A DNA stretch of 35,454 nucleotides, taken from contig NZ_AMXE01000038.1 of NCBI RefSeq assembly GCF_000310205.1, positions 1-35,454 of the forward strand, given 5' to 3'. Each line of letters opens with the position of its first letter. The first letter of the stretch is position 1. The notes below the pieces were generated by a model, which was not told where the DNA came from, ran no database searches, and worked only from the letters and a program-made list of their open reading frames with translations. The stretch is from Thauera linaloolentis 47Lol = DSM 12138 (GTDB taxonomy: Bacteria; Pseudomonadota; Gammaproteobacteria; Burkholderiales; Rhodocyclaceae). The translations under genes and the position numbers were made by a program. Shown one piece after another: positions 1 through 35,454 of this stretch.

Positions 1-1256
1 CGTCGGCGGCGCTCGAGCAGGCGCGCAGTCAGGCCGCCGCCGCCGCCGCCGCGACCGAAGGCGCGCTGCGTGTCGCCGAGGAACGCCGCAGCGGGGTGCC
101 CGAGGCCCTGCGGTCCCGCCAGGCGCTCGACACCGCCCTGGCCGGGGCGCGTGCCGCGCGCCAGCGCCTGGATGCCACGCTGCAGGCCGCGCAGGCGGCG
201 CAGCAGCTCGCCCTCGGCAATGAAGCAGCGCTGCGGGCCCAGCGCGACACCCTGGCGGTGGCGGAAAGCATGGCCCAAGCGCGCGTGGCAGAAGCCGCCG
301 CGCAGTTTGCCGAAGCCCTGCGCGCCGCGGGCTTCGGCATGGCGGATGAGGAAGGGGGCGATGCCTCACCCGCTGCGGGCGAGGCCGCCTGGCGCGTCGC
401 CGTGCTGCCGGCGGCGCAAACGGAAGCGCTCGCCCGGCAGATCCGCAGCGCCGACGAGCAGTTCGCTGCCGCGCAGGAACGCGCTGCACGCGCCACGCAG
501 GCCGTCGCGGGGCTGGCGGCGCCGGACCTTGTCGCGCTCGACGTCCGCGCCGCCGCCTGCCGCGAGCAGGTCGAGGCGGTGCTCGCGCGCATCACCCACA
601 ACCGTGCGGAGCAGCACAAGCTTGCGCGCACGCTCGCCATGCTCGACGACATTGCCCGCGAGAACGGCGCCATCGAAGCCGAATACCGCGTCGTCGGCCA
701 CCTTTCCGACATCGCCAACGGCGGCAACGGCCGCAATCTCACCTTCCAGCGCTACGTGCTCGCTGCCCTGCTCGACGACGTGCTGCGCGCCGCCTCGCTG
801 CGCTTGAAGGCGATGAGCCGCGGCCGCTACCTGCTGCAGCGGCGCGAGGACGTGGCCGATGCGCGCCGCGCCGCCGGGCTGGACCTGGAGGTGTTCGACG
901 ACTACACCGGCCGCGCCCGTCCGGCCAGCACGCTGTCCGGCGGCGAAGGCTTCATGGCCTCGCTGTCGCTCGCGCTCGGCCTGTCCGACGTCGTCCAGGC
1001 CTACGCCGGCGGCGTGCAGCTCGACACCCTGTTCATCGACGAAGGCTTCGGCAGCCTCGACCCCGAGTCGCTCGACATGGCGATGAAGGCCCTCATCGAC
1101 CTGCAGCAGCGTGGCCGCATGGTGGGCGTGATCTCGCACGTCGAAGAGATGAAGCAGCAGATCGGCGTGGCGATCGAGGTGATTCAGGGCGCGCGGGGGA
1201 GCAGGGTGAGGCTGGCCGCAAGCCCTACTGGGGCGAACCTTGCAGCGTCATGCTGA
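1..1256 (+). CDS. sbcC: Exonuclease SbcC, C-terminal part (5' truncated by window edge)
   Basis: SbcC is the SMC/Rad50-like ATPase subunit of the SbcCD nuclease, which opens hairpins and trims DNA ends in the cytoplasm. The reading frame is open from base 3 to a TGA at 1254-1256, so about 417 C-terminal residues are present. The first two thirds is Ala/Arg/Glu-rich, heptad-like coiled coil. It is followed by the C-terminal ATPase lobe with the ABC signature TLSGGEGFMASLSLALGL (about 930-985) and the Walker B/D-loop LFIDEGFGSLDPESLD (about 1030-1077), then a helix ending in VGVISHVEEMKQQI. These motifs are diagnostic for SbcC/Rad50 rather than for a transporter. The N-terminal Walker A lobe, and probably sbcD, lie outside the window to the left. 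The gene converges on the flavoprotein gene at 1322. Confidence 0.95.
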   Translation, partial: SAALEQARSQAAAAAAATEGALRVAEERRSGVPEALRSRQALDTALAGARAARQRLDATLQAAQAAQQLALGNEAALRAQRDTLAVAESMAQARVAEAAAQFAEALRAAGFGMADEEGGDASPAAGEAAWRVAVLPAAQTEALARQIRSADEQFAAAQERAARATQAVAGLAAPDLVALDVRAAACREQVEAVLARITHNRAEQHKLARTLAMLDDIARENGAIEAEYRVVGHLSDIANGGNGRNLTFQRYVLAALLDDVLRAASLRLKAMSRGRYLLQRREDVADARRAAGLDLEVFDDYTGRARPASTLSGGEGFMASLSLALGLSDVVQAYAGGVQLDTLFIDEGFGSLDPESLDMAMKALIDLQQRGRMVGVISHVEEMKQQIGVAIEVIQGARGSRVRLAASPTGANLAASC

Positions 1257-1300
1257 CGCTGCGGGCGAAACACTGATTTTTTGGCCCCGGGTCGGTGTTG

Positions 1301-1332
1301 CAGGCTGGCAGGTGTTGTCTGTCAGCCTGTTT
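1301..1332. terminator. Hairpin between convergent sbcC and the flavoprotein gene
   Basis: The inverted repeat CAGGCTGGCAG (1301-1311), 7-base loop, CTGTCAGCCTG (1319-1329) pairs over 11 positions, one of them a G-U wobble in the + strand RNA. A short TTT follows on the + strand. The right arm overlaps the stop codon of the leftward gene. It could end sbcC transcription, but the T tract is short, so the terminator call is tentative. Confidence 0.45.
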
Positions 1333-2383
1333 GCCGTCCGCCCATTTCCGCTGCCAGCCGCGCCATCAGTTCCGCTGCCGGCATTGCGCGTGCGCGCCGG
1401 GCGCCGGTGCCGGACCATTGCGCGCCGTATCCCGTTTCGCCCGCCGCCTTGGCGGCGGCATTGAGTGCCTTGCCCAGCGCGTAGGCGAAGGGATAGGCGG
1501 GAATGGCGGAGGAGGGAATGTCCCGCCCCCATTCGGTGAATGGGTTCGACAGGCAGCGGGCGGGGCGACCGGAGATCACGCAGGTCATCGTGGTGTCTCC
1601 GCCTTCCGTCAGGCGCGTGCGATAGGCCGTGTCGGCGGCGCTTTCGGGGCAGCCGATGAAGGCCGTGCCCATTTGTACGGCAAGCGCGCCCCAGCTCAGG
1701 GCGCGCGCCGCGTCCCGGCCGTCCATGAGCCCGCCAGCGGCGATGACCGGCAAGCGTGTTTGCCGCGCCAGAAGCCGGGTCAGCGCTTCGGTGTCCAGTC
1801 GTTCGTCGTCGGTGTCCGTGTCGAAGATGCTGCGATGGCCGCCGGCCTCCCAGCCTTGCGCGACCACGGCATCGAATCCGGCCTGTTCGATTTGCCGTGC
1901 CTCGGCCAGGCTGGTTGCGCTGGCGACGAGGCGTATGCCGGCGTGCCGCAGTGCCGCCAGTTGATCCGGACGGGGCAGGCCGAAATGGAAGCTGGCCACG
2001 GTGGGGCGGGTTTCGAGCAGCACCGCCAGCATGGCGTCGTCGGCCCTGAAGCTGGTGTAGATCTCGTCCAGCGCCACGGGCGGTTCTGCCCCGAAGCGCG
2101 TAAAGAGGGGCGCGGCGCGTTCGATCCATCGGCGTTCCACGTCGCGGTCGGACGCTGCGGGGCGGTGGCAGAAGAAATTGGCGTTGAAGGGGCGGCTGGT
2201 GAGCGCCTGCGTCGCACGGATCGCCTGTGCGGCGGCCTCGGCCGTGGCCGCTCCCAGCCCCAGGGCGCCCAGCCCGCCCGCCTGCGATACCGCGCCGGCC
2301 ATGGCCGGCGTGGAGACGCCTGCCATCGGCGCCTGGAAGATGGGGATCGTCAGTGCAATGGCGTCGAGAAGGTTGTCGTTCAT
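1322..2383 (-). CDS. NAD(P)H-dependent flavin oxidoreductase / nitronate monooxygenase family protein
   Basis: This 353-residue cytoplasmic TIM-barrel flavoprotein belongs to the nitronate monooxygenase / 2-nitropropane dioxygenase family, which oxidises alkyl nitronates using FMN and O2. Visible motifs are the N-terminal barrel entry PIFQAPMAGVSTP with an Ala/Gly-rich stretch, AQGWEAGGHRS in the middle (the family's conserved Gly-Gly-His), and the FMN-phosphate strand LPVIAAGGLMDGRDAARAL followed by GALAVQMGTAF. The ATG at 2383 is chosen because the barrel begins right after it; the upstream in-frame extension lies antiparallel inside the neighbouring lipoprotein gene. No clear ribosome site is visible. 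It is the last gene of a leftward series, 50 bases after the DUF799 gene, and may be co-transcribed. The true substrate cannot be read from sequence. Confidence 0.88.
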   Translation of the reverse strand: MNDNLLDAIALTIPIFQAPMAGVSTPAMAGAVSQAGGLGALGLGAATAEAAAQAIRATQALTSRPFNANFFCHRPAASDRDVERRWIERAAPLFTRFGAEPPVALDEIYTSFRADDAMLAVLLETRPTVASFHFGLPRPDQLAALRHAGIRLVASATSLAEARQIEQAGFDAVVAQGWEAGGHRSIFDTDTDDERLDTEALTRLLARQTRLPVIAAGGLMDGRDAARALSWGALAVQMGTAFIGCPESAADTAYRTRLTEGGDTTMTCVISGRPARCLSNPFTEWGRDIPSSAIPAYPFAYALGKALNAAAKAAGETGYGAQWSGTGARRARAMPAAELMARLAAEMGGRQTG

Positions 2384-2433
2384 GTCACACCGTGCCTGGG
2401 AGGCGGCGCCTCTTTGTCGTTTTGCAGCGCGCT

Positions 2434-3123
2434 TCAGCGCGGCGTGCCTTCCTGCTGGTACTTCGGCGAGCGCGGGCCGTACAGGATGCCGTTGGGCATG
2501 CCGGCCGAAAGCAGGCGGTAGGTGGCGATGCCGGCGACCGGATGCGATTTGTTGGTGGTGGTCTCGATGATCTGGTTGACCACCGCGGTGATGAGCAGGC
2601 CGACCAGGCCGCCATTCGAGTTGCGGCCTTCGGCGCTCGATGCCGTGGCGGAGCCCTGCCACAGCGTCTGCTCCGAGCGCAGGTCGATCAGGCGCGCTTC
2701 CGCCGTGACGCGGCTTTCGCTGGAGATGACGGCATAGGTGGTGCCGTATTGCTTGATGTCGATGTACAGTGCCGCGTCGGCGCCGAAGATTTCGTGCAGC
2801 CTGGCGAGCGCCACGCCGTGCATTTCGCCCGGGTTGTGCATGCCGTTCTGGCGGAAGGTCTCGTCGACGAGGCTGACCGGGAACACGTAGTAGCCCGATT
2901 CCGCCAGCGGCAGCGTGACCTGCGACAGCACGCTGTAGGTGGCGTCGACCTCCATGGAGCTGTTGAGCGGCGGCAGCACGAGGATGGAGGCGGGGCGGTT
3001 CTGTTTGAAGGCGGAATAGTCGTAGCCCGCCTGCTGCGTGGCGCAGCCGGCCATGAGCAGCGCGGCGAGGGCCGTGATGAGGCCGGCCTTCAGGCGAAGG
3101 CGGCCGGGTGGGGTGGAAGGCAT
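2434..3123 (-). CDS. DUF799 / GNA1162-family outer-membrane lipoprotein
   Basis: A 229-residue lipoprotein of the DUF799 family (the family of Neisseria GNA1162, whose fold resembles CsgG and TolB N-terminal domains). A signal peptide ends in the lipobox LMAGC, with Cys27 as the lipidated residue. The mature part contains ASILVLPPLNSSMEVDATYSVLS near its start and ends in LYGPRSPKYQQEGTPR. It starts 10 bases after the DUF4810 gene and is the third member of the recurring CsgG - DUF4810 - DUF799 set, which argues for a joint envelope complex. Its molecular role is not established. There is no strong Shine-Dalgarno; the ATG at 3123 is set by the signal peptide. Confidence 0.9.
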   Translation of the reverse strand: MPSTPPGRLRLKAGLITALAALLMAGCATQQAGYDYSAFKQNRPASILVLPPLNSSMEVDATYSVLSQVTLPLAESGYYVFPVSLVDETFRQNGMHNPGEMHGVALARLHEIFGADAALYIDIKQYGTTYAVISSESRVTAEARLIDLRSEQTLWQGSATASSAEGRNSNGGLVGLLITAVVNQIIETTTNKSHPVAGIATYRLLSAGMPNGILYGPRSPKYQQEGTPR

Positions 3124-3133
3124 CGGTCGGGTC

Positions 3134-3502
3134 TCACTCGGGTTGCCGGGCTTTGCGCATCAGGAAGTCCATGTAGGCGGCGCTTTCCGGATACAGGGTC
3201 TTCTCGGCCTCGAAGTGCCGCAGCATCTGGTCGGGCTGTTCGCTCCCGGCGTACAGGATGCCCAGGTGCGCGTGGTAGCCCGGCGGCACCGCCAGGCTCT
3301 TGGCGCGGGCTTTCTCCAGCCCGGCTTCGAGTGCGGCGATCTGTTCTTGGGCGCCTTGTTCCTTGGTGAAATGGCCGTACAGCGCGGGCTGGTATTCGCC
3401 CCAGTAGTAAAGCGGCTGGGGGCCGCTGGCGCAGCCTGCCAGCAACAGCAGGCCCGCGGCCGGCAGGGCGGCCGCGAGGCGGGTGATCGAGGAATGCTTC
3501 AT
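3134..3502 (-). CDS. DUF4810 lipoprotein
   Basis: A 122-residue lipoprotein. Its signal peptide ends in the lipobox LLAGC with Cys24 lipidated. The mature region contains the family's YYWGEYQPALY motif and then TPR-like helices (AHLGILYAGSEQPDQMLRHFEAEKTLYPES). DUF4810 proteins are regularly encoded between a CsgG-like and a DUF799 lipoprotein, exactly as here, 35 bases after csgG and 10 bases before the DUF799 gene. The small helical fold suggests an adaptor within an outer-membrane lipoprotein complex; this is inference. No strong ribosome site is visible upstream of the ATG at 3502. Confidence 0.9.
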   Translation of the reverse strand: MKHSSITRLAAALPAAGLLLLAGCASGPQPLYYWGEYQPALYGHFTKEQGAQEQIAALEAGLEKARAKSLAVPPGYHAHLGILYAGSEQPDQMLRHFEAEKTLYPESAAYMDFLMRKARQPE

Positions 3503-3537
3503 CGTCGTCGGGTGTTGGCCGTCGTGGAGGCGGGGGC

Positions 3538-4227
3538 TCAGCGCGCAGGCTGCCAGGCGCCCGATTCGATGCCTTCCACCAGCCGGTTGACGGCTTCGCG
3601 CATGGCGAGGTCGAGCACCTTGCCGTTCAGGGTCGAGTCGTAGCTGGCCGTACCGCCGAAGCCGACGACTTCGCGGTTGTCGAGACTGTATTCGCCGGCG
3701 CCCTGGGTGGAGAAGACCACTTCGGAGCTGGCGACATCGACGACGTTGAGGTTGACCTTGGCGTAGGCGACCTGCGACTTGCCGCGGCCGAGGATGCCGA
3801 ACAACTGGCGGTCGCCGGTTTCCTTGCGGCCGAATTCGGCAACGTCGCCCGTGATGACGTAGGCGGCGCCCTTGAGCTTCTGCGCCGCGCCGGACAGCTC
3901 CGCCTCCTGCTTGATTTCCGGCATGTTGTCACGGTCCAGCACGTTGAAGCGGCCGGTCTGCTGCAGGTGGGTGATCAGGATGGTCTTGGCCTGGCTGCCG
4001 AGGCGGTCGACGTTGTCGCTGAAGATGCCGCGCATGAAGCTCGAACGGTTGTCGAACTTGCCGACCGCGATCAGGCTGCGCTGGCCGCTGTAGGGTGTGC
4101 CGGCTGCGGCGACCTTGGGGACTTCGAGCGTGCGGTGCTGTTCGGTGGCGCAGCCGGCGGCGAGGAAGACGGCTGCGGCTAGCGTGCTTGCGGTGGCGAG
4201 CTTGCGGTAGGCGGGATGGGTGCGCAT
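3538..4227 (-). CDS. CsgG/HfaB-family outer-membrane lipoprotein
   Basis: A 229-residue lipoprotein (lipobox LAAGC, Cys26) with a CsgG domain: IAVGKFDNRSSFMRGIFSDNVDRLGSQAKTILITHLQQTGRFNVLDRDNM, then AAYVITGDVAEFGRK, and a C-terminal helix NGKVLDLAMREAVNRLVEGIE. CsgG proteins form a ring-shaped secretion channel for curli in enterobacteria, but this member is shorter than E. coli CsgG (about 277 residues) and no curli subunit, CsgE or CsgF is nearby. It heads the CsgG - DUF4810 - DUF799 lipoprotein set. The only upstream ribosome signal is a weak GGAAG about 10 bases before the ATG. A strong hairpin at 4260-4286 lies 33 bases before the start. Whether it forms a secretion pore or a structural ring is unknown. 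Confidence 0.9.
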   Translation of the reverse strand: MRTHPAYRKLATASTLAAAVFLAAGCATEQHRTLEVPKVAAAGTPYSGQRSLIAVGKFDNRSSFMRGIFSDNVDRLGSQAKTILITHLQQTGRFNVLDRDNMPEIKQEAELSGAAQKLKGAAYVITGDVAEFGRKETGDRQLFGILGRGKSQVAYAKVNLNVVDVASSEVVFSTQGAGEYSLDNREVVGFGGTASYDSTLNGKVLDLAMREAVNRLVEGIESGAWQPAR

Positions 4228-4259
4228 GGTGGGGGCTTCCGGCTATGTCAAATGAAACA

Positions 4260-4286
4260 GGGCGGCATTGTGTCTCAATGCCGCCC
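4260..4286 (-). terminator. Perfect 11-bp hairpin between the PEP-CTERM gene and csgG
   Basis: GGGCGGCATTG (4260-4270), a 5-base loop, and CAATGCCGCCC (4276-4286) form a perfect inverted repeat. Read leftward it is followed by TGTTTCATTT, a loose T tract. It lies 115 bases after the PEP-CTERM stop and 33 bases before the csgG ATG, so it may end PEP-CTERM transcripts or act as an attenuator or leader hairpin for csgG. Confidence 0.55.
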
Positions 4287-4348
4287 CTTATGCCAGGGCC
4301 TCGTTCACGAAGCGCGGAGCGCGTACCGGATGCCGGGACCCGCTCCAG

Positions 4349-4386
4349 GGCGCGGGGGCGGGTTTCCAGCCGAAAAACCGCCCGCG
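4349..4386 (-). other. Imperfect GC-rich hairpin just downstream of the PEP-CTERM gene
   Basis: Read leftward, GCGCGGGCGGTTT and AAACCCGCCCCCGCGC can pair with bulges around a short loop, 15 bases after the PEP-CTERM stop. There is no T tract after it, so it may stabilise the mRNA end rather than stop transcription. Confidence 0.3.
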
Positions 4387-4400
4387 CCGCGCTCCGGCCG

Positions 4401-5183
4401 TCAGCCGCGGCGGCGGACGGCGCCGGCAGCCGCCAGCGCGGCGCCCATCAGCAGCAGCGTGCCGGGCTCGGGCACCTGTGACGGCGGCACTTCGGTACCG
4501 GATTGTTCTTCCCAGATGCCGACGGTGTGGTTGTCCGATTCGTAGCCCGCCGTGGAGACGGTCTGCGCGAAAACGATCCTGTCGAAGCGCGTGTCGTCGG
4601 TAGCGAAGAAGTTCAGGAAGACGTAGGGCTCATCGTCATTCTGGCCCACGCGCGGCGAGATCGGGTTGCCGAAGTACTCCGGCTTGTCCGCCACCAGCGC
4701 GAGTACGTTCGTCGGGGTGAAGGAATACAGCCACGTGTCGCCATTGTAGAAGGACACCTGGTTGCCGGCATCGAGCGCGGACAGCCAGTAGCCGAAGTAG
4801 GTCAGGTCCTTGTTGAAGTCGATGGAATAGGACGTGGTCGCGCTGATGCCGGCGACCGCGTACCGGTCGTCGCCGGTCGCGCCGCCATACTGGTTTGCAG
4901 CGATGACGTTGAGATTCTGGTAGGTGCCCGAGATGCCGTGGCCGTTACCGCCGAAGTTCGAGACATGGCTTGCGTGCACGCCCGTGGGCACGGCATCGAA
5001 GCGTTCGACGCCGACGATGGCCTGGCCATCCGGTGCGCCTGGGTCTGCCGGCGTGAAGGAAGCGGTCGTGTTGGTCACGCCCGCGGCCTCGTAGGTGACC
5101 ACGAAGCCAGCGCTGGCCGTGGCGGAAACGGTGAACAGGGACGCGGCCAGCACGGCGGGCGCGAGGGTACGAATTGTCGTCAT
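4401..5183 (-). CDS. PEP-CTERM sorting domain-containing exported protein
   Basis: A 260-residue exported protein. Residues 1-25 form a signal peptide ending ATASA. The mature part is a Gly/Asn/Asp-rich beta-type domain (VERFDAVPTGVHASHVSNFGG, FGYWLSALDAGNQVSFYNGD, FLNFFATDDTRFDRIVFAQ). Residues 237-260 are a PEP-CTERM sorting signal: VPEP, a hydrophobic helix, then RRRG. In this system (known from the EpsH/XrtA exosortases) the tail is cleaved and the protein goes to the surface or extracellular polysaccharide; no exosortase is in the window. The start at 5183 follows a perfect AGGAGG ribosome site 8 bases upstream. A sigma-54 promoter lies at 5247-5261. The mature domain resembles carbohydrate-binding-like repeats of other PEP-CTERM proteins, but I do not recognise a specific function. 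Confidence 0.93.
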   Translation of the reverse strand: MTTIRTLAPAVLAASLFTVSATASAGFVVTYEAAGVTNTTASFTPADPGAPDGQAIVGVERFDAVPTGVHASHVSNFGGNGHGISGTYQNLNVIAANQYGGATGDDRYAVAGISATTSYSIDFNKDLTYFGYWLSALDAGNQVSFYNGDTWLYSFTPTNVLALVADKPEYFGNPISPRVGQNDDEPYVFLNFFATDDTRFDRIVFAQTVSTAGYESDNHTVGIWEEQSGTEVPPSQVPEPGTLLLMGAALAAAGAVRRRG

Positions 5184-5246
5184 TGCATGACCTCCTGCAG
5201 TCTTTTCATGGCAGGTCCTTTCGCGGAACTGCCTGCGATGGCTTGA

Positions 5247-5261
5247 GCGATATTCGTGCCA
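5247..5261 (-). promoter_or_regulatory. Sigma-54 (-24/-12) promoter of the PEP-CTERM gene
   Basis: The leftward strand reads TGGCACGAATATCGC, matching TGGCAC-N5-TTGC except for one base (TCGC instead of TTGC), with the required GG (5259-5260) and GC (5247-5248) separated by 10 bases. It predicts a start near 5236 and a leader of about 50 bases before the AGGAGG site. An A/T-rich tract just upstream (about 5262-5300) could help DNA bending. RpoN with the PrsK/PrsR two-component system is the known regulator of PEP-CTERM genes in related bacteria; the link here is inference. Confidence 0.75.
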
Positions 5262-5300
5262 GAAAAACAAGTAATTGAAAAAAAAGAAACTAACGATATT

Positions 5301-5310
5301 TTCGATCGAA
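5301..5310. other. 10-bp perfect palindrome upstream of the sigma-54 promoter
   Basis: TTCGATCGAA is a perfect palindrome about 40-50 bases upstream of the -24 element, in an A/T-rich patch. It could be a protein-binding site, but a 10-bp palindrome can occur by chance. Confidence 0.2.
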
Positions 5311-5340
5311 TTTGAGGGGCGTATGTAAAGAAACGCGACA

Positions 5341-5382
5341 CCTGGTGCTTCAGGCCCCCTGGCGAGGGCCGGAAGCACCAGG
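5341..5382. repeat. Long two-stage inverted repeat in the divergent intergenic region
   Basis: CCTGGTGCTTC (5341-5351) pairs perfectly with GAAGCACCAGG (5372-5382). Inside them, after one A/G mismatch, GGCCC (5353-5357) pairs with GGGCC (5366-5370) around an 8-base loop. This makes a 16-pair stem with one mismatch. It lies between two divergent genes, where a terminator is not expected. Confidence 0.8.
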
Positions 5383-5403
5383 CGGGGCCTTGCCGATGGC
5401 CGC

Positions 5404-5431
5404 TTGCGGTGTCACGGTGGCCGTCTACCAT
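5404..5431 (+). promoter_or_regulatory. Possible sigma-70 promoter of the APH/kinase gene
   Basis: TTGCGG (5404-5409) and TACCAT (5426-5431) are separated by 16 bases and would start transcription near 5438, 27 bases before the chosen ATG. The match to consensus is only moderate. Confidence 0.3.
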
Positions 5432-5464
5432 TGCGGCACGAACATGCGGAGACCGGGGGCGACC

Positions 5465-7078
5465 ATGAATGCTGCGGACGAATTGATGAACAGCCTGATG
5501 CGCCCCGGCGTGCTGCCGGATTCGGCGCAGGGGGTCGAACTGATCGAGACCCATATCTCGTGGGTGCTGCTGGCCGGCGGGCATGCCTGGAAGCTGAAGA
5601 AGCCGCTCGACCTCGGTTTTCTGGACTTCAGCACCGTCGAGCGCCGGCGTGCGGCCTGTGAGGCCGAGTTGAGGCTCAACCGGCGCACCGCGCCCGAGTT
5701 GTACGAGGCGGTGGTGCCGGTGCTGGGCACGCCCGGTGCGCCGAGGCTGGGGCGCGCGCCGGAGGAGGATGGCGAGGCTCCGATCGACTTCCTGGTGCGC
5801 ATGCGCCGCTTCGACCAGGCTGCGCTGTTCGCCCATTTGCTGGACGAAGGCCAGCTCGTCCCGGCCCTGTTCGACCGCCTGGCCCGGCATGTCGCCGATT
5901 TCCACGCCGTGGCGGCGGTGGCGAAGCCGGGTGGGGGATTCGGCGACGCGGATGCGGTGCATGCGCCGGTGCGGCAGAACTTCGAGCAGATACGCGAGCG
6001 CATCGACGATCCGGCGATGCTCGACGTACTTGGCCGCGTGGAGACTTGGGCGGAGGCGCGGTTCGCCGCGTTGCGCCCGGTGTTCGACGCGCGCCTGGCC
6101 GGCGGCCGGGTGCGTGAATGCCATGGCGACCTGCATCTGGGCAATCTGATCGTGCTCGACGGCGAGCCGCGCCTGTTCGACGCGATCGAGTTCAGTGCCG
6201 AACTGCGCTGGACCGACGTCGCCGCCGACATCGCCTTCCTGGTCATGGACCTGCAGGCGCGCGGCCGCGCCGAACTCGGCGGGCGCTTCCTCAATGCCTG
6301 GCTGGAGCGCTGCGGCGACTACGAAGGCCTGCGCGTACTGCCCTATTACCTGAGCTACCGCGCGATGGTACGTGCCAAGATCGCGGCGATCCGCGCCGCC
6401 CAGCTCGATGGCGGGGCGCGGGACGCGTGCCTCGCCGAATGCCGGCGCTATCTCGCGCTCGCCGCCGCGCAGGCCGAGCCGGCCGCGCCCGCGCTGTTGA
6501 TTGCCTGCGGCCTGTCCGGCTCCGGCAAGACCAGCCAGTCGCAGCCTCTGCTCGAACGGTGGGGGGTGATCCGCGTGCGCGCCGATGTCGAGCGCAAGCG
6601 CCTGTTCGGCCTGGCCGCCGAGGCCGCGAGCGGTTCGGCGCTGCGCGGCGGGCTGTATTCGGCGGAGGCGACGGCGCGCACCTACGCGCGGCTGGCCGAC
6701 CTGGCGCATGCCGTGGTGGAGGCCGGCTATCCGGTACTGGTCGATGCCACCTTCCTGCTGCGGGCGCAGCGCCGCCGCTTCGCCGAACTTGCCGGCGCGC
6801 TCGGTGTGCCCTTCGTGATCCTGGCCTTCGATGCGCCGCTGGAAATCCTCAGCGAGCGCGTGCGCCGCCGTGCCGCAGCGGGGGCGGATGCCTCCGAGGC
6901 CGATCGGGTGGTGCTCGATGCGCAACTGAGCACGCACGAGGCGCTCGAAGCCGGGGAACGCGAGCGCGTGCTCGATGTCGATACACGCTCGGCGCCGGAC
7001 TGGCATGCACTGCTGCCGGGGCTGGCGGCGTTGTGGCCGGGCGTGCTGTCGCGTGCGGCGGATCGGGAGGATCGATGA
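5465..7078 (+). CDS. Bifunctional aminoglycoside phosphotransferase-like / P-loop ATP-binding protein
   Basis: A 537-residue cytoplasmic fusion of two kinase types. The N-terminal half is APH-like (COG2187): a nucleotide-binding start VELIETHISWVLLAGGHAWKLKKPLDLGFLDFST, the catalytic loop ECHGDLHLGNLIV and the metal-binding RLFDAIEF. The C-terminal half is a P-loop kinase (COG0645) with Walker A GLSGSGKT, then VRADVERKRLFGL and a lid-like RRRAAAGADASEADRVVLDAQL. Such fusions are widespread and annotated from their folds; they are not shown to give antibiotic resistance. The ATG at 5465 (MNAADELMNSL) is preferred because similarity of the fold begins there; an in-frame ATG at 5444 is possible. 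The stop overlaps the ATG of a 49-codon frame (7075) with a good GGGAGG ribosome site. Confidence 0.88.
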   Translation: MNAADELMNSLMRPGVLPDSAQGVELIETHISWVLLAGGHAWKLKKPLDLGFLDFSTVERRRAACEAELRLNRRTAPELYEAVVPVLGTPGAPRLGRAPEEDGEAPIDFLVRMRRFDQAALFAHLLDEGQLVPALFDRLARHVADFHAVAAVAKPGGGFGDADAVHAPVRQNFEQIRERIDDPAMLDVLGRVETWAEARFAALRPVFDARLAGGRVRECHGDLHLGNLIVLDGEPRLFDAIEFSAELRWTDVAADIAFLVMDLQARGRAELGGRFLNAWLERCGDYEGLRVLPYYLSYRAMVRAKIAAIRAAQLDGGARDACLAECRRYLALAAAQAEPAAPALLIACGLSGSGKTSQSQPLLERWGVIRVRADVERKRLFGLAAEAASGSALRGGLYSAEATARTYARLADLAHAVVEAGYPVLVDATFLLRAQRRRFAELAGALGVPFVILAFDAPLEILSERVRRRAAAGADASEADRVVLDAQLSTHEALEAGERERVLDVDTRSAPDWHALLPGLAALWPGVLSRAADREDR

Positions 7079-7224
7079 AAGGCTTGTGTGCCGCGAAGCG
7101 CGCGGACGGACCGGATGGCGGGGCCGGCGGGAGAGGCCGCGGGCGGGTGGGCGCTGGGCGCCCGGCGTCGGCAAGCGGCGGGCGCACGCGTCCGGATGCT
7201 TCGGGGGCAGGATGGATACGCTGA
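7075..7224 (+). CDS. Candidate small low-complexity ORF (possible coupling peptide)
   Basis: A 49-codon frame begins with an ATGA overlap on the preceding stop and has GGGAGG 4 bases upstream. It ends 13 bases into the next gene. The peptide is Gly/Arg-rich and low in complexity (MKGLCAAKRADGPDGG and on), with no recognisable domain. It fills the 133-base gap before the hydrolase gene, so it may simply couple translation, or be a chance frame. Confidence 0.2.
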   Translation: MKGLCAAKRADGPDGGAGGRGRGRVGAGRPASASGGRTRPDASGAGWIR

Positions 7225-8306
7225 CGCATGCGCTCTCCGGCGCGCTGGTAGGCCGCCTGCTGGCCGGCCGGCGTACGGGGTCGGCAGCCGGCGCGGCGGC
7301 CGTATCCCGGCCGTCGCCGCCGGTGTGGCAGATGGTGGCCGCGGGCACGGCCGCGGCGATTTTCCCCGATCTCGATTTCATCCTCGGCTGGGTGTCGGAG
7401 CTGACCTATCTGCGCGGCCATCGCGGCGTGACGCATTCCTTGCTGTTGCTGCCGCTGTGGGGGCTGCTGATCGCCTGGCTGCTATCCCGTTTCTGGCGGC
7501 GCGGCGGCCGAGCGGGGCCGGACTGGCGCAGCCTGTACGCCGTCGTGTGCGCGGGGATTCTCATCCACATCCTGGGCGACCTGATCACCCAGTTCGGCAC
7601 GATGATCCTCGCTCCTTTCTCCGAGCGCCGCTTCGGCTGGGGGACGAGCTTCATCATCGATCTGCCGCTGACCGGGATCATCCTCTCCGGCCTGCTCGGC
7701 AGCGCATTGTGGCGGCGCAGCCGGGTGCCGTCGGCGCTGGCGCTGGTGCTGCTGGCGGGCTGGATCGGCGTGCAGGCGGTGGGGCGCGGCGAGGCGGTCG
7801 ATGCCGCGCGGGCCTATGCGAAGCGGCAGGGCATCCGGGCGGAGCTGATCGATGCCGCGCCACGGCCGGCTTCGCCCTTCAACTGGACGGCGATCGTGTT
7901 CGACGGCGAGCGCTACCACTATGCCCACATCAACACCCGCCGCAGCGCACCGCTCGCTGCCACGGCGGACGACAATTTCATCCGCCGCCTTTCCGCGCCC
8001 TATCTGCCGGTGGCCCAGGCGCAATGGGAAGTGCGCGAGCGCTTCGGCGGCAACGGTGCGCGCGAACTGGCCGAGAAAGTGTGGCGTGCCGAGGATTTCG
8101 CCTTCTACCGCTGGTTTGCGATGTTCCCGGTGCTCGACCACGCGGGGAACGGGCCGTCGGGCCAGGCCTGCGCGAACTTCGTCGACCTGCGTTTCATCAC
8201 GCCGGGGCGTGACGAGACGCCCTTCCGTTATGGGCTGTGCAGCCGGGAAGGCGGCTGGCGCTTGTTCGAGCGGCAGCCGGACGGTATTCGCTGGGTCGTC
8301 GATTGA
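7212..8306 (+). CDS. YdjM-type membrane metal-dependent hydrolase
   Basis: A 364-residue inner-membrane protein of the YdjM/DUF457 family, annotated as metal-dependent hydrolases. Conserved His/Asp motifs sit next to membrane segments: MDTLTHALSGALVGRLL at the start, IFPDLDFILGWV, LRGHRGVTHSLLLLPLWGLL, and GILIHILGDLITQFGT; these could bind a metal. Several hydrophobic helices follow, then a roughly 150-residue soluble C-terminal part beginning near AIVFDGERYHYAHINTR. The ATG at 7212 is chosen because the family motif begins there, with a G-rich stretch just upstream. The substrate is unknown in the family. It is followed 37 bases later by the thioredoxin-fold gene, probably in one transcript. 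Confidence 0.88.
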   Translation: MDTLTHALSGALVGRLLAGRRTGSAAGAAAVSRPSPPVWQMVAAGTAAAIFPDLDFILGWVSELTYLRGHRGVTHSLLLLPLWGLLIAWLLSRFWRRGGRAGPDWRSLYAVVCAGILIHILGDLITQFGTMILAPFSERRFGWGTSFIIDLPLTGIILSGLLGSALWRRSRVPSALALVLLAGWIGVQAVGRGEAVDAARAYAKRQGIRAELIDAAPRPASPFNWTAIVFDGERYHYAHINTRRSAPLAATADDNFIRRLSAPYLPVAQAQWEVRERFGGNGARELAEKVWRAEDFAFYRWFAMFPVLDHAGNGPSGQACANFVDLRFITPGRDETPFRYGLCSREGGWRLFERQPDGIRWVVD

Positions 8307-8343
8307 CGCCTTTCCGTGTCTTGTCACTTCCATCTTCCGCGCA

Positions 8344-8889
8344 ATGTCCGATTCTGCCTCGACCCCTCCAGCCCCGCCCAAACCGCCGCGCAAGCGGCGC
8401 TATGTGCAGGATCTGGCCTTCATCGCCGCCATCGTGCTCGGCATGCAGTGGCTGCAGACGCGCCATGTGCCCGAGGGCGCTGCGCCGGCTTTCGCCGCGC
8501 CCTCGGCCGCGGGCGGCCAGATCAGCCTGGCGGAGTGGCGGGCCGGCCATGCGGAAGGACCGGTGGGGCTGTATTTCTGGGCGGACTGGTGCGTGGTGTG
8601 TGCGGCCCAGCAGGGCGCGGTGGAGGCGGTGCAGGCCGATTGGCCGGTGCTGACGGTGGCGATGCAGTCGGGCGACGAGGCGTCGGTGGCGAAGGTGCTG
8701 GCCGCGAAGGGTGTGGACTGGACGACGGCCGTCGATGCCGATGGCCGCATCGCTGCGCGCTACGGCTTGCACGGCGTACCCGCCTTCGTCGTGCTCGACC
8801 GCGACGGGCGGATCCGCTCGGCGACAATCGGCTATACCTCCGAATGGGGCATTCGCGCCCGCCTGTGGTGGGCGGGGCTGGTCGGATGA
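8344..8889 (+). CDS. Membrane-anchored thioredoxin-fold protein (protein disulfide reductase-like)
   Basis: A 181-residue protein. A Pro/Lys-rich cytoplasmic tail is followed by one membrane segment (about residues 22-37, VQDLAFIAAIVLGMQW). The periplasmic thioredoxin domain has the active site WADWCVVC (Cys83 and Cys86) and the cis-proline motif GVPAFVVLD near the C terminus. It resembles TlpA/ScsD-type thioredoxins, which reduce or exchange disulfides in the periplasm using electrons from a DsbD-like protein; none is visible nearby. It is complete for the family. The stop lies 17 bases from that of the convergent TetR gene. The partner is not identifiable. Confidence 0.88.
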   Translation: MSDSASTPPAPPKPPRKRRYVQDLAFIAAIVLGMQWLQTRHVPEGAAPAFAAPSAAGGQISLAEWRAGHAEGPVGLYFWADWCVVCAAQQGAVEAVQADWPVLTVAMQSGDEASVAKVLAAKGVDWTTAVDADGRIAARYGLHGVPAFVVLDRDGRIRSATIGYTSEWGIRARLWWAGLVG

Positions 8890-8906
8890 GCGGTGGGCCG
8901 GGGCTT

Positions 8907-9530
8907 TTAGGTGGGCTGGTTGAGCAGGTCGCTGATCGCGGTCTGAATGCGCAGCGCGACGCCGCTGTGGTCGAGGCCGGGGTTGCGGATCGTGCGCAGC
9001 AGCAGGCCTTCGAACAGACAGGCCAGCACTTCCACCATGTCGTCGATGGCGGCAGGACTGTCTTCGTGGCCGGCAGTGCGGCGGATGTCGCGGATGGTGA
9101 TGGCGAGTTCGCGCCGGCAGGTCGCGTCGGCCTCGCGGACGATCTGTCCGACGTGCGGATTGCGCGCGGCTTCGGCGACAATTTCGAGTTTGAGGCCGGC
9201 CGAGACCGGATCGAGCTGGTCCGCCACGCCTTCGGCGGCGCGCTCGATCAGGGCGGTGCGGATGTTGGCGGCCGCGCGGAATTCAGCCGTCATCGTCATC
9301 AGGCTTTCGAGGTCCTGTGCCACGATCGCGGCGATGATGGCTTCCTTGTTCTCGAAGTAGTGGTAGATATGGCCGGGGCTCATGCCCGCGATGCTGGATA
9401 TCTTGGCGATGCTGGCAGCGTGAAAGCCGTATTCGCGGAAGCACTCGGCCGCGGCGCACAGGATCTGCTGGCGGCGGGCGGTGGCGCGTGAGGCGTCGAT
9501 CGGAGGCGTCGTCGGATCCGTGTTTTGCAT
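8907..9530 (-). CDS. TetR-family repressor (probable local regulator of the RND operon)
   Basis: A 207-residue regulator with an N-terminal helix-turn-helix: RQQILCAAAECFREYGFHAASIAKISSIAGMSPGHIYHYFENKEAI. The C-terminal helical half would bind the inducer and dimerise. It is divergent from the efflux operon, the classic AcrR/TtgR arrangement, and two operator-like sites lie between them (9613-9644). The ATG at 9530 gives the usual TetR length; an in-frame TTG at 9602 would add 24 residues but sits just next to the operator region. There is no clear ribosome site for either. The ligand cannot be predicted. Confidence 0.9.
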   Translation of the reverse strand: MQNTDPTTPPIDASRATARRQQILCAAAECFREYGFHAASIAKISSIAGMSPGHIYHYFENKEAIIAAIVAQDLESLMTMTAEFRAAANIRTALIERAAEGVADQLDPVSAGLKLEIVAEAARNPHVGQIVREADATCRRELAITIRDIRRTAGHEDSPAAIDDMVEVLACLFEGLLLRTIRNPGLDHSGVALRIQTAISDLLNQPT

Positions 9531-9605
9531 GCGTGTGGTATGAAGTCGGATTTCGCTGGGCTTCGCCCTGCTGTCGGGGTCAAGGTTCTTGCGGCGCAGC
9601 AAAGG

Positions 9606-9644
9606 CTAACATAGAATGAGCGTTCAATCTAGAATAACCCTTCT
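9606..9644. promoter_or_regulatory. Tandem operator-like sites overlapping the efflux promoter
   Basis: Site 1 is AGAATGAGCGTTCAATCT (9613-9630), a 7-4-7 palindrome with one mismatched pair. Site 2 is AGAATAACCCTTCT (9631-9644), with AGAA/TTCT arms. The sites share TAGAATRA...TTC with a period of 18 bases. A + strand promoter fits them: -35 CTAACA (9606-9611), 18-base spacer, -10 TAGAAT (9630-9635). Site 1 fills the spacer, so a bound repressor would block RNA polymerase. Confidence 0.6.
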
Positions 9645-9713
9645 AAAGGGCAGGATTAGAGCGGAACGAGGTGTTCCTGCTGGCGTCCTGTTCCTCGAGT
9701 TCACGAGGCTCCA

Positions 9714-10910
9714 ATGAAGAACACCAGCAACGTCCTCTCCAAGCCTGCCGTCCTGGTTGTGCTGAGTGCCCTGCTTCTCGCCGCATGTGGCGGCAAGGAA
9801 AACGGTGGAGGGGCGGCACAAGGCGGCGCGCCGCAAGCGCCGGCCGTGACGGTCCTGACCGTCAAGACCGAGGCGGTGCCGATGGTGGCCGAGCTGCCTG
9901 GCCGCACCAGCCCTTACCTGATCGCCGAACTCCGCCCGCAAGTGAGCGGGATCCTGACCCAGCGCTCGTTCAACGAGGGGAGCGAGGTCAAGGCCGGGCA
10001 AGTGCTCTACCGCATCGACGCGGCGCCCTACCAGGCGGCTTACGACAGCGCGAAGGCGAGCCTGGCGCGTGCAGAGGCGAATGCCAGGGTGGCGCGCCTG
10101 AAGGCCGAGCGCCATGCCGGCCTGGTCAAGATCGAGGCAGTCAGCAAGCAGGCCAACGACGATGCGCAGGCCACGTTGCAGCAGGCGGTGGCGGAAGTCG
10201 CCGCGGCGAAGGCCGCGCTGGACAAGGCCAAGATCGATCTCGACTACACCCAGCTCAAGTCGCCGATTGCCGGCCGCATCGGGCGCTCGGCGGTCACCGC
10301 CGGGGCGCTGGTCACGGCCAATCAGGCGCAGACGCTGGCGACCGTCCAGCAGCTCGATCCGATCTACGTCGACCTGAGCCAGTCCAGCGCCGAACTGCTG
10401 CGCATGCGCCGCGAAGTGGAGTCCGGACGCCTGCAGACCAATGCCAGGGGCGACGTTCCGGTGAGGCTGATCCTGGAGGACGGCAGCGAGTATGCCGCCG
10501 AGGGCCGGCTGGCGCTGTCGGAAGTGACGGTGGACGAAGGCACGGGCAGCGTCACCTTGCGCGCCCGCTTCCCGAATGCGGACGGCGTGCTGCTGCCCGG
10601 CATGTATGTCCGCGCGCGCCTGCCGCAGGGTACGCGCAACGAAGCCATTCTGGTGCCGCATGCCGCCGTGTCGCGCGATCCGCTCGGCAACGCGGTGGTG
10701 ATGGTGGTGGGAGCGGAGGACAAGGTCGAGGCCCGGCCGGTGCAGGCGGTGCAATCGATCGGCCCCAACTGGGTGGTGTCCGGCGGGCTTGCCGGCGGCG
10801 AGCGCATCATTGTCGAAGGCTTGCAGAAGGTACGTCCGGGTGTGCAGGTCCAGGCGCAGGAGGCGGGCAGCGCGCCCGCCCCGGCACCGGCCGCATCCGC
10901 GGCGCAGTGA
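9714..10910 (+). CDS. RND efflux periplasmic adaptor (AcrA/MexA-like, lipoprotein)
   Basis: A 398-residue membrane fusion protein that bridges the inner-membrane pump and outer-membrane channel. The signal peptide ends in the lipobox LLLAAC with Cys25 lipidated. Then come a beta-barrel/lipoyl half (SPYLIAELRPQVSGILTQRSFNEGSEVKAGQVLYRID), an alpha-helical hairpin (PYQAAYDSAKASLARAEANARVARLKAERH onward), the second lipoyl half (TQLKSPIAGRIGRSAVTAGALVTANQ) and the membrane-proximal domain. A GAGG ribosome site sits 6 bases before the ATG. It is followed after 11 bases by the pump gene, so the two are one operon. Confidence 0.95.
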   Translation: MKNTSNVLSKPAVLVVLSALLLAACGGKENGGGAAQGGAPQAPAVTVLTVKTEAVPMVAELPGRTSPYLIAELRPQVSGILTQRSFNEGSEVKAGQVLYRIDAAPYQAAYDSAKASLARAEANARVARLKAERHAGLVKIEAVSKQANDDAQATLQQAVAEVAAAKAALDKAKIDLDYTQLKSPIAGRIGRSAVTAGALVTANQAQTLATVQQLDPIYVDLSQSSAELLRMRREVESGRLQTNARGDVPVRLILEDGSEYAAEGRLALSEVTVDEGTGSVTLRARFPNADGVLLPGMYVRARLPQGTRNEAILVPHAAVSRDPLGNAVVMVVGAEDKVEARPVQAVQSIGPNWVVSGGLAGGERIIVEGLQKVRPGVQVQAQEAGSAPAPAPAASAAQ

Positions 10911-10921
10911 GGTAGCCCGCC

Positions 10922-13900
10922 ATGGCACGTTTCTTCATTGACCGGCCCATCTTCGCGTGGGTCATTGCCATCGTCATCATGCTGGCCGGCGCGCTGTCGA
11001 TTCTCGAGTTGCCGGTGTCCCAGTACCCCTCCATCGCGCCGCCGGCGATTGCCATCAACGCCCGCTATCCGGGCGCTTCGGCCAAGGCGGTCGAGGATTC
11101 GGTCACCCAGGTCATCGAGCAGAAGATGACCGGCCTGGATGGCCTGTTGTACATGAACTCGACCTCGGATTCGTATGGACAGGCCACGGTCACGCTGACC
11201 TTCTCTGCCGATACCGATCCCGACATCGCCCAGGTGCAGGTGCAGAACAAGATGCAGACGGCGCTGCCGTTGCTGCCCCAGCCGGTGCAGCAACAGGGTG
11301 TCACCGTCGCCAAGTCGGCGCGCAACTTTCTGATGGTCGTCGGCTTCGTGTCCGAGGACGGGAGCCAGTCCGGCACCGACTTGTCCGACTTCCTCGTGGC
11401 CTCGGTGCAGGACCCGCTGTCGCGGGTCGATGGCGTGGGTGAGGTGACGGTTTTCGGTTCGCAGTACTCGATGCGGGTGTGGCTCGACCCCGCCCGCCTG
11501 AACAACTACAAGCTCACGGCGGGCGACGTGCGCGCGGCGATCGAGGCGCAGAACGCCGAAGTGTCGGCCGGCCAGCTCGGCGGCACGCCGGCGCTGCCGG
11601 GGCAGGGGTTCTCGGCGACGATCACCGCGCAGAGCCGTTTGCAGACCGCCGAGCAGTTCGAGAACATCCTGCTGCGCAGCAGCACGCAGGGTGGCGAGGT
11701 GCGGCTCGGGGACGTGGCGCGCGTCGAGATCGGCGCCGAGAACTACGGCACCGTGGCGCGCTTCAACGGCCAGCCCGCGGCCGGCGTCGGCATCCGCCTG
11801 GCCTCCGGCGCCAATGCGCTCGATACGGCCACCGCCGTGCGCGCGCGGCTTGACGAGATGCAGCGCTATTTCCCGGCCGGGGTCCAGTACGTCGTGCCCT
11901 ACGACACCACGCCCTTCGTCAAGATCTCCATCCAGGAAGTGGTCAAGACCCTGGTCGAAGCGGTCGTCCTCGTCTTCCTGGTGATGTATCTCTTCCTGCA
12001 GAACCTGCGCGCCACGCTGATTCCGACCATTGCGGTCCCCGTGGTGCTGCTCGGCACCTTCGGCGTGATGGCGGCGTTCGGCTTCTCGATCAATACGCTG
12101 ACCATGTTCGGTATCGTGCTGGCGATCGGCCTGCTGGTGGATGACGCCATCGTCGTGGTCGAGAACGTCGAGCGCGTGATGACGGAAGAAGGCTTGCCGC
12201 CGAAGGAGGCGACCAAGCGCTCGATGAGGCAGATCACCGGCGCGCTGGTCGGCATCGGCCTGGTGCTGTCGGCAGTGTTCGTGCCGATGGCTTTCTTCGG
12301 CGGCTCGACGGGCGTGATCTACCGCCAGTTCTCGATCACGATCGTGTCGGCGATGGCGCTGTCGGTGCTGGTGGCCATCGTGTTCACGCCGGCGCTGTGC
12401 GCGACCATGCTGAAGCCGATCGAAAAGGGCCACGAGCACGGCGAAGGCGGCCTGTTCGGGCGCTTCTTCCACTGGTTCAACGACAAGTTCCAGCGCGGCA
12501 CCCAGCGCTACGAAGGCGCGGTGGGCGGCATCCTCAAGCGCAGCGTGCGCTTCATGCTGATCTACGTCGCCATCGTCGCCGTGCTGGGCGTGCTGTTCGT
12601 GCGCATGCCCACCTCCTTCCTGCCGGAAGAGGATCAGGGGGTGATGTTCAACCAGGTCATGCTGCCGGCCGGCGCGACGCAGGAGCGCACGCTCGAGGTC
12701 ATCGAGAAGGTCGAACAGCATTATCTGCAGAATGAAAAGGACGCGGTGCGGGCCATCTTCACCGTGGCCGGCTTCTCGTTCGGCGGCAGCGGCCAGAACA
12801 TGGGCATCGGCTTCGTCAACATGCGGCCGTGGGACGAGCGCAGTGCGCCCGGCCTCGACGTGCAGTCGGTCGCCAACCGGGCGATGGGCGCGTTCTCGCA
12901 GATCCGCGAAGCGATGGCCTTTGCCTTCGTGCCGCCGGCGGTGATCGAGCTCGGCACCTCGGGCGGCTTCACGGTGCAGATGCAGGACCGCTCCGGCCTC
13001 GGCCACGAGGCCCTGCTCGCGGCGCGCAACCAGTTCCTCGGCATGGCCGCGCAGGACTCGCGCCTCGTCGGCGTGCGTCCCAACGGCCAGGAGGACATGG
13101 CCGAACTGCGGCTCGACATCGACCACGCCAAGGCGGGGGCGCTGGGCGTCAGCGTCGCGGACATCAACGAGACCCTGGCCATGGCCTGGGGCGGCAGCTA
13201 CATCAACGACTTCCTCGATCGCGGCCGCATCAAGAAGGTCTATGTGCAGGGCGATGCATCCGCGCGCATGACCCCCGAGGACCTCGACAAGTGGTACGTG
13301 CGCAACAAGGCCGGCGAAATGGTGCCGTTCTCCGCCTTCGCCCGTTCGCACTGGACCTACGGTTCGCCGCGCCTCGAGCGCTTCAACGGCCAGCCGTCGA
13401 TGGAAATCCTCGGCCAGGCCGCGCCCGGGCTGTCGTCCGGCGAGGCGATGCAGGCGGTCGAGGACATCATGGGCAGGCTGCCGGCCGGCATCGGCTACGA
13501 CTGGTCGGGCACCTCCTACGAGGAACGCCGCAGCGGTTCGCAGGCGCCGGCGCTGTACGCGCTGTCGCTGCTGATCGTGTTCCTGTGCCTCGCCGCCTTG
13601 TACGAAAGCTGGTCGGTGCCGTTCGCCGTCATGCTGGTCGTGCCGCTCGGTGTGCTGGGTGCCCTGCTGGCGGCGACCGGCCGCGGGATGTCGAACGACA
13701 TCTACTTCCAGGTGGGCCTGCTCGCCACCATCGGCCTGTCGTCGAAGAACGCGATCCTGATCGTGGAATTCGCCAAGCTGCTGATGGAGCAGGAGGGCAA
13801 GGGGCTCGTCGAGGCGACGCTCGAGGCGGTGCGCATGCGCCTGCGTCCGATCATCATGACCTCGCTTGCCTTCGGCTTCGGCGTGTTGCCGCTGGCGATC

Positions 13901-14074
13901 GCCACCGGCGCCGGTGCCGGTAGCCAGAACGCGATCGGCACCGGGGTGCTTGGCGGTACCATCGCCGGCACCTTGCTCGGCATTTTCTTCGTTCCGCTGT
14001 TCTACGTCGTGATCAAGCGCATCTTCCCGGACAAGCCTCGCAGCGAGGCTCCGGCCGTCCAGGAGGGGCGCTGA
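10922..14074 (+). CDS. RND multidrug efflux pump, inner-membrane permease (AcrB/MexB-like, HAE1)
   Basis: A 1050-residue proton-driven pump, the usual length of HAE1 pumps. It starts [23 protein letters not shown], the family's first helix. The proton relay is intact: Asp407 and Asp408 in [18 protein letters not shown] (12140-12145) and the lysine in [17 protein letters not shown] (residue 942, equivalent to AcrB Lys940). Long periplasmic porter and docking loops follow helices 1 and 7. It expels hydrophobic drugs, solvents or bile-salt-like compounds in homologues; the substrate range here is unknown. It is 11 bases after the adaptor gene and ends 1 base before the outer-membrane channel gene. 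Confidence 0.96.
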
Positions 14075-14075
14075 C

Positions 14076-15490
14076 ATGGAGATATTCGTGACCCGAATCC
14101 GCAGTCTCGCGGCCGCGCTTGCGACCACCACGCTTGGCGCCTGCTCCCTGATTCCCGCCTATGAGCGCCCGGTCGCGCCAGTGCCGGAAACCTTTCCGCA
14201 CGCGGTGCCGACCGAGGCTTCCGCCGTCGCGCCGCAGGCCGCCACCATCGGCTGGCGCGATTATTTTGCCGATGCGCGCCTGCGCGAGGTGATCGCGCTC
14301 GCGCTCGACAACAACCGCGACCTGCGCATTGCCGCGCTCAACATCGAGCGCGCGCGTGCGCTGTACGGCATCCAGCGCGCCGACCTGTTCCCATCGATCG
14401 CCGCCACCGGCGGGCAGAGTGCCCAGCGCGTCCCGGGCGACCTCAGTGCCTCGGGCGACTCGGCGGTCAGCCGCCAGTACAGCGCCAACCTCGGCTTCGC
14501 CTCGTACGAGCTCGACTTCTTCGGCCGTGTGCGCAGCCTGGAAGAGCAGGCGCTGCAGACGTATCTCGGCACCGAGGAGGCGCGTCGCAGCGCCCAGATC
14601 AGCCTGGTGGCCGAGGTCGCCAATGCCTGGCTGCGGCTCGCCGCCGATCGCGAGCGGCTGGCGCTGGCGCGCAGCACCTTCGACACCCGGCAGAAGTCCT
14701 TCGACCTGACGCAGCGCAGCTTCGATGCCGGTGCCGTGTCGGCCCTCGATTTGCGCCAGGCCGAGACGCTGCTGCAGACCGCGCGCGCGGATGCCGCACG
14801 CTATTCCGCGCTGGTAGCGCAGGACGAGAATGCGCTGGCCCTGGTCGTCGGCGCCGGTGTGCCGGCCGAATTGCTGCCCGATGGGCTGAACGAGGCCATC
14901 GCCAGCGTGGCCGAACTGCCGGCCGGCGTGCCGTCCGAGGTGCTGGCCCGCCGGCCGGACATCGCCCAGGCCGAATATGCGCTGCGTGCCGCCAACGCCA
15001 ACATCGGTGCGGCGCGCGCCGCCTTCTTCCCGAGCGTGACGCTGACGGCCAGCGTGGGTTCCGCGAGCTCGTCGCTCGACGGCCTGTTCGAAAGCGGTTC
15101 GCGGGCCTGGAGCTTCATGCCGCAGATCCGCCTGCCGATCTTCGAGGCAGGGCGCCTGCAGGCGAGCCTGGACGTGGCGGAGATCCAGCGCGACATCAAC
15201 GTCGCGCAGTACGAGCAGGCGATCCAGTCCGCCTTCCGCGAGGTTGCCGATGCGCTGGCCGAGCGTGCGACGCTGGCCGAACAGCTGGATGCGCGGCGTG
15301 CCCTGGTCGAAGCCACGGCGAAGAGCTTCGAACTGTCCGATGCGCGCTACAAGGGCGGTGTCGACAGTTACTTCAACCTGCTCGACGCCCAGCGCGGCCT
15401 GTATGGCGCCGAACTGGAGCTGATCTCGGTCCGCTTGTCCGACGCCACCAACCGCGTTGCCCTGTACAAGGCGCTCGGCGGCGGCTGGCA

Positions 15491-15494
<4 letters not shown>
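14076..15494 (+). CDS. Outer-membrane efflux channel lipoprotein (OprM/TtgC-like, NodT family)
   Basis: A 472-residue TolC-fold channel. Its signal peptide ends in LGAC with Cys23 lipidated. The two-repeat coiled-coil domain is visible: GWRDYFADARLREVIALALDNNRDLRIAALNIERARALYGI in the first repeat and RRPDIAQAEYALRAANANIGAARAAFFPSVTLT in the second, with LGFASYELDFFGRVRSL for a barrel strand. AGGAGG lies upstream at 14061-14066, 9 bases before the ATG at 14076. It completes a tripartite efflux complex and its last bases overlap the next start by 4. Confidence 0.95.
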
Positions 15495-16660
<1,166 letters not shown>

Positions 16661-16691
16661 CGGCCGGGCCGGTGCCGGATGCAGGACGGAA

Positions 16692-17183
16692 TCAGTCGCA
16701 GCTCGCGCGGCATGCCCCGCCGCTGCAGTCTTCCGCTTCGACCCTGCACGCTGCCTTGGTCCGATGGACCAGGCGGTGGTCGTTGTCGTAGTCGCATATC
16801 AGGCGCGACAGGCTGCCCTTGCGCTCGGCATGCATGCGTACCGCCTTCGAGCCGTGGATCGCGGCCGGTGCCACGTTGCATGACAGGTAGCCGCTGAAGC
16901 TGCCGTCGGCCGATTCCCACAGCGCGATGTTTTTGGCTTCACGGTAGCTCTCGAAGCTGGAGCAGGCCAGGATGTCGCCGCCGTAGAGGCGGGCGCTGTC
17001 GCCACAGAAGCCCATGAAGGTGTAGCGCAGTTCCGCCTCGGTCGGACAGGCTGCGACCTGTACCGCGTCGGCCAGGTCCGGACAGGACATGGGGGACGCC
17101 GCCGCCGCGGGGCCGGCTGCGAAGCCGCTGCCCAGGAGAAGGGCGAACAGAAGGTGTTTCGGGATGGCCATGGGTTTGTCCAT
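16692..17183 (-). CDS. Cys-rich secreted hypothetical protein
   Basis: A 163-residue protein not recognised as a named family. A signal peptide (KHLLFALLLGSGFAAGPAAAAS) is followed by a mature part with ten cysteines, spaced from SCPDL to the C-terminal RASCD, which suggests five disulfides in the periplasm. The core reads FMGFCGDSARLYGGDILACSSFESYREAKNIALWESADGSFSGYLSC. It starts 20 bases after the hemerythrin stop and is very likely co-transcribed with it. The ATG at 17183 is used; 17171 is equally possible and would give 159 residues. No ribosome site is clear for either. Confidence 0.7.
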   Translation of the reverse strand: MDKPMAIPKHLLFALLLGSGFAAGPAAAASPMSCPDLADAVQVAACPTEAELRYTFMGFCGDSARLYGGDILACSSFESYREAKNIALWESADGSFSGYLSCNVAPAAIHGSKAVRMHAERKGSLSRLICDYDNDHRLVHRTKAACRVEAEDCSGGACRASCD

Positions 17184-17203
17184 GAAAGGTCGATTTGGAG
17201 AAA

Positions 17204-17680
17204 TTACCAGAACTTCCACCACCATTTGCGCTTCTTCATCGCTTCTTCGACGTGGTCCGACCATTGGGTCGCGCCGCCGTGGGCGATGAAGTGCGCGCCG
17301 AAGCGTTTGTCCGCTTCATTGATGTGGCGTGTCAGCCAGACCTTGAGGAAGTGGAGCAGCTCGAAGGTGATCGCGGCCTGGCCGGAGTCGAGTTTTTCCT
17401 GCAGGGCGCGGACCTGGGCGATGAGATCTTCGTGGTTCTGCTTGTGCGCGGCGAAGTCCGGATAGTTGGATACCCGCATCAGGCTTTCCTCGACCGCGAA
17501 GTGGGTGCGGGTGTAGTCCGCCAGCTTGTCGAGGATCTGGCGCGAGGTCGCGGAGCCGTGATGCTCCTGGATGGCGACGTGCAACTGGTTCAGCAGGTCG
17601 ACGAGTTCCTTGTGCTGTTCGTCGATTTCCTGGATGCCGACGTCGAAATCACTGCTCCAATGGAAAAGGTCGGTGGTCAT
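17204..17680 (-). CDS. Bacteriohemerythrin (oxygen-binding diiron protein)
   Basis: A 158-residue single-domain hemerythrin that reversibly binds O2 at a diiron site, and in some bacteria supplies O2 or responds to NO. All seven ligands are present: His23 (EIDEQHKEL), His60 and Glu64 (RTHFAVEESLM), His79 and His83 (AAHKQNHEDL), His119 and Asp124 (LTRHINEADKRFG). There is no signal peptide, so it is cytoplasmic. The C terminus is unusual: MKKRKWWWKFW, a basic, tryptophan-rich tail beyond the normal fold. AGGGGG lies 6 bases upstream of the ATG. An FNR-like box at 17736-17749 suggests control by oxygen level. The Cys-rich secreted gene follows after 20 bases. Confidence 0.95.
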   Translation of the reverse strand: MTTDLFHWSSDFDVGIQEIDEQHKELVDLLNQLHVAIQEHHGSATSRQILDKLADYTRTHFAVEESLMRVSNYPDFAAHKQNHEDLIAQVRALQEKLDSGQAAITFELLHFLKVWLTRHINEADKRFGAHFIAHGGATQWSDHVEEAMKKRKWWWKFW

Positions 17681-17707
17681 GGTGCCCCCTGTAGTTCTGC
17701 AAACGCG

Positions 17708-17720
17708 AAGGCTAAGCCTT
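17708..17720. other. 13-base palindrome between the FNR-like box and hemerythrin
   Basis: AAGGCT-A-AGCCTT is a perfect palindrome. It overlaps a plausible -10 (TAGCCT read leftward) for a hemerythrin promoter, so it could be a second regulator site or the start of a leader hairpin. Confidence 0.3.
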
Positions 17721-17735
17721 GCAGCGAACAAGGGC

Positions 17736-17749
17736 TTGATCGTGGTCAA
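17736..17749 (-). promoter_or_regulatory. FNR/CRP-family binding site upstream of bacteriohemerythrin
   Basis: TTGATCGTGGTCAA matches the FNR box TTGAT-N4-ATCAA at 9 of 10 positions; one more base on each side (C and G) extends the palindrome. Its centre is 62 bases from the ATG. With FNR-type activation at -41.5 the start would be near 17701, and TAGCCT is then a reasonable -10. This fits an oxygen-binding protein made when O2 is low. Confidence 0.6.
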
Positions 17750-17907
17750 GCCTGCGTGGAGTCGTGCCCTGGCGGGTGGTTCGCGGCACGATGACATAAA
17801 GATAGCATCGGCCGTCCTTGCGGGCGGGCCGGATCGGCCGGCGATGTGACGTGGTTCCGCTTTTCGCCGCCATGGACGCGCCCCGGATGCGGGCGATGGG
17901 CGGTCGT

Positions 17908-17916
17908 TGTTATGCT
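17908..17916 (+). promoter_or_regulatory. Extended -10 promoter of the DUF2868/DUF3482 operon
   Basis: TGTTATGCT is an extended -10 element (TGn plus TATGCT, 17911-17916). It predicts a start near 17923 and supports the downstream TTG at 17961 as the translation start. No good -35 is seen, as is usual for extended -10 promoters. Confidence 0.4.
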
Positions 17917-17960
17917 GTCGACCCATTGCCCGCGACCGGGCCGTCCCCTTCCGCTCCGCT

Positions 17961-19427
17961 TTGACCGCTCCCGCCCCCCCGTTCCCGTCCCTGACCCCGT
18001 TCGAATCCCGTTGGCTGGCGGAGGTCGTGCGCCGCCATGAGGAGCGCCATGGCGCGCTCGAAGACCGCGCCGCGATCGACGCCGCGCGCTCCGCCGCGCC
18101 CGAATTCGAGGCGCGCGTGCTGCATCGCGCCCTGGTGCTCGGCGCGCGCGAAGGCTGGCGCGACGCCATCTTGCGCTGGCATGGCCGGCTGCGGCTGGCC
18201 CTGGCGGCAGGCATGGTGCTCGCGTTGGTGCTCGGGTTCGGGGCCGCCGCCGGGGTGCTGGGTGACGGCAGCCGCGCGGTGAATGTGGTCTGGGCGCTGG
18301 GCGGGTTGCTGGGGGTCAATCTGTTCAGCCTGTTGTTGTGGGGCCTGGCGACGCTGCTGCCGCGCAGCGCCGCCGGGGCGCGGGGCGGCGTCGCGCCCGG
18401 CGGGTTGTCGCTGCGGCTGTTGGCGTTCTTCGATCGCTCGCCCGAGGCGGCGGACCTGCCGCTGGCGCTGGGCAGCCTGCTCGGGCGCGGCCGCGCTGCG
18501 AGCTGGGGGGCGGGAGCGGTCGGACATGCCCTCTGGGCGCTTGCTCTGCTCGGCGCCGCCGCCGGCGTGCTGGCGCTGCTCGCCACACGCCGCTACGGCT
18601 TCGTGTGGGAAACCACCATCCTGCCGGCGGGCGTGTTCGTGTGGCTGACCGAGGCGCTCGGCAGCCTGCCCGGCCTGCTCGGCTTTCCCGTGCCTGACGC
18701 GGCCACGGTCGCGGCCAGCGGCGACGCGCCGATGCTCGAAGAGGGCGGGCGCAGGGCCTGGGCCGGCTGGCTGATCGGCGCCCTGCTGGTCTATGGCGCG
18801 GTGCCGCGGGCGGCGCTGGCCTTGATGTGCGCGGGCCTGTGGGCGCGCAGGCTGCATGGATTGCGGCTCGACCTGGGCCGTCCCGCCTATGCCCGCCTGC
18901 GGCCGCTGCTGCTGCCCGACAGCGAGCGCATCGGCGTGCGCGACCCGGAGCCGGCGGTGATGCCCCGCCCCGAGCGGCATGCGGCACGGGTGGAAGGCGT
19001 CGGGGCGCCCGCGCTCGTCGCGCTGGAACTGGGTGGCGATCTCGCCTGGCCGCCGGCCGTGCCGCGCGGGGGAGGGGAGGGCCGGCGAGGAGACGCGGCC
19101 TTCGATGGCGGCCGCCTCGACAGCCGCGAGCAGCGCCGCGCGGCGCTCGCCCGCTTCGCGGCGCAGCCTCCGCGCCGCTTGCTGATTGCCGTGGATCCGC
19201 GCCGCACGCCCGACCGCGGCAACCTCGGCGTCATCGCCGATCTGGCCGACCATGCCGTCGAAGCCCGCGTGTGGGCGCTCGGCGCCGATGGCAAGGATGG
19301 CGCGGGTCGTCTGCCGCTATGGCGCGATGGCCTCGCACGCCTGGGCTTCGCGCCGGATGCGCTGATCCTCGATGCCGTGGCCGCGGGCGACTGGCTCGCC
19401 GGCCGCCAGCCGGAGCACAGGCCATGA
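17961..19427 (+). CDS. DUF2868 membrane protein
   Basis: A 488-residue inner-membrane protein of family DUF2868. The N-terminal soluble part contains FESRWLAEVVRRHEERHG and EFEARVLHRALVLG. Four hydrophobic stretches follow: LRLALAAGMVLALVLGFG, VVWALGGLLGVNLFSLLLWG, HALWALALLGAAAGVLALLA and WLIGALLVYGAVPRAALALM. The C-terminal domain is soluble (PPRRLLIAVDPRRTPDRGNLGVIADLADHA). The start is uncertain: TTG at 17961 is chosen from the promoter position; a TTG at 17907 would overlap that promoter. There is no ribosome site. Its stop overlaps the start of the DUF3482 GTPase (ATGA), the standard pairing for this family. The joint function is not known. Confidence 0.82.
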   Translation: MTAPAPPFPSLTPFESRWLAEVVRRHEERHGALEDRAAIDAARSAAPEFEARVLHRALVLGAREGWRDAILRWHGRLRLALAAGMVLALVLGFGAAAGVLGDGSRAVNVVWALGGLLGVNLFSLLLWGLATLLPRSAAGARGGVAPGGLSLRLLAFFDRSPEAADLPLALGSLLGRGRAASWGAGAVGHALWALALLGAAAGVLALLATRRYGFVWETTILPAGVFVWLTEALGSLPGLLGFPVPDAATVAASGDAPMLEEGGRRAWAGWLIGALLVYGAVPRAALALMCAGLWARRLHGLRLDLGRPAYARLRPLLLPDSERIGVRDPEPAVMPRPERHAARVEGVGAPALVALELGGDLAWPPAVPRGGGEGRRGDAAFDGGRLDSREQRRAALARFAAQPPRRLLIAVDPRRTPDRGNLGVIADLADHAVEARVWALGADGKDGAGRLPLWRDGLARLGFAPDALILDAVAAGDWLAGRQPEHRP

Positions 19428-20815
19428 ACGGGGTTCTGCGCGTGGCCGTCGTGGGCCACACCAATACCGGCAAGACTTCGCTGCTGCGTACCCTGGCGCG
19501 CGATGTGGGCTTCGGCGAAGTGTCCGACTCCGCCGGCACCACGCGCCATGTCGAAGGCCTGCGCCTGATGGCCGGCGGCCGGCCGGTCGTCGAGCTGTTC
19601 GATACGCCGGGGATGGAAGACGCCATCGCCCTGCTCGAATTCGTCGACGCGCTGGCCGCGCCGGGCGAGCGCCTGGACGGCCCCGAGCGCCTTGCGCGCT
19701 TCCTTGGCCGGCCGGAGGCCCCCGCTCGCTTCGAGCAGGAGGCGAAGGTGCTGCGCCAGATGCTGGCGAGCGATGCCGCCCTGTACGTCGTCGATGCGCG
19801 CGACCCGGTGCTGCCCAAGCACCGTGACGAGCTCGAACTGCTGGCCGGCTGCGCGCGCCCCTTGCTGCCGGTGCTGAACTTCGTCGCGTCGAGCGAAGCG
19901 CGCGTGGCGGACTGGCGGGCTGCACTCGCCCGGCTCAATCTGCACGCCGTGGTCAGCTTCGATACCGTCGCGCCGGCGCTGGACGGCGAGCGCGAGCTGT
20001 TCGATTCCCTCGCCACCTTGATGCATGCCCACCGCCCCGCGCTGCAGCGCCTCATCGATGCCCGTGCGCAGGAGGCCGACGAGCGCCGCGCCGCGGCGCG
20101 CCGCCTGGTGGCCGAACTGCTGGTGGAACTGGCGGCACGCCGCGACCGCCTCGCGGTCGAGTCCGGCGCGGCGGCGGCCCCTGAGCGCGTGCTGCAGGAG
20201 GCCGTGGAACGCCTGCGCGATGCGGTGCGCCAGCGTGAGCAGGATTGCGTCGAGGCCTTGCTGCGCCTGTACCGCTTCCGACCGGACGACGCCCGCGCCA
20301 GCGCGCTGCCATTGACCGACGGGCGCTGGGACGACGACTTGTTCAACCCCGAAACCCTGCGCCAGATGGGCCTGCGGCTGTCGACCGGCGTCGCCGCCGG
20401 CGCCGCGGCCGGGGTCGGCATCGATCTGATGGCGGGCGGCCTCACGCTCGGCGCCGCCGCGGCCCTGGGGGCGATTGCTGGCGGGTTGTGGCAGACCTTC
20501 GGCCACTATGGCGAACGCATCGCCGCCAGGCTGCGCGGCCATCGCGAACTGACCGTCGACGACCTCGTCCTGCGCGTGGTCGCGCTGCGCCAGTATCGCT
20601 TGCTGGCCGCGCTGGAGGGCCGCGGCCATGCCGCGCTGGCGCCGATCGAGGTGCAGGCGGCGGAGGCCGATGCCGATGAGGTGGTCGAGCGCTGGCGCGA
20701 GGGCGGCCTGCCTCATGCCCTGGAAAAGGCGAGGGCCCATCCGGAGTGGGTAGACGGACAGGGCGATGAAGAGCGCGACGCGGCGATCGCCGCGATCGCC
20801 GCTGCCCTCGATTGA
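19424..20815 (+). CDS. GTPase with DUF3482 C-terminal domain
   Basis: A 463-residue protein. The N-terminal G domain has the P loop GHTNTGKTS (residues 11-19), a switch threonine in SAGTTRHVEG and the G3 motif ELFDTPGMED. The G4 position reads LNFVASSEAR where an NKxD would be expected, so base recognition may differ from ordinary GTPases. The C-terminal part is DUF3482: a long Arg/Ala-rich helix, then a Gly/Ala-rich hairpin (LSTGVAAGAAAGVGIDLMAGGLTLGAAAALGAIAGGLW), which could insert in a membrane. It is translationally coupled to the DUF2868 membrane protein, its likely partner. The role of the pair is unknown. Confidence 0.88.
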   Translation: MNGVLRVAVVGHTNTGKTSLLRTLARDVGFGEVSDSAGTTRHVEGLRLMAGGRPVVELFDTPGMEDAIALLEFVDALAAPGERLDGPERLARFLGRPEAPARFEQEAKVLRQMLASDAALYVVDARDPVLPKHRDELELLAGCARPLLPVLNFVASSEARVADWRAALARLNLHAVVSFDTVAPALDGERELFDSLATLMHAHRPALQRLIDARAQEADERRAAARRLVAELLVELAARRDRLAVESGAAAAPERVLQEAVERLRDAVRQREQDCVEALLRLYRFRPDDARASALPLTDGRWDDDLFNPETLRQMGLRLSTGVAAGAAAGVGIDLMAGGLTLGAAAALGAIAGGLWQTFGHYGERIAARLRGHRELTVDDLVLRVVALRQYRLLAALEGRGHAALAPIEVQAAEADADEVVERWREGGLPHALEKARAHPEWVDGQGDEERDAAIAAIAAALD

Positions 20816-20916
20816 GCGGCGGGCCGGCATCCGGGGGCGAGGCCACGGGGCGTGCTCAAGTTCCTGGCGCGGCGGCCGTTAAAGGAGCCTGCCGCTGACG
20901 CGTACGAGATCCCTCC

Positions 20917-21957
20917 ATGAAAATCGCCGCCTTCAATGTCGAACTGCAGTCCTCCCGCCAGTTCTCGCAGTCTTCCGAGACCAGCGAACGGCTTGAGATG
21001 TGGGGCAATGGCGGGGCATCGGTGGCGTCCGGCAGCGGCGCGCCGGCCGCCGGGGAGGTGCGGATCTCCGATGCCGCGCGCAGGGCGCAGATGGCGGAGC
21101 TGGCCGCGGCGGCGGCCGGAACCCCGGCCGTGTTCGAAATCGACCTGGGCGACGAGATCGACAGCGATGCCGACCTGCCGATGCTGATCCGCCTCATCGA
21201 AGCCATCACCGGCAAACCGATACGGCGCATCAACCTGCGGGATCTGGGCCAGGGCGCGGGCGAGGCGGGAGCGCAGGCACGGCCCCAGGGCCCGGGCTTC
21301 GCATACGATTTCAGCGCCACCTACTCCGAATCCGAAACGACCGCCTTCAGCGCCTCGGGCGTCGTCCGTACTGCCGACGGCGCCGAGATCCGTTTCGACC
21401 TCGGCTTCGAGGTCTCGCGCAGCTACAGCGAATCGGTGTCGGTCAGCCTGCGCGGCGGCGACCAGCACCGGCTGCAGGACCCGCTGGTGCTCGATTTCGG
21501 TGGCCCGGCCGCCGCGTTGTCCGATGTCCGTTTCGACTTCGACCTCGACGGCGATGGCAGCACGGAGAAGATTCCGCTGCTCGGCGGCAGCGGCTATCTC
21601 GCCTTCGACCGCAACGCCAATGGCCGTGTCGATGACGGCCGCGAGCTGTTCGGCCCGCGCACCGGCAACGGCTTCGATGAACTCGCCGCGCTCGATGGCG
21701 ACGGCAACGGCTGGATCGACGAGAACGACGCGGCGTGGTCGCAACTGCGCGTATGGCAGCCGGACGCGCGGGGCGAGGGCACGCTGCAGACGCTGGCCGA
21801 GGCCGGCGTCGGCGCCTTCTATCTCGGCCGCGCCGATACGCAGTTCAGCCTCAAGGATGCCGCCAACGAAACCCTGGGGATGATGCGCGCAAGCAGCATC
21901 TACCTGCGCGAGGATGGCAGCGTCGGCACCGTGAGCCAGGTCGATCTGGCCGTCTAG
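20917..21957 (+). CDS. Hypothetical protein with RTX/FrpC-like calcium-binding loops
   Basis: A 346-residue protein with no signal peptide. The N-terminal half begins MKIAAFNVELQSSRQFSQSS and contains Ser-rich strands (YDFSATYSESETTAFSASG). The C-terminal third has Asp/Asn/Gly loops like those at the ends of FrpC-type and other large calcium-binding exoproteins: FDFDLDGDGST, YLAFDRNANGRVDDGRELFG, GFDELAALDGDGNGWIDEND, then a conserved LRVW. These would bind Ca2+, but as a short stand-alone protein it lacks the usual glycine-rich nonapeptide repeats and no type I secretion genes are near. The ATG at 20917 lacks a clear ribosome site. Its stop codon lies inside the left target duplication of the inserted element that follows. 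Confidence 0.8.
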   Translation: MKIAAFNVELQSSRQFSQSSETSERLEMWGNGGASVASGSGAPAAGEVRISDAARRAQMAELAAAAAGTPAVFEIDLGDEIDSDADLPMLIRLIEAITGKPIRRINLRDLGQGAGEAGAQARPQGPGFAYDFSATYSESETTAFSASGVVRTADGAEIRFDLGFEVSRSYSESVSVSLRGGDQHRLQDPLVLDFGGPAAALSDVRFDFDLDGDGSTEKIPLLGGSGYLAFDRNANGRVDDGRELFGPRTGNGFDELAALDGDGNGWIDENDAAWSQLRVWQPDARGEGTLQTLAEAGVGAFYLGRADTQFSLKDAANETLGMMRASSIYLREDGSVGTVSQVDLAV

Positions 21958-21960
21958 GAC
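21951..21960. repeat. Left target-site duplication
   Basis: CGTCTAGGAC, identical to 22082-22091. It contains the TAG stop of the preceding gene, so insertion left that protein unchanged. Confidence 0.8.
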
Positions 21961-22081
21961 CAATATCGTTCAGATAAGCGCGGCTTGTTTCCGTAGGAGC
22001 GGACTTGGCCGCGAACACGGACTGATTCGCGGCTAAAGCCGCTCCTGCCGTGACGGCGCGCGCGTTAACTGAACCGCATTG
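21961..22081. mobile_element. 121-bp miniature inverted-repeat element (MITE) with a REP-like core
   Basis: The element is flanked by a perfect 10-bp direct repeat, CGTCTAGGAC, at 21951-21960 and 22082-22091. Its ends are inverted: the left begins CAATATCGTTCAGATAAGC, and the right, read leftward, begins CAATGCGGTTCAGTTAACG, about 17 matches in 22. Inside is a second inverted repeat, GTAGGAGCGG...CCGCGAA (21993-22014) against TTCGCGG...CCGCTCCTGC (22026-22048), of a kind seen in REP sequences. It encodes nothing. A 10-bp target duplication suits IS4-type transposases; that assignment is inference. Confidence 0.8.
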
Positions 22082-22091
22082 CGTCTAGGAC
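22082..22091. repeat. Right target-site duplication
   Basis: CGTCTAGGAC, identical to 21951-21960 and directly abutting the right end of the element. Confidence 0.8.
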
Positions 22092-22094
22092 AGA

Positions 22095-22124
22095 GGCCGG
22101 GCGCAGCGCGGATGCCGCCCGGCC
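22095..22124 (-). terminator. Hairpin downstream of the FabMG-like gene
   Basis: GGCCGGGCG (22095-22103) and CGCCCGGCC (22116-22124) form a perfect 9-bp stem around 12 bases, 6 bases after the leftward stop. No run of T follows, so termination is only probable. Confidence 0.4.
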
Positions 22125-22130
22125 GGGCGC

Positions 22131-23447
22131 TCAGGCGTGGAGCTGGTTCAACTGGCGCGCGACGATGTCGTGGTTCAGCCACAGCACCGGCCCCGAAGGC
22201 GCCGAGGCTTCACGCAGGATCAGCGTGCCCGAGGCTTCCAGCACCAGGCTGCTGAGCAGGTCGGTGATCAACGCGGCGCGGTCCTGGTGCATCTGCACGA
22301 TGTCGTCGGAAGTACCGATCTGCAGGTCGGCCTGGGCCTGGCTGTTGGGCTGCGGCCAGGCGGCGAAGTCGCGGAAGCCCTGCATCACCTCGCTGCCCTG
22401 GAAGTCGGCGATCTTCTGCAGCACGTCCTCGAGCGTGTGGCCGTCGGCCAGCAACGCGCGGCAGGCCTGCCATTGCGATTCCGCCCAGGCGCCGCCGCCT
22501 TCGTGCTTCAGCGCGTGCAGCAGCGAAATCAGCGGCAGCTCGACGCCGGCGAAGACGTCGGTGGAGTTGGTGCGGATCTCCGGACAGTTGTACACCGTGG
22601 CCTTGACGCCGGTGTCCCAGGCGGCCCGGGCGATGCGCTCGAGCCGCATCTTGGCGTAGCCCTGAGTGTAGTTGGTGTAGGTCTGCCACTGGTAGCGGCC
22701 GTCGACGAGGATTTCGGTGCCATGGTAGCCGTAGGCGCTGTAGCGCACCTGGCCGCCGGACGCCTCGACGCGCGCGCGGATCGCCGCGCTGCCTTCGATC
22801 AGATGCTGGAAGGTGCTGGCCGACACTTCGTCGAAGTTCTGCAGGATCAGCTTGCCGAGATCGCTGTCGAGCAGGGCCTGCGACGGCATGAAGCGCTCGC
22901 CGCGGCCCTTGTAGATGCGGTTGGCGATGACCATGAAAACCTTGGCGCGCGGAATGCCGCCGGCCATCGTGTGCGCGAACAGCACGTTGCGGCCGTCGCC
23001 GATCAGGCCGTCGAGCGCCGCCATCGCTTCGGCCACCGCGGCCTGGAAGCGGCGCGTGCCGAGCGCGCGGCATTTTTCGATGTGCGCCCAGTCGAGCCTG
23101 TCCTGTTCCCAGCTCTTCAGCGTCATCTTGTTGAGCAGTTCGGTGGGCGTGGGCTCGCCGGCCGGCGCGTCGAGGTCGAAGCCGGCCATCAGCGGCACGT
23201 TGACGATGCGTCCGCCCAGGTTGGCTTCGGCCGCCGCCAGTTCGTCGTCGTTCAGTGGGCGCAGGGTGTTGTCGTCGTTGCGCCGCCCGACGGTGATGCC
23301 GACGATGTCCATGCCGGCCTTGCGCGCTTCATTGACGAGGCCGCTGGCGTAACCGCGGCCGAAGAGTTCGCCGAACAGCACGAACACGTCGCCCTTGCGG
23401 AAGATGTTGGTCTGCGGGAGTTGCTTCAGGGAAATGGGGCTGTTCAT
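22131..23447 (-). CDS. FabMG-like enoyl-ACP reductase family protein (tentative)
   Basis: A 438-residue cytoplasmic protein. It begins MNSPISLKQLPQTNIFRKGDVFVLFGELFGRGYASGLVNEARKAGMDIVGI; the Gly-rich turn after the first strand resembles a nucleotide-binding SDR-like fold. Other conserved-looking stretches are LFAHTMAGGIPRAKVFMVIANRIYKGRGERF and YGYHGTEILVDGRYQWQTYTNYTQGYAK. I recall proteins of this type being placed in the FabMG enoyl-ACP reductase family, first found through metagenomic screening; this naming is from memory and not from a conserved catalytic triad I can prove. If correct, it would reduce enoyl-ACP in fatty-acid synthesis. The ATG at 23447 lacks a strong ribosome site. It lies 111 bases downstream of the helicase gene on the same strand. 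Confidence 0.65.
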   Translation of the reverse strand: MNSPISLKQLPQTNIFRKGDVFVLFGELFGRGYASGLVNEARKAGMDIVGITVGRRNDDNTLRPLNDDELAAAEANLGGRIVNVPLMAGFDLDAPAGEPTPTELLNKMTLKSWEQDRLDWAHIEKCRALGTRRFQAAVAEAMAALDGLIGDGRNVLFAHTMAGGIPRAKVFMVIANRIYKGRGERFMPSQALLDSDLGKLILQNFDEVSASTFQHLIEGSAAIRARVEASGGQVRYSAYGYHGTEILVDGRYQWQTYTNYTQGYAKMRLERIARAAWDTGVKATVYNCPEIRTNSTDVFAGVELPLISLLHALKHEGGGAWAESQWQACRALLADGHTLEDVLQKIADFQGSEVMQGFRDFAAWPQPNSQAQADLQIGTSDDIVQMHQDRAALITDLLSSLVLEASGTLILREASAPSGPVLWLNHDIVARQLNQLHA

Positions 23448-23558
23448 GTTCGCTGTGTGCCAGCCGGGCTGGTCGAAGGTCAATGCAGCCGCGATTGTAC
23501 CCGGCCCGAACGGCGCGCACGGTGCCGCCGCCACGACATCCGTGCGCGCGGGCGGACG

Positions 23559-25214
23559 TCAGGGCAGCGGGGCCAACTGCGGCGCCGTGCGTTCCGAGGC
23601 CACCATGATCAGCTTCATCGTCGCCCGCGTGGCGCCGACGAAGAGCTTGCGCATGGCCGCCTCGTCCATCGCCTCGAAATCGATCTCGGTGAAGATGATG
23701 CAGGGCGCGGATTGCCCCTTGAAGCGGTAGACCGAATCGATCAGCAGTTCGCCCTGCGAGTGCTCGGGTTCGCCCAGCAGGTCGTAGCGGCCGGTGAAGG
23801 CGCGCAGGCGGTGGGGGCCGAGCTGGTCGAGCGGCGTGAAGCGCGAATGCTCGCGGCCGCGGAAGGTGAGCAGCACGATCATCTCGCGGCGGAAGCCGAG
23901 GCCGAGCGCGCGTGTGATGGCGCGCTTGGTGGCCTCCATCAGGCTGGCGCCGTCGTGCCAGGCCAGCACCTCGGGTTCGCTGTCCATCACCGGGCTGCCG
24001 GCGCGGATCGGCGCCGGCAGCGGCAGGCGGGCATTGAGCAGCGCCAGCACGTCGGCCGGGGTGCGGTAGTTGGTATCGGCATTCAGGCCCACCCAGCCGG
24101 GCAGCGCCACCGGCGGGCGGCCGTACAGGTTCTGCAGCGGGTCTTCCAGCCACCAGGCCCGGCCGCCGGGCGCGAGCAGCGCGAGCAGCGCGTCGCGCCA
24201 GGCTTCGGTGAAGTCCTGCCCTTCGTCGATGATGAGTTCGTCGAACTGCCAGCCCGCGCTGGCATGGCTGGCGGCCAGCGCGGCGAAGTCCTCTTCCATG
24301 CGGCGGAAGGCGCCCGGCGCGCCGAAGCGGGGCGGGCGGCCGGCATCGCGCAGGCGGCGGTCGCACAACTGGTGGTAGGTGGCGATCTCGCCGCCGGCCG
24401 GGGCGATGCGGGCGAAGTGGTCGGCGAGCGGGCGGTTGTAGCAGACGTACAGTGGCCGGCGGCCGGCGGCCAGGGCGTCGGTGTAGGCGGCGAGGGCGAG
24501 CTGGGTCTTGCCGCTGCCGGCGGTGGCGGTGACGCGCAGCCGGTGCGGCGCCATGGTGATGCGCCGCGCCCATTCGGTGAGGCCACCCGACAGCCGCGTG
24601 GTCAGTTCGTCGGCCTGGCCGATATGGGCCTGTACGTCGGGCACCAGTTCCAGCAGGTCGGCGAAGAAGCGGTGCAGGGCCTGCAGGCGGGCGGCGTCGG
24701 CGGGCGGATCGCCGTCCTGCGGCGCGGTCAGCGCGCGGACGGTGGCGACGAAGGCGTCGCGCCGCGGCGCATCGACGATGCGTGCCGGGTCCAGGCCGGC
24801 GCTGCCGGGCTGGCGCACGGTGTGGTCGGGGCAGTAGAGCAGGGTGTCGAGCTGCGGCTCGGCGCCGTCCAGCGCGGGGCGCAGCCGGTTGCGGAGGGCG
24901 TCGGCGCTGCGCGCGAGCTCGTGGCTGATGTGCTGCGCGCGGCGCTTGCTCGGGCGCACCAGCCCTTCCGGCGTCTCGTCGAGAAAGCCGGCGTGCTGCT
25001 CGATCAGCAGCACGCGCCCGCCGGGGCCGGCCACGGCGAAAGCGATGTCGCCGAAGATCGCGTGCGGTCCGTCCGCCCGCGTCCAGTGCAGGCCGTGGTA
25101 GATCGTCCATTCGTGCGGCAGGGCGTCGGCCAGTTGCGCGAGCGTGGCGCGCTCGCGGCCGCGCGCGCCGGCGGCGGGGAGCTGTTTCCAGCCTTCGGGG
25201 TGGGTGCGTGCCAT
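23559..25214 (-). CDS. UvrD-like ATP-dependent helicase with degenerate NERD-like N terminus
   Basis: A 551-residue superfamily 1 protein. Helicase motifs appear in order: Walker A TATAGSGKTQLA, motif II ELIIDEGQDFTEAW, motif III WWLEDPLQNLYGR, motif V SVYRFKGQSAPCIIFTEID and motif VI LFVGATRATMKLIMVAS. The N-terminal third resembles a nuclease-related (NERD) domain, but where GEID and ExK are expected it reads FGDIAFAVAGPGGRVLLIEQHAG, so the acidic and lysine catalytic residues look lost. It is shorter than UvrD (about 720), lacking the large 1B/2B insertions. A DNA-repair or defence helicase is possible; the biological role is unknown. The ATG at 25214 has only a weak GGA upstream. Confidence 0.82.
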   Translation of the reverse strand: MARTHPEGWKQLPAAGARGRERATLAQLADALPHEWTIYHGLHWTRADGPHAIFGDIAFAVAGPGGRVLLIEQHAGFLDETPEGLVRPSKRRAQHISHELARSADALRNRLRPALDGAEPQLDTLLYCPDHTVRQPGSAGLDPARIVDAPRRDAFVATVRALTAPQDGDPPADAARLQALHRFFADLLELVPDVQAHIGQADELTTRLSGGLTEWARRITMAPHRLRVTATAGSGKTQLALAAYTDALAAGRRPLYVCYNRPLADHFARIAPAGGEIATYHQLCDRRLRDAGRPPRFGAPGAFRRMEEDFAALAASHASAGWQFDELIIDEGQDFTEAWRDALLALLAPGGRAWWLEDPLQNLYGRPPVALPGWVGLNADTNYRTPADVLALLNARLPLPAPIRAGSPVMDSEPEVLAWHDGASLMEATKRAITRALGLGFRREMIVLLTFRGREHSRFTPLDQLGPHRLRAFTGRYDLLGEPEHSQGELLIDSVYRFKGQSAPCIIFTEIDFEAMDEAAMRKLFVGATRATMKLIMVASERTAPQLAPLP

Positions 25215-25317
25215 GAAGTTCCGTGTCCGGGCGAAGGGGTCAAGGGAAAGGTGAGCGTGCGGGATGGAATGCGCCGAGTGCCAACTTCTTCACGGCGTCA
25301 GTGTAGCAAGCATGCGT

Positions 25318-25323
25318 TATGCT
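25318..25323 (+). promoter_or_regulatory. Candidate -10 for the TonB-receptor operon
   Basis: TATGCT, the same hexamer seen before the DUF2868 gene. It predicts a start near 25330, which makes the ATG at 25326 unlikely as the translation start and supports the TTG at 25374. Confidence 0.3.
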
Positions 25324-25373
25324 CAATGCTTCGCGCCGCCGGGGCGTTCCGAGTACCGCATGGAGTTGCCGTC

Positions 25374-27440
25374 TTGTCCTCCCGCCATCCCGTTCAGTTC
25401 GCCGCCATGGGCTTCGGCGCCCTGGTCGCGTCCGTCGCCGCCCCCGGCGCGTGGGCGGAGGAGGCCTTCTTCGGCGACATTCCGATCGTCCTGACCGCGT
25501 CGCGCATGGCGCAGTCGCCGGTGGATGCGCCGGTTGCGGTGACGCTCATCGACCGCGAGATGATCGACGCCTCGGGCTTCACCGAAATCCACGACCTGAT
25601 GCGCCTGGTGCCGGGCTTCCTCGTCGCCGACTGGCCGGACGGTTCGCCGACGGTGGCCAACCACGGCCTGGGCGATGCTTATGACCGCCGCATCAAGGTC
25701 ATGATCGACGGGCGCACCGTCAACAGCCCGCTGTGGGGCAACACCAACTGGCAGGACTTGCCCTTGCGCGTCGATGACATCGAGCGCGTCGAGGTCGTGC
25801 GCGGGCCGAACGGCGCGGCCTACGGGGTCAATGCCTTCCAGGCGGTGATCAACATCATCACGCGCTCGCCCGTGACCGAAAGCGGGCTGAGCCTGATTTC
25901 GCGGATCGGCGAGGACGGCTTCATCGACCATGGCTTCCGCATCAACGGCGGCGCCGACGCGGCGATCGACTGGCGCCTGTCGGGCTCGCACCGGCGCGCG
26001 GTCAGCTTCCATCCCTACCGTGCCGGCACCGGCGTGCTGAACCCGCGCAAGTTCGTCGAGCGCTCGGTCGTCAACTTCGGCGCGGCGGCGCAACTGTCCA
26101 CGCGCGACGAACTGGATTGGATGCTGGGCTTCAGCGAAGGCAGGACCGACCGCGGCACGCCGGGCGACCTGACGCACCCGCTGCGCGAGGACGACATGCG
26201 TTCGCACTATGTGCACCTGGGCTGGACGCGCAGCTTCGCGGTCGATTCCGAGCTGTCGGTGCAGTTCCATCATCAGCGCGAGCGTACGCGCGCGCCCTTG
26301 CTGATCGAGATCGACGGGCTGGGGCGCTTTGCGCTGGATGAGAACAGCGACGTGCATCGCGAGGAGCTGGAGCTGCAGTACAGCGCCAGCCTGTCGCCGG
26401 CCTGGCGCTTCATGCTGGGGGCGGGCGTGCGCCGCGAGGCGGCGCGCTCGCGGTCGATGTTCAATACCGGTGGCACGATCAGCGGTACCAGCAGCCAGTT
26501 GTTCGGCAGCCTGGTGTGGGCGCCGTCCGACCGGCTCAGGCTCGACTTCGGCGGCACCCTGGAAGATCATCATTACAGCGGCTCGCTGTTGTCGCCGCGC
26601 CTGGCGCTCAGCTACGCGCTGACGCCCGATTCGACGCTGCGACTCTCCACCGGCGTGTCGTATCGGACGCCCTCCCTGGTCGAGTCGCGTGCCGAGCAGG
26701 TGGTCCGCGTCGGTTCGGAGATCAAGCGGATCAGCCTGCTGGCGGGGGATGACATGCAGCCCGAGCGCGTGAAGCACGTCGAAGTCGGCTACGCGGCGAT
26801 GTTCCGCGAGCTCGGCCTGGGGCTGGACGTGCGCGCCTTCTACAAGGACTACACCGATTACATCGACGACGAGCGCTGCCAGTATCCCGCCCGGCCCTGG
26901 GAGGATGTCGGGTCGATCACCGCCGCGATGTGCCCGCCGGCGCCGGCCGGTTTCGCGCCCTTCGAACACGATGTCATGAGCCCCCGCCGGCCGCGTTCCT
27001 TCCTGTTCCAGAATGCCGGCGCCTTCCGCATGAGTGGCGGCGAATTCAGCATCGACTGGCGCCGGTCGGGCTGGGGCAGGGTGGTGCTGTCGCAGTCCGT
27101 CATCGACATCGATGCCGATGGCGCCACCGTCGACGATGACTTCGAGCGCAGCGCGCCGAGCTCGATCACCTCGCTGCTGCTGATCAAGGATCTGCCCGGG
27201 CGCTGGCGCGCCAGCCTCGGCTACTACCGCCATGCGGTCATGAGCTGGCTCAACGACGGCGACCGCGTGCCCGAGCAGGACCGTGTCGACCTGAAGCTGT
27301 CGCGCCGTTTCGGCGAAGCGGGCGCGGGCAACGAAGTGGCGCTGGTGGTGCAGAGCGCGGGGGGGCGCTACGCGGATTTCCACGCGGGGCGCTATCGCCA
27401 CGAGCCGCGGCTCTTCGCCAGCCTGCGCCTGGCGTGGTAA
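25374..27440 (+). CDS. TonB-dependent outer-membrane receptor
   Basis: A 688-residue outer-membrane receptor. The signal peptide (MSSRHPVQFAAMGFGALVASVAAPGAWA) leads directly to the plug domain: PIVLTASRMAQSPVDAPVAVTLIDREMIDASGFTEIHDLMRLVPGF, then VMIDGRTVNSP and RVEVVRGPNGAAYGVNAFQAVINIIT. The 22-strand barrel ends in LRLAW, with the terminal aromatic residue used by the BAM machinery. The TTG at 25374 is chosen because GGAG sits 8 bases upstream; ATGs at 25326 and 25407 are alternatives. No TonB box is obvious. The next gene begins 8 bases after its stop. The ligand is unknown; BtuB/FepA-like receptors take vitamin B12 or siderophores, but this class is broad. Confidence 0.92.
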   Translation: MSSRHPVQFAAMGFGALVASVAAPGAWAEEAFFGDIPIVLTASRMAQSPVDAPVAVTLIDREMIDASGFTEIHDLMRLVPGFLVADWPDGSPTVANHGLGDAYDRRIKVMIDGRTVNSPLWGNTNWQDLPLRVDDIERVEVVRGPNGAAYGVNAFQAVINIITRSPVTESGLSLISRIGEDGFIDHGFRINGGADAAIDWRLSGSHRRAVSFHPYRAGTGVLNPRKFVERSVVNFGAAAQLSTRDELDWMLGFSEGRTDRGTPGDLTHPLREDDMRSHYVHLGWTRSFAVDSELSVQFHHQRERTRAPLLIEIDGLGRFALDENSDVHREELELQYSASLSPAWRFMLGAGVRREAARSRSMFNTGGTISGTSSQLFGSLVWAPSDRLRLDFGGTLEDHHYSGSLLSPRLALSYALTPDSTLRLSTGVSYRTPSLVESRAEQVVRVGSEIKRISLLAGDDMQPERVKHVEVGYAAMFRELGLGLDVRAFYKDYTDYIDDERCQYPARPWEDVGSITAAMCPPAPAGFAPFEHDVMSPRRPRSFLFQNAGAFRMSGGEFSIDWRRSGWGRVVLSQSVIDIDADGATVDDDFERSAPSSITSLLLIKDLPGRWRASLGYYRHAVMSWLNDGDRVPEQDRVDLKLSRRFGEAGAGNEVALVVQSAGGRYADFHAGRYRHEPRLFASLRLAW

Positions 27441-27448
27441 AAGCGTTC

Positions 27449-28375
27449 ATGATCCGGCTGCGGTGGTTTCACATCCATTCCTGGCTGGCCCTCACGCTGC
27501 TGCTGGGCATGGCGCCCGCCGCCGGCGCCGGGCTGGACGTGGCGGTGGTCGTGTCGCAGCGGACCGGCCCCCACGCCGTGTTCGCGCAGGCCTTCAGCCG
27601 CGCCGCCGCCAGCCTGGGGCATCGCGTCTTCGATGCCGGCACGCCGGCCGACGGCCTGGACGACGTGGCCCTCGCGCGCGCGGACCTCGTCATCGCCAGC
27701 GGCGATGCCGCGCTGTCGGCCGCGCTGCGCCTGCACCCGCGCCCCACGCTGGCGGTCATGATCGGGCAGTCGCGCTTCGACGGCATCCGCCGCGAACATC
27801 CCTCCTGGCCTCTGTCCGCGTTCACGCTCGACCAGCCTGCCGAACGGCAGCTCCGGCTGCTCAAGGCCGTCCTGCCCGAGGCACGGCGGGTCGGCGTGCT
27901 GTTCGGGCCGGAAGGGGCCGACCGGCCGGCCTTCGAGCGTGCCGCGCGGGTCTCCCACCTTGAACTGGCCGAGCGCGTCGTCGGTGACGAAAGCGAGCTG
28001 ATGAGAGGCCTGGAGGCGGTGCTGCGCGATAGCGACGGACTGGTCGCGCTGCCCGACGCCCTGCTGGCGACGCCCGCCTCGGTGCGCTCCATCCTGCTCA
28101 CCAGCTATCGCCACCAGAAGCCCATCATCGGGTTCTCGCGCGCCTATGTGGGGGCGGGGGCGCTGGCGGCCATCTTCACCACGCCGGAACAGGTCGCGGG
28201 CGACGTCATCGCCTGGCTGCGCACGCAGGACGGCGGCCGCGTCGCGTTGCCGCCGGTGCGCGGCCCGGCATCCTTCGAGATCGCGGTCAACCGCCAGGTC
28301 GCCCGCGCCCTCGGGATGAGCGTGGTGGCCGACGAAGAGCTGTTGCGCCTCATCGCCACGGGAGATGTGCCATGA
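27449..28375 (+). CDS. ABC-type substrate-binding protein, orphan (COG2984-like)
   Basis: A 308-residue periplasmic protein. The signal peptide is MIRLRWFHIHSWLALTLLLGMAPAAGA. The mature part has the two-lobe binding-protein layout: LDVAVVVSQRTGPHAVFAQAFSRAAASLGHRV, ADLVIASGDAALSAALR, LLKAVLPEARRVGVLFGPEGADRPAFERAARV, and VRSILLTSYRHQKPIIGFSRAYVGAGALAAIFTTPEQVAGD. These match the ABC_sub_bind family. No ABC permease or ATPase is nearby, so it is unlikely to feed a transporter encoded here. It lies between an outer-membrane receptor and a cyclase, and its stop overlaps the cyclase ATG. A sensor role, presenting ligand to the cyclase, is inference. A GTG at 27434 is a possible earlier start. 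Confidence 0.85.
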   Translation: MIRLRWFHIHSWLALTLLLGMAPAAGAGLDVAVVVSQRTGPHAVFAQAFSRAAASLGHRVFDAGTPADGLDDVALARADLVIASGDAALSAALRLHPRPTLAVMIGQSRFDGIRREHPSWPLSAFTLDQPAERQLRLLKAVLPEARRVGVLFGPEGADRPAFERAARVSHLELAERVVGDESELMRGLEAVLRDSDGLVALPDALLATPASVRSILLTSYRHQKPIIGFSRAYVGAGALAAIFTTPEQVAGDVIAWLRTQDGGRVALPPVRGPASFEIAVNRQVARALGMSVVADEELLRLIATGDVP

Positions 28376-29706
28376 AGGTAGCCAGGCTTGCGTTGCGCCA
28401 TCGCCTGCTGCTGACCGTCCTGCTGCCGGTGTCACTGCTCATCGCGGCGATGGCGGGCTTGTTCCTGCACCGCGGCGAGCGCATGACCCAGGACGCGATC
28501 GTCGAACGCGGGCTCGCCATCGTCAGCTTCTTTGCGCCGGCTGCGGAGTACGGCGTGATTTCGGGCAATGCCGGCAACCTCAATGAACTGCTGGGGGCCT
28601 TGACGGAGCTGTCGGGCGTGGCGGCCGTCGTGCTGTACGAACGCGGCGGCGAGGTCATCGCCTCGCGCGGCAGCGCGCGCCTGCTCGATCCGGCGCGCAT
28701 CAAGGCAGTGCGTGAACCCATGCGGCTCGCGCAGCGCGACAGCTACAACGGGTTTGCCGCGCCGGTGATGTCGGTGCCGCTGGTGGTGGACGAGGTCGGG
28801 GATCCCGGGGTCGCCGGGACGCCGGTGCCTGTCGGCTGGGTGTATGTCGAGCTCGATACCAGTGCGCTCGACGCGGAATGGCGCACGACCATGCTGAGCA
28901 CGCTCGGCCTGGCGTTCGTGATCGTGCTGCTCACCGCGCTGCTCGCCGTGCGGCTGGCGAACCAGGTGGGTCGGCCGGTGGCGCGCCTGGTGGATGCGGT
29001 GCGGCGCATCGCCGCGGGCGAGCGCGACGTGCAGGTGTCCGACCACGCCGGCAGCGAGGAACTGGAGGAACTCCAGCAAGGTTTCAATTCGATGGCGCGC
29101 TCCATCGACAGCGCCCACAAGATCATGCAGGCGAGGATCGACGAGGCCACCGCGCGCCTTGCCTATCAGGCCATGCACGACCCGCTGACGTCCCTGCCCA
29201 ACCGCCGGGCGTTCGAGCAGGCGCTCGACGAGATGGTCGCCACGTCGCGGCGGGCGGGCGACCACGGCGCGCTGTGCTTCATCGATCTCGACAACTTCAA
29301 GACCGTGAATGACACCGTCGGCCACGCTGCGGGCGATGCGCTGCTGCGCGTGATCGCCGACCTGATCCGGCAGCGCCTGCGCGTGGGCGATACCGTGTGC
29401 CGCATCGGCGGCGACGAATTCGCCATGATCCTGCGCGGCTGCACCAGCGCCGACGCCTACCGCATCGCCAGCGGGTTGTGCGAAGCGGTGCGCGACCTGC
29501 GCTTCACCTGGGAAGGGCAGGCGTTCCGCGTCGGCGCCAGCATCGGCTTCGCGATCATCGACGCCTCCGTCGGCAGTGTCGCCGACGTGCTGCGCGCAGC
29601 CGACCACGCATGCTACGTCGTGAAACGCGAAGGTCGGGGCTACGCCATGGAGTACCAGCCCGAGCCACCGGAAGGCGGCGGGCCGTCCGGAAGAGTGCCC
29701 GTATAA
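28372..29706 (+). CDS. Membrane diguanylate cyclase with periplasmic sensor, HAMP and GGDEF
   Basis: A 444-residue inner-membrane enzyme that makes cyclic di-GMP from two GTP. A first membrane helix (LLTVLLPVSLLIAAMAGLFL) is followed by a periplasmic domain of about 140 residues (ALAIVSFFAPAAEYGVISGNAGNLNELLGAL resembles BarA-type sensor regions). A second helix (LGLAFVIVLLTALLAVRLA) and a HAMP domain (GRPVARLVDAVRRIAAGERDVQV) come next. The GGDEF domain has an intact GGDEF at residues 346-350 and an RVGD inhibitory I-site at 337-340, with the correct five residues between, so it should be active and subject to product feedback. It overlaps the binding protein by 4 bases. The last codon region contains TATAAT (29702-29707), a possible recC promoter. 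Confidence 0.93.
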   Translation: MKVARLALRHRLLLTVLLPVSLLIAAMAGLFLHRGERMTQDAIVERGLAIVSFFAPAAEYGVISGNAGNLNELLGALTELSGVAAVVLYERGGEVIASRGSARLLDPARIKAVREPMRLAQRDSYNGFAAPVMSVPLVVDEVGDPGVAGTPVPVGWVYVELDTSALDAEWRTTMLSTLGLAFVIVLLTALLAVRLANQVGRPVARLVDAVRRIAAGERDVQVSDHAGSEELEELQQGFNSMARSIDSAHKIMQARIDEATARLAYQAMHDPLTSLPNRRAFEQALDEMVATSRRAGDHGALCFIDLDNFKTVNDTVGHAAGDALLRVIADLIRQRLRVGDTVCRIGGDEFAMILRGCTSADAYRIASGLCEAVRDLRFTWEGQAFRVGASIGFAIIDASVGSVADVLRAADHACYVVKREGRGYAMEYQPEPPEGGGPSGRVPV

Positions 29707-29707
29707 T
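29702..29707 (+). promoter_or_regulatory. Consensus -10 upstream of recC
   Basis: A perfect TATAAT that overlaps the cyclase stop codon, 58 bases before the recC ATG. No good -35 is seen at 16-18 bases upstream. Confidence 0.4.
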
Positions 29708-29724
29708 CCGGGTTCGATCCGCCC

Positions 29725-29759
29725 GCCGCCAGCGCATCGCGCATGCACCGCCTGGCGGC
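29725..29759 (+). other. Leader hairpin just before recC
   Basis: GCCGCCAG (29725-29732) and CTGGCGGC (29752-29759) form a perfect 8-bp stem around a 19-base loop that can itself fold (GCAT/ATGC). It ends 6 bases before the ATG at 29766, covering the place where a ribosome site would be, so it may limit RecC translation. Confidence 0.35.
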
Positions 29760-29765
29760 CAGACC

Positions 29766-32700
29766 ATGTTCCATCTCAGTTTCTCGAACCGTTTCGAAAT
29801 CCTGCTCGATACCCTGCTCGGACGCCTCGGCGCCGAGCAGCCGGGGCCGTTCGGCCAGCGCCAGGTGGTGGTGCCGAGCAGCGCCCTGCGGCGCAAGGTC
29901 GAACTCGCGGTGGCCGATCGCGAGGGCGTGTGCGCGAATCTGCGCTTCGACTACCTCGCGCAATGGCTGTGGCAGCAGATCGGCCGCGTCGCAGCGGTGC
30001 CCGAGCGCTCGCCTTTCGCCGCCGGGCTGCTGGCCTGGCGCATCCACGGCCTGCTCGACCAGGCGCATGAACGCGGCGCCTGGATTGCCGGCCATCCGCG
30101 CCTGGCGCGCTATCTCGGCCAGGCCGACGCGCGCATGTGCTTCGAACTGGCCGGGCGCATCGCCGCTGTCTTCGACCACTACCTGACCTATCGGCCGCGC
30201 TGGCTCGAAATCTGGGCGAGCGGCCGCGGCTCGGTGCTCGAGGCGGGCGCGTCGGCGGCCGATCGCGAGGACGAAGCCTGGCAGGCCGAACTCTGGCGCC
30301 GTATCCGCGACGGCATGGCCCTGCGCCAGGAGCATCCGGCCCAGGTTTTCCTGCGCCGCGTCACGGCGATGCCGGCGGACGAACTGGCCGCCGCCGGCCT
30401 GCCCGGCTCGGTGCACGTGTTCGGCCTGCCGGCACTGCCGCCGCTCTATCTCGACATGCTGCGCGAACTCTCGCGCGTGGTGGAGGTGCGGCTGTACGTG
30501 CTCAACCCCTGCCGCGAGTTCTGGTTCGACATCGTCGATGCGCGCCGTCTGTCATGGCTCGCCGCGCGGCAGCAGGACATGTTCTTCGAAACCGGCAACG
30601 GCCTGCTCGCCGCTTGGGGCAAGCAGACGCGCGCCCATATCGGCCTGCTGTTCGAAGGCGAGCATGCGGTCGAGGAAGAGGCCGCCTTCGCCGAGCATCC
30701 CGGCCACCATCTGCTGGCCCGGCTGCAGAACGCCATCCTGGACCTGCAGGAACTCGAACCGGCCAGCATCAGGCTGGCCGCCGGCGACCGCAGCATCGAG
30801 GTGCAGGTCTGCCACTCGCGCACGCGCGAACTCGAAGTGCTGCAAGACCGCCTGCTCGGCCTGTTCAAGGCCGCCGCCAGCGAGCCGGATGCGCTGCGTC
30901 CGTCGGACATCGTCGTGCTGATGCCGGATCTCGAGGGCGCCGCGCCGCTGATCGAGGCCGTTTTCGGCACCGCGCCCCGCGCGCGGCGCATTCCCTGGCG
31001 CATCACCGGTCTGGGCGGCACGCACGACAATCCGGTGGCCAGGGTGCTCGATCAGGCTCTGCAGCTCGCGGCCGGCCGCTTTCCCGCCAGCCGGGTGTTC
31101 GACCTGCTGCGGCAGGCGCCGGTGGCGGCGCACTTCGGTCTCGGCGAAGAGGCGCTGGAGACGATCCACGACTGGATGCGCGAGGCGGGCATGCGCTGGG
31201 GGCTGGATGCCGGTGAGGTGGCCGGCGCCGGGCAAGCGCAGCCGGCGGGCCATACGCTGGAAGCGGGCCTGCACCGCCTGTTCCTCGCCTGGGCGGCGGG
31301 CGATGCCGCGCGGCAGGCGACCTTCGCCGGCCACATCGGCGCGGCGGCGCCGGAAGGGCAGGCCGCGTTCGCGCTCGGCGGCTTCTGGCGCTATGTCGAC
31401 AGCCTGCGCATACTGCGCGACGCCCTGCGCCGCACCCACACCGGCGAGGGCTGGCGCCAGGTCCTCCACGCCGTGCTCGAGCGCCTCGTCGGCGACAGCG
31501 CCGGCCTGGCGGACGCCCTGCGCGAGGTTCGCGCCGCCATCGCCGCGCTCGCCGATGACATCGCCGCCGCCGGGCTCGATGCCGAGTTGCCGCTCGACGT
31601 GGTGCATCCCGCGCTGGCGGCGCGGCTCGACGATCCCGCACGCGGCGGCGTGCCCGGCGGCACGGTCACCTTTTCCGCGCTGTCGGCGTTGCGCGGCCTG
31701 CCTTACCGCGTCGTGTGCCTGATCGGCCTGGATCAGGGAGCTTTCCCCGGCGGCGAGCGTCCGGCCGAATTCGATCTGATGAGCGCGCGCCCGCAGGCCG
31801 GCGACCGCCAGCGCCGGCTCGACGATCGCAATCTCTTCCTCGACCTGATCCTGTCGGCGCGCGACGTGCTTCACCTGTCCTACGTCGGCCGCAGCGTGCG
31901 CGACGGCTCGGCCCTGCCGCCCTCGGTGCTGGTCGACGAACTGCTCGATACCCTGGCCAGCGCCTGCGCCACGGAACCCGGCAACCCGCAGGCCCTGGCG
32001 CAGGCGCGCGAGCGCCTGGTGCTCAGGCACCCGCTGCAGGCCTTCGCCGGCGAGTATTTCCTTGCCCGCGATCGCGGCGACGCACGTCTGGCGAGCTTCA
32101 ACGAGGACTATGCCGATGCGCTCGCCAGCCGCCTGGGCGCCGCCGCGCGGCATGCGGCGGACGCGGATGCGGCGGAGCATGCCCTGCAGTGCGGCGAGGC
32201 CGGGGTGCTGGACGGCGGCGAGGACGCCGCCGACGATGGCGATGCCGCGCCGGCAGCCGGCGCGGCGCCCTTCTTCGCCGCACCGCTGCCGCCGCCGGAC
32301 GCCGCATGGCGCGAGATGGATCTGCTGCAGTTGGTCCGCTTCTTCGCCAATCCCGGCCGCTATCTGCTGCGCGACCGCCTCGGCCTCGACCTGCCCGAAG
32401 CCGAGGCGCAGCTCGACGACGTCGAGCCGATGCTGCCCGACTGGCCGGCGGGCCAGGCGCTCGCACGGCGCCTGCTGCCGGTGCTGCTCGAACAGGCCGG
32501 CGTCGCCGGTGCGCACGCTGCCGATGGCGAAGGCCCGGACGCCGGCGGTGGAGAGGACGCGCCCGCCGGCGAAGATGCGCTGTGGGCCCTCGCCCGCGCC
32601 GGCGGCGAGTATCCGGCGGGCACGCTCGGCGACAGCGCGCTCGAACGCGAACTCGGCAAGCTGCGGGCCTTTGCCCGCCGCCAGCGGCAGATCCAGGCGG

Positions 32701-33251
32701 GGCTTCCCCTGCCGCCGTACCGTGCGCATTTCGAAACCCGGCTCGACGGCGAGGCCTGGTCGCTGTCGGCCGTCTTTGCCGACCTGCGCCCTGGCGGTCT
32801 GTTGCGCGCGCGCTACGACGATACTCGCGCCGCCGACTACCTCGGTGCCTGGCTCGCCCACCTGTTGCTGTGCGCCGACCCCGTGCCCGGCCTGGCGCCG
32901 GAGACGCGCGGCCTGTCGCGCGATGGCGAATTCGCCTTGCGGCCGCTGCAGCCCGGGCAGGCACGGGCGCAATTGCAGAGCCTGCTCGCGCTCTACCGCG
33001 AAGGCCTGAGCCGTCCGTTGCATTTCTTCCCCCGGTCGGCCTGGGCCTACATGCGCAACGGCGAGAGCGCCGGCAAGGCCCTGGCCAGATGGACGGGCGG
33101 CAATCGGCCCGAGTTCGGCGAGGGGAACGATCCCGCCTGGCGCCTTGCGCTCAGGGGGGAGCTGGGCCTACCGGACGAGCGCTTCTTCGAGCTGGCGCGC
33201 GGTGTGCTGCGCCCGCTGCTCGACCACCTCGACGACCCCCGACCGGGCTGA
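29766..33251 (+). CDS. recC: Exodeoxyribonuclease V gamma chain, RecC
   Basis: A 1161-residue subunit of RecBCD, which processes double-strand breaks and recognises Chi. The start MFHLSFSNRFEILLDTLLGRL and the downstream VVVPSSALRRKVELAVADREGVCANLRFDYLAQWLWQQIG are typical for RecC. The helicase-like core VCLIGLDQGAFPGGERPAEFDLM, then GDRQRRLDDRNLFLDLILSARDVLHLSYVGRS and PPSVLVDELLDTL, is highly conserved. Two acidic, low-complexity insertions (about residues 810-845 and 920-935) are longer than usual. Length is slightly above the 1120 of E. coli. The yigZ gene follows after 9 bases; recB is not next but lies beyond a reversed dps gene. Whether RecD is encoded is outside the window. Confidence 0.95.
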   Translation: MFHLSFSNRFEILLDTLLGRLGAEQPGPFGQRQVVVPSSALRRKVELAVADREGVCANLRFDYLAQWLWQQIGRVAAVPERSPFAAGLLAWRIHGLLDQAHERGAWIAGHPRLARYLGQADARMCFELAGRIAAVFDHYLTYRPRWLEIWASGRGSVLEAGASAADREDEAWQAELWRRIRDGMALRQEHPAQVFLRRVTAMPADELAAAGLPGSVHVFGLPALPPLYLDMLRELSRVVEVRLYVLNPCREFWFDIVDARRLSWLAARQQDMFFETGNGLLAAWGKQTRAHIGLLFEGEHAVEEEAAFAEHPGHHLLARLQNAILDLQELEPASIRLAAGDRSIEVQVCHSRTRELEVLQDRLLGLFKAAASEPDALRPSDIVVLMPDLEGAAPLIEAVFGTAPRARRIPWRITGLGGTHDNPVARVLDQALQLAAGRFPASRVFDLLRQAPVAAHFGLGEEALETIHDWMREAGMRWGLDAGEVAGAGQAQPAGHTLEAGLHRLFLAWAAGDAARQATFAGHIGAAAPEGQAAFALGGFWRYVDSLRILRDALRRTHTGEGWRQVLHAVLERLVGDSAGLADALREVRAAIAALADDIAAAGLDAELPLDVVHPALAARLDDPARGGVPGGTVTFSALSALRGLPYRVVCLIGLDQGAFPGGERPAEFDLMSARPQAGDRQRRLDDRNLFLDLILSARDVLHLSYVGRSVRDGSALPPSVLVDELLDTLASACATEPGNPQALAQARERLVLRHPLQAFAGEYFLARDRGDARLASFNEDYADALASRLGAAARHAADADAAEHALQCGEAGVLDGGEDAADDGDAAPAAGAAPFFAAPLPPPDAAWREMDLLQLVRFFANPGRYLLRDRLGLDLPEAEAQLDDVEPMLPDWPAGQALARRLLPVLLEQAGVAGAHAADGEGPDAGGGEDAPAGEDALWALARAGGEYPAGTLGDSALERELGKLRAFARRQRQIQAGLPLPPYRAHFETRLDGEAWSLSAVFADLRPGGLLRARYDDTRAADYLGAWLAHLLLCADPVPGLAPETRGLSRDGEFALRPLQPGQARAQLQSLLALYREGLSRPLHFFPRSAWAYMRNGESAGKALARWTGGNRPEFGEGNDPAWRLALRGELGLPDERFFELARGVLRPLLDHLDDPRPG

Positions 33252-33260
33252 TCCCACGCC

Positions 33261-33869
33261 ATGCCACTGACGCTCGCCGCCCCCGTTCATAGCGAACTGA
33301 TCATCAAGAAGAGCCGCTTCATCGGCTGTGTGCAGCCGATGGCCGACCGCGCCAGCGCGCAGAAGGTGGTGGCCGGACTATGGGCCCAGCATCCGGGCGC
33401 GCGCCATGTGTGCTGGGCCTTGCTGGCGGGCGGTCAGTCGGCGGCGGTGGATGACGGCGAGCCCAGCGGCACCGCCGGCCGGCCGATGCTCGACGTGCTG
33501 CGCCATCAGGATCTGGAGGGGGTGCTGGCCACCGTGGTGCGCTACTTCGGCGGGGTCAAGCTCGGCGCGGGCGGGCTGGTGCGGGCCTATACCGACGCCG
33601 TCGCGCAGGCCTTGCTGACCGCCACCAAGGTGCCGATCGTGCGCATGCGGATGCTGGGCTGTACCGTGCCCTATGCGCTGGAGGGCATGCTGCGCCGCGA
33701 GCTGGACGCGGCCGGCGCCGCCTTGCTGGACGTCGCGCACGGCCAGGCGGTGGTGCTGCGCTTCAGCCTGGCGGAGGATGCCGCCGCCGCGCTCGTTTCC
33801 CGCCTGAACGAACTGGGCCAGGGGCGGCTGGCGTGGCTGGACGATCTGGACGCGTCCGGCGGGGCATGA
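33261..33869 (+). CDS. yigZ: YigZ/IMPACT-family protein
   Basis: A 202-residue cytoplasmic protein of the UPF0029/IMPACT family. The N-terminal domain shows the signature KKSRFIGCVQP, then AVDDGEPSGTAGRPMLDVL and VVRYFGGVKLGAGGLVRAYTDAV, all conserved in E. coli YigZ. The C-terminal domain (DUF1949-like) is the final 60-70 residues. The biochemical function is not settled. It begins 9 bases after recC and is probably co-transcribed; a strong hairpin (33883-33926) ends the unit 13 bases after the stop. Confidence 0.92.
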   Translation: MPLTLAAPVHSELIIKKSRFIGCVQPMADRASAQKVVAGLWAQHPGARHVCWALLAGGQSAAVDDGEPSGTAGRPMLDVLRHQDLEGVLATVVRYFGGVKLGAGGLVRAYTDAVAQALLTATKVPIVRMRMLGCTVPYALEGMLRRELDAAGAALLDVAHGQAVVLRFSLAEDAAAALVSRLNELGQGRLAWLDDLDASGGA

Positions 33870-33882
33870 TGCCGTCCACGGC

Positions 33883-33926
33883 ACCGCCCCTTTCCCGACG
33901 CCTTGCGGCTGCGGGAAAGGGGCGGT
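33883..33926. terminator. Bidirectional terminator between yigZ and dps
   Basis: ACCGCCCCTTTCCCG (33883-33897) and CGGGAAAGGGGCGGT (33912-33926) form a perfect 15-bp stem around a 14-base loop, followed on the + strand by TCTT. It sits between convergent stops at 33869 and 33944, so it can serve both. Confidence 0.8.
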
Positions 33927-33943
33927 TCTTGCGCTGCGTGCGC

Positions 33944-34438
33944 TTACTCTTCGAGCAGGCTGCGCAGCATCCAGGCCGTCTTCTCATGCACGTCGATGCG
34001 CTGGGTCAGCACGTCGGCGGTCGGCTGGTCGTTGGCTTCGTCGACGGTGTCGAACAGCTTGCGCGCGGTGCGGGCGGTGGCCTCCTGGGCGGCGACGAGG
34101 TGGCGGATCATGTCCTCGGCCTTGGGCACGCCCTCGACTTCCTTGATCGACGCCAGCTTCACGAACTCCTTGTAGGTGCCGGGGGCGGGGAAGCCCAGCG
34201 CGCGGATGCGCTCGGCGATGATGTCGAGCGCGTTCCACTGTTCGGTGTACTGGTCCATGAACATCGCGTGCAGGCTGTTGAACTGCGGCCCGGTGACGTT
34301 CCAGTGGAAGTTGTGCGTCATCAGGTACAGCGTGTAGCTGTCCGCCAGCAGGGCGGACAGGCCGGCCACGATCTTCTTGCGCTGCTCTTCGGGGATGCCG
34401 ATGTCGATCGCCGGGGTCTTCGTCTTCTTGCTTGCCAT
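33944..34438 (-). CDS. dps: Dps-family DNA-binding ferritin-like protein
   Basis: A 164-residue ferritin-like protein that forms a dodecamer, oxidises Fe(II) with H2O2 and protects DNA. The inter-subunit ferroxidase ligands are present: [10 protein letters not shown] (His) and [13 protein letters not shown] (Asp, Glu). A Lys-rich N-terminal tail ([10 protein letters not shown]) may bind DNA. The ATG at 34438 is chosen because AGGAG lies 9 bases upstream; an ATG at 34447 directly touches that site and cannot use it. It is divergent from recB and convergent with yigZ, an interruption of the recC-recB order. No OxyR site was recognised. Confidence 0.95.
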
Positions 34439-34519
34439 GTGAGTCATCTCCTGCGGAAAGAGAACGGGTTCGTGCGGGCGGGGGGCAGATGTCCTGGCCA
34501 GGCCCGTGATGCTGGCCGG

Positions 34520-34536
34520 GTCGCACATGATGCGAC
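34520..34536. other. 17-bp inverted repeat upstream of dps
   Basis: GTCGCA-CATGA-TGCGAC (arms 34520-34525 and 34531-34536, perfect). It lies 82 bases upstream of the dps ATG. It may be a regulator site or a leader hairpin; the regulator is not identified. Confidence 0.3.
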
Positions 34537-34650
34537 TTGGCTGAGTGGCGAGAATACCGCTTAAATGCATCCGCGCGCTTGATCTGGGTCGACAAGCCGC
34601 CGCGTTGTCGCGCGCGCGCCGCACAGGCCGGCACCGCACGCCGCGATTCG

Positions 34651-34681
34651 GGCGGACGCGGCCGTCGTGCTATCGTCCGCC
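34651..34681. other. Inverted repeat around the recB promoter
   Basis: GGCGGAC (34651-34657) and GTCCGCC (34675-34681) are perfect arms around 17 bases that contain the -10. A protein bound here would interfere with recB transcription; chance in GC-rich DNA is also possible. Confidence 0.25.
34668..34676 (+). promoter_or_regulatory. Extended -10 promoter of recB
   Basis: TGCTATCGT is an extended -10 (TGn plus TATCGT) that predicts a start near 34683, 52 bases before the recB ATG. Confidence 0.4.
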
Positions 34682-34734
34682 TGCCGTGCTTTCAGCGATG
34701 CACCGACTCCGCTCTGTCTCGCCCCTCGTCCGCC

Positions 34735-35454
34735 ATGCCGTACGCTGCCGCCGCTCCCGATACCCCAGAACTCGACGTCTTCCATTGCCCGCTCGACGGC
34801 ATCCGCCTGGTCGAGGCCTCGGCCGGCACCGGCAAGACGTGGAACATCTGCGGCCTCTACCTGCGCCTGCTGCTGGAGCGGGCGCTGCCGGTCGAGTCGC
34901 TGCTGGTCGTCACCTTCACCAAGGCGGCGACTGCCGAGCTGTCCGGACGCATCCGCGAGCGCATCGCCGAGACCCTGCGCGTGCTCGAGGGTGCGGCGCC
35001 CGGCGACGACCCCTTCGTGCCGCAACTGATCGAGACCGTCCTGGGGCGCGGCATCGGCGCCGGGCAGATGGCGGACCGCCTGCGCCATGCGCTGCAGACC
35101 TTCGACGAAGCGGCGATCTTCACCATCCACGGCTTTTGCCAGCGGGCGCTGGCCGACACGCCGTTCGCCGCCGGCCTGCCCTACGCGCTGGAGCTGGTCG
35201 AGGACGACAGCGCCCTGCGGCTCGAGGTGGTGCAGGACTTCTGGCGGCGCGAGGTCGCCGGCGGCGGGCTGCCGCCGCTGCTGGCGGACGAACTGCTGCA
35301 CAAGGGCGACAGCCCCGAGGCCTGGGCCGGCATCCTGCAGCGCCACATGGGCCGGCCGTGCGCGCGAGCGCTGTGGGACGAGGACGGTGGGGAGGCCGGC
35401 GGCGGTGCGCTGCCGGCGGCCGAGGCGCGGCTGATGCAGGCGTACGCGGCGGCG
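34735..35454 (+). CDS. recB: Exodeoxyribonuclease V beta chain, RecB, N-terminal part (3' truncated by window edge)
   Basis: The first 240 codons of RecB, the helicase-nuclease of RecBCD. The ATG at 34735 begins MPYAAAAPDTPELDVFHCPLDG. The Walker A region is VEASAGTGKTWNICGLYLRLL (P loop about residues 29-35), followed by motif Ia LLVVTFTKAATAELSGRIRERI and motif Ic/II-linked AAIFTIHGFCQRALADTPFAAGLPYALEL. This order and these words are typical of RecB. The helicase C-terminal part and nuclease domain lie beyond the window. It has its own extended -10 promoter, so it need not depend on recC transcription. Confidence 0.95.
   Translation, partial: MPYAAAAPDTPELDVFHCPLDGIRLVEASAGTGKTWNICGLYLRLLLERALPVESLLVVTFTKAATAELSGRIRERIAETLRVLEGAAPGDDPFVPQLIETVLGRGIGAGQMADRLRHALQTFDEAAIFTIHGFCQRALADTPFAAGLPYALELVEDDSALRLEVVQDFWRREVAGGGLPPLLADELLHKGDSPEAWAGILQRHMGRPCARALWDEDGGEAGGGALPAAEARLMQAYAAA

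Follow-up and report, generated by a model that had tools for sequence, protein, structure and literature searches.

Insertion sequences of the IS4 subgroup of the IS4 family have ends of the form -AATR--------WTW and generate target duplications of 10-13 bp (De Palmenaer et al. 2008, PMC2266710). Their autonomous members are 1400-1650 bp long and encode an Nterm_IS4/DDE transposase with the YREK motif. The main text of that study does not contain the word CTAG, and its target-site figure may show a CTAG target. MITEAba12 (PMC6382973) is a bacterial MITE of 111-114 bp, derived from an IS, that has the terminal repeats of an IS and makes duplications of the length made by that IS. TnRErm46 / ISRe46 of Rhodococcus equi (PMC6794481) targets CTAG, and the duplicated CTAG gives some target genes TAG stops, which leaves them uninterrupted. 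GTAG-tagged REP pairs are described among the REPs, REPINs and BIMEs (PMC3733652, PMC2817692, PMC3116915), and the GTAG REP termini reportedly often supply TAG stops to flanking ORFs (PMC3733652). CGTC REPs are presented in the latter survey as having no dedicated transposase, and a broad spectrum of enzymes may move them.

The window (the whole stretch of 35,454 nucleotides that was analysed) belongs to the draft assembly of Thauera linaloolentis 47Lol, which comprises 220 contigs. It contains an element that we consider to be a non-autonomous MITE of the IS4 subgroup, moved in trans with a 10-bp duplication centred on CTAG/YTAR, the copies of which are left on stop codons and carry a GTAG-type REP pair (probability of about 0.87). 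The features of the locus are as follows.

20917-21957, plus strand: upstream gene of 346 aa without a Pfam family, the native TAG of which (21955-21957) lies inside the left direct repeat.
21951-21960, no strand: left copy of the target duplication, CGTCTAGGAC; other copies have repeats of this length, mostly with a CTAG core.
21961-22081, plus strand: MITE of 121 bp, from the sequence, BLAST, the terminal-repeat search and the alignment of copies.
21961-21977, plus strand: left terminal repeat, CAATATCGTTCAGATAA, which fits the IS4-subgroup end -AATR--------WTW (PMC2266710, Table 1).
21993-22015, plus strand: left REP, a GTAG-tagged palindromic unit of the GTAG-REP class of PMC3733652.
22026-22048, minus strand: right REP, inverted, forming with the left REP a REPIN-like hairpin (sequence and fold).
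22065-22081, minus strand: right terminal repeat, CAATGCGGTTCAGTTAA (sequence and terminal-repeat search).
22082-22091, no strand: right copy of the target duplication, CGTCTAGGAC, read directly.
22131-23534, minus strand: downstream convergent gene, FabMG enoyl-ACP reductase (PF22046), untouched (ORF and Pfam).

The initial annotation had described terminal repeats starting with CAAT that touch a perfect 10-bp direct repeat, and a REP-like inverted repeat in the core; direct reading bore out both. The sequence CGTCTAGGAC is identical at 21951-21960 and 22082-22091, and the 121 bp between the two copies (21961-22081) are non-coding. The element has CAATATCGTTCAGATAA at its left end and CAATGCGGTTCAGTTAA, read on the minus strand, at its right end; the terminal bases of both agree with the IS4-subgroup form of Table 1 of PMC2266710, and the 10-bp duplication lies inside the 10-13 bp range of this subgroup. 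The core (21993-22048) reads GTAGGAGCGG...CCGCGAA / TTCGCGG...CCGCTCCTGC and consists, as in a REPIN, of two inverted GTAG-tagged REPs separated by a short spacer, the right unit starting on its own strand with GCAGG, which differs from GTAGG by one base. The REP hairpin starts 35 nt past the stop codon of the 346-aa gene. As RNA, the 121-bp element is predicted to fold at -66 kcal/mol (z of -6.35 against 200 shuffles); this strength follows from the nested inverted repeats, so that the fold by itself is no evidence of an RNA function. Three microRNA matches in Rfam were all far under their gathering scores and were taken as chance.

Comparison with relatives showed that the TAG at 21955-21957 is the native end of the 346-codon ORF, since 14 of 15 relatives' loci align to residue 346 and stop immediately, while the remaining one (L265) stops two codons past this position. 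The left repeat holds the stop of the upstream gene and leaves the protein intact, as had been proposed, and this pattern is found in six of the eight copies described below. The terminal repeats are absent within 300 nt of the gene's stop in all 15 relatives' loci, with FabMG synteny in G015 only. In this genus relative, the sole one with the FabMG gene downstream, the ortholog stops with TAA and is followed by a different REP pair, whereas the G019 ortholog ends with GTG followed by TAG, has no CTAG and lies at a locus that continues for only 634 bp. The REP pair of G015 (L258, at the 3' end of the ortholog of 20917-21957) occupies the same intergenic spot and has no MITE ends, so that REPs may have entered this gap on more than one occasion.

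The outcome that the initial annotation had named as refuting, no second copy and no empty site, did not occur. Searches of the T. linaloolentis genome gave eight copies or remnants: C38 (the window copy), C3, C9, C28, C90, C77, C20 and C8. BLAST with 141 bp returned five full copies, the partial C77 and two REP-only matches in C47, and the terminal repeat alone as query, without CTAG, added C8 and C90. The terminal-repeat search gave 40 sites at up to three mismatches, against 15 with the reversed pattern; 30 of these were taken as loci, with eight sensible as copies, and ten weak sites were left out.

The flanking 10-mers were CGTCTAGGAC/CGTCTAGGAC, AGCCTAGACC/AGCCTAGATC, CCGCTAGATC/CCGCTAGATC, GGGCTAGCTC/GGGCCAGTTC, CGGCTAGACC/TGGCTAGAAC, CCCCAAGGCC/CCGCTAGGCC and ATTTTAGCTG/ATTATATGAG. 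Among these seven readable pairs, two match at all 10 positions, one at 9, three at 8 and one at 6. The targets are alike, so that flanks taken from different copies already share 5.4 of 10 positions on average and 8 at most; against this, the 9/10 pair and the two perfect pairs stand out, and the 8/10 pairs less so. C77 has lost its left end and the ends of C8 are degraded. One copy is present at another locus of G015, between a perfect pair of CGGCTAAGGC. A 4-bp CTAG duplication of the IS5 type was ruled out, since the duplications reach 10 bp and the related transposases have Nterm_IS4.

Alignment of seven copies (six from the own genome and that of G015) showed two length classes (112-123 bp and 135-141 bp), both centred on the REP pair. 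C90 (L128:4080-4134) is only 55 bp long and has no REP core, but it keeps the terminal repeats and the direct repeat and lies at a TAG stop; it is either a deletion or a form that predates the capture of the REPs. By eye, the spacer inside the REP pair of C8 is inverted relative to those of C3 and G015 while the outer arms have the same orientation (L129:3986-4126, L127:3928-4068 and L134:4155-4289), and the REP-pair hairpin seems to flip. An abundant REP of the own genome was considered as the source of the core and found no support: a motif scan of 400 kb gave a single, doubtful REP-like cluster, while G019 has many more matches.

An empty site was found at the locus of another copy, C9. The gene at C9 was matched in 27 of 29 genus genomes, the own one included, and 12 loci (the own one and 11 orthologs) were examined. 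The element is absent in all 11 orthologs, where the gene directly adjoins the DNA on its right. In G015 and G019, the two nearest relatives, the gene ends with CAC-TAG-CA and contains a single CTAG, while the other nine orthologs stop with TGA (six), TAA (two) or a TAG without a preceding C (one).

The search for an IS with the same ends, also suggested in the initial annotation, was successful in other genomes, where such elements have 10-bp CTAG duplications. These partner-type ISs are 1443-1534 bp long, with one of 1247 bp, and their transposases have Nterm_IS4 and a DDE domain and, mostly, YREK. A contig scan with CTAG and the terminal repeat gave 87 stretches, and among the 80 listed, which were examined, ten contain an element of more than 1 kb that has both ends and at least 6 matching positions of 10 between its flanks. 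Their hosts are Streptomyces (two), Phytohabitans (two), Gordonia, Nocardia, and MAGs of Competibacteraceae, Chloroflexi, Alphaproteobacteria and Propionibacteriales. Pfam finds Nterm_IS4 and DDE_Tnp_1 in all three CTAG-type transposases scanned, as well as in the transposase of G162 (from a related family with 12-bp duplications). YREK is present in nine of the ten CTAG-type transposases examined, L199 being without the K. Nine CTAG-type transposases share 42-99% mutual identity and 29-32% with that of G162, in a table that excludes L199 (no YREK) and L225 (a near copy of L159).

In seven actinobacterial genomes queried with only the terminal repeat, 56 of 64 ends adjoin YTAR, 34 of these being CTAG. 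The 64 ends are from a set of 66, two one-mismatch ends being left out, and the 26 ends of Pseudomonas poae, which has another type of target, were excluded; the eight genomes were chosen for a CTAG-flanked end in each, so that at least one end per genome is conditioned. The preference for YTAR itself is clear from these ends.

Closer to the window, G250, of the same bacterial family, contains a 1455-bp element that is a candidate IS, with the unequal flanks GCGCTAGGTC and GATTTAGGCT. Nterm_IS4 (PF13006) had no match in the own genome or in 28 other genomes of the genus (29/29 negative), while it matched E. coli among 14 control genomes. The G250 transposase as query gave nothing in the own genome and weak relatives (27-29%) in three of the 29 genus genomes, and the four loci of these relatives have no such terminal repeat at up to three mismatches. 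The copies thus look orphaned and we infer their partner from the autonomous elements elsewhere; they may indeed be so, or the draft assembly may lack the partner. The presence of a partner transposase in the same genome, where none was found, is no defining feature of a MITE. The element is short and non-coding, has terminal inverted repeats shared with autonomous ISs, and occurs as copies at unrelated loci, with duplications and an empty orthologous site at C9; the 121-bp MITE of the initial annotation is upheld on these grounds.

In the mechanism that we propose, a transposase acting in trans would make a staggered cut and produce the 10-bp duplication centred on CTAG, or more generally on YTAR, and this target would give back a stop codon to a gene entering from the left or from the right. 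YTAR holds TAA or TAG on both strands, so an insertion can restore a stop from either side. Transposition with a 10-bp staggered cut at YTAR accounts for the duplication as well as for the ends and the preserved stop. The own genome is GC-rich, and its CTAG sites lie less often within genes than at stops or outside genes; specificity for YTAR combined with the loss of harmful insertions would leave the remaining copies on stop codons. Since the core is a GTAG-type REP pair, transposition would also place a strong hairpin just after the gene, and a hairpin at this position may influence mRNA decay or termination.

Six of the eight copies are on a native TAG stop, each of a different gene: those of a ZIP transporter (C3), a solute-binding protein (C9), the 346-aa gene (C38), a 164-aa gene with no Pfam family that enters from the right (C28), a nitroreductase that enters from the right (C90) and a LysE translocator (C77, with TTAG). 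C20 and C8 lie away from stops. A count over 400 kb of the own genome placed 12 of 93 CTAG sites at stops, 33 within genes and 48 elsewhere; by a second criterion, 15 of 177 sides are at stops. Against a background of about 13-17% of CTAG sites at stops in these 400 kb, the binomial P is 1e-4 to 5e-4 for six of eight copies and 6e-4 to 2e-3 for five of seven, without the given window copy, with stops called by crude codon-position criteria and a background of CTAG only, while C77 is at TTAG. CTAG is rare in the same 400 kb, with 94 occurrences observed against 1256 expected from base composition and 351 from a Markov estimate. In the G162 control, the 12-bp duplications of which are without YTAR, a plausible stop lies in the duplication of 1 of 12 elements; comparison with the own copies gave a Fisher P of 0.004, the coding test for G162 being slightly different.

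The excess at stops was also present in larger sets. The wide set, from which duplicate ends and ends with less than 310 bp of flank were excluded, has 18 of its 85 insertion sides at stops, compared with 35 of the 569 CTAG sides in the background (Fisher 3e-5). Of the 64 ends in the terminal-repeat set, 10 fall at stops, compared with 10 of 208 background YTAR sides (P 0.007). All eight ends in Kutzneria adjoin CTAG, and five of them fall at gene stops, compared with 29 of 160 sides in the background (P 0.007). In Mycolicibacter sp. MYC017 (L163:3445-3730), a CTAG insertion lies at the shared stop of two convergent genes, as called by a crude caller, and each gene keeps its own copy of the stop; this element is partly masked.

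The excess in the wider sets is modest and can be due to selection alone, and we give even odds to the explanation that insertions are random with regard to stops among YTAR sites and that their position at gene ends is due solely to selection against the disruption of genes. Interior CTAG sites are hit less, since 10 of 85 insertion sides in the wide set are within genes against 263 of 569 in the background, and 12 of 60 non-interior CTAG sites of the own genome are stops; the excess elsewhere would follow partly or wholly from the loss of insertions inside genes. Four of the five CTAG-flanked copies are at stops, however, which is more than these 20% (P 0.007), one of the four being the given window copy. 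This explanation is compatible with the IS4-type MITE that we favour and differs from it only on the last step; targeting and selection are not separated by these counts.

It is improbable that the hairpin has been domesticated as a 3' stabiliser or attenuator of mRNA and that the copies would be kept for this function. The predicted fold is strong, a coding region directly precedes six copies and REPs are discussed in such a role (PMC3733652), but C90 has no hairpin core, the relatives do without the element at all 11 C9 orthologs, and at the window locus G015 has a different REP pair. We regard as very improbable that the element is a REPIN moved by a RAYT, with the 10-bp direct repeat and the CAAT outer repeats as secondary features: the REP pair of the core is of the GTAG type, which reportedly often brings TAG stops to its neighbours (PMC3733652), and REP pairs without CAAT ends are present in the own genome (C47, twice) and as 23 matches in the sister genome G019, but the copies are bounded by the CAAT terminal repeats, which the duplications touch instead of the REP ends, C90 retains these repeats and the direct repeat without a REP core, and the same ends bound autonomous ISs.

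For the IS4-type MITE, other lineages provide a comparison of the cargo. Among 24 elements with IS4-type ends, classed by eye, several enclose other palindromes: those of G162 and G391 have REP motifs of the CGTC type, that of Polaromonas (L221) has CTTCGACAAGCTCAG-type repeats, that of G172 (L245) a related one, and those of G245 have CCCCTCTCCC-type palindromes, while L198 and L224 are among the elements without an obvious REP. The G245 elements L120, L121 and L122, with the CCCCTCTCCC palindromes, are 186-191 bp long and are predicted to fold very strongly, at -120 to -125 kcal/mol.

In G162, perfect 12-bp duplications flank two IS4 elements of 1423 bp. Ten shorter elements, the flanks of which match at 9 to 12 positions, contain CGTC-type TTCCCGC/GCGGGAA motifs, one or two in each, against a background of 12 such motifs in 400 kb, one of them near a terminal repeat. 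These counts are from part of 57 sites and exclude four good-end pairs without a duplication, three of which have REP motifs. An IS4-type enzyme as one of the movers of CGTC REPs would be consistent with these findings in G162.

Pseudomonas poae (L434-L446, behind L204) has about 120 IS4-type terminal repeats (59 + 61). Of the 26 ends read, eight adjoin an exact GGGCWWGCCC and 20 are within two mismatches of it, this motif being the centre of several Pseudomonas REPs in the REP table of PMC2817692. In ten paired elements, the two 10-bp flanks share 7 to 10 positions, and two elements of 198-200 bp contain, by eye, REP-like pairs. Taken further, and tentatively, as we rate it at somewhat less than even chances, IS4-subgroup transposons may be a second, RAYT-independent vehicle of REPs, including CGTC REPs; palindromes would have become the cores of IS4-type MITEs in several lineages, and their target core, YTAR or, in P. 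poae, a REP-like palindrome, would be a built-in safe harbour, YTAR giving back a stop codon on both strands, so that REPs would be seeded right behind unbroken genes.

This bears on a point of the 2013 survey, which left open which enzymes move CGTC REPs (PMC3733652): G162 contains intact IS4 elements and CGTC-REP MITEs with the same ends and the same duplication length. The open-licence literature searched contained no stop-codon pattern for IS4-type MITEs and no REPs inside IS4-type MITEs. The element of the window resembles the IS4 subgroup in its ends, its duplication length and its partner-type ISs, but is itself 121 bp long, non-coding and built around a REP core. It is close to MITEAba12 in size and in having the terminal repeats of an IS and duplications as long as those of its IS, while MITEAba12 has 9-bp duplications for which no sequence trend is reported, and the available text of PMC6382973 mentions neither a stop-codon pattern nor a REP core. 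With TnRErm46 it shares the CTAG target and the TAG stop, but that element is a composite resistance transposon and no MITE, with unlike ends and a 6-bp NCTAGN duplication (PMC6794481). The target itself carries a stop triplet on both strands, so that the duplication can repair what the insertion would break; such a repair is reported for one other transposon, TnRErm46, and appears here to be a property of a transposase clade, which is mostly found in Actinobacteria and has members in proteobacterial genomes or MAGs. Like the GTAG REPs, REPINs and BIMEs, the element has a GTAG-tagged REP pair and lies at a TAG stop, but unlike those described (PMC3733652, PMC2817692, PMC3116915), its REP pair is inside IS4-type terminal repeats and was moved with 10-bp duplications.
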